Origin: Curtobacterium sp. SGAir0471
GTDB lineage: Bacteria; Actinomycetota; Actinomycetes; Actinomycetales; Microbacteriaceae
Direction: 5' to 3'
NCBI RefSeq assembly: GCF_005490985.1
Contig: NZ_CP027869.1
Location: 930,001-994,000 of the forward strand
Length of the DNA stretch: 64,000 nucleotides
Part shown: one piece after another, positions 1-64,000 of the stretch
Position numbering within the stretch: position 1 is the first letter of the stretch
Layout of the letters: each line of letters begins with the position of its first letter
Made by a program: the position numbers and the translations under genes
Notes under the pieces: generated by a model
What the model was told of the DNA's origin: nothing
Seen by the model: only the letters and a program-made list of their open reading frames with translations
The model's database searches: none

Positions 1-233
1 CGCTCGCCGATCCGTCCGACCACGACACCGGAGGGCACGTCGCCGATGAGCTCGCCGACCAGGATGAGCGCCGCGACGAAGCCCGCGAACGCCAGGCTGG
101 CGCCGAGGGAGTCCGCGGCGATCGGGATGATCGGGATGATCGCGCCCTCGCCGATCGCGAAGAGCGCCGCGGGCAGGAAGCCGGAGAGCAGGACGCCGCG
201 GCGGTCGAAGGCGTCGTTCGTGGTGCTGGTCAT
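1..233 (-). CDS. MFS transporter, N-terminal part (cut by window edge)
   Basis: Only the first ~77 codons lie in the window, starting with ATG at 233 and reading off the left edge. The protein begins [14 protein letters not shown] and continues into hydrophobic segments with [15 protein letters not shown] and a loop ending [10 protein letters not shown]. That is the usual transmembrane helix 1, helix 2 and basic loop 2-3 of a major facilitator superfamily transporter in the inner membrane. It is divergent from mnmA, with about 53 bp between the starts. The substrate cannot be inferred from this fragment. Confidence 0.75.
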
Positions 234-274
234 CGTCGAGCAACGGTACGCCTGGCCCGGTCGGGGGATGCGCT

Positions 275-280
275 TACCCT
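275..280 (+). promoter_or_regulatory. Candidate -10 box of a leaderless mnmA transcript
   Basis: TACCCT lies exactly 6 nt before the mnmA ATG, so transcription would start at or next to the start codon. A GGAGG at 281-285 is too close to the ATG to be a normal ribosome site. No convincing -35 box was seen. Confidence 0.35.
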
Positions 281-286
281 GGAGGC

Positions 287-1393
287 ATGCGTGTACTTGC
301 GGCGATGAGCGGTGGGGTCGACTCGGCGGTGGCCGCGGCGCGGGCCGTGGACGCCGGGCACGACGTGGTCGGCGTGCACCTGGCGCTGAGCCGGATGCCC
401 GGCACGCTCCGGACCGGCAGCCGCGGCTGCTGCACGATCGAGGACTCGATGGACGCGCAGCGGGCAGCCTCGGCGCTCGGGATCCCGTACTACGTGTGGG
501 ACTTCTCGGCGCGGTTCAAGGAGGACGTCGTCGACGACTTCGTCGCCGAGTACCAGGCCGGTCGGACCCCGAACCCCTGCATGCGGTGCAACGAGCGGAT
601 CAAGTTCGCGGCCCTGCTCGAGAAGGCGCTCGCCCTCGGGTTCGACGCCGTCTGCACGGGGCACTACGCCTCGATCGTGACCGGGGCCGACGGCGCGCGC
701 GAGCTGCACCGCTCGGCGGCGTGGGCGAAGGACCAGTCGTACGTGCTCGGCGTGCTGACGGCCGAGCAGCTCGAGCACGCGATGTTCCCGCTCGGTGCGA
801 CCCCGTCGAAGGACGAGGTCCGGGCCGAGGCCGCGGCGCGCGGACTCACGGTGGCGCAGAAGCCCGACTCGTACGACATCTGCTTCATCCCGGACGGGGA
901 CACCCGCGGGTGGCTGGCCGACCGCGTCGGTGCCGAGCCGGGGTCGGTCGTGGAGCGCGACGGCACCGTCGTCGGCGAGCACGAGGGCGCGACGGGCTAC
1001 ACGGTCGGCCAGCGGCGCGGGCTGCACCTCGGACGCCCGGCACCGGACGGCAAGCCGCGCTTCGTGCTCGAGATCCGGCCGAAGGACAACACCGTCGTCG
1101 TCGGACCGAAGGAGGCCCTCGACGTCCGGTCGATGGCCGGGTCCCGCTTCACCTGGGCGGGCACGGCGCCGATCGACCCGTCCGAGCCCTTCGCCTGCGA
1201 CGTGCAGATCCGGGCCCACGCCGACCCGGTGCCGGCGACGGCGCGGGTGGCCGACGGCGAGCTCGTGATCGACGTCGACGAGCCGTTGTCGGGGGTCGCT
1301 CCCGGGCAGACCGCGGTGGTCTACGTGGGGACCCGGGTGCTCGGCCAGTGCACGATCGACCGGACGGTGTCGGCGGTGCCCGCGGCCGTCTGA
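287..1393 (+). CDS. mnmA: tRNA-specific 2-thiouridylase MnmA
   Basis: MnmA adenylates and thiolates U34 in the wobble position of tRNA-Lys, -Glu and -Gln in the cytoplasm. The 368-residue length is normal for the family. The PP-loop SGGVDS is at residues 8-13. The catalytic cysteines are in the NPCMRC segment (Cys98) and in DICFIPDGD (Cys199). TGHYA follows at about 124-128, and a C-terminal beta-barrel region ends the protein. ATG at 287 gives the expected family N-terminus ([10 protein letters not shown]). It lies 89 bp upstream of ligA on the same strand, an order common in actinobacteria. Confidence 0.97.
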
Positions 1394-1470
1394 GTCGGCT
1401 GCGCGCGGAGTGCTGCGTCCGCTGCGCCCGGGCCCTGGCGCCCGCTGCGCCCGGGGTCGGCGGTGCACGG

Positions 1471-1476
1471 TAGAAC
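1471..1476 (+). promoter_or_regulatory. Candidate -10 box of a leaderless ligA transcript
   Basis: TAGAAC ends 6 nt before the ligA ATG at 1483, the same spacing as at mnmA, DUF3097 and orn. No clear -35 box was found. Confidence 0.35.
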
Positions 1477-1479
1477 TGA

Positions 1480-3837
<2,358 letters not shown>

Positions 3838-3909
3838 ACGCGCGGTCGAGCAGCACGGCGGGCCGCGGCTCGCCGTGAGCGACGCGCCGCCGACCGCAGG
3901 CGAGCAGCC

Positions 3910-4039
3910 GCAGGACGCACCCAGTTCGAGGGACAAGTTGCAGGACGCATCCCCTCGCGAGCACATTCTCCTTACACTCGAAAGGGCATCAATCGTCGCC
4001 TGAGGGGGTCGACGACACGGCCTTCCCGGGGAGACCTGA
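3910..4039 (+). promoter_or_regulatory. Promoter region of the DUF1023 hydrolase, with a direct repeat
   Basis: The 202-bp gap after ligA holds two copies of GCAGGACGCAYCCC about 30 bp apart (3910 and 3940). A -10-like TACACT follows at 3973-3978, and a ribosome site GGGGAG at about 4029 precedes the TTG start. The direct repeats may be operator half-sites, which is an inference. Confidence 0.4.
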
Positions 4040-5419
4040 TTGCTGCTCATCGCCGCGGCCCTGCTACTCACCGCCTCGATGCACTCGATGGGAGTGGTCG
4101 AGGCCCCCGCCGTGCCCGGTCCGGAACCGCAGGGCGCGCGCACGGTCTCGCAGGTCGTCCTGCGCGAGGTCCCGTCGGCTCCGGTCGGTGCCCACGCCGT
4201 GGACGTCGACGCGCTGGCAGCGGCGCGGGGTACGGCGTTCCTCGACGCGCTCGGCACGGCCGGCCCGGACGACCTGGTGCGTGCCGACTCGGACGAGCAG
4301 GTGCTCGCGACCGCCCAGGACCGACCACCGACGGCCGTCTCGGTCGCACGGTGGTGGGGAGCGCTGGGCGCTGCGGCCCAGGAGCGTCTGGTCGCGTTCG
4401 CCCCGGCGGTCGTGGGCAACCTGGACGGGGTGCCGTACGACGTCCGTGACCGGGCCAACCGGAGCACCCTCGACGACGAGCTGGCCGACGACGCGGGTCG
4501 GACCACCGCCCGCACCGCGCTGCTCGAGCAGGTCCGGGACGCCCTGCGCCAGGAGCTCGGCGAGGGCCCGCGGCACCTGGTCGTCCTGGACACCCGCGAC
4601 ACCGGGCGAGCGGCCATCGCCGTCGGGGACCTGACGAGCGCCCGGGACGTCACGGTCGTCGTCCCGGGGATGTTCTTCACGGTGACCGGGCAGATGCACG
4701 ACTTCACGGACACCGCGAGCGACCTGTACGACGAGCAGACGGCGGTGTCGGCGCTCGCCGCGACCCGGACCGGTCGGGTCGCAGAGGACGCCTCGACGGA
4801 GGGCACGGCGGTGCTCGCGTGGATGGGCTACCGCACACCGGACATGTCCAACATCCTGTCGCTCGGACTCGCGCGCACCGGGGCGGACCGGCTCGAACGC
4901 CTCGTCGACGGCCTCGATGCCGTCCGCGGTGCCGACCGACCCCGGTTGAACGTCGTCGCGCACTCCTACGGGTCGACGACGGCGCTGATGGCCCTGGCGT
5001 CCGGGCGGGTGCAGGCGGACTCGCTCACGGTCTTCGGCTCACCGGGCAGCGACGTGCGGTCGGCCGCGGACCTCGCGGTCCGGACCGGTCAGGTCTACGT
5101 CGGCGACGCACACAGCGACCCGATCGCCGGCTCCGGGTACTTCGGCACCGACCCGGGATCCGCGGGGTTCGGGTCGACGCTCCTCGACCTGTCGGCGGAC
5201 ACCGTCGCGACGGACGCGGGCGTGTTCCGTCGACCCGTCGGCCACAACGACTACCTGAAGCCCGGGACGGCCTCGCTGCACGACGTCGCCCTCATCGGCA
5301 TCGGACGCGGGGACCTCGTCCGGCACCAGGCTCGTCGCGGCCAGGGTGGCGGCGGCAGCGCGCAGTCCATGCCCGACATGTACCTCCTGCGTCCCCAGGA
5401 CCTGCACCCCCGCGACTGA
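4040..5419 (+). CDS. Exported alpha/beta hydrolase, DUF1023 family
   Basis: A 459-residue member of the actinobacterial DUF1023 alpha/beta hydrolase family, whose substrate is not established. The start is TTG with GGGGAG seven bases upstream. It gives a short hydrophobic N-terminus (MLLIAAALLLTASM) that looks like a signal or anchor. The core contains VVVPGMFFTVTGQMHDF (oxyanion-hole region), the nucleophile elbow VVAHSYGSTTAL with Ser309, FGSPGSDV, and the acid/His region DAHSDPIAGSGYFG...GHNDYL. It stands alone between ligA and the penicillin-binding protein gene. A role outside the membrane is inferred from the hydrophobic start only. Confidence 0.85.
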   Translation: MLLIAAALLLTASMHSMGVVEAPAVPGPEPQGARTVSQVVLREVPSAPVGAHAVDVDALAAARGTAFLDALGTAGPDDLVRADSDEQVLATAQDRPPTAVSVARWWGALGAAAQERLVAFAPAVVGNLDGVPYDVRDRANRSTLDDELADDAGRTTARTALLEQVRDALRQELGEGPRHLVVLDTRDTGRAAIAVGDLTSARDVTVVVPGMFFTVTGQMHDFTDTASDLYDEQTAVSALAATRTGRVAEDASTEGTAVLAWMGYRTPDMSNILSLGLARTGADRLERLVDGLDAVRGADRPRLNVVAHSYGSTTALMALASGRVQADSLTVFGSPGSDVRSAADLAVRTGQVYVGDAHSDPIAGSGYFGTDPGSAGFGSTLLDLSADTVATDAGVFRRPVGHNDYLKPGTASLHDVALIGIGRGDLVRHQARRGQGGGGSAQSMPDMYLLRPQDLHPRD

Positions 5420-5551
5420 CGGCCGGGGTCCGGGGTCGCGCTCGTCCCGATGACGGCCTGTCGGCATCCCTGTGGACGTTCCTGTGCGCCGCCGCAGCCC
5501 CCGACCGTTCCACGGCAGAACGACCCCAGTCCCGACCCGTACCGTGCCGCC

Positions 5552-7984
5552 ATGCGTGCGATGCGGTGGACCGGTGCCCTCACGACCTTCGTCGCCATGT
5601 CCGGCCTCGCGGGCCTGCTGGTGGCGGTCGCGGTGACCCCGGCGGTCGCCGTCGCGGGCGAGGGCGCCTCCGGCGCGGTGTCGTTCTTCGAGGACCTGCC
5701 GAGCTACCTCGACATCCAGACCCCGCAGCAGGTGTCGTCGGTCTACGCCACGAAGGACGGGCAGCAGGTCAAGATCGCCTCGTTCTACGCGGAGAACCGC
5801 ACCGACGTCGCGTCGAACGCGATGGCCGACTCGCTCAAGCGCGCCGCTATCGACACCGAGGACCCGCGGTTCGAGGACGAGGGCGGCATCGACGTCCTCG
5901 GGACCGTCCGCGGCGTCGCGGCGACCGTCGTCGGCGGCGACGTGCAGGGCGGGTCGAGCATCACGCAGCAGTACGTGAAGAACGTCCTCGTGCAGCAGTG
6001 CGAACAGCTCACCGGTTCGGACGCTGCGGCCACCAAGGCGAAGATCGCGGCGTGCTACCAGGACGCCGCGGGGGTGACGCCGCAGCGCAAGCTGCAGGAG
6101 ATGCGCTACGCCATCGCGGTGGACAAGAAGTACACGAAGGACCAGGTCCTCACCGGCTACCTGAACCTCGTCGGGCTCGGTGGCCGCGTCTACGGCGCCG
6201 AGGCGGGTGCCGAGTACTACTTCGGCGTGCACGCGAAGGACCTGTCGCTCCCACAGTCCGCGACGCTCGTCGCGATCCTCAACAACCCCGCCAACCTGCG
6301 CATCGACGAGCCGGACGACAAGGACAACGGCGCCGCGAACGGCTACGCCGCCACGAAGGCCCGGCGGGACTACGTCCTGCAGCGCATGTACGTCCACCAC
6401 GACATCTCGAAGGCGCAGCTCGACCAGGCGAAGGCCACCCCGATCACGCCGCACGTCACCGACACTGCGAACGGGTGCTCGGCGGCGGCGAGTGCGTACG
6501 ACGCCGGGTACTTCTGTGACTACGTCCGCGACCAGGTGCTGCAGGACCCGGCCTTCGGCAAGACCGCGGCGGAGCGCATCGAGACCCTCGACACGAAGGG
6601 CCTCGAGATCCACACGTCGCTCGACCTCGACCTGCAGGCCCAGGCCCAGTCGGCGCTCTCGTCGTACGTCCCGACGACGATGGCCGGTGTCGACCTGGGC
6701 GGCACGAACGTCACCGTGGAGCCGGGGACGGGTCGGGTGCTCTCCATGGTGCAGAACACCACGTACACGCAGAGCGACAACGCGGGCCCCGGCGCGACCG
6801 CCATCGACTACAACGCCGACACCGCGTACGGCAACTCCGGTGGGTTCCAGACCGGCTCCACCTACAAGGTCTTCACCCTGGCGGAGTGGCTCGCCTCCGG
6901 ACACACCCTGTCCGAGTCGGTGCCGACGGGGGAGCACCTGTTCCAGCAGTCCGAGTTCACGAACTCGTGCGAGGCGCTCGGCGGGTCCCCGTGGCCGGTC
7001 TCGAACGCCGAGGCCGTCCCGGCGAGCATGAGCGTCCAGGCGGCGACCTCGGAGTCGATCAACACCGCGTTCGGGGCGATGGCGAAGCAGCTCGACCTCT
7101 GCAAGATCAAGGACCTCGCGCAGGCGATGGGCATCCACCAGGCGGACGGCTCCGCTCCGGCGTCGAACCCGGCGTCCGTGCTCGGCACCAACCCGCTCTC
7201 GCCGATCGACCTGGCCGAGGCGTACGCCGGCTTCGCGAACGGCGGCGTCGTGTGCACGCCGACCGTGATCGACTCGGTGCGCGAGGCCGACGGCACCACG
7301 ATCACACCCAGCCCGTCGAGCTGCACCCGTGGTGTCTCCGCCGAGGTCGCCGGGACGGTCGACTACGCGCTGCAGGGCGTGCTGACCGGCAGCGGCACCG
7401 CGGCGTCGGCGAACCCGGGTGACGCCACCCCGAAGTTCGCCAAGACCGGCACGACCGACGCCGACACGCAGAACTGGCTCGTCACGTCGAGCACGAAGTA
7501 CACGAACGCGACGTGGATCGGCAACGTCACCGGACTGGTCGGCCTGGCGAACGTCTCGTTCCCGCACGGCACGACCGGGTACAGCGCGAAGTTCGGCGTC
7601 GGCCGCTCGATGATGTCCTGGCTCGACCAGCGGTACGGCGGAGGGACGCTGCCCGAGCCGGACCCGGCGATGATCGGTTCCGCACCGCGGTCCACCGGAG
7701 GAACGGCGTCGGGTGCGGCGACCGGCGGGGACCCGTCGGCGCCGGGGACGAGTGCTCAGGGGCAGCCGGCCCAGGGTCAGCCGGCCCAGGGACAGCCGGC
7801 CCAGGGACAGGCAGCTCAGGGGTCCTCGGGTACGGGCACGACGGCGGGCACGCCCGCTCAGGGCGGCGCCGCCGGATCCGGGTCGCAACCGGGCACGGGC
7901 ACCGGCGGGACGTCGACCGGGACGGGTGGTGCCCAGGGGACGTCGGCGGGCGGCACGACCCAGCAGCCGCCGGCGCACGGCTAG
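5552..7984 (+). CDS. Class A penicillin-binding protein (glycosyltransferase/transpeptidase)
   Basis: A bifunctional peptidoglycan synthase, about 810 residues from the preferred ATG at 5552 (an upstream in-frame ATG at 5450 would add 34 unlikely residues). After one N-terminal membrane helix comes the GT51 glycosyltransferase, with EDPRFEDEGGID (~102) and GGSSITQQYVKN. The transpeptidase carries the nucleophile motif STYK (Ser436), SIN in the SESIN segment, and KTGT (Lys631). The C-terminal ~110 residues are Gly/Ser/Gln/Ala-rich with several tandem QGQPA repeats, a likely wall-spanning tail. It is followed by a 22-bp-stem hairpin and then gatCAB. Confidence 0.93.
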   Translation: MRAMRWTGALTTFVAMSGLAGLLVAVAVTPAVAVAGEGASGAVSFFEDLPSYLDIQTPQQVSSVYATKDGQQVKIASFYAENRTDVASNAMADSLKRAAIDTEDPRFEDEGGIDVLGTVRGVAATVVGGDVQGGSSITQQYVKNVLVQQCEQLTGSDAAATKAKIAACYQDAAGVTPQRKLQEMRYAIAVDKKYTKDQVLTGYLNLVGLGGRVYGAEAGAEYYFGVHAKDLSLPQSATLVAILNNPANLRIDEPDDKDNGAANGYAATKARRDYVLQRMYVHHDISKAQLDQAKATPITPHVTDTANGCSAAASAYDAGYFCDYVRDQVLQDPAFGKTAAERIETLDTKGLEIHTSLDLDLQAQAQSALSSYVPTTMAGVDLGGTNVTVEPGTGRVLSMVQNTTYTQSDNAGPGATAIDYNADTAYGNSGGFQTGSTYKVFTLAEWLASGHTLSESVPTGEHLFQQSEFTNSCEALGGSPWPVSNAEAVPASMSVQAATSESINTAFGAMAKQLDLCKIKDLAQAMGIHQADGSAPASNPASVLGTNPLSPIDLAEAYAGFANGGVVCTPTVIDSVREADGTTITPSPSSCTRGVSAEVAGTVDYALQGVLTGSGTAASANPGDATPKFAKTGTTDADTQNWLVTSSTKYTNATWIGNVTGLVGLANVSFPHGTTGYSAKFGVGRSMMSWLDQRYGGGTLPEPDPAMIGSAPRSTGGTASGAATGGDPSAPGTSAQGQPAQGQPAQGQPAQGQAAQGSSGTGTTAGTPAQGGAAGSGSQPGTGTGGTSTGTGGAQGTSAGGTTQQPPAHG

Positions 7985-8006
7985 GTGACGACGACCAGGA
8001 GGTGAC

Positions 8007-8057
8007 GGTCTGGAGGCCCGGTGCCGGTCCGCCCGACCGGCACCGGGCCTCCAGACC
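8007..8057. terminator. 22-bp perfect hairpin after the PBP gene (GGAGGC family)
   Basis: Perfect inverted repeat, arms 8007-8028 and 8036-8057, loop of 7 nt. The arm begins GGTCTGGAGGCCCGG. There is no T tract. It belongs to the recurring GGAGGC...GCCTCC palindrome family of this window and sits just after a stop codon, so termination or 3'-end protection is likely. Confidence 0.75.
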
Positions 8058-8106
8058 GGTTCTCCACAGCCCCGGTCACCGTGGCACCGCCGCCGGACAC
8101 GGCCAA

Positions 8107-8112
8107 TAGACT
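8107..8112 (+). promoter_or_regulatory. Candidate -10 box for gatCAB
   Basis: TAGACT lies 34 bp upstream of the gatC ATG, in the gap after the hairpin. It is identical to the -10 box proposed before the TPP riboswitch. The -35 is not evident. Confidence 0.4.
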
Positions 8113-8146
8113 GGTGCGCATTCCACGAACCGATCGACGGAGCACC

Positions 8147-8446
8147 ATGCCTGACATCACGAGCGAGCAGGTCGCCCACCTGGCGAACCTCGCACGTATC
8201 GCACTCACGCCCGACGAGATCGAGAAGCTGACCGGGGAGCTGTCGCACATCGTCGAGAGCGTCGCCAAGGTCGCCGAGGTCGCGACCGACGACGTCCCGG
8301 CGACGAGCCACCCGGTGCCGCTCGGCAACGTCACCCGACCCGACGTGGTGGGGCAGACGCTGACCCAGGAGCAGGCGCTCTCCGGTGCGCCCGACTCCGA
8401 CGGCGAACGGTTCCGCGTGACGGCCATCCTGGGAGAAGAGCAGTGA
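8147..8446 (+). CDS. gatC: Asp-tRNA(Asn)/Glu-tRNA(Gln) amidotransferase subunit C
   Basis: A small (99-residue) GatC subunit that wraps and stabilises the GatA-GatB complex. It has the family opening [23 protein letters not shown] and ends in a tail with [22 protein letters not shown] at 8147 is chosen because it starts directly at the conserved domain. An upstream in-frame start at 8021 would run through the hairpin. Its stop overlaps the gatA GTG by 4 bp, which indicates translational coupling. Confidence 0.95.
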
Positions 8447-9990
8447 CCGACGACCTGACCCGCCTCAGCGCGGCCGCCCTCGCCGACGCCCTCGTCGCGC
8501 GCGACGTCTCGAGCGTCGAGGCCACCCAGGCCCACCTCGACCGGATCGCAGCGGTCGACGGCGACGTGCACGCGTTCCTGCACGTCAACGAGAACGCCCT
8601 GGCGGCGGCGAAGTCGATCGACTCGCGCCGTGCCGCGGGCGACGACCTCGGCGCGCTCGCCGGCGTGCCGATCGCGATCAAGGACGTCCTGTGCACGCAG
8701 GACATGCCGACGACCTCGGGGTCGAAGATCCTCGAGGGCTGGCGACCGCCCTACGACGCCACCCCGGTCGCCAAGCTCCGCGCCGCCGGCCTCGTGCCGC
8801 TCGGCAAGACGAACATGGACGAGTTCGCGATGGGCTCGACGACCGAGTTCTCGGCCTACGGTCCGACCCGCAACCCGTGGGACCTCGACCGGATCCCCGG
8901 CGGGTCCGGCGGTGGTTCGGCCGCCGCGGTCGCCGCGCACGAGGCGCCCTTCGCCCTCGGGTCCGACACCGGTGGCTCGATCCGCCAGCCGGGTGCGGTC
9001 ACGGGCACGGTCGGGGTGAAGCCGACCTACGGCGGGGTCAGCCGCTACGGTGCGATCGCGCTCGCGTCGTCGCTCGACCAGATCGGACCGGTGTCGCGCA
9101 CCGTCCTCGACGCCGCGCTCCTGCACGACGTCATCGGTGGGCACGACCCGAAGGACTCGACGTCCATCCCGGACGCCTGGCCGTCGATGGCCGCAGCTGC
9201 GCGCGAGGGTCTGCAGGCCGACACGCTCCGAGGGCTCAAGGTCGGCATCGTCAAGGAGCTCGCTGGTGGCGAGGGCTTCCAGGCCGGCGTCACGCAGCGC
9301 TTCCAGGAGACGGTGGCGATCCTCGAGCAGGCGGGTGCAGAGGTCGTCGAGATCGACGCGCCGTCGTTCGCGTACGCCATCAGCGCGTACTACCTGATCC
9401 TGCCGGCCGAGGCCTCGTCGAACCTCGCGAAGTTCGACTCGGTGCGCTTCGGCCTGCGCGTCACGCCCGAGGGTGGCGCCACGGTCGAGGACGTCATGGC
9501 CGCGACGCGCGAGGCCGGGTTCGGCCCCGAGGTGAAGCGTCGCATCATCCTCGGCACCTACGCGCTCAGCGCCGGGTACTACGACGCCTACTACGGGTCC
9601 GCGCAGAAGGTCCGCACGCTGGTGCAGCGCGACTTCGCGGCCGCGTTCGACCAGGTCGACCTGCTCATCAGCCCGTCGGCACCCACGACGGCCTTCCCGC
9701 TGGGGGAGCGCCTCGACGACCCGCTGTCGATGTACCTCAACGACCTCACGACGATCCCGGCGAACCTCGCCGGCGTCCCCGGCATGAGCATCCCGAACGG
9801 CCTCGCGCCCGAGGACTCGCTGCCGACCGGTGTGCAGCTCATGGCCCCGCAGCGCGAGGACGCCCGGCTGTACCGGTACGGCGCCGCGCTCGAGCGCCTG
9901 CTCGAGCAGCAGTGGGGTCGCCCGCTCATCGACAGCATCCCGGACCTCGACCAGTCTCAGCAGTCCGCTGCGCAGGAAGGTGTGATCTGA
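8443..9990 (+). CDS. gatA: Asp-tRNA(Asn)/Glu-tRNA(Gln) amidotransferase subunit A
   Basis: The amidase subunit that releases ammonia from glutamine for transamidation of mischarged Glu-tRNA(Gln) and Asp-tRNA(Asn). At 515 residues it has normal length. The Ser-cis-Ser-Lys triad is complete: Lys80 in GVPIAIKD, cis-Ser155 in GGSGGGSA, and nucleophile Ser179 in DTGGSIRQP. The start is GTG at 8443, overlapping the gatC stop. The gene ends TGATG with the gatB ATG. The presence of GatCAB implies that the organism makes Gln-tRNA and/or Asn-tRNA indirectly. Confidence 0.97.
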
Positions 9991-11495
9991 TGGCGCAGAA
10001 GGACGCGCTGATGGACTTCGACGAGGCGCTCGAGCGCTTCGAGCCGGTGCTCGGCTTCGAGGTCCACGTCGAGCTCGCGACGAAGACCAAGATGTTCTCG
10101 GATGCCCCGAACTTCTTCGGCGGCGAGCCCAACACGAACGTGACCCCGGTCGACCTCGGCCTGCCCGGGTCGCTGCCGGTCGTGAACGAGCAGGCCGTGC
10201 GGTACTCGATCCAGCTCGGGCTCGCGCTCGGCTGCTCGATCGCCGAGTCCTCGCGGTTCGCCCGGAAGAACTACTACTACCCGGACAACCCGAAGAACTA
10301 CCAGATCTCGCAGTACGACGAGCCGATCGCGTTCGAGGGCGAGGTCGAGGTCGAACTGGCCGACGGGACCATCTTCCAGGTGCCGATCGAGCGCGCCCAC
10401 ATGGAGGAGGACGCCGGCAAGCTGACGCACGTCGGCGGTGCCACGGGCCGCATCCAGGGCGCCGAGTACTCGCTCGTCGACTACAACCGCGCCGGTGTCC
10501 CGCTGGTCGAGATCGTCACGAAGCCGATCTTCGGCGCGAAGGACCGCGCCCCGGAGCTCGGTGCCGCGTACGTCCAGGTCATCCGCGACCTCGTCCGCGC
10601 GCTCGGCGTCTCCGAGGCCCGCATGGAACGCGGCAACCTGCGCTGCGACGCGAACATCTCGCTGCGCCCCTGGGGGCAGGAGGAGCTCGGTACCCGCACC
10701 GAGACGAAGAACGTCAACTCGTTCCGCGCCGTCGAGCGCGCCATCCGCTACGAGATCCAGCGCCAGGCCGCGATCCTCGCCGCGGGTGGCGCGATCACGC
10801 AGGAGACGCGCCACTGGCACGAGGACACCGGCCGCACCTCGGCCGGCCGCCCGAAGTCGGACGCGGACGACTACCGGTACTTCCCGGAGCCCGACCTGCT
10901 GCCGGTCGTGCCGGACCCGGCCGTGGTCGAGGAGCTCCGGGCATCCCTGCCCGAGGCACCCGTCGCACGTCGCCGTCGACTGAAGGGCGAGTGGGGCTTC
11001 AGCGACCTCGAGTTCCAGGACGTCGTCAACGGCGGGCTGCTCGACGAGGTCGAGGCGACCGTGGCCGCCGGTGCCTCCTCGCAGGCTGCCCGCAAGTGGT
11101 GGACGGGCGAGATCAGCCGCGTCGCGAACGCGCAGGACACCACGCCCGGTGACCTCGTCTCGCCGCAGCACGTCGCCGAGACCATCGCGCTCGTCGAGTC
11201 CGGTGATCTGACCGACCGCCTGGCGCGCCAGGTGCTCGAGGGTGTCATCGCGGGCGAGGGCTCCCCGGCGCAGGTCGTCGAGGCCCGTGGGCTGAAGGTC
11301 GTGTCGGACGACTCCGCGCTGACCGCTGCCGTGGACCAGGCACTCGCCGCCCAGCCGGACGTCCTCGCCAAGATCCGTGACGGCAAGGTCCAGGCAGCCG
11401 GCGCGGTCATCGGTGCCGTCATGAAGGCCATGCAGGGCCAGGCCGACGCCGCACGTGTCCGTGAGCTGGTGCTGGAGCGCGCGCAGCAGTCGTAG
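9990..11495 (+). CDS. gatB: Asp-tRNA(Asn)/Glu-tRNA(Gln) amidotransferase subunit B
   Basis: The 501-residue GatB kinase and tRNA-binding subunit, which phosphorylates the tRNA-bound Glu/Asp and passes it to the ammonia channel. The N-terminal cradle has [16 protein letters not shown] and [32 protein letters not shown] follows in the middle. The C-terminal YqeY-like helical domain (~350-500) ends [14 protein letters not shown]. It is the last gene of gatCAB and is followed at 11 bp by a strong hairpin. Confidence 0.97.
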
Positions 11496-11505
11496 ACCGA
11501 CCGCC

Positions 11506-11556
11506 CGACGGACGGGAGGCACAGGGCGGACCTCGCCACGTGCCTCCCGTCCGTCG
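11506..11556. terminator. 16-bp-stem hairpin after gatB (GGAGGC family)
   Basis: Perfect arms 11506-11521 and 11541-11556 (CGACGGACGGGAGGCA and its complement) with a 19-nt loop. It lies directly after the gatB stop and has no T tract. Confidence 0.75.
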
Positions 11557-11611
11557 TCGTGCCGGTCCGCGATCCTGGGGACGCGTCAGCGACCCGGTGA
11601 CAGGATGAGGA

Positions 11612-12697
11612 GTGACCGCAACGATCCGCGCCATCGGGACCGCCGTCCCCGACACCACCCTCGACCAGGGTGCGGTGCGTGACCTGTTCGCCGGACAGCC
11701 GGACCTCGGTCGGTTGGGCGCGCGGATCGTCCCGGCGGCCTTCGACGCATCCGCCGTCGAGCACCGGCACACCGTCATCGAGGAGCTCGACGCCTCGCGG
11801 CCCGGCGGGCTGTTCCGGCAGGGCACCGGCGCGCTCGTGTCGCCGTCCACCGGCACGCGCAACGACCGCTACGGCGAGCTCGCCCCGGCGCTCTTCGTCG
11901 CAGCCGCTCGGGACGCCGTCGAGCGTGCCGGGATCGCGCCCGACCGGGTCACCCACCTGGTCACGGTCTCGTGCACGGGGTTCACGCAACCCGGGCCGGA
12001 CATCGACGTCGTCGACCAGCTCGGGCTACCGGCCGGCGTGTTCCGCCACCACATCGGCTTCATGGGGTGCTGCGCGGCGTTCCCGGCGCTCCGGATCGCG
12101 GCGGCCTTCGCCGAGGCGGACCCCGACGCGGTCGTGCTGGTGGTCTGCGCCGAGCTCTGCACGCTGCACGTCCGCGCATCGGACGACCCGGACCAGATCG
12201 TCGCGAACAGCGTCTTCGGGGACGGTGCCGCGGCGGCGGTCGTGACCTCGGGTGGATCGGGCCTGCGCATCGAGCGCTTCGCCACCGCAACGGTGCCCGA
12301 GGGGGCGTCGGAGATGGCCTGGAACATCGGCGACGAGGGCTTCGAGATGGTGCTCTCGACCGCGGTCCCGAAGCTCGTCGGTGTGCACGTGCCCGCCGCC
12401 GTCACCGCGTTGCTCGGTGAGGGCGAGACCTTCGCCGACCTGCCGGTGTGGGCGGTCCACCCCGGCGGACGGGCGATCCTCGACCGCGCCCAGGACGCCC
12501 TCGCGCTGCCCGACGGCGCCGTCGCCTCCAGTCGCGCCGTGCTGCGGGACCACGGCAACATGTCCAGCGCGACGGTGCTGTTCGTGCTCCGGGACGCCGT
12601 CGAGCAGGGCCTCGCACCGGGATCCCCGGTCGCGGCCGTCGCGTTCGGACCCGGGCTGACGGTGGAGAGCGCGAGGCTCACGGCGGTCGAGGCGTGA
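11612..12697 (+). CDS. Type III polyketide synthase (chalcone/stilbene synthase family)
   Basis: A homodimeric ketosynthase that extends an acyl-CoA starter with malonyl-CoA and cyclises the product. The 361 residues match the family length. The catalytic Cys-His-Asn triad is visible: Cys153 in GFMGCCAAF, His283 in WAVHPGG, Asn316 in RDHGNMSS. VTVSCTGFTQPGPD sits where the CHS fold has its first conserved loop. The GTG start is preceded by GAGGA only a few bases upstream. It overlaps the next gene, a methyltransferase, by 4 bp, so the product is probably methylated. The product class (alkylpyrone, resorcinol or other) cannot be told from sequence. Confidence 0.93.
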   Translation: MTATIRAIGTAVPDTTLDQGAVRDLFAGQPDLGRLGARIVPAAFDASAVEHRHTVIEELDASRPGGLFRQGTGALVSPSTGTRNDRYGELAPALFVAAARDAVERAGIAPDRVTHLVTVSCTGFTQPGPDIDVVDQLGLPAGVFRHHIGFMGCCAAFPALRIAAAFAEADPDAVVLVVCAELCTLHVRASDDPDQIVANSVFGDGAAAAVVTSGGSGLRIERFATATVPEGASEMAWNIGDEGFEMVLSTAVPKLVGVHVPAAVTALLGEGETFADLPVWAVHPGGRAILDRAQDALALPDGAVASSRAVLRDHGNMSSATVLFVLRDAVEQGLAPGSPVAAVAFGPGLTVESARLTAVEA

Positions 12698-13440
12698 ACG
12701 ACCGGACCTGGTCCGTGCGCGGCGCGGACGACGGTCGCGAGCCCGGGCTCCGAACCGTGGATCTACGTGCGCGGGACACGGCGCTGCAGGAGCTGATGGA
12801 CGACCCGGGGTGCGACCCGCGTGTGCTCGACCGGACGTTCCGAAGGTTCGCCGTGGTGAACGCGCTGGTCAGCGGATGGCGAGCGGTGTGGCGCACGCAC
12901 GTCGTCCCGGCGCTGCCGCCGAGCGGTCGCGCCCGCGTGCTCGACCTCGGGTGCGGCGGCGGGGACCTCGCGCGCTCGCTCGTGCGGTGGGCCGGCAGCG
13001 ACGGGTTCTCGCTCGAGGTCGTCGGGGTCGACCCGGACGAACGTGCGATCACCGCGGCTCGGCGGTCGACCGCCCGAGGGGTGACCTTCCGCCAGGCGTC
13101 GAGTGCGGACCTCGTCGCGGCGGGGGAGCGGTTCGACGTCGTCGTCTCGAACCACGTGCTGCACCACCTGAACGACGACGCCAGGGCCGGGTTCCTGGCC
13201 GACTCCGAGCGACTCGCCACGGGGCGGAGCCTGCACTCCGACATCCGACGGTCGCGGCAGGCCTACCGGGCGTACGCGCTGGCGTCGCCGCTGGTGTCCG
13301 CCGGCACGTTCGTCCGGGTGGACGGGCTCCGCTCGATCCGACGGTCGTTCACGGTGCCCGAGCTGCAGGAGGTGCTGCCCGTGGGGTGGACCGCCGAACG
13401 GGCCGCACCACACCGGGTGCTCGCGGTCCGGGACGCCTGA
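12694..13440 (+). CDS. SAM-dependent methyltransferase coupled to the type III PKS
   Basis: A 248-residue class I methyltransferase. Motif I LDLGCGGGDLARSL is at ~91-104, followed by the acidic loop VVGVDPDE and the post-motif VVVSNHVLHHL. It resembles UbiE-like C- or O-methyltransferases. GTG at 12694 overlaps the polyketide synthase stop (GTGA), so the two are co-translated. No oxidoreductase or prenyltransferase follows, so the pathway here is only these two steps. The region after the gene is repeat-filled. Confidence 0.85.
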   Translation: MNDRTWSVRGADDGREPGLRTVDLRARDTALQELMDDPGCDPRVLDRTFRRFAVVNALVSGWRAVWRTHVVPALPPSGRARVLDLGCGGGDLARSLVRWAGSDGFSLEVVGVDPDERAITAARRSTARGVTFRQASSADLVAAGERFDVVVSNHVLHHLNDDARAGFLADSERLATGRSLHSDIRRSRQAYRAYALASPLVSAGTFVRVDGLRSIRRSFTVPELQEVLPVGWTAERAAPHRVLAVRDA

Positions 13441-13456
13441 CGGGCGCCGGCGGACG

Positions 13457-13558
13457 CATCGGCGCCGCCGCCGTGCCCGCAAGACGCGCGCATGGGAATC
13501 GCGGCCGTGCCCGCAGGGCGTGCACATCGGCGCCGCCGCTGTGCCCGCGAGACTCGGC
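13457..13558. repeat. Three 34-bp imperfect direct repeats
   Basis: Units start at 13457, 13491 and 13525, each beginning CATSGG and sharing a GTGCCCGC core. They are contiguous with no spacers, between the methyltransferase gene and the convergent alcohol dehydrogenase. The rest of this ~230-bp gap holds nothing else recognisable. Confidence 0.6.
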
Positions 13559-13674
13559 CCGGCAGACAGATCCGCGCAGGTCGTGCTGCGAACGTGTTCG
13601 CGGGGCCGAGGCTCGTGCGAGGCCGCCGGCCCGCTTGTCCGCGAGCGGCCCGGCCGGCCGGCGCCGTGGCGGCG

Positions 13675-14727
13675 CTACGGGCGCAGCAGCACCTTGATCG
13701 CGCGCCGCTCGTCCATCGCCGCGTACGCCTCGGCAGCCTGGTCGAGGGGCAGCTCGAGGTCGAACACCTTGCCCGGCTCGATCGTCCGCGACAGCACGTC
13801 GGGGAGCAGCTCCTCGATGTACGCGCGTGCCGGGGCCATGCCGCCGCCCACGGTGATGTTCTTCGCGAACAGGAACGGCATCGGCAGCTCCGGGTCACCC
13901 GCGGGGACGCCGACGTAGCCGACGTTTCCGCCCGGGCGGACGACCCGAAGCGCCTGGTCCATGCTCTCCGCGGTGCCGACGGCCTCGAGGGCGCAGTCGG
14001 CGAGCTCCCCGCCGAGCAGCTCGCGCACGGCGGCGATGCCCTCGTCACCGCGGGTCTCGACGATGTCCGTCGCGCCGAACTCCCGCGCTAGCGCCTGACG
14101 GTCGGCGTGCCGGCTCATCGCGATGATGCGCTCGGCACCCAGGCGCGAGGCCGCGAGCACCGCGGACAGGCCGACCGCGCCGTCGCCGACGACCACGACG
14201 GTCTTGCCGGGACCGACCTCGGCCGACACCGCAGCGTGGTGCCCGGTCGAGAACACGTCGGACAGCGTGAGGAGCGACGGCACGAGGTCGTCGTCCACCG
14301 GGCCGGGGACCTTCACGAGCGTCGCCGCGGCGTCGGGCACGCGCACGTACTCGGACTGCGCGCCGCCGATGGGGTGGCCGTACGCGTCGGTCGTGCCGCC
14401 GAAGATCGAGCTGTGCTCGCAGCCGCTCGTCATGCCGTGGGTGCACGCCTGGCAGGTGCCGTCGTTGGTGGTGAACGGCGCGATGACGAAGTCGCCCACG
14501 GCGAGGTCGGTGACGACCGCGCCGACGGACTCGACGACGCCGACGAACTCGTGCCCGATCGTGTGGGCCTGCTCGGTCCCGCGGACGCCGCGGTAGGGCC
14601 AGAGGTCCGACCCGCAGACGCAGGAGGCGGTCACCTTGACGACGGCGTCGGTGGGGTCGATGAGGACGGGGGTGTCGCGCTCCTCGACGCGGATGTCGCG
14701 AGGGGCGTGGATGACGGTTGCGCGCAC
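13675..14727 (-). CDS. Zinc-dependent alcohol dehydrogenase family protein
   Basis: A 350-residue medium-chain dehydrogenase/reductase using NAD(P)+. Catalytic zinc ligands: Cys38 in SCVCGSD and His59-Glu60 in TIGHEFVG. A structural-zinc-like CxxC...C cluster lies at 92-103. The Rossmann fold VVVVGDGAVGLSAV is in the middle, and the C-terminus is IKVLLRP. The substrate is unknown. Closest in style to the formaldehyde/threonine-type MDR proteins that have a GTEQAHTIGHE region. It is divergent from the DUF3097 gene across ~97 bp and convergent with the type III PKS pair. Confidence 0.9.
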   Translation of the reverse strand: MRATVIHAPRDIRVEERDTPVLIDPTDAVVKVTASCVCGSDLWPYRGVRGTEQAHTIGHEFVGVVESVGAVVTDLAVGDFVIAPFTTNDGTCQACTHGMTSGCEHSSIFGGTTDAYGHPIGGAQSEYVRVPDAAATLVKVPGPVDDDLVPSLLTLSDVFSTGHHAAVSAEVGPGKTVVVVGDGAVGLSAVLAASRLGAERIIAMSRHADRQALAREFGATDIVETRGDEGIAAVRELLGGELADCALEAVGTAESMDQALRVVRPGGNVGYVGVPAGDPELPMPFLFAKNITVGGGMAPARAYIEELLPDVLSRTIEPGKVFDLELPLDQAAEAYAAMDERRAIKVLLRP

Positions 14728-14812
14728 GGTGTGGCCTTCCGATCGTGGGGGTGGACGCGGCGCGTACCGTGACGCGCCAGGGTGCCGGCGCCGTTGCGGG
14801 ACCCGTCGACAC

Positions 14813-14818
14813 TACGCT
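14813..14818 (+). promoter_or_regulatory. Candidate -10 box of a leaderless DUF3097 transcript
   Basis: TACGCT is 6 nt before the GTG at 14825. There is no ribosome site between them. Confidence 0.35.
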
Positions 14819-14824
14819 TCCCGG

Positions 14825-15757
14825 GTGGACGAGGACCGCTACGGCAGTGACGTGCTCTCGGGTGACTGGCGCTCGAAGGGCGTCAAGAAGGTGCGGCAGG
14901 TGCCGCTCGAGCGCGACATGGTGCTCGAGGACCCGGACTCCGGGTGGGCGGGCGCCGTCGTGGGACTCGAGGCAGGCAACGTCAGCCTGGAGGACTGGAA
15001 GGGTCGCACCCGCGCCTTCCCCTTCACCGGGCAGTTCCTGCTCGAGGGCGAGCTCGTCACCCTCGGTCGTCCGCAGGCTCCGGTGGGCCGGTCCGCTGCT
15101 GCGGCGCCGCCCGCGCGGTCCGTGGGGACGGACGGGAGGCCCGGTGCGGCTCCGGCGGTCCGGCACGCCTCCGACGGTGGCCGGCTCCGCACCGCGTCCG
15201 GCTCGTTCGCCGTCGAGCAGCAGCGGGCACGCGTGGCGCTGCCCTCCCGGATCATGGTCGAGGGCAAGCACGACGCCGAACTCGTGGAGAAGGTCTGGGG
15301 CGCCGACCTGCGCGTCGAGGGCGTCGTCGTCGAGGAGCTCTCCGGCGTCGACAACCTGGCGGACGTCCTCGAGGAGTTCCGCCCGACCAGGGACCGACGC
15401 GTCGGGGTCCTGGTGGACCACCTCGTGCCGGGGTCGAAGGAGTCCCGCTTCGCCGATGCCGTGATGCGCGGGAAGTGGGGCGCGCACGTGCTCGTCGTCG
15501 GACACCCGTTCGTGGACGTCTGGCAGTCCGTGAAGCCGGAGCGGCTCGGACTGCGCGCGTGGCCCACGATCCCGCGCTCGATCGAGTGGAAGAAGGGCAT
15601 CCTGCAGCACCTCGGGTGGCCCGCCGACGACCAGGCCGACGTCGCCAGGGCCTGGCAGCGGATCCTCGGGCAGGTCCGGACCTTCGCCGACCTGGAGCCG
15701 CAGCTGCTCGGACGCGTCGAGGAGCTCATCGACTTCGTGACCGAGCCGGAGGCCTGA
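14825..15757 (+). CDS. DUF3097 domain protein
   Basis: A 310-residue member of the actinobacterial DUF3097 family of unknown function. The conserved core is clear: YGSDVLSGDWRSKGVKKVRQ at the start, then IMVEGKHDAELVEKVWGDDL-like sequence at ~143-160 and VVVEELSGVDNLADVLEEF. The VEGKxDAE segment plus the later VDHLVPGSKE looks like a Toprim-type nuclease fold, an inference from motif spacing. Residues ~80-125 are a low-complexity insertion. Within it, at about 15130-15145, lies a half copy of the GACGGGAGGC repeat, suggesting repeat invasion of a variable loop. Confidence 0.85.
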   Translation: MDEDRYGSDVLSGDWRSKGVKKVRQVPLERDMVLEDPDSGWAGAVVGLEAGNVSLEDWKGRTRAFPFTGQFLLEGELVTLGRPQAPVGRSAAAAPPARSVGTDGRPGAAPAVRHASDGGRLRTASGSFAVEQQRARVALPSRIMVEGKHDAELVEKVWGADLRVEGVVVEELSGVDNLADVLEEFRPTRDRRVGVLVDHLVPGSKESRFADAVMRGKWGAHVLVVGHPFVDVWQSVKPERLGLRAWPTIPRSIEWKKGILQHLGWPADDQADVARAWQRILGQVRTFADLEPQLLGRVEELIDFVTEPEA

Positions 15758-15906
15758 CCCACCCGCCCACCCTGCCGGCGCTCGCGGCGGGGCGGAGGCT
15801 CCCCGCGCCTCCCGGCCGCGCCGTCCGAGCCGTCCGCTCCCGTGTCCCCGCCCGTCCACGCTCCCGAGCGGGCCGATCCCGCGCACCCGCGTCCGGTGGC
15901 GCCCCC

Positions 15907-16200
15907 GTTTCCGCCCGCCCGCCGTGTGCGGCGGGTGCGTACCGGGCGTGTGCGGTGGGCGGGCGGAACCCGCGCCTCCCGGTCGGATGGCGTCCCCGTT
16001 TCCGCCCGCCCGCGGTCTCTGGTGGGCGGGTGCCGTGCGTGCGGTGGTGGGCGGGCGGAACCCGCGCCTACGGGTCGGGTGGTGTTGCCGTTTCCGCCCG
16101 CTCGCGCGGTGTGGTCGGCGGGTGCCGGGCGTGCGGTGGTGGGCGGGCGGAACCTGCACGCGCCTCTGGACGAGCGGTGCGTTTCCGCCCGCTCGGGCGC
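15907..16200. repeat. Tandem array of ~91-bp units with GTTTCCGCCCG hairpin core
   Basis: GTTTCCGCCCG recurs at 15907, 15998, 16090 and 16181 (spacing 91, 92, 91). Each unit ends with the inverse GGGCGGGCGGAACC, so each can fold into a hairpin. The array fills most of the 483-bp gap between DUF3097 and the next gene. It is the longest-period version of the GAGCGGGCGG repeat family. Confidence 0.85.
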
Positions 16201-16228
16201 GCTCCGGGGGGAAGCGCGCCGCGCGGCC

Positions 16229-16234
16229 TACTGT
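16229..16234 (+). promoter_or_regulatory. Candidate -10 box, leaderless
   Basis: TACTGT followed by exactly 6 nt and then the ATG at 16241. The gap sequence TGAGGG could also act as a weak ribosome site. Confidence 0.35.
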
Positions 16235-16240
16235 TGAGGG

Positions 16241-16894
16241 ATGGACGGCATCGACGGTCGCGTACGGAGCGCGGTCGACGTGTGGTTGCGGTGGCTGCCG
16301 CGGTGGCAGATCGGGACCGCACGGCCTCGGACGCGGATCTGCCGGAAGTGCACCGGGTCGCCGATCGCCTCCGCCGCGGGGTTCGGGCCGGACGTGCCGC
16401 ATGCGGTCCAGCACGCGCTGATCGGTCGGATCTCGACCATCGTCGAGGACGCCGTCGACGAGTACACCGCGAAGAACCTCCCGCTGCTGCAGCGCGAGCT
16501 CGAACGGGCCGCCGCCCGGAAGCGGCACGCGGGCTACCAGCCGACCGAGGGGCTCTCGCCGGAGTTCCAGGGGCTGGACGTGGACCCGGAGCCCTCGCCG
16601 GGGGAGCCGTTCCTCTTCACCCTCGACGAGATGACGGGCACTGGCGCGGGCGAGCAGACGCCGCGCGAGCCGCTCTCCGACGAGGCGAAGGCGGCACTGC
16701 GGCACGAGATCGCCCTGTCGGACGAGTGTGCCCGGGCGACCGGGACGGCCGTGTGCCTGGCCCTCGTCGAGCACCGTCCGCGCATCGCCGAGGCCGTCGA
16801 GCGGCTCGTGGAACCGCAGATCGCGACGCTGGTGTCCGACATGTTCCGCGGGTTCGACGGACCGGAGGAAGCCGGCCGGCCGGGGCTCTTCTGA
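16241..16894 (+). CDS. Conserved hypothetical protein
   Basis: A 217-residue protein that I do not recognise. It has a CRKCTGSPIASAAGFGPDVP segment at ~34-52 with two closely spaced cysteines, a helical middle (DAVDEYTAKNLPLLQRELERAAARKRHAGY), an acidic Pro/Glu linker and a final helix pair (IAEAVERLVEPQIATLVSDMF). No signal peptide or membrane segment is seen, so it is probably cytosolic. Coding quality and GC3 match the neighbours. The start ATG follows GAGGG and a -10-like box. It sits between the repeat array and DUF3054. Confidence 0.7.
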   Translation: MDGIDGRVRSAVDVWLRWLPRWQIGTARPRTRICRKCTGSPIASAAGFGPDVPHAVQHALIGRISTIVEDAVDEYTAKNLPLLQRELERAAARKRHAGYQPTEGLSPEFQGLDVDPEPSPGEPFLFTLDEMTGTGAGEQTPREPLSDEAKAALRHEIALSDECARATGTAVCLALVEHRPRIAEAVERLVEPQIATLVSDMFRGFDGPEEAGRPGLF

Positions 16895-16998
16895 CGGCGG
16901 CCCGCGACGGCTGGACCGCTGGCCCACGACGGCTGGATCGCCGGCTCTGCGATGCGCGGGCGTCGCCGGAGCGCCTCCGGCTGCGGGAGGATGGACGG

Positions 16999-17400
16999 GT
17001 GACTCGTACCTGGGGCTGGATCGCAGCCGTCGTCGACATCGTCCTCATCGTCGTGTTCGCGCTCATCGGGCGGTCCTCGCACGCCGAGGCCACGTCGTTC
17101 GCCGGGACCTGGACCACGGCCTACCCGTTCCTGGCCGGTTGGCTGGTCGGCTGGCTGGTCGTCCTCGGGTGGCGTCGCCCCCTGCGCGTGTGGCCGACGG
17201 GCGTGGTCGTCTGGGTGGCCACGGTCGCGATCGGCATGCTGCTCCGGGTGCTGACCGGGCAGGGCGACGTCGCGGGCGACCCGCTGCCGCTGTCGTTCGT
17301 CATCGTGGCGACGATCGTCCTGGCGGTCTTCCTGCTGGGGTGGCGTCTCGTCGCCGGGCTCGTCCTCCGCGCCGGACGCCGGGGCCGCGGACGCGCCTGA
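16999..17400 (+). CDS. DUF3054 small membrane protein
   Basis: A 133-residue protein with four predicted membrane helices: WIAAVVDIVLIVVFALIG, YPFLAGWLVGWLVVLGW, TGVVVWVATVAIGML and FVIVATIVLAVFLLGW. The arrangement and the AYPFLAGWLVGW signature fit the actinobacterial DUF3054 family of unknown function. GTG at 16999 is chosen because GGGAGG lies 8 bases upstream and the protein then starts MTRTWGWI, typical for the family. A basic C-terminal tail faces the cytoplasm. Confidence 0.8.
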   Translation: MTRTWGWIAAVVDIVLIVVFALIGRSSHAEATSFAGTWTTAYPFLAGWLVGWLVVLGWRRPLRVWPTGVVVWVATVAIGMLLRVLTGQGDVAGDPLPLSFVIVATIVLAVFLLGWRLVAGLVLRAGRRGRGRA

Positions 17401-17623
17401 CCGTCCGTCGCACCACCGCACTCGCCGCACCGGAGCACCACCCCGCGCCGCCGCGCCGCCGGACCCGCCGCACCGGAGCACCGCCACGCCATCGGACCGC
17501 ACTCGCCGCAGCACCGTAGCGCCGCAGCATCGCAGCATCGCAGCACCGCTGCGCCCGCCGCGCCACCGCATCCGTTCACCCGCCGGTCACCCACCCGCCA
17601 CCCGCTGCCGGGAACATGCCCGG
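17401..17623. other. C-rich, T-poor intergenic tract with short repeats
   Basis: The gap is strongly C-rich on the + strand, with repeats of GCCGCACCGGAGCACC and CGCAGCAT. No gene or hairpin terminator was seen. The C>G bias would suit Rho loading on a transcript leaving the DUF3054 gene (inference). Confidence 0.45.
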
Positions 17624-19198
17624 ATGACGACCCTCGACCACGCCACCGTCGGCCCCGACCCCGACGGGCGTGCAGCGAGGGCCCTCCCGCGACTCGTGGC
17701 CCGTCGTGGCGCACCCCGGGTCCGACGCGAGGACACCCTGCCCTCGATCGCCGTCGCCGAGGCTCTCGGCGCCGACGTCGTCGAGGTCGACGTCCGCCGC
17801 ACCGCCGACGGCGTCGCGGTCCTGCTGCACGACGAGACCCTCGGTCGGCTCTGGGGCGACCCGCGCCGCGTCGCCGAGGTCTCGTGGTGCGAGGTCGCCC
17901 GGCTCGGCAACGGCCTCGACCGCATCCCGCGCCTCGACGCCGTGCTCGAACGGCTCGACGGCTGCCGGGCCTCGCTGCTGCTCCACGTCGTCGATCCCGC
18001 CGACGCCCTGGTCGCGATCCGCACCGTCGCCGCGTCCACCTGGGACACCACGGTCGCGTGGACGGGGACGCCCCCGGTGCTCGCCGCGGTCCGGGCGGCG
18101 CTGCCGACCGCCGACACCTGGCTGCCCTGGGAGTCACTCGACGTCCCCACCGCCGCGGACACGACCGGGCTCCGGCCGTCGACGCTGGTCCTCGACGACG
18201 TGTTCCTGACGCCGGACACGGTCACGGCGGCGCACGACCTCGGCATCGCGGTGGCGGTACGGACCGTCGACGAGCCGGGACCCGTCCGTTGGGCGGCGCG
18301 CACCGGTGCGGACCTCGTCGCCACGGAGGACGTCGCCTCCGCCCGAGCCGTGCTGGCCGGTGGGGAGCGGGACGGCTGGGCGCTGTCCGAGCGCGCACCG
18401 ACCGAGGAGGAGGTGGGCGTCCGTGCGCAGGCGCTCGCCCACCGCATCGCACACGAGGCCATCGCCTTCACCCGCGAGCACCCGATCGGGCAGGTCACGA
18501 CGAAGCGCGGCGACGGCGATCCGGTCACCGACGTCGACCGTGCGGTCGAGCGACTCGTCCGGTCCCGCGTCCGCGCGGCCTTCCCCACGCACGGCTTCAC
18601 CGGCGAGGAGTACGGCACGGCACCGGGGGACCGGCACCACTGGTGGCTCGACCCGGTCGACGGCACGACGAACCTGGTCAACGGCGTGCCGTGGACGGCG
18701 ATGTCGCTCTGCCTGACCCGCGGCGGGCAGCCCCTCGTCGGGGTCGTGGCCGACCCGTGGCGCGGCGAGGTGCTCGAGGCCCGGCGCGGCCGGGGCGCTG
18801 CCCTCCGCGACGCCCCGCTGCGGCTCGACGACGCGCCGCGGGCGCTCGCCGGTTCCGTCGTCGGCGCCGAGTTCGGCGGACAGGGCGCACGGGACGGACT
18901 CGGGAGGCTCGTGGCCGCGCTGGCAGAGCGCTCCTGCGCCGTGCGCGTGATGGGTTCCAGCACGCTGACGCTCGCGCAGGTCGCCGCCGGTCGCGGGGTG
19001 GGTGGCTGCGTGCCGTCGTTCGACCCGGTGGACCACGGTGCGGCGGTTCTGCTGGTGCACGAGGCCGGGGGAGTGGTGCTCACGCTCGACGGACCCGTCG
19101 ACGGCTTCCCACGGGCCGGGGAACCCCTCCTCGTCGCGCACCCGGGCGCGGCCGACGAGCTCTTCGCGATCTGGTCGACGGCGCTCGGCGCTCGCTGA
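17624..19198 (+). CDS. Fusion: degenerate GDPD domain + inositol monophosphatase domain
   Basis: A 524-residue two-domain protein. Residues ~25-250 resemble a glycerophosphodiester phosphodiesterase: RRGAP...REDTLPSIAVAEALGADVVEVDV and VLLHDETLGRLWG. Residues ~265-520 are an inositol monophosphatase-like phosphatase with TDVD (302-305), GEE (327-329), the metal motif DPVDGTTN (343-350) and DPVDHGAAVLLVHEAGG. The IMPase half looks intact. In the GDPD half, the catalytic His of the usual HRG is Arg27. The Glu expected in the ELK-type strand is replaced by His in LLLHVVD. Glu54, Asp56 and His69 remain. The GDPD half may therefore bind rather than cleave. It could act on glycerophosphoinositol and inositol phosphate (inference). 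Confidence 0.85.
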   Translation: MTTLDHATVGPDPDGRAARALPRLVARRGAPRVRREDTLPSIAVAEALGADVVEVDVRRTADGVAVLLHDETLGRLWGDPRRVAEVSWCEVARLGNGLDRIPRLDAVLERLDGCRASLLLHVVDPADALVAIRTVAASTWDTTVAWTGTPPVLAAVRAALPTADTWLPWESLDVPTAADTTGLRPSTLVLDDVFLTPDTVTAAHDLGIAVAVRTVDEPGPVRWAARTGADLVATEDVASARAVLAGGERDGWALSERAPTEEEVGVRAQALAHRIAHEAIAFTREHPIGQVTTKRGDGDPVTDVDRAVERLVRSRVRAAFPTHGFTGEEYGTAPGDRHHWWLDPVDGTTNLVNGVPWTAMSLCLTRGGQPLVGVVADPWRGEVLEARRGRGAALRDAPLRLDDAPRALAGSVVGAEFGGQGARDGLGRLVAALAERSCAVRVMGSSTLTLAQVAAGRGVGGCVPSFDPVDHGAAVLLVHEAGGVVLTLDGPVDGFPRAGEPLLVAHPGAADELFAIWSTALGAR

Positions 19199-19279
19199 CC
19201 ACCGGCGCCGACACCGTGCGCTGACGTCGCTCTCGGCTGGTTCTGTGCGGTCGTACAGTCAGCGGTCGACGGCGCTGCC

Positions 19280-19285
19280 TAGTGT
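19280..19285 (+). promoter_or_regulatory. Candidate -10 box
   Basis: TAGTGT lies 53 bp upstream of the ATG at 19338, which has its own ribosome site GAAGGAG. No clear -35 box. Confidence 0.3.
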
Positions 19286-19337
19286 GGCTGCGACGGACCC
19301 TCCCGACCCGGGCGGACCGCACCGAAGGAGCAACGAC

Positions 19338-20213
19338 ATGGGATTCCTCGACCGACTGCTCGGCCGTCCCGACCGTGACCGCGACCAGCAGGGCGCGTGG
19401 GGTCAGCCGCAGCAGCCCCGGCAGCCGGCCCAGCAGGGGTACCGGTACGGGCAGCAGTCGTACCAGGTGCCGCCGGTCCAGCAGGACGGCGTTCAGCAGT
19501 ACGGGACGCAGCCAGGTCAGCAGTACGGCGGTCAGCAGTTCGGGACGCAGCCAGGTCAGCAGTACGGCACCCCGCAGTGGGGTCCGGGCCAGCCCGGTGG
19601 CCAGCAGCCGGGCGGTCAGCAGGGTGCGGCCTCGACCGAGGACGAGCGCGCCGTCGAGCGCTACCGCTACCTGCTCCGCACGGCACCTCCCGAGCGCATC
19701 GAGGAGGTCCACGCCGAGGCCTTCGCGACCCTGTCGCCCGAGCAGCGCCGCATGGTCTACGAGGAGTTCACCCGCAGCGCCCCCGACGGCGAGGCACCCC
19801 GCGGTGACGACCCGCGCTCCCTGGCCCAGGCGGCGACCCGCTCCGAGATCCGCCAGCCCGGGTTCATGGAGCGCTCGCTGGGCGGGATGAACGGCGGCGC
19901 CGGTGCGATGGGCCAGCGCGGCGGTCCCTCGTTCGGCCGGATGATCGGTGCGTCGATCCTCGGCACGGTCGCCGGGTACGTCATCGGTTCGGCGATCATG
20001 AGCGCCTTCCTGCCCGACCCCGGATCGTTCGACGGCGGTACCGATGCTGCGGGAGACGGCGCTTCGGAGGACACTGGTGCCGACTCCGGTGACGGCGGGG
20101 CGTCCGATGCGGGCGCGGCCGACGGCGGCGGGTACGAGAACGCGGGCTGGGACGACGGCGGCGGTGACTTCGGCGGCGGCTTCGGCGACTTCGGCGGTGA
20201 CTTCGACGTCTGA
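19338..20213 (+). CDS. Gln/Gly/Tyr-rich membrane-associated protein, function unknown
   Basis: A 291-residue protein in three parts. Residues ~15-100 are low complexity, with tandem QYGTQPGQQYG-type repeats. Residues ~100-160 form a conserved helical domain (ERYRYLLRTAPPERIEEVHAEAFATLSPEQRRMVYEEF). A Gly/Ala membrane helix (~205-228, IGASILGTVAGYVIGSAIM) follows, and the tail is acidic and Gly/Asp-rich (DDGGGDFGGGFGDFGG). Relatives in Microbacteriaceae are often mislabelled as a cation ATPase, but no ATPase motif is present. ATG at 19338 follows GAAGGAG. Role unknown. Confidence 0.8.
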   Translation: MGFLDRLLGRPDRDRDQQGAWGQPQQPRQPAQQGYRYGQQSYQVPPVQQDGVQQYGTQPGQQYGGQQFGTQPGQQYGTPQWGPGQPGGQQPGGQQGAASTEDERAVERYRYLLRTAPPERIEEVHAEAFATLSPEQRRMVYEEFTRSAPDGEAPRGDDPRSLAQAATRSEIRQPGFMERSLGGMNGGAGAMGQRGGPSFGRMIGASILGTVAGYVIGSAIMSAFLPDPGSFDGGTDAAGDGASEDTGADSGDGGASDAGAADGGGYENAGWDDGGGDFGGGFGDFGGDFDV

Positions 20214-20272
20214 CTGACGTCGTCGCTCCCGCCGACCCCACACCACACCGACGTGGCCGACGAGGGAGCGAC

Positions 20273-21349
20273 ATGGCCATCATCGAGGCCTCTGGGCTGA
20301 CCAAGACCTACCGATCGCGCTCGGGCCCGGTGCACGCACTGGCCGGGCTCGACCTGTCCGTCCCCGAGGGCACCGTCACGGCGCTGCTCGGTCCGAACGG
20401 CGCGGGCAAGACCACGACCGTCAAGGTGCTCACGACGCTCGTCACCCCGGACGCCGGGCGCGCCACGATCGACGGCATCGACGTGGTCGCCGACCCGCAG
20501 GCGACCCGGCGCTCCATCGGGGTGTCCGGGCAGTACGCCGCGGTCGACGAGAACCTGACCGGGGCCGAGAACCTCGAGATGATCGGCCGGCTGTACCACC
20601 TCGGCCGACGGGCGGCCCGGCAGCGTGCCCGCGAGCTCATCGAGGTCTTCGACCTGTCCGAGGCCGGGGACCGCCCCGTGAAGGGCTTCTCCGGCGGCAT
20701 GCGCCGACGCATCGACCTCGCCGGTGCGCTCGTGACGAACCCGCGGGTGCTGTTCCTCGACGAGCCGACGACCGGCCTCGACCCGCGGAGCCGTCTGACG
20801 CTCTGGGGCATCATCGAGGGCCTGGTCGGCGACGGCGCGACGGTGCTGCTCACGACGCAGTACCTGGAAGAGGCCGACCAGCTCGCCGACGACATCGCGG
20901 TGATCGACGACGGTCGGGTGATCGCCGAGGGCACCGCCGACCAGCTCAAGGCCCAGGTGGGCGGCCACCGGGTCGTCGTCACCCTGGTGGACGGGGACGA
21001 CCGGGAGGCCGTGGTCACCGCCCTGCGCCGGTACGGCGTGGGGGACGTGGAGACCTCGGCCGACGGGCGGACCGCCGGCATCGCCGTCGAGGCCGGACCG
21101 CAGGCGCTCCAGCGCGTGCTCGCCGACCTCGGCGAGGCCGGGATCCGGCTGCACGACGCCGGCATGCGCCGGCCGACGCTCGACGACGTGTTCCTCCGCC
21201 TCACGGGGCACGCGGCCACGGCGGGGGACGAGGACGCGCCGGACGGTGGCGGCGGGGCGGGCGCGGGGCGGGCCTCCAGGCCGGGTCGTCATGACCCGGT
21301 GCCGGCGGCCGGCGACGCGAGCGACACGACGCCGGAGCGTGTCCGGTGA
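20273..21349 (+). CDS. ABC transporter ATP-binding protein, DrrA family
   Basis: A 358-residue ATPase of the daunorubicin/drug-resistance type. Walker A GPNGAGKTT is at ~41-49, the signature FSGGMRRRIDLAGA in the middle and Walker B VLFLDEPTTGLDPRSR after it. A C-terminal regulatory domain (~220-320, typical of DrrA) follows, and a Gly/Ala/Arg/Asp-rich tail ends the protein. The tail DNA (21268-21300) contains a GGCCTCCAGGCC palindrome piece of the dispersed GGAGGC repeats. ATG follows GAGGGAG. The stop overlaps the permease GTG by 4 bp. Confidence 0.93.
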   Translation: MAIIEASGLTKTYRSRSGPVHALAGLDLSVPEGTVTALLGPNGAGKTTTVKVLTTLVTPDAGRATIDGIDVVADPQATRRSIGVSGQYAAVDENLTGAENLEMIGRLYHLGRRAARQRARELIEVFDLSEAGDRPVKGFSGGMRRRIDLAGALVTNPRVLFLDEPTTGLDPRSRLTLWGIIEGLVGDGATVLLTTQYLEEADQLADDIAVIDDGRVIAEGTADQLKAQVGGHRVVVTLVDGDDREAVVTALRRYGVGDVETSADGRTAGIAVEAGPQALQRVLADLGEAGIRLHDAGMRRPTLDDVFLRLTGHAATAGDEDAPDGGGGAGAGRASRPGRHDPVPAAGDASDTTPERVR

Positions 21350-22191
21350 CCGCCGTCGGCGCGCCGCGGCAGCAGCTGCCGGTCGTCGTGACGTCGCCCC
21401 TCGCGATCTGGTTCGAGGACGGCTGGACGGTGACGAAGCGGAACCTGACGAAGATCAAGCGGTCGCCGGACATGCTCGTCTTCGCGGTCCTGCAGCCGAT
21501 CATGTTCGTGCTGCTCTTCAGCCAGGTCTACGGCGGCGCGATCCAGGTCCGGGGGACCGACTACACGCAGTTCCTGATGGCGGGGATCTTCGCGCAGACC
21601 GTCGTGTTCGGGGCGACGTTCTCGGGGTCGGCGATGGCGCAGGACCTGAAGGAGGGCCTGATCGACCGGTTCCGGACACTACCGATGTCGGCGTCGGCGG
21701 TGCTGGTGGGTCGGACGAACTCGGACCTGGTGCTCAACGCGATCTCGATGGTGATCATGATGCTGACCGGGCTCGCGGTCGGCTGGCGGGTCGGGTCGGC
21801 GCCGCACGAGTTCCTGGCGGGCGTCGGGCTGCTCCTGCTGTTCAGCTACGCGTTCAGCTGGGTGATGGCGCTGCTCGGGATGAGCGTCCGGACGCCCGAG
21901 GTCATCAACAACGCGTCGTTCATGGTGCTGTTCCCGCTGACCTTCATCTCGAACGCGTTCGTGCCGAGCGAGACGATGCCGCTGGTGCTGCGGGTGTTCG
22001 CCGAGTGGAACCCGGTGTCGTCGCTCGTGCAGGCCGCGCGGGAGTTGTTCGGCAACGCCGGGAGCGCGCCGGTGCCCGACGTCTGGACGATGCAGCACCC
22101 CGTCGCGACCGTGCTCGTCGGCATCGCGGTGATGCTCGTCGTGTTCGTGCCGCTGGCGGTGCGGAAGTACACACGGATCAGTGCGGGCTGA
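21346..22191 (+). CDS. ABC-2 type permease, DrrB family
   Basis: A 281-residue ABC-2 permease, partner of the preceding ATPase in an exporter complex in the cytoplasmic membrane. It has the family opening WTVTKRNLTKIKRSPDMLVFAVLQPIMFVLLF, six predicted helices, and PLTFISNAFVPSETMPLVLRVFAEWNPVSSLVQAARELF, the hallmark ABC-2 segment near the C-terminus. GTG at 21346 overlaps the ATPase stop. The substrate (drug, lipid or polyketide) is unknown. Confidence 0.93.
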   Translation: MTAVGAPRQQLPVVVTSPLAIWFEDGWTVTKRNLTKIKRSPDMLVFAVLQPIMFVLLFSQVYGGAIQVRGTDYTQFLMAGIFAQTVVFGATFSGSAMAQDLKEGLIDRFRTLPMSASAVLVGRTNSDLVLNAISMVIMMLTGLAVGWRVGSAPHEFLAGVGLLLLFSYAFSWVMALLGMSVRTPEVINNASFMVLFPLTFISNAFVPSETMPLVLRVFAEWNPVSSLVQAARELFGNAGSAPVPDVWTMQHPVATVLVGIAVMLVVFVPLAVRKYTRISAG

Positions 22192-22243
22192 GCCGCTTCC
22201 CACAGACCGGGACGCGGCGTCCCCGAGCGTCGCCGGGACCGCT

Positions 22244-22249
22244 TACCAT
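22244..22249 (+). promoter_or_regulatory. Candidate -10 box before the APC permease gene
   Basis: TACCAT sits 8 nt before the GTG at 22258, consistent with a leaderless or very short leader transcript. No ribosome site is seen. Confidence 0.3.
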
Positions 22250-22257
22250 CGACTCTC

Positions 22258-24243
22258 GTGACCGCGACCGAAGCCGAGCGTGCTGCCCAGGGCGGCGCCA
22301 GTGGGCGACCCTCCGACCGCAGCGTGCGACTGCGCCGCTGGATGCTGCACGGAGCCGACCAGGGTGCCTCGCACCAGGGCCCCCACCAGGTCGAGGTCGA
22401 GAAGACCCACTCGTGGTGGCGCGTGATGTGCCTGACCGGCGTCGACTACTTCTCGACGCTCGGGTACCAGCCCGCCATCGCGGCGCTCGCCGCGGGGTTG
22501 CTGTCGCCGATCGCGACGATCGTGCTCGTGCTCGTGACCCTGTTCGGCGCCCTGCCGGTCTACCGTCGGGTCGCCCAGGACAGCTTCAAGGGCGCCGGCT
22601 CGATCATGATGCTCGAGAAGCTGCTGCCCTGGTGGGCCGGCAAGCTGTTCGTGCTCGTGCTGCTCGGGTTCGCCGTGACCGACTTCATGATCACGATGAC
22701 GCTCTCGGCGGCCGACGCCACCGCGCACATCGCCGAGAACCCCTTCACGCCGCACTGGTTCACCGACATCCCGGTGCCCCTGACGCTCGCGCTGCTCCTG
22801 CTGCTCGGCGTCGTGTTCCTCCGCGGCTTCAGAGAGGCCATCGGCATCGCGGTCGGGCTCGTCGCCGTCTACCTGACGCTCAACGCCGTCGTCGTGGGGG
22901 TCGCACTCTGGCACGTGTTCGAGCGTCCGGTCGTGGTCGACGACTGGTGGACCGGCCTCACCACGCAGCACAGCAACCCCCTCGTGATGATCGGCATCGC
23001 GCTCGTGGTGTTCCCGAAGCTGGCACTCGGCCTGTCCGGCTTCGAGACCGGCGTCGCGGTCATGCCGCAGGTCCGCGGCGACGCCGCCGACGGCACCAGC
23101 GCACGGCCCGAGGGTCGCATCCGGGGGACTCGTCGCCTGCTCACCACGGCGGCGATCATCATGAGCTCGTTCCTCATCACCTCGTCGATCGCGACGACGT
23201 TCCTCATCCCGCAGCGCGAGTTCCAGCCCGGCGGGCAGGCGAACGGCCGTGCCCTGGCGTTCCTGGCGCACGAGTACCTCGGCAACGTCTTCGGATCGGT
23301 GTACGACTTCTCGACGGTCGCGATCCTGTGGTTCGCGGGGGCGAGCGCGATGGCTGGCCTCCTCAACCTGGTGCCCCGGTTCCTGCCCCGCTACGGGATG
23401 GCGCCGCAGTGGGCCCGTGCCACGCGTCCGCTCGTGATCATCTTCACGCTCATCGCCTTCGCCATCACGATCCTGTTCGAGGCGAACGTCGACGCGCAGG
23501 GCGGGGCGTACGCGACCGGTGTCCTCGTGCTCATCACGAGTGCCGCCTTCGCCGTGACGCTGTCCGCGCGCCGGAAGCAGCAGCGGAAGCGGATGGTGGC
23601 CTTCGGGGTCATCACCGTCGTGTTCGTCTACACGACCGTCGCGAACATCATCGAGCGACCGGACGGCGTCCGGATCGCCGCGGTGTTCATCGTCGCGATC
23701 GTGGTCGTCTCGCTGGTCTCCCGTGTCCGCCGGTCGTTCGAGCTCCGGGCGTCCTCGATCGAGCTCGACGCCGTCGCCCGGCAGTTCATCGAGGCCGACG
23801 CCGACCAGTTCAGCTCGGTCTGCATCATCGCGAACGAGCCGGGTGCCGGCACGGCCGAGGCGTACCGGTCGAAGGGGCGCGAGGAACGCCGCGACTCGGG
23901 GATCCCGGCGCGCGTGCCGACGATGTTCCTCGAGGTGCTGCCCGCCGACTCGTCCGACTTCGAGGAGGACCTGGTCGTCGAGGGGCACGTGGTGCACGGG
24001 CACCGGGTGCTGCGCGTCCGGTCGGGCAACGTGCCGAACACCATCGCGTCGACGCTGCTCGCCGTGCGGGACATCGCCGGCGTGGTACCGAGCATCTACT
24101 TCGAGTGGAACGAGGGCAGTCCGATCCAGAACGCCCTGCGCTTCGTGTTCACCGGCGTCGGCGACGTCGCCCCGGTGACGCGTGAGGTCCTGCGCGAGGC
24201 CGAGCCGGACGTGCACCGACGGCCGACCGTCCACGTGTCGTGA
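22258..24243 (+). CDS. APC-superfamily permease, KimA-like
   Basis: A 661-residue membrane transporter. After a ~55-residue cytoplasmic N-terminus come about 12 helices, with signature segments [41 protein letters not shown] and [25 protein letters not shown] ~150-residue soluble C-terminal domain (~505-661) follows. The architecture and the GYQPAIA helix 1 resemble KimA-type potassium importers, but amino-acid uptake cannot be excluded. The next gene, an EamA transporter, overlaps by 4 bp. Confidence 0.8.
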
Positions 24244-25226
24244 CCGACGCGGCGGCGGCGGGGCGTGCCCGGCGTCCGGTGGGCGGCCCGGTGGCGGTCC
24301 TCGTCGCCGCCGCGGTCTGGGGGACGACGGGGACGGCGACCCACTTCGCGCCGGGGGTGCCCGCGTTCGTGTTCGGAGCGGTCACGTTCGGCCTGGGTGG
24401 GCTCGTGTTCGCCGCGACGACGGGTCGCGCCGCGCTGCGTGCCGTCGCCGGTCCGGGTCCACGGCGCTGGGTGCTGCTCGGTGCGGCCTCGCTCGTCGTC
24501 TACGCGGTCGCGTTCTACGCGGCGCTCGCCGACGCCGGGGTCGCGCTCGGCACGACGGTGGCCATCGGGTCGTCGCCGGTGTTCGCCGGGCTCGTGGAGT
24601 GGGTGGCGGACGGGAGGCGCGTGACCGGTCGCTGGGTCGTCGCGACGCTGGTCAGCGTGGTCGGCATGATCGTCGTCACGCTCGCGCGGTCCGAGGCACC
24701 GGGAAGCGGATCGCTGCCCCTCGGTCTGGGGGCGGCCCTCCTGGCCGGGCTCACGTACGCGACCTACTCGTTGGCGGTCGCGCGGGGGATGCACGTGGCG
24801 TCTCGGCCGGTGCCGGCACCGTTGCCGCTGCCGGACACCGTGCCCGGCAGCGCGACCGGGGCCAGCGGGCGCGGGGTGGTCGGTGCGGTGTTCGGGCTGG
24901 CGGCCGTCCCGCTCGTCGTGCTCGCGGTGGTCGCCGGGGGAGACGTCCTGGTGGTGGGGACGAACTGGCCCGTGTTCGTCTACCTCGCGCTCGTGCCGAC
25001 GGTGCTCGGGCACTCGCTGTACGCGGTCGGACTGCGGCGGGTGAGCGCCTCGGTCGCGACCCTGCTGTCGCTGTTCGAGCCCGTGGTCGCCGCGGTGCTC
25101 GCCGTGCTCGTGGTCGGCGAACACCTCGGCGCCGCGGGGTGGGTCGGGATCGGGCTCGTCGTCGCCGGCCTCGCGTTGCTCGCGCTGCCGGTCCCGCGAC
25201 GGGGATTCCTGCCTACTTCGCCGTGA
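24240..25226 (+). CDS. EamA/DMT family transporter
   Basis: A 328-residue drug/metabolite transporter with ten predicted helices in two EamA repeats. Repeat 1 (~14-150) opens [21 protein letters not shown]. Repeat 2 (~160-310) has [41 protein letters not shown], the typical EamA end. A small insertion ([15 protein letters not shown]) separates the repeats. GTG at 24240 overlaps the preceding permease stop. Its last 14 bp overlap the 3' end of the convergent fadD gene, so there is no room for a terminator between them. Confidence 0.9.
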
Positions 25227-26895
25227 TCTGGTCCCGCACCTTGCGGCGGAGCACCTTGCCGATCATCGAGCGCGGCAGGTCCTCGACCACGACGATGCGC
25301 CGCGGCACCTTGTAGGCCGCGAGCTGGTCCCGCGACCACGCGCGGAGGGCCTCGGCGTCGAAGGTCCCCGGGTCCTTCGGCACGACCGCGGCGACGACCT
25401 GCTCGTTCCCGCCCTGCGTGATGCCGACGACGGCCACCTCGCGCACGCTGGGGTGCTTGAGCAGGGCGTCCTCGACCTCGGACGGCGAGACGTTGAAGCC
25501 GCCGGTGATGATGAGTTCCTTGAGTCGGTCGACGATGCTGACGAAGCCGTCCGCGTCGATCGACACGACGTCCCCGGTACGGAACCAGCCGTCCGGGGTG
25601 AAGACATCGTCGGTGGCCTCGGCCTTGCCCCAGTACCCGCGGAACACCTGCGGACCCTTGACCTGGAGCTCGCCGGCCTCGCCCGTGCCGAGCACCTTCG
25701 TCGGGTCGTCAGGGTCCACCACGCGGGCCTCGGTCGACGACAGTGGCAGGCCGATCGCACCGAGGCGGCGTTCGGTGGAGACCGGGTTCGCCATGAGGAC
25801 CGGGGAGCACTCGGACAGGCCGTAGCCCTCGACCAGGTAGCCGCCCGTACGCGCCTCCCACGGCTCGACGACGTCCTGCGACAGCGGCATCGCGCCGGAG
25901 ATGCCGATCTCGATGCCCCGCAGGGACACCTTCGCCGAGTCCGCCGCGTGCTGCAGGCGGGTGTAGATCGGCGGCACGGCCGGCAGGAACGTCGGCGGGT
26001 GCTTCTTCATGGCCTTGAGCACGAGAGCCGGGTCGAACGCCGGGAAGAGCACGAGCCGCGAGGCCATGCTCATCGCGAAGGTCAGGCACAGCGTCAGGCC
26101 GTAGGCGTGGAACATCGGCAGAACCGCGTACACGGTGTTGTCGCCCCGGCGGATCGTCGGCACCCACGCGCGGGCCTGGGCGGCGTTGGCGAGCAGGTTC
26201 CGGTGGCTGAGCACCGCACCCTTCGGTACACCGGTGGTTCCCGAGGTGTACTGGATGAGCGCGACGTCGGTCGTCGCCGGACGCGGGTGGCGCTTCGACA
26301 GCTTGCGGGTGGACACCAGGTCGTCCCACTTCGTCGTGCCCCGGACGCTCGTGGTCAGCTTCGCGCGGGACTCCCGCGCCTTCGCCACCGGCAGCGCCAG
26401 GGCCAGGCGGGTCGCGCGGGGCATCGCGCGCGTCAGGTCGACGGAGACGATCGCGTCGAGGCGGAGGTCCGCGGGGAAGTCCTGGAGCGTGGCGACCGAC
26501 TTGTCCCACGCGATCGCGACCTTCGCGCCGTGGTCCTCGAACTGGTGGCGGAGTTCGCGCGCCGTGTACAGCGGGTTGTGCTCGACGACGATCGCGCCGA
26601 GCCGGAGCACCGCGTAGAACGCGACCACGTGCTGCGGGCAGTTCGGCAGCACGATCGCGACCCGGTCACCGGCGCCGACGCCGAGCTTCCGCAGACCGTT
26701 CGCGGCGCGGAGGATCTGCTCCTGCAGATCGGCGTACGACGTCGTCCTGCCGAAGAACTCGAGCGCCACCTTCCCCGGGAAGCGGTCTGCGGACTGCTCC
26801 ACGATGTCGGAGAGCGAGCCAGTCGGCTCGTCGATGTCGTGCGGGACCCCCGGGGCGTACGAGGCAAGCCAGGGACGAGGCGTGTCGATGCTCAC
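25213..26895 (-). CDS. fadD: Long-chain fatty acid-CoA ligase
   Basis: A 560-residue ANL-family adenylating enzyme that makes acyl-CoA from fatty acid, ATP and CoA in the cytoplasm. The P-loop-like YTSGTTGVPKGAVLSH is at ~214-229. EGYGLSECSPV follows at ~360, then GWFRTGDVVSIDADGFVSIVDR, and the C-terminal catalytic Lys region PRSMIGKVLRRKVRD. The GTG start gives MSIDTPRPWLASY. It is divergent from the MpaB-family gene across a gap with four 13-bp repeats, and overlaps the end of the EamA gene tail to tail. Confidence 0.93.
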   Translation of the reverse strand: MSIDTPRPWLASYAPGVPHDIDEPTGSLSDIVEQSADRFPGKVALEFFGRTTSYADLQEQILRAANGLRKLGVGAGDRVAIVLPNCPQHVVAFYAVLRLGAIVVEHNPLYTARELRHQFEDHGAKVAIAWDKSVATLQDFPADLRLDAIVSVDLTRAMPRATRLALALPVAKARESRAKLTTSVRGTTKWDDLVSTRKLSKRHPRPATTDVALIQYTSGTTGVPKGAVLSHRNLLANAAQARAWVPTIRRGDNTVYAVLPMFHAYGLTLCLTFAMSMASRLVLFPAFDPALVLKAMKKHPPTFLPAVPPIYTRLQHAADSAKVSLRGIEIGISGAMPLSQDVVEPWEARTGGYLVEGYGLSECSPVLMANPVSTERRLGAIGLPLSSTEARVVDPDDPTKVLGTGEAGELQVKGPQVFRGYWGKAEATDDVFTPDGWFRTGDVVSIDADGFVSIVDRLKELIITGGFNVSPSEVEDALLKHPSVREVAVVGITQGGNEQVVAAVVPKDPGTFDAEALRAWSRDQLAAYKVPRRIVVVEDLPRSMIGKVLRRKVRDQITAK

Positions 26896-26926
26896 CCGGC
26901 CAACCTACCGGCGGAGTCGTGCTCGT

Positions 26927-26978
26927 TGTCAGGGCGCACTGTCAGGGCCCACTGTCAGGGCCCACTGTCAGGGGCACG
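26927..26978. repeat. Four 13-bp direct repeats in a divergent promoter region
   Basis: Units of TGTCAGGGSCCAC begin at 26927, 26940, 26953 and 26966; the middle two are identical and the outer two have one to three changes. They fill the ~98-bp gap between fadD (minus) and the MpaB-family gene (plus), where an operator controlling both could lie. Confidence 0.65.
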
Positions 26979-26993
26979 ACGGACGATGGGTGC

Positions 26994-27923
26994 ATGGCTT
27001 CCGTGTCCGACGCGTTCCGCTCCCGCCTCAACGACACCTTCACCAACGGCGCGACCGAGCGTCCCGCCTGGATCGACGAGCTCGAACAGGGCTCCGACGC
27101 GGGCTTCTTCGGGCCGGGCTCCGCGACCTGGGCCGTGCACGGCGGCAACCACACCGTGCTCGCCGGCGTCCGAGCGCTGCTCGTGCAGGCGCTCCACCCC
27201 GGGGCGCTCGCCGGCGTCGCCGACCACTCCCGCTACCGCGAGGACCCGTTCGGCCGCCTCGCCGGCACCATCCGGTGGATCTACACGGTGTCGCACGGTG
27301 ACACGCAGCAGGCCACGCACGCCAGCCAGTGGGTCCGCAAGCTGCACGAGCGCGTCGTCGGCGAGTACGTCGACGGGCACGGCGTGACGAAGCCGTACGC
27401 GGCGAACGACCCCGACCTGGCGCGGTGGGTGCACCTCGCGTTCACCGACGCCTTCCTGCGGAGTGCCCAGGTCTGGGGCAAGCCGATCCCCGGCGGTGCC
27501 GATGCCTACGTGCGGGAGTGGGCGGTCGCAGGACGTCTCATGGGGGTCGAGGACGCTCCGGAGTCGGATGCCGAGCTCCGCGCGCAGATGAACGGGTACC
27601 TGGACCGCGGGGAGCTCAAGGCCGACGCCAGGACGCACGACGTGGTCCGGTTCATCAAGGACCCGCCGCTCGCCAGGCTCCTGCGGCCGGGCTACCGCGC
27701 GCTCTTCGACGGCGCGGTCGCATCGCTCGACCCGCGGCACCGCTCGATGCTCGGGCTGCGGACACCGGGGGTCGGTCCGGTGCAGCTGCCGGTCCGCCAG
27801 GTCGCGGGGGTCGTGCTCGACGGGATCGGTGCGGTGCTCGGGACGACCCCGGGCACCGAGCGCGCGGCGCTCGTGCGGATCGCCCGGTTGGAGCAGGAGT
27901 CGCGACAGGACCTCACCGCCTGA
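26994..27923 (+). CDS. MpaB-family oxygenase (DUF2236)
   Basis: A 309-residue member of the MpaB / latex-clearing-protein-like family (DUF2236). Some members bind haem b and oxidise alkyl or terpenoid chains; most actinobacterial ones are uncharacterised. Typical features seen: WAVHGGNHTVLAGVRALLVQALHPGALAGVADHS with conserved His residues, then RLAGTIRWIYTVSHGD, and YAANDPDLARWVHLAFTDAFL. ATG at 26994 is preferred because an upstream in-frame start would translate the 13-bp repeats. Divergence from fadD hints at a lipid-linked role (inference). Confidence 0.85.
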   Translation: MASVSDAFRSRLNDTFTNGATERPAWIDELEQGSDAGFFGPGSATWAVHGGNHTVLAGVRALLVQALHPGALAGVADHSRYREDPFGRLAGTIRWIYTVSHGDTQQATHASQWVRKLHERVVGEYVDGHGVTKPYAANDPDLARWVHLAFTDAFLRSAQVWGKPIPGGADAYVREWAVAGRLMGVEDAPESDAELRAQMNGYLDRGELKADARTHDVVRFIKDPPLARLLRPGYRALFDGAVASLDPRHRSMLGLRTPGVGPVQLPVRQVAGVVLDGIGAVLGTTPGTERAALVRIARLEQESRQDLTA

Positions 27924-27986
27924 CCGGGGGTGCGGCGGGCTGGTCGGCGGCCCGCCAGCTGCTCACCTCGTGCAGGACGCACCCCC

Positions 27987-28034
27987 GACGGACGGGAGGC
28001 GCGGTGCCAGCCGGCACCGCGCCTCCCGTCCGTC
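27987..28034. terminator. 22-bp perfect hairpin between convergent genes (GGAGGC family)
   Basis: Arms 27987-28008 and 28013-28034 with a 4-nt loop. The arm contains GACGGACGGGAGGCGCGG. It lies between the convergent MpaB-family and aldo/keto reductase genes and can serve both. Confidence 0.8.
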
Positions 28035-28044
28035 TCGTCGCGCG

Positions 28045-29028
28045 TCAGAAACCGGACGGCACCCGGGGCGTGTACGCGGACTCGAGTCGCGACACCTCGT
28101 CGTCGGTGAGCTCCATCGCAGCCGCGGCGACCGCGTCGTCGATGTGGTGCTCCTTCGTCGCGCCGATGATCGGTGCGGTGACCGCGGGCTTGCCGGCCAC
28201 CCAGGCGAGAGCGACCTGGGCCATGCTCGCACCGCGCGCCTCGGCGACCTGCTGGACGGCGTCGACGATCGCGCGGTTCGCGTCCTCGTCCTGGCGGTAG
28301 AGCGTCTTGCCGAACTCGTCGGTGTCCGAGCGGCTGCCGGACCCCTGCGCGTCCCAGGGACGGGTGACCTTGCCGCGGGCGAGCGGGCTCCACGGGATGA
28401 CCCCGACGCCGGTCGCCTGCGCGAACGGGTGCATCTCGCGCTCCTCCTCGCGCTCGAGCAGGTTGTACTGGTCCTGCATGCTGACGAACTGCGTCCAGCC
28501 GTGCAGCTCCGCGACGTGCTGCATCTGCGCGAACTGCCACGTCCACATGCTGCTCGCGCCGATGTAGCGCGCCTTGCCGGCCTTGACGACGTCGTGGAGG
28601 GCCTCCATCGTCTCCTCGATCGGCGTGTGCGGGTCGAAGCGGTGGATCTGGTACAGGTCGACGTAGTCGGTGCCGAGCCGGGTGAGCGAGGCGTCGATCT
28701 CGTGCATGATCGCGGCGCGGGAGAGCCCGGCGCCGTTGGGGCCGGGGCGCATGCGGTTGAAGACCTTGGTGAAGACCTGGACTTCCTCGCGCGGGGCGAT
28801 CTCCTTGAGGAGCTGGCCGGTGATCTCCTCGCTCGAGCCCGCGGAGTAGACGTTGGCGGTGTCGAACGCGGTGATGCCGGCCTCGTAGGCGCGGCGGACG
28901 AACGGGCGGGCGTCGTCGATGTCGACGCTCCACGGGTGGGCGCCCTGGTCCGGCCTGCCGTAGGACATCATCCCGAGGACGATCCGGCTGATCTCGAGGC
29001 CCGTGCGCCCGAGGCGGGTGGTGCCCAC
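28045..29028 (-). CDS. Aldo/keto reductase (with possible repeat-encoded N-terminal extension)
   Basis: A TIM-barrel NADPH-dependent aldo/keto reductase of ~327 residues. Counting from the GTG at 29028, the catalytic tetrad is Asp56 (AFDTAN), Tyr61, Lys88 (VFTKVF) and His129 (LYQIHRF). The NADP site includes VIPWSPLARGKVTRP and APIIGATKEHH near the C-terminus. The frame stays open upstream to 29301. The extra 91 codons encode a low-complexity stretch that reads the 60-bp repeat array as AVNQQEPPARHPA repeats. I place the start at the first codon matching the family (VGTTRLGRTGLEIS), but no good ribosome site is seen there. Confidence 0.8.
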   Translation of the reverse strand: MGTTRLGRTGLEISRIVLGMMSYGRPDQGAHPWSVDIDDARPFVRRAYEAGITAFDTANVYSAGSSEEITGQLLKEIAPREEVQVFTKVFNRMRPGPNGAGLSRAAIMHEIDASLTRLGTDYVDLYQIHRFDPHTPIEETMEALHDVVKAGKARYIGASSMWTWQFAQMQHVAELHGWTQFVSMQDQYNLLEREEEREMHPFAQATGVGVIPWSPLARGKVTRPWDAQGSGSRSDTDEFGKTLYRQDEDANRAIVDAVQQVAEARGASMAQVALAWVAGKPAVTAPIIGATKEHHIDDAVAAAAMELTDDEVSRLESAYTPRVPSGF

Positions 29029-29166
29029 CGAGCGTGCGGCGTGGGGTGCGTCGTCGCTCGAGGTGGCGTCGTGTGCGCCGTCCGCGGCTCGGCTCGAGCG
29101 GGCGTTGTCTGTTGCGTCCGCGTAGGCCGGGCGGGCGTTCTCTGTCGTGTCCGTGATGGCTCCCTC

Positions 29167-29340
29167 GTCGTTTCCGCCCGCCGGGTGTCGGGCGGGCGGT
29201 TCCTGCTGATTGACGGCCGGTCCGGCGTCGATTTCGTCCGCCGGGTGTCGGGCGGGCGGTTCTTGCTGGTTGACGGCCGATCCGACGTCGATTCCGCCCA
29301 CTCGATGTCGGGCGGGCGGAACCTGCTCGTTCCCGCGGCG
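29167..29340. repeat. Three tandem 60-bp repeats (GCGGGCGG family)
   Basis: Units begin at 29167, 29227 and 29287 (exact 60-bp period). Each has TTCCGCCCG near one end and CGGGCGGGCGG in the middle. The 60-bp period is 20 codons, so the array keeps the aldo/keto reductase frame open upstream of its likely start. Confidence 0.85.
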
Positions 29341-29386
29341 GGCAGTTCCGAATCCGCCCTTCGGCGTCAGACGAAGGGATCGGTCC

Positions 29387-29953
29387 TCACGCCTTCACCC
29401 TGGCATCGCGACCTGTGACCGCGAGCAGGCGGACCTGCAGTGGCGCGTCGTCGTCGACCTCGACGGGCGCGGCGTAGAGCCCGGTCGCCGCGAGGTCGTG
29501 GATCTGCGGCTCGAAGTACTCCCAGACGGCGCGGACGAGTTCATCGGGCAGCGCCTCGTCCGTGCCGGTGGCGCGCGCGAGGTCCCACGTGTGGATGGTG
29601 ATGTCACTCGTCTGTTCGGTGAGGTACTGGTCGGCGCGAACGACGTCGGTGCTGAGGTGCACGGAGGTGTCAGCGGGCGCCTTCTGCCAGGCGCTGGTCG
29701 CGGCCGTTGCGAACTTCGCCCACTCGCTGGCCAGGTCCTGGCCGATCGGTTCGAGGTCAGCCTCGGCTTGGGCGTAGTCGCATCCCGTCAGGAGCTTCGG
29801 GATCCAGCGCTGCTCGTCGATGACGTGCGTGACCAGATCGCGCGTCGTCCACTCGGAGTCGGGGGTGGATGCATCCCAGTCGGTCACGGCAGCGACGCGG
29901 CGGCCGAACTCGGCTACGGCGAGCGACTGCAACCGGATCCAGTCGGTGGCCAT
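29387..29953 (-). CDS. TIGR03086-type DinB-like metal-binding protein
   Basis: A 188-residue four-helix protein of the mycothiol-dependent maleylpyruvate isomerase N-terminal / DinB-like group, TIGR03086 branch. Seen: WTTRDLVTHVIDEQRWIPKLL with the first metal-ligand His, and SDITIHTWDLARATG with the second His, typical of this fold. The ATG at 29953 has GAGGAG nine bases upstream and is preferred over a longer frame. Members are thought to act in thiol-dependent detoxification, but the substrate is unknown. Confidence 0.85.
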   Translation of the reverse strand: MATDWIRLQSLAVAEFGRRVAAVTDWDASTPDSEWTTRDLVTHVIDEQRWIPKLLTGCDYAQAEADLEPIGQDLASEWAKFATAATSAWQKAPADTSVHLSTDVVRADQYLTEQTSDITIHTWDLARATGTDEALPDELVRAVWEYFEPQIHDLAATGLYAAPVEVDDDAPLQVRLLAVTGRDARVKA

Positions 29954-30324
29954 GGCGGTGCTCCTCTTCAGTCGGTACGGGTGCGGGGTGCAACGGGACT
30001 GGCGAGCGGGCGATTCCCGTGCTGCTACAGGAGACAAGTTACGCCCGCTCAGGAACAGCACGCGCGACCGCCGTCTCGCCCCGGAATGCGATCCGATCGG
30101 AGCAGAGCGGCAAGGCTGGCGATCGGGCAGAAGAACACGTCAGCGGCGGTGTCCCCCACAGAGAAGGCCCGCTCGTCGCCGGTGCCTCGGTCGGCGCATC
30201 GGACCGGTAGCGGACGAGGTGGGACGAGTCGCACGAGGAGGTTCATCCGCGCTCGGGCGGGCGGAACCTGCGCGAGGCAGGCACAATGTGCGCGGGATTG
30301 GCCCGCTCGTGGTTGCGCAGGGTT

Positions 30325-30344
30325 GAACGACCGGCCGGTCGTTC
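30325..30344. promoter_or_regulatory. 20-bp perfect palindrome, operator-like
   Basis: GAACGACCGGCCGGTCGTTC reads the same on both strands, the size and symmetry of a TetR-type operator. No adjacent regulator or promoter is recognisable, so its role is open. Confidence 0.35.
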
Positions 30345-30386
30345 GACCTCCGGCTCCGCGCGCCGCACGAACGCATGCGGGAACGC

Positions 30387-30426
30387 CGAACGGCCCGGCT
30401 CCGTGGGGGAGGAGCCGGGCCGTTCG
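30387..30426 (-). terminator. Terminator hairpin of the YceI-family gene
   Basis: Perfect 16-bp arms 30387-30402 and 30411-30426 (CGAACGGCCCGGCTCC and complement), 8-nt loop, about 85 bp downstream of the YceI-family stop codon. Confidence 0.75.
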
Positions 30427-30511
30427 CCGGGTACTGCAGGTACTTCGTTCGGTGTCCGCGGTCGCCCCCAAGATCGGGAAGGAGGACGACCGTCGGTCAG
30501 TGAGTCGGAGG

Positions 30512-31072
30512 TCAGGCCGCCTGGAGGACGAACTGCACGTCGAGGTTGATCGTCACGTCGTTGCCGAGCGTGAAGCCACCGGCCTCGAGCGCCGCGTTCC
30601 AGTTCACGCCGAACTCGGTGCGGTCGATCTTCGTGGTCGCCTCGGCGCCGAGCTTGACCTGGCCGTAGCCGTCGGTGGTCACGCCACCGAACTCGGTCTT
30701 CAGGGTGACGTCCTTCGTGACGCCGCGCAGGGTCAGCGTGCCGTCGATGAGCATGTCGTCGCCGTCCTCGCGGATGCCGGTGGACTTGAAGACCATCTGC
30801 GGGTGCTCCTCGGTGAGGAAGAAGTCACCGGTGGCGAGGTGCTGGTCGCGCTGCGCCTGGTTGGTGTTGATGCTCGCGACGTCGATCGAGGCCTCGAGCG
30901 ACGAGTCGAGCGGGTTCTCGGCAGTGACGAGCGTCGCGTCGAAGCGCTCGAACGAGCCCTTGACCTTGCTGATCGCGAGGTGGCGGACCGAGAAGGTGAC
31001 CTCGGAGTGGGTCGGGTCGATCTTCCAGGTGCCGGTCTGGTAGCCCGGGATGGCGGAGGCGGTGAGCGTCAT
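30512..31072 (-). CDS. YceI family protein
   Basis: A 186-residue lipocalin-like beta-barrel protein that binds polyprenoid or amphipathic lipids. The family pattern is complete: GTWKIDPTHSEVTFSVRHLAISKVKG at ~14-39, DFFLTEEHPQMVFKSTGI, GTLTLRGVTKDVTL and DRTEFGVNW. There is no signal peptide, so it is a cytoplasmic YceI as is common in actinobacteria. ATG at 31072 has AAGGAG upstream at good spacing. Upstream lies an AT-rich promoter with a 9-bp dyad, suggesting regulation by a MarR-type repressor encoded elsewhere. Confidence 0.93.
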   Translation of the reverse strand: MTLTASAIPGYQTGTWKIDPTHSEVTFSVRHLAISKVKGSFERFDATLVTAENPLDSSLEASIDVASINTNQAQRDQHLATGDFFLTEEHPQMVFKSTGIREDGDDMLIDGTLTLRGVTKDVTLKTEFGGVTTDGYGQVKLGAEATTKIDRTEFGVNWNAALEAGGFTLGNDVTINLDVQFVLQAA

Positions 31073-31168
31073 GGTGACTCCTTACGAGAGCGTTGGTCTG
31101 CGGTCCCTGATGAGACACACAACTTCATGCGCCTGCATCGAATTGAACTGTAGCCCATTGTGCACCCG

Positions 31169-31190
31169 ATTGGTTGAAGCGTCAACCAAT
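31169..31190. promoter_or_regulatory. 9-bp dyad operator candidate upstream of the YceI-family gene
   Basis: ATTGGTTGA-AGCG-TCAACCAAT, perfect arms 31169-31177 and 31182-31190, in the only AT-rich patch of the region. The TTGA...TCAA symmetry resembles MarR-family sites. It lies about 100 bp upstream of the YceI-family ATG and just past the 3' end of the endonuclease-like gene, which starts at 32137. Confidence 0.55.
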
Positions 31191-31192
31191 GT

Positions 31193-32137
31193 TCACGAGA
31201 TCGTCGCGGGATGATGTCGGGAACGCGTGTCGTGCCTCCCGGCCGCACCCGTCGTGAGCAGCTTGCGGATGCGGTGCGCGAATGCGTCGGCCAGCGGGCC
31301 GACGTCATGGGCGGTCGCGCGGACCAGCCACCAGTCGACGTCCTTCAGATGCTCGCCGCGAGTCAGGTCCTTGCGGAAGGTGCGCGGATCGGACCGGTGC
31401 AGGTCGCTCTCGTACTCGATCGCCACTCGCGCATCCGGGTACGCGAGGTCGACGCAGGCGATCCACCTGCCGGCGACGACCACGTCGTGGTTCAGCGTCG
31501 GCTCGGGGAGTCCGCGTCGCAGCAGGGCCAGGCGAAGGCGTGTCTCTCCGGGGCTCCGCGAACCCGGTCGCACCTCGGCGAGGGCTGCGCGCGCCTTCCT
31601 GATGTGCCTCCCGCCCCGGTGCCGACCGACGGCGGCCGCGAGTTCGTCCACCGTGCACCAGTTCAACCAGCCGACGAGTGCGTCGCCGACGATGACGAGT
31701 TCGTCGAGGGTGAGGACCGCCGCCAGCATGACGAAGGTGGTCGCCGGGTCCACGATGCGCGTCGTCCCGGATCGCACCACGCTCGCGAGGTGCGCTCGCG
31801 TGCGGTGCCCGACGGTGCCGCGCACGCGGAGCGCCTGGTCCTTCCCGATCGTCGTCACGTGGACGCGCCGGTCGGCCTCGAGCCTGCGGGGCAGCGGGAT
31901 GCCGAGGAGCTGCGCGGCCGTGGTGTGGCTGAACGCCTGGTCATGACGGAGCCGCGGGGCGACTGCTCGTGCACGTTCCGCGTGGGAGGTGGGAGGGGTC
32001 CAGCAGCGCGTGCCGTGGAACGGGCGGCAGAGCCGTCTCGAGCGGAGGCGGCTGGCCGGGACGCCGCGGCGCAGTGCCTCGCGGACGCGGAACGGGCGTC
32101 CCCGGAGGGCTGGTGGGAAGCGGTCGGCGATGGACAT
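31193..32137 (-). CDS. DUF559/Vsr-like endonuclease-domain protein
   Basis: A 314-residue protein with an N-terminal helical region (FRVREALRRGVPASRLRSRRLCRPFHGTRC) like the abortive-infection AbiEi group. The C-terminal part looks like a Vsr/DUF559 nuclease fold: GETRLRLALLRRGLPEPTLN, then CVDLAYPDARVAIEYESDLHR and a basic WWLVRATAHDV strand. The acidic residues Asp (VDLAYP) and Glu (AIEYES) match the usual D...E pair, but the lysine of a classical PD-(D/E)xK site is not evident. Common as single genes in actinobacteria. ATG at 32137 is preferred over a longer frame running into repeats. Confidence 0.7.
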   Translation of the reverse strand: MSIADRFPPALRGRPFRVREALRRGVPASRLRSRRLCRPFHGTRCWTPPTSHAERARAVAPRLRHDQAFSHTTAAQLLGIPLPRRLEADRRVHVTTIGKDQALRVRGTVGHRTRAHLASVVRSGTTRIVDPATTFVMLAAVLTLDELVIVGDALVGWLNWCTVDELAAAVGRHRGGRHIRKARAALAEVRPGSRSPGETRLRLALLRRGLPEPTLNHDVVVAGRWIACVDLAYPDARVAIEYESDLHRSDPRTFRKDLTRGEHLKDVDWWLVRATAHDVGPLADAFAHRIRKLLTTGAAGRHDTRSRHHPATIS

Positions 32138-32262
32138 GTGCCGAGCGTGGCAGCGTCCTCCGGCTGGTCGGGGTGCGTGGTGGTCGACTGTGGACAGGTG
32201 CGGGAGGAGGCTCGCTGTGCAGGACTCGGCCGGGGTCGTCGGTGAGGTGGCGAGCGGGTCGC

Positions 32263-32440
32263 GAGCGGGCGAATCCGGACTGGGCTGGGAGGCGCGTGGT
32301 CCCGATCTCGCCCGCCGACGCGAGCGGGCGGATCCGGACGGGGAGAGGCGGTGCGTGCTTCCGATTCCGCCCATTCACGTGAGCGGGCGGATCCTGACGG
32401 GGCCGGGAGGCGCGTGGCCCCGGTTCCGCCCGCTCGCGCG
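32263..32440. repeat. Three tandem 59-bp hairpin repeats (GAGCGGGCGG family)
   Basis: GAGCGGGCGGATCC-type left ends at 32263, 32322 and 32381 (59-bp period), each answered by a CCGCCCRYTC right end. The array fills most of the 391-bp gap between the endonuclease-like gene and the divergent aldo/keto reductase. Confidence 0.85.
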
Positions 32441-32528
32441 GACAGCGCATCCCCGCACGCCGACGCAGCTGTCCACAGGTACTCCCACACCCCCTCACGA
32501 GAGCGCTCACTCCACTAGCGTCGGGAGC

Positions 32529-33533
32529 ATGGAATTCAGGTACCTGGGCAACTCCGGACTCAAGATCTCCGAGATCACCTACGGCAACTGGCTGACGCAC
32601 GGCTCGCAGGTCGAGAACGACGTCGCCACCCAGTGCGTGCGGGCAGCGCTCGACGCCGGCATCACCACGTTCGACACCGCCGACACGTACGCAAACACCG
32701 CGGCGGAGACGGTCCTCGGCGAGGCGCTCAAGGCCGAGCGCCGCCAGTCGCTCGAGATCTTCACGAAGGTCTACTGGCCGACCGGGCCGAAGGGGCACAA
32801 CGACGTCGGCCTCTCCCGCAAGCACATCATGGAGTCGATCGACGGGTCGCTCGAGCGCCTCCAGACCGACTACGTCGACCTCTACCAGGCGCACCGCTAC
32901 GACCACGAGACCCCGCTCGAGGAGACCATGCAGGCCTTCGCGGACGTCGTCCGCCAGGGCAAGGCGCTCTACATCGGCGTCAGCGAGTGGAACGCCGAGC
33001 AGATCCGCGCCGGCGCCGCACTGGCGAAGGAGCTCGGCTTCCAGCTCATCTCGAACCAGCCGCAGTACTCGATGCTGTGGCGCGTCATCGAGGGCGAGGT
33101 CGTCCCCGCCTCGAAGCAGCTCGGCCTCAGCCAGATCGTCTGGTCGCCGATCGCCCAGGGTGTGCTGACGGGCAAGTACAAGCCGGGCCAGCCGGCCCCC
33201 GAGGGCTCGCGCGCCACGGACGAGAAGGGCGGCGCGGACATGATCAAGCGGTTCATGCGCGACGAGGTCCTCGAGGCCGTGCAGCGTCTGCAGCCCGTCG
33301 CCGACCAGGCCGGCCTGACGCTCGCCCAGCTCGCGATCGCGTGGACGCTGCAGAACCCGAACGTCGCGTCCGCGATCGTCGGTGCGTCCCGCCCGGAGCA
33401 GGTCACGGACAACGTCAAGGCAGCGGGCGTCACCCTCGACGCCGACGCGCTCGCCGCGATCGACGACGCCCTCGGGGACATCCCGGAGCGCGACGCGAGC
33501 AAGACGGTCAGCCCGGAGAAGCGCCCCGCGTAA
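32529..33533 (+). CDS. Aldo/keto reductase, potassium-channel beta-subunit type
   Basis: A 334-residue NADPH-dependent aldo/keto reductase resembling bacterial Kv-beta homologues. Catalytic Asp49 (TTFDTADTY), Tyr54, Lys80 (EIFTKVYWP) and His122 (DLYQAHRYD). Cofactor segments are QIVWSPIAQGVLTGKY and ASAIVGASRPEQV. ATG at 32529 follows a -10-like TAGCGT (32516-32521) by 7 bases, so the mRNA may be leaderless. It is followed directly by a 50-bp perfect palindrome. The substrate is unknown. Confidence 0.92.
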   Translation: MEFRYLGNSGLKISEITYGNWLTHGSQVENDVATQCVRAALDAGITTFDTADTYANTAAETVLGEALKAERRQSLEIFTKVYWPTGPKGHNDVGLSRKHIMESIDGSLERLQTDYVDLYQAHRYDHETPLEETMQAFADVVRQGKALYIGVSEWNAEQIRAGAALAKELGFQLISNQPQYSMLWRVIEGEVVPASKQLGLSQIVWSPIAQGVLTGKYKPGQPAPEGSRATDEKGGADMIKRFMRDEVLEAVQRLQPVADQAGLTLAQLAIAWTLQNPNVASAIVGASRPEQVTDNVKAAGVTLDADALAAIDDALGDIPERDASKTVSPEKRPA

Positions 33534-33545
33534 CGCGCGACGAAC

Positions 33546-33595
33546 CGACGGACGGGAGGCACGGTGCCAGCTGGCACCGTGCCTCCCGTCCGTCG
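33546..33595. terminator. 50-bp perfect palindrome (GGAGGC family)
   Basis: A loop-less inverted repeat: 33546-33570 is exactly complementary to 33571-33595, centred on CAGCTG. It contains GACGGGAGGCACGGTGCC. It starts 12 bp after the aldo/keto reductase stop codon and is the longest member of its family here. Confidence 0.8.
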
Positions 33596-33771
33596 TCCAG
33601 CCGCCATCCGTCTTCGGCGACCGTCCAGACGGACGGTCAATCCGAGCCGTGATCAGCCGAAACGCTGACGGATGTTCACTGATGAACAGCAGGTGTCGCG
33701 GAACTGGCAGGGTCCTGGCAGACCCTGTACCCCACCCAAACCACCCTGTCACGTGCCCCCGAAGAGGGGGC
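33596..33771. promoter_or_regulatory. Leader of the envelope gene block
   Basis: A 176-bp leader before the GtrA gene. It holds a small inverted repeat GTTCACTGATGAAC (33674-33687) and ends with the ribosome site AGAGGGGG. No clear -10/-35 pair could be chosen. Confidence 0.4.
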
Positions 33772-34362
33772 ATGACCCGAACCGACACCCCCGTTCTGGT
33801 GCCACCCGGCACCGGGTCGGTGCCGACCCCCGTTGCAGTCCCCGCTGCACGCGCCGCCCACCCAGCGGCGCCCGCCGGCCCTGCGCTGACCGTGGATCGG
33901 CCGGCGCTCGCCTCCCGCATGCGCGCCACGGCGACGCAACTCGCCTCGTTCGGCACCATCGGCGCCGTCTGCTTCCTCATCGACCTCGGCGTCTACAACC
34001 TGCTGCGCGCAACCGTCCTGCCGGACGGCCCGATCGCCGCGAAGATCGTCTCCGTCGTCGTCGCCACCGCGGTCGCCTGGTTGGCGAACCGCTCCATCAC
34101 GTTCCGCTCGCAGCGGCAGGTCGGCCGGAAGGAGACCGTTCGCGAGGGGCTCCTCTTCGCCGTCACGAACGTCGTCGGCCTCGGCATCGCCGCGGCCTGC
34201 CTGTTCGTCTCGCACTACGTCCTCGGCTTCACCTCGACCCTCGCCGACAACGTCGCCGGCAACGGGGTGGGCCTCGTCCTCGGCACCGTCTTCCGGTTCG
34301 TCGCGTACAAGGCCCTCGTCTTCCGTTCCACCGACGCTCACGCGAAGGAGCACGCCGCATGA
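33772..34362 (+). CDS. GtrA family membrane protein
   Basis: A 196-residue protein with four helices in the GtrA pattern: LASFGTIGAVCFLIDLGVYNLL, IVSVVVATAVAWLANRSITF, LFAVTNVVGLGIAAACLFVSHY and GNGVGLVLGTVFRFVAYKALVF. GtrA proteins are proposed to flip or handle polyprenyl-phosphate-linked sugars. The first ~50 residues are a Pro/Ala/Val-rich cytoplasmic tail. ATG follows a strong AGAGGGGG. The stop overlaps the glycosyltransferase ATG by 4 bp, so it heads an operon. Confidence 0.88.
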   Translation: MTRTDTPVLVPPGTGSVPTPVAVPAARAAHPAAPAGPALTVDRPALASRMRATATQLASFGTIGAVCFLIDLGVYNLLRATVLPDGPIAAKIVSVVVATAVAWLANRSITFRSQRQVGRKETVREGLLFAVTNVVGLGIAAACLFVSHYVLGFTSTLADNVAGNGVGLVLGTVFRFVAYKALVFRSTDAHAKEHAA

Positions 34363-35888
34363 CCATCACCGCCACGCTGCTGACGGCCGCCGGGCCGCTG
34401 CTGCAGCCGAACGAGGGGACCGGGCCCGCCGGGAACCTCCCGAACCGCGGGACCACGGACGTCCCGACGGGAGGCTCGGGGCAGGCCCCGCAGGTCGCCT
34501 GGTCGCTGGGTGAGTGGATCGGGTACTCCGCGCTCATCGCCGTCTCCGTGCTGCTCACGGTGATCGCGCTCACCACGCTCTGGTGGATGCTGCACGCCTG
34601 GCGGTCGCGCGACGCGCTCAAGTCGACGAGCTTCAGCCAGACGCCGCTGCCGGCGGCGCACCGCTTCACCTTGCTGGTGCCCGGTCGGCACGAACAGGAC
34701 GTCATGGGCGAGACACTCGACATGCTCGCGAAGCAGGACCACCCCGACTTCGAGATCATCGCGATCGTCGGCGAGGACGACCCTGAGACCGACGCGGTCG
34801 TCCGCGCCGCCGCCGCCCGCCACCCCGAGCTCATCCGCGTGGTCGTCGACGACACCGCGCCGAAGAACAAGCCGAAGGCGATGAACCTCGCGCTGCAGCA
34901 CGCGACGGGCGACATCGTCGGGGTGTTCGACGCGGAGGACGAGGTCTACCCGAAGCTCCTGTCGCTCGTCGACTCGCGCTTCCAGGAGACCGGCGCCGAC
35001 GTCGTGCAGGGCGGCGTGCAGCTGATGAACTTCAAGTCGAGCTGGTGGTCGCTCCGCAACGTGCTCGAGTACTACTTCTGGTTCCGCTCGCGCCTCCACT
35101 TCCACGCCGGCTCGAAGTTCATCCCGCTCGGCGGCAACACCGTGTTCGTGACCCGCGAGCGGCTCGAGTGGTCGAACGGCTGGGACGCCCACTGCCTCGC
35201 CGAGGACTGCGAGCTCGGCGTCCGGCTCTCCGCCGACGGGGCGAAGGTCGTCGTGGCCTACAGCCCAGAGGCCGTCACCCGCGAGGAGACCCCGCCCACC
35301 TTCGCGTCCCTGCTCAAGCAGCGGACCCGGTGGAACCAGGGGTTCCTGCAGGTCCTCGGCAAGGGGGAGTGGAAGAAGCTGCCGTCCTTCCGTCAGCGCT
35401 TCTTCGCCCGCTACATGCTGACGATGCCGTTCATCCAGGCGGCGACCGGTCTGCTCATCCCGCTCAGCGTCCTGATGATCCTGTTCGTCAAGGTGCCGAC
35501 CCCGGTCGCGCTCATCTCGTTCATCCCGGTGGCGCCGACGCTCATGCTGCTCGCCGTCGAGGTCGTCGGACTCAACGAGTTCGGCCGCATCTACAAGGAG
35601 AAGGTCCGCATCCGCGACTACGTGAAGCTCGTCCTCGGCCTCGTGCCGTACCAGGTGTTCCTCGCCGCCGCAGCCGTCCGTGCCGTCGTCCGCCACGTGA
35701 AGGGGCAGAACGGGTGGGAGAAGACCGAGCACACCGGGCAGCACCGCACCGGCGGCGGCCAGTCCGAGGTCGTCGGGTTCGCGTCCGAGCTGACCGGCTC
35801 GTCGTCCGCAGCTTCGTCCGCCTCGTCTTCTTCGTCCTCGTCGTCCGAGCGTGAGCTCGCCGGCTCGACCACCGGGGGTACCCGATGA
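34359..35888 (+). CDS. Processive glycosyltransferase family 2, membrane-bound
   Basis: A 509-residue BcsA/NodC-style glycosyltransferase. A helix at ~52-80 precedes the GT-A domain, with DDTAPKNKPKAMNLAL, FDAED (190-194), CLAEDCELGVRL (acceptor-side Asp, ~279-290) and QRTRW (321-325). This QxxRW set is typical of processive polysaccharide synthases. Three or more C-terminal helices follow (~355-445). The tail from ~450 is hydrophilic with a run of serines. Polymer identity (glucan, other) is not predictable. It is coupled by 4-bp overlaps to GtrA upstream and GT39 downstream. Confidence 0.9.
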   Translation: MTITATLLTAAGPLLQPNEGTGPAGNLPNRGTTDVPTGGSGQAPQVAWSLGEWIGYSALIAVSVLLTVIALTTLWWMLHAWRSRDALKSTSFSQTPLPAAHRFTLLVPGRHEQDVMGETLDMLAKQDHPDFEIIAIVGEDDPETDAVVRAAAARHPELIRVVVDDTAPKNKPKAMNLALQHATGDIVGVFDAEDEVYPKLLSLVDSRFQETGADVVQGGVQLMNFKSSWWSLRNVLEYYFWFRSRLHFHAGSKFIPLGGNTVFVTRERLEWSNGWDAHCLAEDCELGVRLSADGAKVVVAYSPEAVTREETPPTFASLLKQRTRWNQGFLQVLGKGEWKKLPSFRQRFFARYMLTMPFIQAATGLLIPLSVLMILFVKVPTPVALISFIPVAPTLMLLAVEVVGLNEFGRIYKEKVRIRDYVKLVLGLVPYQVFLAAAAVRAVVRHVKGQNGWEKTEHTGQHRTGGGQSEVVGFASELTGSSSAASSASSSSSSSSERELAGSTTGGTR

Positions 35889-37873
35889 CCGCCAGCCTCA
35901 CCCACACCACCGGCATCCCCGTCCGCGGCGCCGGGTCGCTCTCCGGGGTCCGCGGTTGGTTCCGCGTCCACGCGGCGAGCCTCGCCTGGCTGCTCCCGGT
36001 CCTCGCCGTCACCGTCGCGGTGCAGCTCTGGAACATGTCCGGCACGCCGCAGCGCATCGACGACGAGGGGACCTACACCGCCCAGGCGTGGGCGATCACG
36101 AACCTCGGCGAGATCACCCACTACACGTACTGGTACGACCACCCGCCGCTGGGCTGGATCCAGATCGCGGCGTACACGTCGCTGACCGGGGCGTTCACGC
36201 GCTACCCGTTCGCCGTCGAGGCCGCCCGCGAGGCGATGGTCTTCTTCGCCGCCGTCTCGAGCCTGCTGCTCTTCGTGCTCGCACGTCGACTGGGCGCAGG
36301 TCGTGCGACGGCGGCCGTGGCGGGGCTCGTCTTCGCCCTCTCGCCGCTCGCCCTGCAGTACCACCGCACGGTCTACATCGACAACGTCGCGACGCCGTGG
36401 CTCCTCGCCGCGTTCGTCCTCGTGCTCAGCCGTCGGCAGCAGCTCGCCGGGTTCGCCGGAGCGGCCGCGTGCCTCGGCATCGCGGTGCTCTCCAAGGAGA
36501 CGTACCTGCTGGCACTGCCGTTCCTGATCTGGATGGCGGTCCGTCGGGCCGACCGGAGCACGCGTCGCTACACGCTCAGCGTGGCCGGGGCGGTGCTCGT
36601 CGTGATCGGTGGCGGGTACCTGCTGCTCGCCGCTGTGAAGGGCGAGCTCCTGCCAGGTGCCGGTCGGGTCAGCCTGTTCGAGGGCATCACCTACCAGCTC
36701 GGGTCGCGCACGGCGTCCGGCTCGGTCTTCGACGCGGGCAGCTTGGCGAACCAGGCCGCTTCGCAGTGGTGGGCGCTCGACCCGGTGTTCATCGTGCTCG
36801 GCTCGGTCGCCGCGGTCGTCGGACTCTTCCTGCGCCGGGTCCGCCCGATCGCCGCGATGCTCGTGTTCCTGCTCGCGATGATGTTCCGACCGAACGGGTA
36901 CCTGCCCGTGCCGTACGTGATCATGCTCGTGCCGTTCGCGGCCCTGCTCGTGGCGTACACCGCCGAGCGGGCGGTCCTCGCCCTGGCCGGTCGGACGCGC
37001 AGCAGCGCCCGGACCCGCGTCCGCGGCGTCGCCCGTCGCGGTCTCGGCGCCACGTGGGCCCTGGTCACTGCCGCGGCACTCGTGGTCGCCGTCCCGCTGT
37101 GGGGCACCCAGCTCCGCGGGTTCCTGTCGAGCAACCTCGACCTGCCGATGCAGCAGGCCGAGCAGTGGGTCGGCGACAACGTCCCGAAGTCCTCGCGGCT
37201 GCTCGTGGACGACGCCATGTGGGTCGACCTCGTACGGGACGGCTTCGCCCGGAACAACGTGATCTGGTACTACAAGCTCGACACGGACGCCGCCGTGCAG
37301 CGCCAGTCGCCGAACGGGTGGAAGGACTCCGACTACGTCGTCACGACGGACTCGATGCGCACCGGCGGGAACTCCTCGCAGGACGTGACGCAGGCCATCC
37401 GGAACTCGACGAGCGTGGCCACGTTCGGCACGGGTGACCAGCAGGTCGACGTCCGGCGCATCCACGCCGAGGGATCCGCCGCTGCCGACCGGGCCATCAC
37501 CGCCGCGACCAACGGGCGGAAGACGATGGGCACCGAGCTGGCGCAGAACCCGGCGCTCCGAGCCGATGCGGGAACGGCGTCGCAGTTCCGCGCCGGTCAG
37601 GTCGACTCGCGCGCGATGCTCGCCCTCGGACAGGTGCTCGCGGACCAGTCGGTGACCGTCGAACGGTTCCGCCCGCTCACGGGTGAGGACGGCCAGCCCT
37701 TCCGTCGGCTCGTCGTGCAGACCGCCGATCGGGCGGATGCTGCTCGCGCTGCGGCCACATTCGAGTCGATGAGCGACGGGATCCGCCCGGCCGACGTGGA
37801 GCGCGACGGCGACCGCGTCACCGTGACCTACGCCCCGGCCGACCCCACGACGACGCCGACCAGCGCGTCCTGA
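35885..37873 (+). CDS. GT39/ArnT-type membrane glycosyltransferase
   Basis: A 662-residue GT-C enzyme. Residues 58-62 (IDDEG) in the first periplasmic loop are the catalytic-acid motif, and YDHPPLGW (84-91) is the conserved lipid-sugar-binding segment. About ten helices follow to ~400, then a soluble extracellular domain (~420-650). Such enzymes move a sugar from polyprenyl-phosphate onto protein, lipid or polymer outside the membrane. A polyprenol-P-sugar donor could come from the Dpm-like gene at 41170. The start overlaps the GT2 stop. Confidence 0.88.
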   Translation: MTASLTHTTGIPVRGAGSLSGVRGWFRVHAASLAWLLPVLAVTVAVQLWNMSGTPQRIDDEGTYTAQAWAITNLGEITHYTYWYDHPPLGWIQIAAYTSLTGAFTRYPFAVEAAREAMVFFAAVSSLLLFVLARRLGAGRATAAVAGLVFALSPLALQYHRTVYIDNVATPWLLAAFVLVLSRRQQLAGFAGAAACLGIAVLSKETYLLALPFLIWMAVRRADRSTRRYTLSVAGAVLVVIGGGYLLLAAVKGELLPGAGRVSLFEGITYQLGSRTASGSVFDAGSLANQAASQWWALDPVFIVLGSVAAVVGLFLRRVRPIAAMLVFLLAMMFRPNGYLPVPYVIMLVPFAALLVAYTAERAVLALAGRTRSSARTRVRGVARRGLGATWALVTAAALVVAVPLWGTQLRGFLSSNLDLPMQQAEQWVGDNVPKSSRLLVDDAMWVDLVRDGFARNNVIWYYKLDTDAAVQRQSPNGWKDSDYVVTTDSMRTGGNSSQDVTQAIRNSTSVATFGTGDQQVDVRRIHAEGSAAADRAITAATNGRKTMGTELAQNPALRADAGTASQFRAGQVDSRAMLALGQVLADQSVTVERFRPLTGEDGQPFRRLVVQTADRADAARAAATFESMSDGIRPADVERDGDRVTVTYAPADPTTTPTSAS

Positions 37874-37887
37874 CCCGGACCCCGTGC

Positions 37888-38036
37888 GAGCGGGCGGAAC
37901 CGGCAGCGCGGGCTCCGTGCCCGAGCAGGAACCGCTCGCTCGCGGGACCGGCCGGCGCTCCCGTACCTCGTCCGGGGCCGAGCGGGCGGAACCGGCAGCG
38001 CGGGCCCCGGATCCGAGCGGGAACCGCCCACTCGCG
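37888..38036. repeat. Two ~57-bp hairpin repeats (GAGCGGGCGG family)
   Basis: GAGCGGGCGGAACCGGCAGC at 37888 and again at 37980, each followed ~40 bp later by an inverse CCGCYCRCTCGCG end (to 37943 and 38036). Confidence 0.8.
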
Positions 38037-38050
38037 AAACCGCCGCCAGT

Positions 38051-38214
38051 ACCAGCCAGCACAACCCAGCACCAGCCAGCACAACCCAGCACAACCCAGC
38101 ACCAGCCAGCCAGCCAACCCAGCACCAGCCAGCCAACCCAGCACCAGCCAGCACAACCCAGCAACCGCCAGCACCAGCAACCGCCAGCACCAGCAACCGC
38201 CAGCACCAGACAAG
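38051..38214. repeat. 164-nt T-free, C/A-rich repeat tract
   Basis: No T occurs in the + strand for 164 nt. The tract is built from CCAGCA, CAACCCAG and AACCGCCAGCACCAG repeats. The RNA would be C-rich, G-poor and unstructured, the profile of a Rho loading site. It lies between the GT39 gene and DUF4397. Confidence 0.7.
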
Positions 38215-38254
38215 TGCCGGCACCCAACACCGCCCGAACCGAAGGAGCACCACG

Positions 38255-39130
38255 ATGCACGCACGCACCTCCGCCCCGAACGCCGCGCCCAGCACCACCG
38301 CCCGCACCACCGCCCGCCGCACGGCCCGCCGCCCGGTCGTCGTGGCCGGGATCGCCGCGGCCATCGTCGCCGCCACCGTCGGCCTCGCCGCACCGCAGAC
38401 CGCCTCGGCCGCGACCGGCACCGACGAGGGCTGGCTCCGCGTCGGCCACCTCTCCCCGGACACCAAGGGCGTCGACGTCGAGCTCACGAGCCTGTCCGGC
38501 GGCAAGACGGTCTTCGAGCTCGACGACGTCACGTACGGCCAGGTCAGCCCGTACCAGGAGCTCCCGGTCGGCACCTACGTCCTGTCGATGCGCGCCGCCG
38601 ACGCCCCCGACTCCACCCCGGTGATCTCGACCGACGTCCAGGTGCAGGAGGGCAACGCGAGCACGGTCGTCGCCTACGGCAAGAACGCCGACCTGAAGAC
38701 CACGGCGTTCTCCGACGATCTGCAGCAGCCCGGCGACGGCAAGGCAAAGCTCCGGCTCGTGCAGGCTGCGACCACCGCGAAGGCGGTCGACGTCAGCACC
38801 ACCGACGGCACCGCCATCGCCGAGGACGCCGCCTTCGGTACCGCGACGCAGTACGCCACTGTCGGCGCCGGCAAGTGGGATCTCGACGTCTCGGGCAGCG
38901 GCCAGCGCGGCACCGCCGAGGTCGACCTCGCCGGCAACACCGTCTCCACGCTCTTCGTCCTCGACGACAGCAAGGGCGACCTGACCGTCGTGCCCGTCAC
39001 CGACGCGGCCGCCACGGCAGCGACCCCGTCCGGCGGCGTCCAGACCGGTGGCGGCGGCGCGGCCGCCGACCGTCCCTTCACCGAGTTCACGCACGCGGTC
39101 GTCGCGGCGTTCCGCTCGCTGTTCCACTGA
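38255..39130 (+). CDS. Secreted DUF4397 surface protein
   Basis: A 291-residue exported protein. A long basic n-region precedes the signal helix VVVAGIAAAIVAATVGLA, with cleavage likely near TASA-A (~50). The DUF4397 beta-domain follows (~56-165: WLRVGHLSPDTKGVDVELT...LPVGTYVLSMRAAD), then a second related beta half to ~245. The C-terminus has GGVQTGGGG and then a short hydrophobic/aromatic end. No LPxTG is present. ATG follows GAAGGAG. With the class F sortase two genes on, it is the best candidate sortase substrate in the window (inference). Confidence 0.88.
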   Translation: MHARTSAPNAAPSTTARTTARRTARRPVVVAGIAAAIVAATVGLAAPQTASAATGTDEGWLRVGHLSPDTKGVDVELTSLSGGKTVFELDDVTYGQVSPYQELPVGTYVLSMRAADAPDSTPVISTDVQVQEGNASTVVAYGKNADLKTTAFSDDLQQPGDGKAKLRLVQAATTAKAVDVSTTDGTAIAEDAAFGTATQYATVGAGKWDLDVSGSGQRGTAEVDLAGNTVSTLFVLDDSKGDLTVVPVTDAAATAATPSGGVQTGGGGAAADRPFTEFTHAVVAAFRSLFH

Positions 39131-39136
39131 CCGACG

Positions 39137-39222
39137 GGCCGCCGACGGGTCGCGTGACCCGTCGGGCCCGGCCTGGAGGCGCGGATCACCGCAGCCGGTC
39201 CGCCCACGTGCACCGCGCCTCC
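39137..39222. terminator. Double hairpin after DUF4397
   Basis: First hairpin: arms 39143-39151 and 39156-39164 (CGACGGGTC), 4-nt loop, with further pairing outside. The second belongs to the GGAGGC family: arms 39175-39184 and 39213-39222 (GGAGGCGCGG and complement). Confidence 0.65.
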
Positions 39223-39261
39223 CGTCCGACCGTCCCCGACCACCCCGGAAGAGGTGCCGGC

Positions 39262-40413
39262 ATGACCCGCAGGACCTGGATCCCCATCACCGCCGCGGCG
39301 GCGCTCGTCGTCGCCGTGGGCGTCGCCCTCGTCGCCGTCCGTCCCTGGGGCGACTCCGCGCCACAGGCCGGGACGACGTCGAGCGCGACCTCGTCGCCGG
39401 CGCCCGACGTCGACCGCAGCGCGGCGCAGCTCCGCACGGACTTCCTCGACGACTACGTGCGGGACGGGCGCGTCGTCCGCACCGACCAGGGCGGCGACAC
39501 CGTCAGCGAGGGGCAGGCGTACGGCCTGCTCATCGCGTACGCCAACGACGACCGGAAGACCTTCGGGGAGATCTGGTCGTGGACGGAGCGACACCTGGTG
39601 ACGGACGACGACCTGCTCGCGTGGCGGTGGACCCCCGAGGACGGCGTCGCCGACGAGCAGTCCGCGAGCGACGCCGACCTCGACACGGCCAGGGCCCTCG
39701 TGCTCGCGGGGGAGCGCTGGGACGACGAGCGGTACACGACGGCGGGGAAGGCCGTGGCGTCGGCGATCCTCGAGCACGAGACCGCGACGACCGACCTCGG
39801 CACGATCCTGCTGCCGGGGCCGTGGGCGGACAGCGAGCCCTACCGGTACAACGCCTCGTACGCGTCGCCGGCGGCGTTCCGGATCCTCGAGCGGGCCACC
39901 GGTGACCGGCGGTGGACCGAGCTCGAGCGGGGCTCGTCGGCCGCGACCGCCGCCGTGCTCGACGAGAGCGACCTGCCGAGCGACTGGTCGCAGGTGCACG
40001 CGGACGGCTCGGTCGACCCGATGCCGGCCACGGGTGACCAGGGGAGCGTCGTCTACGGGTGGGAGGCCATGCGCCTGCCGCTGCGCTACGCAGAGGCCTG
40101 CTCCGCGGACGACCGTGCCCTCGCCGGCTCCGTCGCGCCGACCCTCGAACGGAGCACGCAGCTCGCGGCGCAGCTCGACCTCGGCGGGACGGCCGTGACC
40201 GGGGACACGAGCGGGCTGGCCTACGCGGCCCGAGCAGCCGCGGAGCAGGCCGCGGGATCCTCCGCGGCTGCTGCCGCCGACCTGCGTCGGATGGACCGGA
40301 CGGCGGCGACCACGCCGACCTACTACGGCGATGCGTGGGCGGCGCTCGGTGCGACCATGCTCACGTCGGACGTCCTCGGAGGCTGCGCGACCGAGGCGGG
40401 AGGAGCCTCGTGA
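39262..40413 (+). CDS. Glycoside hydrolase family 8 protein, membrane-anchored or secreted
   Basis: A 383-residue GH8 enzyme, the family of endoglucanases and of the BcsZ cellulase tied to polymer synthesis. An N-terminal helix (ITAAAALVVAVGVALVAV) anchors or exports it. Catalytic Glu83 is in VSEGQAYGLLIAY. ASDADLDTARALVLAGERW (135-153) matches the GH8 signature with the Asp pair. YRYNASYASPAAFRI and TYYGDAWAALG are substrate-cleft segments. It lies between DUF4397 and the sortase (4-bp overlap with the latter) in the block carrying the GT2 synthase, so a polymer-trimming role is plausible. Confidence 0.88.
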   Translation: MTRRTWIPITAAAALVVAVGVALVAVRPWGDSAPQAGTTSSATSSPAPDVDRSAAQLRTDFLDDYVRDGRVVRTDQGGDTVSEGQAYGLLIAYANDDRKTFGEIWSWTERHLVTDDDLLAWRWTPEDGVADEQSASDADLDTARALVLAGERWDDERYTTAGKAVASAILEHETATTDLGTILLPGPWADSEPYRYNASYASPAAFRILERATGDRRWTELERGSSAATAAVLDESDLPSDWSQVHADGSVDPMPATGDQGSVVYGWEAMRLPLRYAEACSADDRALAGSVAPTLERSTQLAAQLDLGGTAVTGDTSGLAYAARAAAEQAAGSSAAAAADLRRMDRTAATTPTYYGDAWAALGATMLTSDVLGGCATEAGGAS

Positions 40414-41123
40414 CCGGGCGTCGCGCCGCGGCGGAGCCGATCCGCTGGTGGTCCGGCCGCCGCGGTGCGGTCGTCGGCGGGGTGCTCGCCGCGGTGCTGG
40501 TCGGCGGCGGCATCGCCGGGGTGGCCGTCGCGACCACGGGGAACGGCGACACGGCCGCACGACCGGCAGCGGGCAGCAGCGCGTCCGCGTCGACCGATCC
40601 CGGTGCGGCCGCGAACGGCTCCGGCACCGGGGACACGTCGGGCTTCCAGGATCCGGCAGCGCCGGCGGCTCGCTCGTCCGCGACGCCCGTGCGGGTGGAG
40701 ATCCCGGCGATCGGGGTGTCCTCGGGGCTCGAGGACCTCGGGCGCGGGGCGGCCGGCGAGCTCGACCCGCCGAAGGACTGGGACAGCGCCGGGTGGTTCG
40801 CCGACGGCATCGTGCCGGGTCAGGTCGGACCGGCCGTGATCGCCGGGCACGTCGACAGCCCCACGAGCGCCGCGGTGTTCTTCCGCCTCGACGAACTCGT
40901 GGCGGGGGACGAGATCCACGTCGTCATGTCGGACGGCACGACCCGCACCTTCACGGTCGAGCGATCGGAGCGCGCGGCGAAGTCGGCGTTCCCCACGAGC
41001 GACGTCTACGGCAGCGCCCCCACACCGCAGCTCCGGCTGATCACCTGCGACGGCACGTTCGACACCGCCACGGGGCACTACACCGACAATCTGATCGTGT
41101 TCGCAGACCTCTCGTCGAACTGA
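40410..41123 (+). CDS. Class F sortase
   Basis: A 237-residue membrane-anchored transpeptidase. An N-terminal helix (AVVGGVLAAVLVGGGIAGVAVA) and a Ser/Ala/Gly linker precede the sortase barrel from ~92 (VRVEIPAIGVSSGLEDLG). The active-site His is in AVIAGHVDS and the Cys in LRLITCDGTFD. The Arg usually found a few residues later is absent at the obvious place: the sequence reads GHYTDNLIVFA, with Thr where Arg is common. GTG at 40410 overlaps the GH8 stop. No LPxTG protein is encoded nearby. Confidence 0.87.
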   Translation: MTGRRAAAEPIRWWSGRRGAVVGGVLAAVLVGGGIAGVAVATTGNGDTAARPAAGSSASASTDPGAAANGSGTGDTSGFQDPAAPAARSSATPVRVEIPAIGVSSGLEDLGRGAAGELDPPKDWDSAGWFADGIVPGQVGPAVIAGHVDSPTSAAVFFRLDELVAGDEIHVVMSDGTTRTFTVERSERAAKSAFPTSDVYGSAPTPQLRLITCDGTFDTATGHYTDNLIVFADLSSN

Positions 41124-41169
41124 CGCAGGAGCGACCCGATACCCTTCGATGCGAAGCGCAAGGAGCACC

Positions 41170-41964
41170 ATGAGCACGTCACTGGTCATCATCCCGACCT
41201 ACGACGAGGCGGAGAACGTCCGCCCGATCGTCGCACGCACCCTGGCTGCCACCGACGACAGCGTCCACGTCCTCGTCGTGGACGACAACTCGCCGGACGG
41301 CACCGGTGACATCGCGGACGAGATCGCACGTGAGACCGACCGGGTGCACGTGATGCACCGCACGGTCAAGGACGGCCTCGGCGGGGCGTACCTCGCCGGC
41401 TTCGCCTGGGGCCTCGAGCACGGCTACGACAAGCTCGTGGAGATGGACGCCGACGGCTCGCACCACCCCGAGTACCTGCCGTGGATGCTCGAGCTCGCCG
41501 ACACGAACGACCTCGTCCTCGGCTCCCGCTGGATCAAGGGCGGCGAGGTCGAGAACTGGCCGTGGTACCGCGAGCTGCTCTCGCGCGGCGGGAACCTCTA
41601 CACGCGCATGGCGCTCGGCATCGCGGTCCGCGACGCGACCGGCGGCTTCCGGGTCTTCACGTCGACGGCGTTCGAGCGCATCGACCTGGCCGGGGTCGCG
41701 TCGAAGGGCTACTGCTTCCAGGTCGACCTGTGCTGGCGTGCCCTCGAGGCCGGCCTCCGCGTCGTCGAGACGCCCATCACGTTCACCGAGCGCGAGTTCG
41801 GCGTCTCGAAGATGAGCGGCAACATCGTCCGCGAGAGCCTGACCCTGGTCACGAAGTGGGGCATCGACCGACGCCTGCGCGAGGTCCGGTCGGTCGTCAA
41901 GAACCACCGCCGCCTGCCCTCGGTCCGGAAGAACGCCCACGCCGTGGCGGACCAGTCGGCCTGA
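41170..41964 (+). CDS. Polyprenol monophosphomannose synthase-like GT2 (Dpm1/Ppm1 type)
   Basis: A 264-residue cytosolic-face glycosyltransferase that loads a sugar from a nucleotide donor onto polyprenyl phosphate. VIIPTYDEAENV (~7-18), VVDDNSPDGTGD (37-48), the metal motif DAD (93-95, EMDADGSHHP), LVLGSRWIKGG and the TEREFGVSKMSGNIVRESL end all fit the Dpm1 group. There is no C-terminal membrane domain. ATG at 41170 has AGGAG 5 bases upstream. It closes the envelope block and could feed the GT39 enzyme. Confidence 0.92.
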   Translation: MSTSLVIIPTYDEAENVRPIVARTLAATDDSVHVLVVDDNSPDGTGDIADEIARETDRVHVMHRTVKDGLGGAYLAGFAWGLEHGYDKLVEMDADGSHHPEYLPWMLELADTNDLVLGSRWIKGGEVENWPWYRELLSRGGNLYTRMALGIAVRDATGGFRVFTSTAFERIDLAGVASKGYCFQVDLCWRALEAGLRVVETPITFTEREFGVSKMSGNIVRESLTLVTKWGIDRRLREVRSVVKNHRRLPSVRKNAHAVADQSA

Positions 41965-42069
41965 GCCGGTTGCTCCGTGCCCGGTCGCGCTGACCGGGCG
42001 GGGCCATGCGGTCTCCGTGCCTGGTCCGTGCCCGGTCTGACTGGCGGGGGCGACAGGCTGGTCTGATCC

Positions 42070-42120
42070 GCGAAAGCGACAGTCCCCCGTGGAGGTTCCA
42101 CGGGGGACTGTCGCTTTTGC
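42070..42120. terminator. Bidirectional terminator between dpm-like gene and treZ
   Basis: 24-bp arms 42070-42093 and 42097-42120 with one mismatch and a 3-nt loop. The stem has GCGACAGTCCCCCGTGG, ending CTTTT on the + strand and having an A-run on the left arm for the other strand. The genes on both sides converge here. Confidence 0.85.
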
Positions 42121-42126
42121 GGGAGG

Positions 42127-42220
42127 GTCGAGGACGGCCGTCGAGGACGGCCGTCAGCGCAGGACGGCCGTCAGCGCAGGACGGCCGTCAGCGCAGGACG
42201 GCCGTCAGCGCAGGACGACC
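42127..42220. repeat. 17-bp minisatellite copied from the 3' end of treZ
   Basis: Units GTCAGCGCAGGACGGCC at 42153, 42170 and 42187 are identical. The one at 42204-42220 has one change and contains the treZ stop and last codons. Two 13-bp relatives precede them at 42127 and 42140. Confidence 0.85.
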
Positions 42221-43959
42221 ACGCCCCGTGACGCGAAGCGGACGAGGCCGGCCTCGACGGTCGCCTCGCCGAAGCGGTAGAGCTCCTCGCCGGTCGAGTC
42301 GGGGACGGGCACCTCGGCAGCGTCGTCGGCGAAGTTCACCACGACGTGCACCGGCTTCGCATCGGGCCCGAGCAGGCCGCGGGTGAGCACCAGCCACCGG
42401 TCGTCCCCGTCGAAGCGGACGGCGTTCGCCTCGTAGCGGTGATCGACGAACGCCTGGTCCGTCCGGCGCAGCGCGACGAGCACACGGTAGGCCCGGAGGA
42501 TCCGGGCTCCGCGATCGGACGTGACGTCCGCCCAGTCGAGCTTCGAGTTCGTGAACGTGGTCGGGTCCTGCGGGTCGGGGACGACCGACTCGTCCCACCC
42601 GTGCTCCGCGAACTCCGCGATGCGCCCCTTCGCGGTGATCTCGCCCAGGGCCTTCTCCGGGTGCGAGGTGAAGAACTGCCACGGCGTGGTCGCCGCGAAC
42701 TCCTCACCCATGAACAGCATCGGGGTGAAGGGGCCGAGCAGCGTCAGCGCCGCGGCGATGACGAGTGACTCGTCGTCGAGCGTCGCGGCGAGGCGGTCGC
42801 CCGCAGCGCGGTTGCCGATCTGGTCGTGGTTCTGGTTCGCGACGACGAGCGCCGTCGTGGGTGAGGTGCCACGGTCGATCGGTCGTCCGTGTCGCTTCCC
42901 CCGGAACGACGACCACGTGCCGTCGTGGAAGAACCCGTGCTCCAGGACCTTCGCCAACGCGGACAGCGGTTCGAAGTCGGCGTAGTAGCCGTTCGTCTCA
43001 CCGGTGACGGCCACGTGGACGGCGTGGTGGAAGTCGTCCGACCACTGGCCGGTGAGGCCGTAGCCGGAGGCCTCCTGCGGACGGAACATGATCGGGTCGT
43101 TGAGGTCGGACTCGGCGATGAGCGACAGCGGGCGGCCGACGAACTCGGAGTACGCCTCGGTCTCGGACGCCATGACCTGCAGCACGTGCGGGCGGGTGGT
43201 GTCCCGGATCGCGTGCACGGCATCGAGCCGGAGCCCGTCCACGTGGTGGTCGCGGAACCACATCCGGACGTTGTCGAGCACGTACCTGCGGACCTCGGGG
43301 TGCTCGACGTTGACCGAGTCGCCCCACGTGTTGCCGAGGCCCTGCAGCAGGTACGGACCGTACAGCGGCAGGTAGTTGCCGCTCGGACCGAGGTGGTTGT
43401 AGACGACGTCCTGGATGACGCCGAGACCCAGCGCGTGGGCGGTGTCGACGAAGCGGTCGTAGGCGTCCGGGCCGCCGTACGGGTGGTGCACTGCGAACCA
43501 GCCGACCCCGTCGTAGCCCCAGTTCCACTCGCCGTTGACGGCGTTGACCGGGAGGAGCTCGACGAACTCCACGCCGAGCTCGACGAGGTGGTCGAGCTTG
43601 GCGGCGGCGGCGTCGAGCGTGCCCTCGGGGGTGTACGTGCCGATGTGCATCTCGTAGATGACGGCCCCGCGCGCGGGACGACCGGTCCATGCCTCGTCGG
43701 TCCATGCGAACCGCTCGGGGTCGACGACCTCGGACGTGCCGTGCACGCCGTCCGGCTGGTACCGGCTGCGGGGGTCCGGTCGGACGTCCTCGTCGTCGTC
43801 GATGCGGAAGCCGTAGCGTGCTCCGACCACCGGGGCGATCTCGTCGGTGCTCCACCAGTCGTCGTCACCGCGGGTCAGCGCGTACTCGACGTCGTCGACG
43901 ACCAGGCGCACGCGCTCCGGGTTCGGCGCCCAGACGGCGTAGCGGGCGGGAACGGTCAT
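42205..43959 (-). CDS. treZ: Maltooligosyltrehalose trehalohydrolase TreZ
   Basis: TreZ releases free trehalose from maltooligosyltrehalose made by TreY. 584 residues, normal length. An N-terminal beta domain ([18 protein letters not shown]) precedes the GH13 barrel, with [31 protein letters not shown], nucleophile Asp ~245 in [10 protein letters not shown], acid Glu ~281 in [10 protein letters not shown], and [10 protein letters not shown] at ~378. The barrel ends in a C-terminal beta domain. ATG overlaps the treY stop by 4 bp, the last gene of treX-treY-treZ. Its stop codon lies inside a 17-bp tandem repeat. Confidence 0.96.
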
Positions 43960-46414
43960 GCGTGACCCTCCAGGATCTCGATCTCGGCCTGCTGGTCGGA
44001 GACGGCGGCGCCGTCGGACCCGTCAGCAGCGGGTGTGGTCGACGACGTGGACGAGGCGGCAGTGGTCGCCCGGTCGTCCGCCGTCGCGGTGTCGGCGAGG
44101 TCGGCGGGCACGAGGAGCGCCACCGGCAGGTCGGCGAGCAGCTCGGCGAGCGCGATCCCGCGGGACGCCGGGAAGCGCCGGCCGGTGAGCAGGTCGACCC
44201 GGTCGAGCGGCACCGGGTGCACGAGCGTGTCGCCCCAGCCCCCGACCCGTTCGAGTCCGACGGGCAGACGGGTCGCGACGGTCACCGCACCACCGCGGTC
44301 GAACGCCAGCACGTGGTCGGCGGCGCTCCCCGTGGCCTCGAGGCCGAGGTAGCGGGTGAACAGCTCGGGGTGGTCGCGGCGCAGGCGCAGGGCGCGGCTC
44401 ACCACGAGGGTCTTCACGGCACCGTCGAGCCCGATGGCGGGAAGCTGCTCCGGGCCGTCGTCCTCGGGGCCGTCGAGCCCGGCGAGCACGTGTCGGAGTT
44501 CCGCGTAGTCGACGGGTCGGCGGTTGTCCGGGTCCACGAGCGAGCGGTCCCAGCTCTCGGTGCCCTGGTAGACGTCCGGCACACCGGGCATCGTCAACTG
44601 CACGAGCTTCTGGCCCAGGCCGTTCGACCAGCCGGCGGCGTCCACCACCCGGTCGAGCTCGTCGAGCACCGCCACGACCTCGGGGTCGTCGAACGACGCG
44701 TCGACCAGGGCGTGCATCTGGCGCTCGAACGCCTCGTCCGGTTCGGTCCACGTCGTGCTGTCGCCAGCCTCGCGCGAGGCCTTCTCGGCGTAGGCGTGCA
44801 GACGCTCGCGACTGGCGGGCCGCGCACCGACGATCGCCTGCCAGAGCAGGTCGGCGAACACGGCGTCGTCGAGCGGGGCGAGCGACTGCAGGCGCTCGAG
44901 TGCAGCGGTCCACTCGGACCCGAGCTCGGCGAGCACCGTGATGCGTGCGCGGGTGTCCTCGCTGCGCTTGGTGTCGTGCGTGGTGAGCGTGGTCATGGTG
45001 TGCGGCCAGCTGCCCTGGCGGTCCCGCTGTGCCTGGTGGAAGTCCTCGACGGACACGGCGAACAGGCTCGGGTCCGCGCCGACCTCGCTCAGGGTGGTGA
45101 GGCGCGACGTGCGGTAGAACGCGGTGTCCTCGACGCCCTTCGCCATCACCATGCCCGACGTCTGCTGCAGCCGCACGGCCGCCGCGTGACCGGGGTCGAC
45201 GAGCGCCGGGGCGATGCGGTCGATCACGTCGTCGAGGTCCGGACGGGCCTCGGCCGCGCGCTCGAGGGCGTCGACGAGGTGGTGGACGCCCTCGGGCAGG
45301 TACGTCCGGTAGACCTCGAACGAGGCGACGATCTCGGCGACGGCGTCCACGATCCGGTCCTCGGGCACATCGGGCGCCACCGGGGCGAGGAGCCGGGCGA
45401 GCCGACGGACCTCGCTGCCGAGGATGCCGTCCGCGATCCCACGTCGGGTGTGGTGCGTGAGCTGCTGCCAGTCGGTCGGCTCGGCACCGGAGGCGGCGCT
45501 GAGCGGCTGTTCGCCGGCGGGGTCGACGAACACGCGGTCGACCACGGCGAGGGCGTCGTACCCGGTCGTCCCGTCGACCGGCCACGACGACGGGAGCTGC
45601 TCGCCGGGCTCGAGGATCTTCTCGACGAGCGTGTACGCACCGCCGGTCAGTTCGTGCAGGTCCTGCAGGTACCCGGCGGGGTCGTACAGGCCGTCCGGGT
45701 GGTCGATGCGCAGGCCGTCGACGAGCCCGTCGCGGAACCAGCCGCCGATCGTGGCGTGCGACGACGCGAACACCTCGGGCTCCTCGACCCGGATGGCGGC
45801 GAGGGTGTTCACCGCGAAGAACCGGCGGTAGTTGAGGTCGTGGTCGGCACGCTTCCAGTGCACGAACTCGTAGTGCTGGCGGGCGTGCACGGTCTCGACG
45901 TCGTCGCCGTCCTGCACGGTACCCTCGGCGGTCGGGTACGCGGTCTCACCCACGTACAGCCGACCGTCGCGGAGCTCGACCGCGTCGAGCAGCCGGTCGT
46001 CGAGCACCGGGATGCGGATGCGACCGTCGCCGGCCTGCCAGTCGACGTCGAAGGCCCACGCGACGGGGGAGCCCTGGCCGGACTCGAGCAGCGACCACCA
46101 CCACGGGTTCGCCTCGGGGGTGGCGACGCCGACGTGGTTCGGCACGATGTCGACGAGCACGCCCAGACCGGCGGCGTGCGCGGCCTCGGCGAGCGCCCGG
46201 AGCGCGGCGTCGCCGCCACGCTCGGTGTCGACGTGCGAGTGGTCGACGACGTCGTAGCCGTGCTGGGACCCGGGTTCGGCCTGCAGCACGGGGGAGAGGT
46301 AGACCCAGTCCGCACCGAGCGTGCGGATGTGGTCGACCACGCCCCGGGCGGCGGCGAGGTCGAAGTCGGCGGTGACCTGCAACCGGTAGGTGGACGTGGG
46401 GACGCGGTGAGCGC

Positions 46415-46418
<4 letters not shown>
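43956..46418 (-). CDS. treY: Maltooligosyltrehalose synthase TreY
   Basis: TreY converts the reducing end of maltooligosaccharides to an alpha,alpha-1,1 linkage by intramolecular transglucosylation. The 820 residues fit the family. The opening [19 protein letters not shown] is diagnostic, then [53 protein letters not shown] (catalytic region), [15 protein letters not shown] and [12 protein letters not shown] start, overlapping the treX stop by 4 bp and the treZ start by 4 bp, so the three are translationally coupled. Confidence 0.96.
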
Positions 46419-48742
<2,324 letters not shown>

Positions 48743-48858
48743 ACGGTCCTCCAGGTGTGGGTTTCGTCAACATATCGGCGCGAGCCTCCGGCGTCCGCAG
48801 ACAAGCCACAGCCGTGGACACCGCGGGCCCGACCCCACCCTGTGGAGGAACCGCCGAG

Positions 48859-48864
48859 TAGCCT
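48859..48864 (+). promoter_or_regulatory. Candidate -10 box before the GerW-like gene
   Basis: TAGCCT lies 7 nt before the ATG at 48872, again the leaderless layout. A GTGGAGGAA at ~48842 is too far to be the ribosome site. Confidence 0.3.
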
Positions 48865-48871
48865 CGCGCGC

Positions 48872-49192
48872 ATGGCCAACATCGTGAGTCAGATCGCAGA
48901 CAAGGTGCGCCCGGTGGGCGTCTCGACGAACTACGGGGAGCCGGTCGAGGTCGGCGACCAGACCCTGATCCCGGTGTCGATCGGCTGGTTCGGCTTCGGC
49001 GCCGGCGGCGACGACGAGAACGGCGGTGGCGGCGGTGGCGGCGCATCGATCCCCGTCGGCGCCTACGTGCGCCGCCCCGGACAGGACCTGCAGTTCGAGC
49101 CCAACCTCATCTCGCTGCTCGCGGTGAGCATCCCGACCATCTGGGTGACCGGCAAGGCCCTGAGCAAGGTGATCCGCGCCCTCAAGAAGTGA
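48872..49192 (+). CDS. GerW/YtfJ-like small protein
   Basis: A 106-residue protein with the GerW (YtfJ) family layout: IADKVRPVGVSTNYGEPVEVGDQTLIPVSIGWFGFGAG, a Gly-rich loop with seven consecutive glycines, and PVGAYVRRPGQDLQFEPNLISLLA, ending in a hydrophobic helix (LLAVSIPTIWVTGKALSKVI) and lysines. YtfJ works in Bacillus spore germination, but actinobacterial homologues occur in non-sporulating species and their role is unknown. It is divergent from treX and followed by a GGAGGC-family hairpin. Confidence 0.8.
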   Translation: MANIVSQIADKVRPVGVSTNYGEPVEVGDQTLIPVSIGWFGFGAGGDDENGGGGGGGASIPVGAYVRRPGQDLQFEPNLISLLAVSIPTIWVTGKALSKVIRALKK

Positions 49193-49197
49193 ACCAC

Positions 49198-49241
49198 CGG
49201 ACGGGAGGCCCGTGGCGACGCCGCCACGGGCCTCCCGTCCG
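49198..49241. terminator. 20-bp perfect hairpin after the GerW-like gene (GGAGGC family)
   Basis: Arms 49198-49217 and 49222-49241 (CGGACGGGAGGCCCG...), 4-nt loop, 5 bp after the stop codon. Confidence 0.8.
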
Positions 49242-49274
49242 TCACGTGCACGCGTCACACGACGTGACCGCGTC

Positions 49275-49280
49275 TAGACT
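49275..49280 (+). promoter_or_regulatory. Candidate -10 box of the thiamine-regulated operon
   Basis: TAGACT just upstream of the riboswitch aptamer, so that transcription would begin at its 5' edge. The -35 is not clear. Confidence 0.45.
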
Positions 49281-49293
49281 GCTGCCACACACA

Positions 49294-49380
49294 CGGGAGT
49301 CCGGGACCGCCGGGCTGAGAGGGAGCGAACGGCGCTCCGACCGTCGAACCTGATCCGGGTCATGCCGGCGCAGGGAGGAG
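49294..49380 (+). ncRNA. TPP riboswitch (THI element)
   Basis: All conserved blocks are present and in order: GGGAGTCC, CTGAGA (49315-49320) followed by GGG, a variable stem, ACCTGATCCGGGTCATGCC (49348-49366) and GCAGGGAGG. The terminal GGGAGGAG (49373-49380) is also the ribosome site of ykoE, ATG at 49390. This suggests control of translation: thiamine pyrophosphate binding would hide the site. No separate intrinsic terminator is seen. Confidence 0.95.
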
Positions 49381-49389
49381 TCAGCAACC

Positions 49390-50109
49390 ATGCCTGCAAC
49401 CACGCAGTCCGCAGTACCGTCCACCGCCCCGAAGCGCTCGTTGCGCTGGCGGGTCGTCGACATCGTCGTCGCCAGCGTCCTCGCCGTCGCGATCGGCGTC
49501 GTCTTCAAGCTCTGGGAGTTCGGCTACGAGCCGATCAGCGCCGTCGCCGGTCTGGTCCTGCCCGGCACCCAGGCGCTCTTCGGCGGGGTCTGGCTGCTCG
49601 CCGGACCGGTCGTCGCGATCGTCGTCCGGAAGCCCGGCGCCGCGCTCTACGCCGAGATGGTCGCCGCCAGCGTCGAGGCGCTGCTCGGCACGCAGTGGGG
49701 GTGGCTGACGCTCGAGGCCGGCCTCGTGCAGGGCCTCGGTGCCGAGCTCGTGCTCGCGCTGTTCCTGTACCGCGCCTACCGCCTGCCGGTCGTCGTGCTC
49801 GCCGGTGCCGCCGCCGGCCTCGCCCTCGGCATCAACGACACGGTGCTCTGGTACCCGGGCCTCGACGCCGCCTTCAAGACCGTCTACGTCGTGTCCGCCG
49901 TGGTGTCCGGCGCCGTGATCGCCGGACTCGGCTCGTGGCTGCTCGTCCGGGCGCTCGCCGCGACCGGGGTGCTCTCCTCGTTCGCAGCGGGGCGTGAGCA
50001 CGCTCGACGGTCGCAGGCCCCGGGGACGACCTCGGCGGACGCGGTGGCCACCGACACCGAGACGCCTGCCGCCGAGCAGGCCGAGCGCGGGTCCCGCGCC
50101 GCCCGGTGA
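49390..50109 (+). CDS. ykoE: ECF transporter S component YkoE (thiamine/HMP type)
   Basis: The substrate-binding membrane subunit of an energy-coupling-factor importer. 239 residues: after ~20 cytoplasmic residues come about five helices, with VVDIVVASVLAVAIGVVFKLWEFGY, GGVWLLAGPVVAIVVRKPGAALYAEMVAASVEALLGTQWG and ALGINDTVLWYPGLD, a pattern typical of YkoE. The last ~45 residues are hydrophilic, Ala/Thr/Glu-rich. It lies directly under a TPP riboswitch, so the substrate should be thiamine or its hydroxymethylpyrimidine precursor. The stop overlaps the ykoD start by 4 bp. Confidence 0.93.
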   Translation: MPATTQSAVPSTAPKRSLRWRVVDIVVASVLAVAIGVVFKLWEFGYEPISAVAGLVLPGTQALFGGVWLLAGPVVAIVVRKPGAALYAEMVAASVEALLGTQWGWLTLEAGLVQGLGAELVLALFLYRAYRLPVVVLAGAAAGLALGINDTVLWYPGLDAAFKTVYVVSAVVSGAVIAGLGSWLLVRALAATGVLSSFAAGREHARRSQAPGTTSADAVATDTETPAAEQAERGSRAAR

Positions 50110-51908
50110 CCGCCGTGTCGTCCTCGGGGGCGGCGCGCGTCGTCTTCCGTGACTGGGGCTGGCGGTACGCCGGGCGCGACGCCTGGGCCGTCCGCGGCCT
50201 GGACCTCGTCGTCGAGCCGGGTGGGCGCGTCGCGGTCGTCGGTCCATCGGGCGCCGGCAAGTCGACGGTGCTCCGTGCGGTGGCGGCGGTCCTGGCCGAC
50301 GAACCCGACCCCGACGACGACACCGCGGCAGCCGTGCAGGGCTCCGTCCTGGTCGACGGTGCCGACCCCCGCGCGGTCCGCGGGCGCGTCGGCCTCGTCA
50401 TGCAGGACCCCGAGGCCCACACGGTGATGTCGCGCATCGGCGACGACGTGGCCTTCGGCTGTGAGAACACCGGGGTGCCCCGGGCCGAGACCTGGGAACG
50501 GGTCCGGCACGCGCTCGGGGTCGTCGGACTCGACCTGCCCCTCGACCGGTCCACGAGCCGGCTCTCCGGCGGGCAGCGGCAGCGTCTGGCGCTCGCGGGG
50601 GTGCTCGCGATGCGTCCGGGGGTGCTCGTGCTCGACGAACCGTGCGCGAACCTCGACCCCGAGGGGGTGGCGCAGGTCCACGACGCCGTCCGGGCGCTGC
50701 TCGACACCACCGGCGCGACCATGCTCGTGGTCGAGCACCGGATCGGCACCTGGCTCGACCTGGTCGACCGCCTCGTGCTGCTCGAACCCGGCGGCGGCGT
50801 GGTCGCGGACGGGGCCCCGGCGACGGTGCTCGCGGAGCACGGCGCTGCGCTCACCGCGGCCGGCGTGTGGGTGCCGGGCGCCGAGCCGGCCCGGGGCTCG
50901 TCCCGAGCAGGCGGGGTCCCGTCGCGCGCGGCCGGCGGCGCGTCGCCAGGGAGCGGGGGCGCGTCGCGAGCGGGCGGCGCTCCTGCGCCAGCGGACCGGG
51001 CCTCCTCGCGAGCGGGCGGAACCGCACCGGGTGCACCGCCCGACGAGGGCACGTTCCGCCCGCTCGACGGGGGAACGCTGCTGCTCGAGGCGCTGGGACT
51101 CGCGACCGCCCGCGGTGGGCTCCTCGGACGGACCGGCGGCACCCGCGTCGGCAGCGACATCGACCTCGGGGTCCGGCGCGGCCGGGTCCTCGCGATCACC
51201 GGCCCGAACGGCGTCGGTAAGTCGACGCTCGGCCTCACCCTCGCGGGACTCCTGCGACCCGCGGGCGGCACGCTCCGGGCGACGCCAGGGCTGGCCGAGG
51301 ACGCCGGTCCCGCACCACACCGGTGGACGAGCCGACAGCTGGCCGCCCGGATCGGCACGGTGTTCCAGGACCCCGGGCACCAGTTCGTCGCACGCAGCGT
51401 CCGCGAGGAGCTCGCCGCAGGCCCGCGCGCGCTCGGCGTGACGGACGTGGACGCTCGGGTCGAGGAGCTCCTCGACCTGTTCGGGTTGCGGCACCTCGCC
51501 GACGCCAACCCGTTCACGCTGTCCGGTGGTGAGCAGCGACGGCTCGCGATCGGGGCCGTCGTGGCCTCGAGGCCGCCGGTGGTCGTGCTCGACGAGCCGA
51601 CCTCGGGACAGGACCGCGCGACCTGGCAGGCCGTGGTCGACCTGCTCGGGGCGACGGCGGACGCGGGGACGGCGCTCGTCGTGGTGACCCACGACCGTGA
51701 CCTCGTCCGCGCGCTCGACGCCGACGAGGTCGTGCTCGCTGCCGACGGCGCACACCCCGTGGCGACGACGAGCGGCGGCGACGAGTGGTCGGCGGACGCA
51801 CGGGCCGAACCCGTGACGCGCGGCGGTGACGAGGCGTCGGCGGACGCACGGACCGGGGCGGCGGACGGTGCCGACCTGAACCGACCGACCACGGAGGTGC
51901 ACCGGTGA
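50106..51908 (+). CDS. ykoD: ECF transporter double ATPase YkoD
   Basis: A 600-residue protein with two ABC ATPase domains powering the thiamine/HMP importer. Domain 1: Walker A GPSGAGKST (46-54), signature RLSGGQRQRLAL, Walker B VLVLDEPCANLDPEG. Domain 2: Walker A GPNGVGKST (~366-374), signature LSGGEQRRLAIGA, Walker B VVVLDEPTSGQD. The linker (~258-320) is low complexity with four SRAGG/RAAGG repeats. It is encoded by copies of the GAGCGGGCGG hairpin repeat, including a complete 59-bp unit at 51008-51066 inserted in frame. GTG overlaps the ykoE stop, and its stop overlaps ykoC. Confidence 0.93.
   Translation: MTAVSSSGAARVVFRDWGWRYAGRDAWAVRGLDLVVEPGGRVAVVGPSGAGKSTVLRAVAAVLADEPDPDDDTAAAVQGSVLVDGADPRAVRGRVGLVMQDPEAHTVMSRIGDDVAFGCENTGVPRAETWERVRHALGVVGLDLPLDRSTSRLSGGQRQRLALAGVLAMRPGVLVLDEPCANLDPEGVAQVHDAVRALLDTTGATMLVVEHRIGTWLDLVDRLVLLEPGGGVVADGAPATVLAEHGAALTAAGVWVPGAEPARGSSRAGGVPSRAAGGASPGSGGASRAGGAPAPADRASSRAGGTAPGAPPDEGTFRPLDGGTLLLEALGLATARGGLLGRTGGTRVGSDIDLGVRRGRVLAITGPNGVGKSTLGLTLAGLLRPAGGTLRATPGLAEDAGPAPHRWTSRQLAARIGTVFQDPGHQFVARSVREELAAGPRALGVTDVDARVEELLDLFGLRHLADANPFTLSGGEQRRLAIGAVVASRPPVVVLDEPTSGQDRATWQAVVDLLGATADAGTALVVVTHDRDLVRALDADEVVLAADGAHPVATTSGGDEWSADARAEPVTRGGDEASADARTGAADGADLNRPTTEVHR
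51008..51066. repeat. Intragenic 59-bp GAGCGGGCGG-family unit inside ykoD
   Basis: Left end GCGAGCGGGCGGAACC and right end GTTCCGCCCGCTCG, the same ends and length as the intergenic units. It is translated as part of the linker between the two ATPase domains. Degenerate left ends precede it at about 50965. Confidence 0.8.
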
Positions 51909-52711
51909 CCACCTCGACCGCGCACGCCGACGAGGGTGGGGGAGCCGTGCCTCCCGTCCGGACCCGACGCGGGGTCGCCGGAGTCCAACCCGTGGCGGCG
52001 ATGCTCGGTGTGCTCGCGCTCGGCGTGTGCCTCGTGACGAGCCTCGACGTCGTGTCCGCATCGGTCGCGCTCGCGCTGGAGCTCCTGCTCCTGCCGGTCC
52101 TCCGGATCCCACCGCGGACCGCGCTACTGCGGGCGTCGCCGGTGCTCGTCGCCGTGCCCCTGACGGCGCTGAGCATCGCACTGTACGGGCGGCCCTCCGG
52201 GCGGGAGTGGTTCGACCTCGGCTTCGCGCACGTCACCGACGGATCGCTGGCGCTCGCGCTGGCGACGGCGCTGCGGGTCCTCGCGGTCGGGCTGCCGGCG
52301 GTGCTGCTCTTCGTGGGGGTCGACCCGACCGACCTGGCGGACGGGCTCGCACAGCTGCTGCGGCTGCCGGCGCGGTTCGTGCTCGGGGCCCTCGCCGCGG
52401 TGCGGATGACGACCCTGCTCGGCGAGGACTGGCGCCAGCTCGCGATGGCGCGACGCGCGCGCGGGCTCGCCGACCACGGTCGACTGCGTCGCGGGGCGTC
52501 GATGGCGTTCGCGCTGCTCGTGCTCGCGCTCCGACGGGCGACGACCCTGGCGGTGGCGATGGAGTCGCGCGGGTTCGGCGCTCCCGGTCCGCGGACGTGG
52601 GCGCGGCCGGCGCGGTTCGCGGGACCGGAGTGGGCGATGGTCGCCGTGCTGGTGGGCATCGGTGTCGTGTCGACCGCCGTCGCCGTGGCCGTGGGGAGCT
52701 GGCGTGCCTGA
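51905..52711 (+). CDS. ykoC: ECF transporter T component YkoC
   Basis: The 268-residue transmembrane coupling subunit that joins YkoE to the ATPases. About five helices. The cytoplasmic coupling motifs are visible: RARGLADHGRLRRG-like ARRARGLAD in the middle and the second Ala-Arg-Gly-type motif MESRGFGAPGPRTW near residue 220. The N-terminal ~25 residues are hydrophilic. GTG overlaps the ykoD stop. Its stop overlaps the following kinase start by 8 bp. Confidence 0.92.
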   Translation: MTTSTAHADEGGGAVPPVRTRRGVAGVQPVAAMLGVLALGVCLVTSLDVVSASVALALELLLLPVLRIPPRTALLRASPVLVAVPLTALSIALYGRPSGREWFDLGFAHVTDGSLALALATALRVLAVGLPAVLLFVGVDPTDLADGLAQLLRLPARFVLGALAAVRMTTLLGEDWRQLAMARRARGLADHGRLRRGASMAFALLVLALRRATTLAVAMESRGFGAPGPRTWARPARFAGPEWAMVAVLVGIGVVSTAVAVAVGSWRA

Positions 52712-53345
52712 GCTCGGGCGGCCCGCGCCCACCGCGCACGCGACGCCCGACGCTGCGTCGGGCTCGGCGCCCGACGCTGCGTCGGGCCCGGCGCCCGACG
52801 CTGCGTCGGGCTCAGCGCCCGACGCGGCGCTCGTCGAGGGGCTCGCCGCCGCCGCGGCCGGGACTGCTGCTGCCGCCGGAAGGCGCCTCGTCGTGCTGGT
52901 CGACGGGCGCTCGGGCACCGGGAAGACCACGCTGGGGGACGCCCTCGCGGCTCGGCTCGGCGCAGGAGTCGTGCACCTCGACGACGTCTACCCCGGGTGG
53001 GACGGTCTGCGGGCGGCCGCGGACGCGGTGGTGTCGGACGTGCTCGGGACGCGGTCCGGGTACCGACGGTGGGACTGGGGGCGGTCCGAGCCCGCGGGGT
53101 GGGTGCCGCTCGAGCCGGACGCGCCGCTGGTGGTCGAGGGGTGCGGGGCGCTCTCCCGGGCGTCCGCACCACTCGCGACGCTCCGGGTGTGGCTCGAGGC
53201 CGACGACGAGGTCCGGCGCGACCGGGCGATCGGTCGCGACGGCGAGGTGTTCGCCCGCGAGTGGGAGCGCTGGGCGGCGCAGGAGCGGGCGTTCATCGCG
53301 GCCGAGGCGCCGCGTGCGCTCGCCGACGTGGTCGTCCGGACGTAG
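52704..53345 (+). CDS. P-loop kinase-like protein in the thiamine operon
   Basis: A 213-residue nucleotide-binding protein resembling uridine/cytidylate-kinase-like enzymes. P-loop DGRSGTGKTTLGDALA at ~66-81, VVHLDDVYPGWDGL after it, RRWDWGRSEPAGWVPLEPDAPLVVEGCGALS, and a lid region with RRDRAIGRDGEVFAREWERWAAQE. Because it is translationally coupled to ykoC under the TPP riboswitch, a salvage kinase for hydroxymethylpyrimidine, thiamine or a related alcohol is possible (inference). The N-terminal ~40 residues are PDAASGSA repeats from a 24-bp minisatellite. Confidence 0.78.
   Translation: MPELGRPAPTAHATPDAASGSAPDAASGPAPDAASGSAPDAALVEGLAAAAAGTAAAAGRRLVVLVDGRSGTGKTTLGDALAARLGAGVVHLDDVYPGWDGLRAAADAVVSDVLGTRSGYRRWDWGRSEPAGWVPLEPDAPLVVEGCGALSRASAPLATLRVWLEADDEVRRDRAIGRDGEVFAREWERWAAQERAFIAAEAPRALADVVVRT
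52746..52810. repeat. 24-bp tandem repeat, each a perfect hairpin
   Basis: CCCGACGCTGCGTCGGG occurs at 52746, 52770 and 52794. Each copy is an 8-bp-stem palindrome. It encodes the PDAASGSA repeats at the start of the kinase gene. Confidence 0.85.
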
Positions 53346-53390
53346 GGAGGGGCGGGCCGGCGGCGACTCGTCCGGCGAGTTCACGCGCCC

Positions 53391-53430
53391 AGCGACACCT
53401 CACGCCCGTCGGGACCCGTGAAGTGTCGCT
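53391..53430. terminator. Hairpin between convergent genes (AGCGACA family)
   Basis: 14-bp arms 53391-53404 and 53417-53430 (AGCGACACCTCACG and near-complement, one G-U pair), between the kinase and the convergent MHS transporter. Confidence 0.7.
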
Positions 53431-53442
53431 GAGCGCGTGGAG

Positions 53443-54813
53443 TCACTCGGCGCGACCGGCGCCGCCGCGCGGACTGACGTCCACCCGCCGCGCGTCCCGC
53501 ACCGGGTCCACCGCGAACACCGCCGCCACGACCGAGAGCACCGCGTACACCCCGAGGTACGCGCACAGGATCCACGGCGAACCCCCGCCCACCTCGACGA
53601 ACACCGCCGCGAGCAACGGCGTCAACCCCACCGAGAAGATCGACCCGATCTGGTAGCCGAGACTCATCCCCGAGTAGCGCCGACCCGTCGGGAACTGCTC
53701 CGCGAACCACGCCGCCTGCGGCCCGTAGATGCTGTCGTGGAACACGCTCATGCCGATCAGCGCCACGAGGGGGAGCAGCACGAGGGGCCCGGCGTCGAGG
53801 AACGCGAAGAACGGCCAGATCAGCACCGCGATCCCGACCGCCGACCCGATCGCGAGCGGCCGGCGCCCGACACGGTCCGACAACCACCCCCAGAACGGCG
53901 TCGACACGAGGGACACCGCCGAGATCACGAGCACCGCCTGCAGGCCTGCGGCCGACCCCTCCTCGCCGCGCTTCGCCCCGAGGTACGTCAGCGAGTACGT
54001 CGTCAGGATCGAGTACAGCGCCGGCTGCACGAGCCGCAGCCCGGCGGTCACCAGGATCGACCGCGGGTGTCGGCGGACCGCCTGCCACACCGGGAACCGC
54101 TCGACACCACCGGACGCGCGCAGCTCCTGGAACACCGGGGCGTCCTGGACGCCGAGCCGGATGACGAGCCCGACCGCGACGATCACCGCCGAGAACAGGA
54201 ACGGCAGTCGCCAGCCCCACGCCAGGAACGCATCGTTGCCGAGCACGGTCCGCACGAGCGTGAAGACCCCGGTCGCCAGGAGCATCCCGCCCGCGGATCC
54301 CATCTGGGTGAACGCCCCGAACAGACCCCGGTGCCGCACCGGCGCGTGCTCGACCGACAGCAGCGCCGACCCGCCCCACTCGGCACCCGCGGCGACACCC
54401 TGCAGCAGCCGCAGGACCACGAGCGCGACGACCGCCCCGACGCCGATCGTCGCCGCAGAGGGGATCACCCCGATGAGCGTCGACGCGATCCCCATGAGCA
54501 CGAGCGACGCGACGAGCAGCTTCTTCCGCCCGATCCGGTCACCCAGATGCCCGGCCACGATGCCGCCGAGCGGCCGCGCCACGAACCCGACGCCGTAGGT
54601 CGCGAACGACGCGATGACCCCGACCGCGGGCGTCACGGTCGGGAAGAACGTGGGTGCGAAGACGAGCGCCGAGGCCGTCGCGTACAGGTAGAAGTCGTAG
54701 TACTCGACGGTCGTCCCGACGAACGACGCGAGGGCGACGCGACGTCGGGTCGCGTTCGTCGACGGATCGGTGGGACGGACGGGAGGCGCGGCTGCGGTCG
54801 TCTGGATCGGCAT
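53443..54813 (-). CDS. MHS-family MFS transporter (metabolite:H+ symporter)
   Basis: A 456-residue transporter with 12 helices of the MHS (proline/betaine, citrate, shikimate) branch. It starts with ALASFVGTTVEYYDFYLYATASALVFAPTFFP, then GDRIGRKKLLVASLVLMGIAST, RLLQGVAAGAEWGGSALLSVEHAP and WGWLSDRVGRRPLAIGSAVG. ATG at 54813 is preferred: the frame stays open upstream but that part is not protein-like. The first ~20 residues overlap half of a GACGGGAGGC repeat. It is divergent from the monooxygenase genes across 100 bp, so it may import their substrate. Confidence 0.9.
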   Translation of the reverse strand: MPIQTTAAAPPVRPTDPSTNATRRRVALASFVGTTVEYYDFYLYATASALVFAPTFFPTVTPAVGVIASFATYGVGFVARPLGGIVAGHLGDRIGRKKLLVASLVLMGIASTLIGVIPSAATIGVGAVVALVVLRLLQGVAAGAEWGGSALLSVEHAPVRHRGLFGAFTQMGSAGGMLLATGVFTLVRTVLGNDAFLAWGWRLPFLFSAVIVAVGLVIRLGVQDAPVFQELRASGGVERFPVWQAVRRHPRSILVTAGLRLVQPALYSILTTYSLTYLGAKRGEEGSAAGLQAVLVISAVSLVSTPFWGWLSDRVGRRPLAIGSAVGIAVLIWPFFAFLDAGPLVLLPLVALIGMSVFHDSIYGPQAAWFAEQFPTGRRYSGMSLGYQIGSIFSVGLTPLLAAVFVEVGGGSPWILCAYLGVYAVLSVVAAVFAVDPVRDARRVDVSPRGGAGRAE

Positions 54814-54913
54814 GACCCAGGAGCATGGTCGCCGCCCGGCCCCGACGGAACACCGCCCGTAACGCGAGGTCACGTCACGTCGCCGGCGCGGCATCGGTCG
54901 ACACCATGGATCC

Positions 54914-56402
54914 ATGAGCGATGCACCGATCCGTCCGCTGCGCTTCGCGGCCTTCGTCATGAACACGACGTCGCACATCCAGCACGGCCTCTGGCGGCAC
55001 CCCGAGGCGCGGCAGGCCGACTTCGACGACGTGACGCTGTGGACCGACCTCGCGAAGACGCTCGAGCGCGGAAAGTTCGATGCGATGTTCTTCGCGGACG
55101 TCGTCGGCACGTACGGGCCCGCCCGCGGCGACTACTCGACAAACCTCCGCGAGGGCCTCCAGATCCCCTCGAACGACCCGTCCGTCCTGCTCTCCGCGCT
55201 CGCCGTGTCCACGGAGCACCTCGGCCTGGCATTCACCTCGAGCGTCATCCAGGCGCACCCGTTCGACTTCGCCCGCAAGGTCTCGACGCTCGACCACATC
55301 ACCCGCGGCCGCATCGGCTGGAACGTCGTCACGAGCGCCCTCGACAGCGCCGCCCGCAACTTCGGGGCCGACCGGCTCGAGGAGCACGACGAGCGCTACG
55401 CCTGGGCCGAGGAGTACCTCGAGGTCTGCGCGAAGCTCTGGGAGGGGTCGTGGGACGACGGTGCCGTCCTCAAGGACCCGGTGCGCGGGTACGCCGACCC
55501 GGAGAAGGTGCACCGCATCGACCACCACGGGAAGCGGTACGACGTGCAGGGTCCGCACCTCAGCGCCCCATCGCCGCAGCGTACGCCGGTGCTGTTCCAG
55601 GCAGGGTCCTCGCCGGCCGGTCGGGCCTTCGCCGCGCGGAACGCCGAGGCCCAGTTCATCCTCACCTCCAACCGCGACGCCACCGAGCAGCTCATCCACG
55701 AGACCCGCGACCTCGCGGCCGCAGCCGGCCGACGCCGGGAGGACATCGCCTTCTTCCTCGGCCTGACCTTCGTCACCGGGTCCACCGAGGCCGAGGCGAA
55801 GGCCAAGGAGGCGGAGATCGACGAGTACCTCGCAGCCGACGGGTTCCTCGTGCACTCGAACCTCGGCTTCGACCCCGACACCGGCGAACCGCTCGACCCC
55901 GCGACGCCGCTGTCCGAGGTCCGGACGCACGCCGGGCAGTCGCACCTCCAGTGGCTCCGCGAGGCCGCCGGCGACCGTGAGCCGACCATCGCCGACCTCG
56001 CCCGGCTGTCCGCCAAGCTCCGCGCCCGCGTCGTCGGGACGCCCGAGCAGATCGCCGACGAGCTCGCCGCGTGGCAGCACGTCGGTGTCGACGGGGTGAA
56101 CGTCATCAACTGGACGCTGCCCGGCTCGTACGAGGAATTCGTGGACGACATCGCGCCGACCCTGCAGCAGCGGGGACTCATGCAGTCCGAGTACCGGGAG
56201 GGCAGGCACCCTGCGCGAGAAGCTCTTCGGCCACGCGCAGCTGCCGGACTCCCACCCGGCCAGGCGGTGGCGCGGGGCGTTCTCCGGCGGGTCGAGCGGG
56301 TCCGGCGGGTCCGGCGTGACTGGCGTGACTGGCGGGTCCGGCGCGTCCGGCGACGCGACGGGCTCGGACGGCGGGCGCGACGCCGTGGAGGTGACCGCGT
56401 GA
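54914..56402 (+). pseudogene. NtaA/SnaA/SoxA-type flavin monooxygenase with a C-terminal frameshift
   Basis: An FMNH2-dependent (LLM class) monooxygenase like those for nitrilotriacetate or dibenzothiophene sulfone. Residues 1-430 are intact: FAAFVMNTTSHIQHGLWRHP, DFARKVSTLDHITRGRIGWNVVTS, FQAGSSPAGRAFAARNAEAQF and GVDGVNVINWTLPGSYEEFVDDIAP. After YREG (codon 430) a tandem GGCAGGCA at 56201-56208 shifts the frame. Removing one GGCA restores GTLREKLFGHAQLPDSHPARRW and a ~65-residue tail, ending at TGA 56400-56402 in a GTGA overlap with the next gene. As written, the frame instead runs on into that gene to give one 917-residue product. Confidence 0.8.
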
Positions 56403-57667
56403 CCGACGCGACGACGACCGACGGGGCTGCTCCGCGCCTCCAGACCGACCGGCTGACGGCCCTGCGGAACCACTTCGCCCCGGTCTTCGGCCGCATCCGC
56501 GAGGGGGCCGTCGGGCGCGAGCTGGCGTCCGGGAGCCCGGGGGAGCGGCAGCTGCCGCACGCCGAGGTCCGGGCACTCGCGGAGGCGGGCTTCGGTCGCC
56601 TCCGCGTGCCCGAGGACCGCGGCGGCTTCGGTGTGACGCTCGTGGAGCTGGCGCACCTGGTGGCGGACCTCGCGGCGGCGGACTCGAACATCGCGCACCT
56701 GTGGCGCGGGCACTTCGGGTACACCGAACTCGTGCTCCTGCGTCCGGATTCGCCCGGTCGTGATGAGTGGCTGCAGCGGATCGTCGACGGGGCGGTCGTG
56801 GGGAACGCGACCTCGGAGCGGACCGGCACCACGCTCGCGGACATCTCGACGACCGTCGCGCCCGACGCCGACGGGACGTGGCGGCTCGACGGGCGGAAGT
56901 TCTACTCGACCGGCACGCTCTACGCCGACTGGATCTACCTGGCGGCCGACCGCGACGGCGAGCGGGTGACGTTCGCGGTGCCCACGGACGCGCCCGGCGT
57001 CACCGGGGTCGACGACTGGGACGGGTTCGGGCAGCGGCTCACCGCCTCGGGGACGACGGTCTTCGACGGCGTCGCGGTCGACGAGTCGGTGATCTCGGGG
57101 TACCGGGACGCGCCGCTGTCGCACATCCAGGCCTTCTACCAGCTGTACCTGCTGGCGGTGCTCGCGGGGATCGGGCAGGCCGTCGTCGACGACGCGGTGG
57201 CGTTCGTCCGACCGCGGACCCGGACGTACATCCACGCGAACGCCGCCGTACCGGGGGACGACCCGCAGGTGCTCGCCGTGCTCGGGCGCCTGTCGTCGGG
57301 GGCGTTCACGGCTCGGTCGCTCGTCGCTGCGGCGGCCGGGCTGCTCGACGGGGTCGTGGCGACCAACGTGCCGGGGGTCGGCGTCGACCACGCGGTGCTC
57401 GACGCGGCCGAGAACGCCGTCTACCAGGCGCAGGTCGAGGTCGGGCCGCGGGTGCTGCGGGCGGCAACGGAGCTGTTCGAGGTCGGCGGGGCCTCGGCGG
57501 CGGACCGGACCCGGGCGCTCGACCGGCACTGGCGGAACGCGCGGGTCGTGGCGTCGCACAACCCGGCCGTGTACAAGGAGCGGCTCGTGGGCGAGTACGT
57601 GCTGCACGGGCGGGGGCCGGTCGACGCGTGGGAGCGGTACCACGAGGTTGGGCCGACGCGGTTCTGA
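56399..57667 (+). CDS. Acyl-CoA dehydrogenase-family flavoprotein (SfnB/DszC-like)
   Basis: A 422-residue protein of the acyl-CoA dehydrogenase fold, most like flavin monooxygenases of the DszC/SfnB type that use FMNH2 on sulfur or aromatic compounds. Seen: RLRVPEDRGGFGVTLVELAHLVADLAAADSNIAHLWRGHFGY, GNATSERTG, WRLDGRKFYSTGTLYADWIYLAA and the C-terminal ASHNPAVYKERLVGEYVLHGR. GTG at 56399 overlaps the restored monooxygenase stop. It is in the same frame as the shifted upstream gene, so in this sequence it also forms the C-terminal half of a fused frame. A role in scavenging sulfur is inferred. Confidence 0.82.
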   Translation: MTDATTTDGAAPRLQTDRLTALRNHFAPVFGRIREGAVGRELASGSPGERQLPHAEVRALAEAGFGRLRVPEDRGGFGVTLVELAHLVADLAAADSNIAHLWRGHFGYTELVLLRPDSPGRDEWLQRIVDGAVVGNATSERTGTTLADISTTVAPDADGTWRLDGRKFYSTGTLYADWIYLAADRDGERVTFAVPTDAPGVTGVDDWDGFGQRLTASGTTVFDGVAVDESVISGYRDAPLSHIQAFYQLYLLAVLAGIGQAVVDDAVAFVRPRTRTYIHANAAVPGDDPQVLAVLGRLSSGAFTARSLVAAAAGLLDGVVATNVPGVGVDHAVLDAAENAVYQAQVEVGPRVLRAATELFEVGGASAADRTRALDRHWRNARVVASHNPAVYKERLVGEYVLHGRGPVDAWERYHEVGPTRF

Positions 57668-57682
57668 GGGCCAGGCGGCGCG

Positions 57683-57738
57683 GCGCGCGTGCGCGGGTGC
57701 GCGGGTGCGCGGGTGCGCGCGTGCGCGCGTGCGCGGGC
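57683..57738. repeat. Seven 8-bp GCGCGSGT repeats
   Basis: Contiguous units from 57683, alternating GCGCGGGT and GCGCGCGT, nearly pure purine-pyrimidine alternation and able to adopt Z-DNA. It starts 15 bp after the dehydrogenase-like stop. Confidence 0.85.
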
Positions 57739-57744
57739 GAGTCT

Positions 57745-57798
57745 CGCGCTCAGCGACGGTTCTCGGGCTCGTTCGCCCGCGATGCGTCGCTGAGCGCG
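57745..57798. terminator. 14-bp perfect hairpin (AGCGAC family)
   Basis: Arms 57745-57758 and 57785-57798 (CGCGCTCAGCGACG and complement), 26-nt loop, between the dehydrogenase-like gene and the convergent metallopeptidase gene. Confidence 0.7.
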
Positions 57799-57839
57799 GG
57801 CCTCGGTCGACCACTGCGCTGCGCCGCGCTGCGCTGCGG

Positions 57840-58184
57840 CTACGCCCAGCCGAGCTCGTGCAGCCGGGCGTCGTCGATGCCGTAGAAGTGCCCGATCTCG
57901 TGGACGAGCGTGGTGTGCACCTCGTCCCGGAGCTCCTCGACGGTGTCGCACTCCTCCAAGTGCTGCTTGCGGAACACCACGATCCGGTCCGGCAGCTCAC
58001 CGAACCCGTACTGCCCGCGCTCGGTCGCGGCGACCCCCTCGTAGACGCCGAACAGGTCGGAGCCGTCCTCGGGTTCGTCCTCGACGACGAACACCACGTT
58101 GTCGAGCCCGTCGACCATCTCGTCGGGCAGCAGGTCGAGCTCGTCGGTCACGAGCTGCTCGAACTCGTCGGCGGACATCTCCAT
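57840..58184 (-). CDS. Small zinc metallopeptidase-like protein (zincin)
   Basis: A 114-residue protein of the actinobacterial minimal-zincin family. The zinc motif HTTLVHEIGHFYGID (residues 90-104) holds HEIGH (95-99) and a third ligand Asp104, the HExxHxxxxxD pattern. It starts MEMSADEFEQLVTDELDLLPDEM and is acidic throughout. Function unknown; a housekeeping protease or chaperone role is possible. ATG at 58184 is preferred over the longer frame that crosses the tRNA terminator. It sits directly downstream of tRNA-His on the same strand. Confidence 0.85.
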   Translation of the reverse strand: MEMSADEFEQLVTDELDLLPDEMVDGLDNVVFVVEDEPEDGSDLFGVYEGVAATERGQYGFGELPDRIVVFRKQHLEECDTVEELRDEVHTTLVHEIGHFYGIDDARLHELGWA

Positions 58185-58225
58185 CACGAGGTCGATCGTG
58201 GCACACCGGCATCGGAGAACGACGA

Positions 58226-58251
58226 AGGCCCCGTCCTGTCGGACGGGGCCT
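58226..58251 (-). terminator. Terminator of tRNA-His
   Basis: 11-bp perfect arms 58226-58236 and 58241-58251 (AGGCCCCGTCC and complement), 4-nt loop, followed on the minus strand by TTCGTCGTT. It lies 9 bp past the tRNA 3' end. Confidence 0.85.
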
Positions 58252-58259
58252 CCACGAAC

Positions 58260-58336
58260 TGGGGTGAGTAACGGGTCTCGAACCCGCGACCTCCTAGACC
58301 ACAACCAGGCGCTCTACCAACTGAGCTATACCCACC
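58260..58336 (-). tRNA. tRNA-His (GTG)
   Basis: Full cloverleaf read on the minus strand. The extra 5' G (position -1) pairs with C73, the identity mark of tRNA-His. Acceptor GTGGGTA/TACTCAC, D arm GCTCAGTTGGTAGAGC, anticodon loop TTGTGGT with GTG, T arm GCGGGTTCGAGACCCGT. The CCA is encoded (58260-58262). Confidence 0.97.
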
Positions 58337-58477
58337 ATGTACGCGCTGGCGGACCGGCGCGACCACTCAATAGTAGTACATGCCGGAGGCTCCTCCGACC
58401 AGGCGTGTCGCCGTCGCCAGCCAGCGGGCTCGCTGCCTCGTCACTGCTGCGTTGCTGCTGGGCGACAGCGCCCGTCG
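58337..58477. other. tRNA-His upstream region
   Basis: 141 bp between orn and tRNA-His. The minus strand has TACTAT about 30 bp before the tRNA, a plausible -10, and a small GGAGGCTCCTCC palindrome near 58384. Nothing else is seen. Confidence 0.4.
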
Positions 58478-59116
58478 TCACTCTGCAGCCGGCTGCGCGA
58501 GCCGGGGCTCCCAGCGCTCGACGACCTCGGCCGCGACGGCGCGGACGTCCTCGGTGGTCGGGCCGGGCTCGGCGACGAAGCCCGCGCGACGGTAGTACTC
58601 GAGCTCACGGATCGACTCGAGGATGTCCGCGAGTGCACGGTGCCCGCCGTGCTTCTCCGGCGCGTTGAAGTACACGCGCGGGAACCAGCGACGGCAGAGC
58701 TCCTTGATGCTCGACACGTCCACGCTGCGGTAGTGCAGGTGCCCGTCGACCCGCGGCATGTACTTCGACAGGAACGCGCGGTCCGTCCCGATCGTGTTGC
58801 CCGCCAGCGGTGCGCTGCCCTCGGCCGGGACGTGCTGGAGGATGTACTCGAGCACCTGGTACTCGGCGTCTGCCAGGGAGACGCCGTGCGGGATCTCCTC
58901 GAGCAGACCCGAGGTCGTGTGCATGTTCGTCACGAACTCGTTCATGTTGTCGAGCGCGGACTGGTCCGGCTTGATCACGATGTCGAAGCCCGGGTGCACG
59001 GGGACGAGGTCGAAGTCCGTGATGACGACAGCCACCTCGACGAGCTCGTCGACCCCGAGGTCGAGACCCGTCATCTCGCAGTCGATCCAGACGAGGCGGT
59101 CGTTCGCAGTTGCCAT
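58478..59116 (-). CDS. orn: Oligoribonuclease Orn
   Basis: Orn degrades 2-5-nt RNAs (including pGpG) from the 3' end. 212 residues, with the DEDDh exonuclease set: [10 protein letters not shown] (Asp12, Glu14), [11 protein letters not shown] with the third acid, and the [11 protein letters not shown] end with His and Asp. [17 protein letters not shown] is the family signature. A ~25-residue tail ([26 protein letters not shown]) extends past it. TAGGAT lies 6 bases before the ATG, so the transcript is probably leaderless. Located directly upstream of tRNA-His. Confidence 0.96.
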
Positions 59117-59122
59117 GCCCCG

Positions 59123-59128
59123 ATCCTA
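59123..59128 (-). promoter_or_regulatory. Candidate -10 box of a leaderless orn transcript
   Basis: TAGGAT on the minus strand with 6 nt to the orn ATG and no ribosome site between. Confidence 0.4.
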
Positions 59129-59198
59129 TTCCGCGCCTGTGACGCTCCCGCGCCCCGGCGGTGCGGCTGTGGGGGGGCGCTGCCCGCCCGGCGACCAC

Positions 59199-60133
59199 GA
59201 GCGGGCGGAACCGGCACGGGCGCGCTCGCGGGTCGGTCGGAATCCGCCCGTTCGCAACCGGACCCGTTGGCCGAGCGTGATCCGTGCCTCCGGTCCGTCG
59301 CGGTCAGGGCCCTGCGAACGGCGGGATGCGCTGGCGCGCCCGTGAGCGGGCGGGATCCGCGATCAGAGCCGTGCGCAGCCGACCGTTCCACCCGTTCGCG
59401 ACGGAACCGGGCCGCCCGACGCGTCCCGCGCCTCCTGGCTGCCGTGAGCGGGCGGAACCCGCTTGCAACCGCCGCGGAGGGGACCGGTTCCGCCCGTTCG
59501 CTACCGGGGCTGTCCCTCGGGCGCGATCCGTGCCTCCAGGCCTGCCCCGGTCCGGGCCTCGCGAGTGGGCGGAACCGGCCCGGACAGGGGATCCTGCGTG
59601 CCGGTTCCGCCCGATCGCCAGCGTCTGCTGCCGCGCAACATCCCCGACCGCCCCTGGCATCTCGCCTGAGCTGGAGGCCTGCCATCGGTCCGTGGGTCCG
59701 GCCGCCACACCCTCAGATCACGCGAGCGGGTGGAATCGGAGGCGCGGTCCGCCCCGCCCTCACGGCTTCCGCCCGCTCGCGGAGAACGTCCGTCTCACTC
59801 AGCCGCACCGACGGCACCCAGCAGCCTGGAGGCGCGCCCACAGCCCGGCGGTCCGTCCTCCCCGCCCTCGGGTCACGCGAGCGGGCGGAGTCGGCCACCC
59901 GGTCCGCCCCGACCCGCGGGTTCCGCCCGCTCGCCGACGCGCGCCCGACCGGTGCTCGGGCGTCCACAGCCGGCCCTGACCCGACACGCCGGCCGGAGCC
60001 CGCCCCGCCCGCCAGAGCCCACCGCGCCTCGCCGCCTCCGCCGCGCCGCACCCACCCCCGCCTCCCCGCCCACACGACGAACGGGCGGGAACCACGACCG
60101 GACCGCAGTCCGCTCGCAGTTCCCGCCCGGAGC
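59199..60133. repeat. Seven hairpin repeats (GAGCGGGCGG family) filling a 1-kb gap
   Basis: The 1,033-bp gap between orn and an MFS gene carries no supported gene. It holds units at about 59199-59255, 59344-59400, 59446-59501, 59573-59618, 59724-59780, 59879-59934 and 60079-60133. Each has a GAGCGGGCGGAAC-type left end and a TTCCGCCCGYTCGC-type right end, 46-58 bp across. Between units lie short pieces including CTGGAGGC fragments. The last may also terminate the MFS transcript. Confidence 0.85.
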
Positions 60134-60149
60134 GAGAGCGAGAAGCGCC

Positions 60150-61388
60150 TCAGACCATCTCGCCCGCCGAGATCGCCTCGGCCTCGACGCGCTCCGGCTC
60201 CGCGCCGTCGTCGACCCGTCGCAGCACCTTCGTCGTCAGCACCACGACCACGAACGCGATCGCCACCGAGACCCCGGCGAACACGTACGCCGCCGACGGC
60301 GAGAACGAGTCCGCGAGCAGCGTCGCCACGGGCGGAGCGATCGCACCACCGATGAAGCGGACCGCTGAGTACGCGCTCGACGCCACCGAGCGGGGGAGGT
60401 CCGTCGCCTCCATCACGCACTCCGTCAGCACCGTGTTGAGGACACCGAGCACGAGCCCACCGATGATCACGCAGATGATCAGCCCGACCTGCGACGTCAC
60501 GACGACCGCCGCGGCGAACAGGTCGAGGGCCAGCAGCGGCAGCGCGATCTTCAGCACGGTCGTCCGACGCAGGCGAGCGGTCAGGATCGGCGCCACCCAC
60601 ACGGAGGTGATCGCCAGCCCGACGCCCCAGCCGAAGAACGTGAAGCCGATGCCGAGCGCACCGAAGCCGAGCGGGAACGGCGTGTACGCCAGGAGCACGA
60701 AGAAGCCGATGTTGTAGAAGAGCGCGGTGACCGCGAGGGCGGCGAGTGCCGGCCGTCCGAGTGCGCGGAAGGGTGCCGAGAGCTTCGTCGGTGTCGGCTT
60801 CTCGAGCCCCGAGGACTTGAGCAGCGTCACCACGGCGATGAACGCGACGGCCATGAGCGTCGTGACGCCGAAGAACGGTCCGCGCCAGCTCACCGATCCG
60901 AGCAGCCCGCCGACGAGCGGACCCACGGCGATGCCCAGGCCGAGCGCGGCCTCGTACAGGATGATCGCCGACGCGGTGCCGCCGGAGGCCGCCCCGACGA
61001 TGGTCGCGAGCGCGGTGGAGATGAAGAGCGCGTTGCCGAGGCCCCACCCGGCGCGGAAGCCGATGATGTTCCAGACGCTGCCCGAGGTCGCAGCCAGCAC
61101 CGAGAACACGACGATGAGCGCGAGCCCGATGAGCAGCGTGTTCTTCGCGCCGATGCGGCTCGACACCCAGCTGGTGAAGAACATCGCGACACCGGTGACG
61201 GCGAGGTAGCTCGTGAAGAGCAGCTCGGTCTGCGCTGCCGTCGCCTTGAGCGAGGTGGCGATGGCGGGGAGGATCGGGTCGACGAGGCCGATGCCCATGA
61301 AGGCGACGACGCATGCGAACGCGATCGCCCAGACGGCGGACGACTGCTTGAGGATGCTGCCGGACGCAGCGGGTGCGTGGGCGTTCAC
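60150..61388 (-). CDS. MFS efflux transporter
   Basis: A 412-residue 12-helix major facilitator. VVAFMGIGLVDPILPAIATSL is the typical drug-efflux opening (DHA1 type), followed by WVSSRIGAKNTLLIGLALIVVFSVLAA (basic loop 2-3), EAALGLGIAVGPLVGGLLG (antiporter-like GPLVGG motif) and SSAYSAVRFIGGAIAPPVA. GTG at 61388 overlaps the MarR gene stop by 4 bp, so pump and regulator are one operon, the usual arrangement for a drug- or metabolite-inducible pump. The substrate is unknown. Confidence 0.92.
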   Translation of the reverse strand: MNAHAPAASGSILKQSSAVWAIAFACVVAFMGIGLVDPILPAIATSLKATAAQTELLFTSYLAVTGVAMFFTSWVSSRIGAKNTLLIGLALIVVFSVLAATSGSVWNIIGFRAGWGLGNALFISTALATIVGAASGGTASAIILYEAALGLGIAVGPLVGGLLGSVSWRGPFFGVTTLMAVAFIAVVTLLKSSGLEKPTPTKLSAPFRALGRPALAALAVTALFYNIGFFVLLAYTPFPLGFGALGIGFTFFGWGVGLAITSVWVAPILTARLRRTTVLKIALPLLALDLFAAAVVVTSQVGLIICVIIGGLVLGVLNTVLTECVMEATDLPRSVASSAYSAVRFIGGAIAPPVATLLADSFSPSAAYVFAGVSVAIAFVVVVLTTKVLRRVDDGAEPERVEAEAISAGEMV

Positions 61389-61834
61389 GCGGGGATCTCC
61401 GTTCTCGTGGGGTTCGTGGTGGTGCGCGAGGCGATGATGGCGGCGGCGCCCCGCAGGACGTCCCAGTCGTCGTCGTCGAGGTCGGCGAAGACCGCTCCGA
61501 CCGAGTCGGCGATGGTCGCGCGCCAGGCGAGGAGCCGCTCGCGCCCGGTGTCGGTGAGCTCGATGAGCTGACCGCGGGAGTCGTCGGGGTCGACGGTGCG
61601 TGAGAGCAGTCCGTCGGCGAGCATCCCGGAGACGATCCGGGTCATGGTGGGCTGTGCCACACGCGACGCGGCGGCGAGTTCCCCGAGGCGCAGCGGCTGC
61701 TCGGTCTCGAGGATGCCGAGCGTGCGCCAGACCGCGGCTGAGGTCGCGTCGCCCGAGGCCCGCGCCGCTGCGCGGACCAGGCGGTTGACGGAGACGACGA
61801 GCGTCTCGAGTGTCTGCGCCCGTGTTTGTTCCAT
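61385..61834 (-). CDS. MarR family transcriptional regulator
   Basis: A 149-residue winged-helix repressor. The helical dimer part is first (MEQTRAQTLETLVVSVNRLVRAAA), then the DNA-binding wHTH (SAAVWRTLGILETEQPLRLGELAAASRVAQPTMTRIVSGMLADGLLSRTVDPDDSRGQLIELTDTGRERLL), with the DPDDSRG wing typical of MarR. ATG at 61834 is chosen; the longer frame crosses the neighbouring gene and promoter. It is co-transcribed with the MFS pump. A 5-bp dyad overlapping its -10 suggests autorepression. Confidence 0.93.
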   Translation of the reverse strand: MEQTRAQTLETLVVSVNRLVRAAARASGDATSAAVWRTLGILETEQPLRLGELAAASRVAQPTMTRIVSGMLADGLLSRTVDPDDSRGQLIELTDTGRERLLAWRATIADSVGAVFADLDDDDWDVLRGAAAIIASRTTTNPTRTEIPA

Positions 61835-61842
61835 GTCTGAAC

Positions 61843-61858
61843 TATATAGCGGTGCTAT
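61843..61858. promoter_or_regulatory. MarR promoter and probable operator
   Basis: ATAGC-GGT-GCTAT (61846-61858) overlaps a minus-strand -10 TATAGT (61848-61843), 9 bp before the marR ATG. The AT-rich dyad stands out in GC-rich DNA. It also lies upstream of the divergent small gene at 61896. Confidence 0.55.
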
Positions 61859-61895
61859 GCATCCGTCAACAGGGCGCCCCTGGTACAAGGGACGC

Positions 61896-62186
61896 ATGAG
61901 CGACATCACCATCCACGAGGGCGACGAGTACACCGCGATCTTCCACGGCGGTCCCTTCGACGGCACGACCGACACCCGCACCGCCACGAGCGACGCGGTC
62001 GACGACGAGGTCACGGTGTACGCGGACGTCGAGGGCCTGCAGACCGCCTTCACCTACAAGGCCACGAAGACCCGTCAGGTGCTCGACCAGACCTCCGTCG
62101 AGTACGAGTACGACGCCGCCGACTCCGACCCGGTCGACGACCTGCAGGACCGCGGCGACCGCAGCGGCGAGTTCGACCGGGAGTAG
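61896..62186 (+). CDS. Small acidic hypothetical protein
   Basis: A 96-residue, very acidic protein (many Asp/Glu, few Lys). SDITIHEGDEYTAIFHGGPFDGTTDTR at the start and VEYEYDAADSDPVDDLQDR at the end. The HGGPFDGT segment is seen in many small actinobacterial and phage proteins of unknown function. No membrane or signal segments. ATG has AAGGGA four bases upstream. Divergent from marR across 61 bp. Function unknown. Confidence 0.7.
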   Translation: MSDITIHEGDEYTAIFHGGPFDGTTDTRTATSDAVDDEVTVYADVEGLQTAFTYKATKTRQVLDQTSVEYEYDAADSDPVDDLQDRGDRSGEFDRE

Positions 62187-62215
62187 ATCCCGCGCCGCGG
62201 ACGTTGCACCGTCCC

Positions 62216-62476
62216 GTGCAGCTCGACCTCTGGACCTCCGCCTTCTGCGCCCCGTGCGCGGCCGCCCGCCGCGTGACAGGTGAGGCTGCGGCGCTCGTCC
62301 CCGGGCTCCGGGTCACGGAACGCGACGTCGCGGCCCACCCCGACACCGCAGAGGACCTCGGCATCCGCTCGACTCCCACGATCATCGTGCGGCGCGACGA
62401 CGGTGCCGAGGTCTTCCGTTCGCCGGGCGTCCCCTCGCGCGACCAGCTGCTGGTGGCGGTCGCGAAGGCGCTCTGA
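62216..62476 (+). CDS. Thioredoxin-fold protein with CxxC
   Basis: An 86-residue thioredoxin-like protein. QLDLWTSAFCAPCAAARRV carries the redox CAPC at residues ~11-14. STPTIIVRRDDGAEVFR has the cis-proline loop (TPT), and the protein ends in a helix. It lacks the N-terminal extra strand and helix of full-length thioredoxin. GTG at 62216 is preferred; a TTG at 62204 would add four residues. A cytosolic reductase partner role is likely, with its target unknown. Confidence 0.8.
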   Translation: MQLDLWTSAFCAPCAAARRVTGEAAALVPGLRVTERDVAAHPDTAEDLGIRSTPTIIVRRDDGAEVFRSPGVPSRDQLLVAVAKAL

Positions 62477-62512
62477 CCCGGCCTGGAGGCGCGGCCCCCT
62501 CCGCCCCGTCCG

Positions 62513-63892
62513 TCACCCCCGCCGCGTCGCGCCGACCGGCGTCTGGTCGCGTTGCGACCGCGGCGGCCCGACGACCGGCGACGGAAGCGGTGCCGGGCGG
62601 ACCAGCCCGCGCAGCCGTCGGACGGCGCGCTTCGCCGTCCGCACCGGGGTCCCGAGCACGAGGGCGACCACGCCGAGCACCGAACGATCGTCCGGCCCGA
62701 GGGCGTTCTTGCGCTCCCATGCCCGGCGGAGCGCCCCACCCCGGCTCCGCCGAGCGGCCGGTCGGTCCACGAGCGTTCCGGTGTCCCGCGCGCGCATGAG
62801 CGCTTCCGCCCGCTCGGCCCAGTCGTCGTCGGCGGGCGGGTGGAAGTGGTTGTCGTGCATCCACCCGGGCCGGACGGTACCGAAGCGCCCCGCCACGAGG
62901 TCGGTGGCGTCGCCCGCGAGGCCGCTGTCCACGAAGACCTCGTTGATGAGCGTCCTCGAGACGCCGAAGTCGGTCAGGGTGAGCGCCGGCACGCCGCGGG
63001 CCACGGCCTCGAGCACGGCGGTCGAGCTCACCGTGACGAGGGCGACCGCGCGGTCGAGGTGCTGCGCCATCGGCCCGCTCGCGACCACGAGGTTCGGCGG
63101 AGCGTCGGCGGGGAGCAGCGCGGGGTAGGGGTACTGCTCGCGGTGTGTCTGGTGCTCTCCCGACACTGCCCGCACCTTCACGACCACGCGCCACTCCGGG
63201 TGCCGCAGCGCCGTCTCGACGAGCCAGCCGACGACCCGACGCCGATCCTCTTCGTCGGCGGGGACGCTCGGCTGCGCGGCGAAGACCACCGCGTCACGCG
63301 CGCCGTCCGTGTCGCGGACCGTCCCGTCGCCCGCTGCGCCGTCGCCCGCTGCGCCGTCGGACGCTGCCCTGTCGGACGCACGGCCACGCGTCGAGCGGGC
63401 GAAAGGGAGCGTCGCGAGCGCGAAGTGCGGTTCGGTTCCGCCCGCTCGCGCGAGGTCGCGGTAGGCACGCACCTCGCGGTGGCTGTGCAGCACGAACAGG
63501 TCGGCACGGGCGCGGAAGAACACGCCCTTCCACTTCGCCGGGAACGAGATCCCCGGCAGCCCGGTCAGCAGCACCGGTCGGCGCGGCAGGCGTCTGTGCA
63601 CCTCGTCGATCACGAGTTCGGCGACCGGCCCGATGCACGCCACGAGGACGGCGTCCGGCGGGTCCTCCCGCAGTCGCCGGAGGATCGCGTCGACCGGCAC
63701 CGGCTCGGGAGGCTGTCCGGCGAGGTGCCGCAACCGCGCATCCAGCCCGCGGAAGGCCGCCGTCAGCTGCGCGCGGCTCGCCGTCCGCGGGGTCGCCACG
63801 ACGAGGAGTTCCAGGCGCCAGTGCGCCGGAGCCGTGGCGAGCAGGTGCGCACCCCACTTCGCGAAGGAGTCCGTGTCGACCAGGCCGACCAC
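62513..63892 (-). CDS. DUF6716-type putative glycosyltransferase
   Basis: A 459-residue protein resembling the DUF6716 putative glycosyltransferases found in actinobacterial surface-polysaccharide loci. Two Rossmann-like halves: VGLVDTDSFAKWGAHLL and PVLLTGLPGISFPAKWKGVFFRARADLFVLHSHREVRAY at the N side, and VVKVRAVSGEHQTHREQYPY, VTVSSTAVLEAVARGVPALTLTDFG and VRPGWMHDNHFHP at the C side. Residues ~165-200 are a low-complexity insert (ASDGAAGDGAAGDG). A GAGCGGGCGG unit (63393-63450) is translated just before it. The GTG start is uncertain: the family usually begins a few residues earlier, but no upstream start codon fits before a 32-bp palindrome. Confidence 0.75.
   Translation of the reverse strand: MVGLVDTDSFAKWGAHLLATAPAHWRLELLVVATPRTASRAQLTAAFRGLDARLRHLAGQPPEPVPVDAILRRLREDPPDAVLVACIGPVAELVIDEVHRRLPRRPVLLTGLPGISFPAKWKGVFFRARADLFVLHSHREVRAYRDLARAGGTEPHFALATLPFARSTRGRASDRAASDGAAGDGAAGDGTVRDTDGARDAVVFAAQPSVPADEEDRRRVVGWLVETALRHPEWRVVVKVRAVSGEHQTHREQYPYPALLPADAPPNLVVASGPMAQHLDRAVALVTVSSTAVLEAVARGVPALTLTDFGVSRTLINEVFVDSGLAGDATDLVAGRFGTVRPGWMHDNHFHPPADDDWAERAEALMRARDTGTLVDRPAARRSRGGALRRAWERKNALGPDDRSVLGVVALVLGTPVRTAKRAVRRLRGLVRPAPLPSPVVGPPRSQRDQTPVGATRRG
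63393..63450. repeat. Intragenic GAGCGGGCGG-family unit in the DUF6716 gene
   Basis: Left end GAGCGGGCGAAAG and right end GGTTCCGCCCGCTCGCG, 58 bp, in frame within the coding sequence next to its low-complexity insert. Confidence 0.7.
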
Positions 63893-63912
63893 ACGACGGG
63901 CGCGGGGCGGCG

Positions 63913-63944
63913 GGTCGGACGGGAGGCGCGCCTCCCGTCCGACC
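63913..63944. repeat. 32-bp perfect palindrome (GGAGGC family)
   Basis: GGTCGGACGGGAGGCG (63913-63928) is exactly complementary to 63929-63944, no loop. It lies just upstream of the DUF6716 start rather than at a 3' end, unless another gene ends beyond the window. The remaining bases to 64000 hold a half copy of TTCCGCCCGCTC. Confidence 0.75.
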
Positions 63945-64000
63945 GTCGACCCGCGACGAGCGGTCCCCGCCGGTTCCGCCCGCTCCCCGGATCCGTCCGC

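What the first reader, a model, noticed from the sequence alone, without database searches (positions are those of the whole stretch)
54914..57667. A 4-bp duplication fuses a flavin monooxygenase with an acyl-CoA-dehydrogenase-like enzyme
At 56201-56208 the sequence reads GGCAGGCA. Removing one GGCA restores the family C-terminus (GTLREKLFG...LPDSHPARRW) and a stop that overlaps the next gene's GTG by 4 bp. With the duplication, the frame runs without a stop into the next gene, giving a 917-residue fusion. This is either a slipped-strand mutation, a phase-variable switch, or a sequencing error. If real, it could create a single-chain two-flavoenzyme protein.
Basis: partly seen in the sequence, partly recalled or inferred. 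Interest (0 to 1): 0.75.

Follow-up and report, generated by a model that had tools for sequence, protein, structure and literature searches.

The report
Frameshift joins two neighbouring enzyme genes
In one Curtobacterium genome a four-letter repeat shifts the reading frame near the end of one enzyme gene so that it runs into the next gene; the relatives examined lack the repeat, so this looks like a one-off mutation (or a sequencing slip) and not a designed double enzyme.

Summary
GGCAGGCA lies at 56201-56208 and an uninterrupted 917-codon frame runs 54914-57667. It joins an NtaA/DmoA-family flavin monooxygenase (LLM) to an SfnB/DszC-like acyl-CoA-dehydrogenase-fold enzyme (ACAD). Of 47 other congeners searched, 21 carry the pair; 21 of 21 have the unit once, end the monooxygenase in its own frame, and overlap the next start by 4 bp. 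In 80 of 80 wider loci the monooxygenase also ends separately with its conserved tail. The long open frame is a by-product of GC-rich sequence: the downstream frame is already open across this point in 19 of 21 relatives. The joined chain loses a conserved tail and gains a 65-residue linker, 38% arginine. In-frame LLM-ACAD fusions are listed elsewhere (5 proteins); four of five keep the tail motif. Best reading: a recent, strain-specific 4-bp tandem duplication that damages the monooxygenase gene; the ACAD probably still starts from its own site. Sequencing error is not excluded without reads. Phase variation and a selected bifunctional enzyme are unsupported.

The parts
54914..56200 (+). Monooxygenase core (residues 1-429), NtaA/DmoA-family luciferase-like monooxygenase
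   Evidence: TIGR03860 481 bits against cut-off 279.7; PF00296 151.6 bits; nearest solved structures HcbA1, LadA, DmoA (run with the protein of congener locus L009)
56201..56208 (+). Two tandem copies of a 4-base unit; congeners have one
   Evidence: 21 of 21 congener loci single; gap in the pairwise alignment with G039
56205..56402 (+). Conserved monooxygenase tail, variable Gly/Ser-rich end and stop, now out of frame with the core
   Evidence: tail in 80 of 80 loci and in the 35-row alignment A2
56204..56398 (+). Same stretch as read in the joined frame: Arg-rich linker, residues 431-495
   Evidence: 25 Arg among these 65 residues; pLDDT below 50 at 440-475 and 477-508 in the joined model
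56387..56394 (+). GGAGGTGA, Shine-Dalgarno-like; its GGAGG ends 7 nt before the ACAD start
   Evidence: read; GGAGG kept in 20 of 21 congeners, L022 being the exception; that it binds ribosomes is inferred
56399..57667 (+). SfnB/DszC-like ACAD-fold flavoenzyme, own GTG start, 422 aa
   Evidence: TIGR04022 273.4 bits, below its 430.9 equivalog cut-off; NF043015 DszC 124.6 bits, cut-off 850
54914..57667 (+). Joined open frame, 917 aa

Best explanation
A recent, strain-specific 4-bp tandem duplication, of the kind replication slippage makes, lies near the 3' end of a monooxygenase gene that is normally a separate gene overlapping the ACAD gene by 4 bp. It puts the last 64 native codons out of frame, takes the native stop out of the reading path, and enters the frame of the downstream gene, which in this GC-rich genus is mostly already open across the junction. 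Predicted products: a ~100 kDa joined chain in which the monooxygenase lacks its conserved tail and is probably impaired, plus ACAD made on its own from its own GTG and GGAGGTGA. Shown: the sequence, the comparison, the loss of the tail. Inferred: slippage, impaired activity, internal initiation, and that the base call is real.
For: 21 of 21 congener loci single-copy and unfused; 80 of 80 wider loci stop separately with the tail in frame, 40 of the 80 with an ACAD-like match just downstream on the same strand. Among the 39 proteins listed for the 917-aa query (7984 candidates scored) none is a near-identical fused form, the best full-length one being about 40% identical over 98%, while a 447-member cluster with a 480-aa separate monooxygenase matches the core at 96%. 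The core shows no decay: 11 window-only substitutions in 1287 bases, 8 at third codon positions, none in the conserved tail, against 11 of the 21 congeners, so the event is recent. Against artefact: G000 is one contig, 100% complete, 0.13% contaminated; in 204 kb compared with G039 no other single small indel between two well-conserved halves was found with the lesion in G000, with one more complex exception told below. PMC3711429 holds that a singleton frameshift near a gene's 3' end is more likely an indel than a sequencing error (section 29 read).
Against: No reads and no second strain of the species were available. The same section of PMC3711429 expects protein-validated singleton frameshifts to be sequencing errors rather than true indels. 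The absence of decay fits a sequencing error equally well. One other gene in the sample (G000 about 48490-49600, minus strand) is one frame in G039 but two in G000, with differences of 24, 2 and 1 bases, the last in a G run; whether that is mutation or error is not settled. I lowered this confidence from 0.72 to 0.70 for it.
Confidence: 0.7

Rival explanations
1. Sequencing or assembly error: the strain has the unit once and makes two ordinary proteins.
For: Single genome; both native frames intact with no other lesion; PMC3711429 expects many singleton frameshifts to be errors; a second frame break in the G000 sample includes a one-base difference in a G run; a poor congener assembly with a frame-split monooxygenase exists (G025, 65% complete, L022).
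Against: An exact 4-base tandem duplication away from a homopolymer is not the usual long-read error (recalled, and the sequencing method is unknown). G000 is 100% complete. The 204 kb sample shows no comparable clean small indel in G000, though that test misses short shifts near gene ends.
Confidence: 0.25
2. Phase-variable switch: the unit gains and loses copies, toggling between separate and joined proteins.
For: It is a direct tandem repeat near a gene end; the joined and separate frames are both open.
Against: Only two copies; two-copy 4-bp tandems are as common as chance (275 against 304.9 +/- 17.3); 21 of 21 congeners have one copy, so no tract is maintained. A known tetranucleotide switch has many copies (more than 30 AGTC units in the Haemophilus mod gene, PMC3711429 passage).
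Confidence: 0.02
3. A useful new bifunctional enzyme: the joined chain is expressed, folded, active in both halves and kept by selection.
For: LLM-ACAD chains are listed elsewhere: P0002, P0004, P0005, P0006, P0018 carry both domain sets, so the two enzymes seem to tolerate being one chain.
Against: Four of those five keep a G(T/S)LRxK(L/W)F(G/D) tail before the linker; the fifth, P0018, has a diverged TLRS version. The window chain loses it and has an Arg-rich, low-confidence linker. The tail is confidently modelled in a congener (block pLDDT 91-93 for residues 421-450), and solved relatives align to the model past it (HcbA1 to its residue 451, LadA to 434).
Confidence: 0.03

Closest known systems
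NtaA/DmoA-family FMN monooxygenases (TIGR03860; HcbA1 6LR1, LadA 3B9N, DmoA 6AK1, RcaE 5W48, BdsA 5XKC)
   Same: The core passes the family cut-off; a congener's full protein aligns to HcbA1 and LadA through the tail.
   Different: The window chain lacks the native C-terminal tail from residue 431.
SfnB (TIGR04022) and DszC (NF043015) ACAD-fold oxidoreductases
   Same: Best family matches of the ACAD half; DszC-type enzymes and a methanesulfinate monooxygenase are the nearest solved structures by sequence.
   Different: Below both equivalog cut-offs, so a relative, not a confirmed SfnB or DszC.
In-frame LLM-ACAD fusion proteins (P0002 Streptomyces sp. CA-253872; P0004-P0006 and P0018, organisms not named)
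   Same: Same order of domains in one chain, 835-898 aa.
   Different: 37-43% identical in alignment A1; tail kept in four of five; shorter, ordinary linkers. The window's joining is a separate event by frameshift. Their own DNA was not inspected.
Singleton frameshift genes of prokaryote genomes (PMC3711429)
   Same: One genome only, near the 3' end, between two adjacent overlapping genes.
   Different: Here the shifted frame runs into the next gene without a stop, so it also looks like a gene fusion.

Membership tests
NtaA/DmoA family monooxygenase | TIGR03860 above curated cut-off | tested here: met
   481 against 279.7 bits
NtaA/DmoA family monooxygenase | Conserved C-terminal tail (G430, R433, G438, H446, R452 invariant in the 35 rows aligned) | tested here: not met
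   In the joined chain only the glycine at 430 remains; the rest is out of frame. Present in the DNA in another frame
SfnB | TIGR04022 equivalog cut-off | tested here: not met
   273.4 against 430.9 bits
DszC dibenzothiophene monooxygenase | NF043015 equivalog cut-off | tested here: not met
   124.6 against 850 bits
In-frame LLM-ACAD fusion proteins | Monooxygenase tail kept before the linker (four of five members found) | tested here: not met
In-frame LLM-ACAD fusion proteins | Fusion shared by close relatives | tested here: not met
   0 of 21 congener loci fused
Simple-repeat phase variation | Long or variable-copy repeat tract | tested here: not met
   two copies here; one copy in 21 of 21 congeners
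Simple-repeat phase variation | Both states found within one strain or species | not testable with these tools
   no reads, no second strain of the species
Programmed ribosomal frameshifting | Site conserved among orthologues | tested here: not met
   doubled unit absent in 21 of 21 congeners
Sequencing error | Absent from raw reads or re-sequencing | not testable with these tools
   no reads held

The most novel reading that the evidence does not exclude
The joined frame is a gene fusion caught at birth: the strain makes a working ~100 kDa two-flavoenzyme chain (with some free ACAD from the internal start), an independent, frameshift-made parallel to the LLM-ACAD fusions found in distant bacteria.
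Probability: 0.04. Interest if true: 0.55.

Novelty: new member of a known kind. Interest (0 to 1): 0.2.

Why it matters
Mostly a caution: a 917-codon open frame in GC-rich DNA is not evidence of a fusion protein, since the downstream frame is open across the junction in 19 of 21 relatives that lack the duplication. A modest positive point is that LLM-ACAD and TauD-ACAD chains are listed elsewhere, which links these enzymes functionally and shows what a genuine junction looks like.

Tried and rejected
Looked for a genuine fusion in the genus and beyond: none in the 21 congener loci or in the 80 loci kept of 96 found in genome contigs (40 of the 80 have an ACAD-like match just downstream, so only those test the junction directly). 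A class-wide search with P0004 (59 of 394 genomes matched at E <= 1e-80) gave one near full-length row, G313/L140, but on reading it is two adjacent genes in one frame separated by stops. The viral collection had no match. A consensus scan found no sigma-70-like promoter and no terminator-like site in 54600-57850. The genome-wide frameshift rate could not be measured; a 204 kb sample was used. Of its other split rows, seven places were aligned: hypervariable repeat or divergent stretches, an over-extended start beside AT-rich DNA, two single-base losses in G039, a shadow frame between two intact genes (G000 2585 kb, settled), and one probable frame break in G000 (48490-49600). Two rows were not aligned separately: the opposite-strand shadow of that last place and an over-extended minus-strand start next to the target. 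The model of the joined chain (6 rows, mean pLDDT 68) is too weak to judge domain packing and was used only for the linker; it is not comparable in depth with the 35-row congener model. Literature: one search found 0 papers with all its terms; one search listed 4 papers holding at least 4 of 5 terms, none opened; two searches listed nothing that was used. No report of such a fusion was seen in these, which is no proof of absence.

Full report
WHAT IS THERE. The window is G000:C1:930001-994000, in a single-contig genome of 3,531,991 bases, 100% complete. The nearest named relatives are Curtobacterium. At 56201-56208 the sequence reads GGCAGGCA, and a frame from ATG 54914 to the stop ending at 57667 is open for 917 codons. 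Its first half is an NtaA/DmoA-family luciferase-like monooxygenase (TIGR03860, 481 bits, cut-off 279.7). Its second half is an ACAD-fold enzyme closest to SfnB and DszC, but below both equivalog cut-offs.

IS IT MORE THAN CHANCE. As a repeat, no: the window holds 275 two-copy 4-bp tandems against 304.9 +/- 17.3 in 50 first-order Markov simulations. As a difference from relatives, yes. Of 47 other genomes of the genus searched, 21 carry the pair (in G022 a contig end cuts the ACAD, and in the poor assembly G025 the monooxygenase is itself split over frames); in the listed rows the other 26 show only weaker, partial matches or none. In 21 of 21 the unit is single, the tail and stop are in the monooxygenase's own frame, and the stop overlaps the ATG/GTG of the ACAD by 4 bp. 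In the 80 loci kept of 96 found in genome contigs (some are the same species as the 21), 80 of 80 monooxygenases stop separately and carry the tail G(T/S)xR...H...(Y/W/F)R or a close version; 40 of the 80 have an ACAD-like match just downstream on the same strand.

WHY THE FRAME STAYS OPEN. In 19 of the 21 congeners the ACAD frame is already open upstream across the equivalent of the duplication; L010 and L026 are the exceptions. The uninterrupted 917 codons therefore need no special explanation.

WHAT IS LOST AND GAINED. The native tail follows residue 430. In a 35-row alignment G430, R433, G438, H446 and R452 are invariant (35 of the 80 loci were given to it); the joined chain keeps only the glycine. 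A congener's model places the tail in the folded part (block pLDDT 93, 92, 91 for residues 421-450; 458-475 is below 50). Solved relatives align to the model past it: HcbA1 to its residue 451, LadA to 434, BdsA to 450, whereas the SsuD/MsuD, SfnG and luciferase rows end at model residues 418-431 (ranges give first and last aligned residues only). For LadA, a review (PMC3604635, passages seen) notes a C-terminal extension to the barrel and that disrupting the dimer abolishes activity; that the tail serves the dimer here is not shown. The linker gained, residues 431-495, has 25 Arg in 65 and low confidence in the joined model. I infer that the monooxygenase half is probably impaired.

THE ACAD HALF. 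GGAGGTGA lies at 56387-56394, its GGAGG ending 7 nt before GTG 56399; GGAGG is kept in 20 of 21 congeners. Translation from this site on its own is therefore likely, alongside the joined chain; this is inference.

AGE AND CAUSE. Against 11 of the 21 congeners (positions where at least 8 have a base and all agree) the core has 11 window-only substitutions in 1287 bases, 8 in third positions; the ACAD has 8 in 1266, 4 in third positions; none fall in the conserved tail. So the gene was under constraint until very recently, which fits a fresh mutation and fits a sequencing error equally. To judge the assembly I compared 204 kb of G000 with syntenic G039 DNA: 4 split rows among 139 matched G039 coding-like ORFs (of 197), and 7 rows (6 ORFs, the target included) among 150 matched G000 coding-like ORFs (of 200). 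Seven of these other places were aligned. Most are divergent or repeat-rich stretches, over-extended starts or shadow frames (one, at G000 2585 kb, lies between two intact genes); one is two single-base losses in G039. One, at G000 about 48490-49600 on the minus strand, does look like a gene whole in G039 and broken in G000, by differences of 24, 2 and 1 bases; it is a result against a flawless assembly, or a second real lesion. The test misses shifts near gene ends; the target showed in one direction only. PMC3711429 (passages, section 29) cuts both ways: singleton frameshifts with protein support are expected to be sequencing errors, yet those near the 3' end are more likely true indels. On account of the 48490-49600 place I moved 0.02 from mutation to error.

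FUSIONS ELSEWHERE. Five carry both domain sets (P0002, P0004, P0005, P0006, P0018). P0002 and P0004-P0006 keep a G(T/S)LRxK(L/W)F(G/D) tail before the linker, and P0018 has a diverged TLRS version. Three of them (P0004-P0006) are related to each other and have clean linkers, which is why I take them as genuine; their DNA was not inspected, and P0002 rests on one member. No listed protein is a near-identical fused form. The separate form is held as a cluster of 447 members with a 480-aa representative at 96% identity (P0041). In G313 the two genes sit in one frame with stops between (L140). The window's joined frame is thus not a member of that fusion group.

FUNCTION OF THE PAIR. DszA-like LLM plus DszC/SfnB-like ACAD enzymes act in organosulfur use; [quoted passage not shown] For this pair the substrate is unknown; an organosulfur or other small organic compound is an inference from the families.

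VERDICT. A correct and well-read observation of an ordinary event: probably a recent strain-specific 4-bp duplication (0.70), possibly a sequencing error (0.25); phase variation (0.02) and a selected bifunctional enzyme (0.03) are unlikely.

Noticed in passing
57749-57793: Inverted repeat (CTCAGCGACG ... CGTCGCTGA, with a GC-rich middle) just after the ACAD gene; may be a two-way terminator or a REP-like element. A looser relative of its arms (CCCAGCGACAC ... GTGTCGCTGAGCGC) lies about 53388-53436 on the other side of the upstream minus-strand gene.
   Followed up: partly
P0026, P0027, P0029, P0031, P0035, P0036: ACAD fused in frame to a TauD-family dioxygenase, about 715 aa, in six listed proteins including one from Paraburkholderia; the same ACAD type is thus joined to two unrelated oxygenase types.
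   Followed up: partly
56283-56398 and congener loci L009-L029: After the conserved RGAF the monooxygenase ends in a Gly/Ser/Ala-rich stretch that differs strongly in length between congeners; the window has extra repeat units there.
   Followed up: no
G000:C1 about 48490-49600, minus strand (L122): A gene that is one frame in G039 appears as two frames in G000, with differences of 24, 2 and 1 bases; mutation or error not settled.
   Followed up: partly
G039:C1:939230 and 939336 (orthologue of window 38874-40413): Two single-base losses beside short G and C runs split the gene in G039 while it is whole in the window; may be errors in G039.
   Followed up: no
L022 (G025): The monooxygenase is broken over two frames in a single-contig genome that is only 65% complete, probably an error-rich assembly.
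   Followed up: no
P0015: A 915-aa protein whose sequence reads as two luciferase-like monooxygenase domains in tandem.
   Followed up: no
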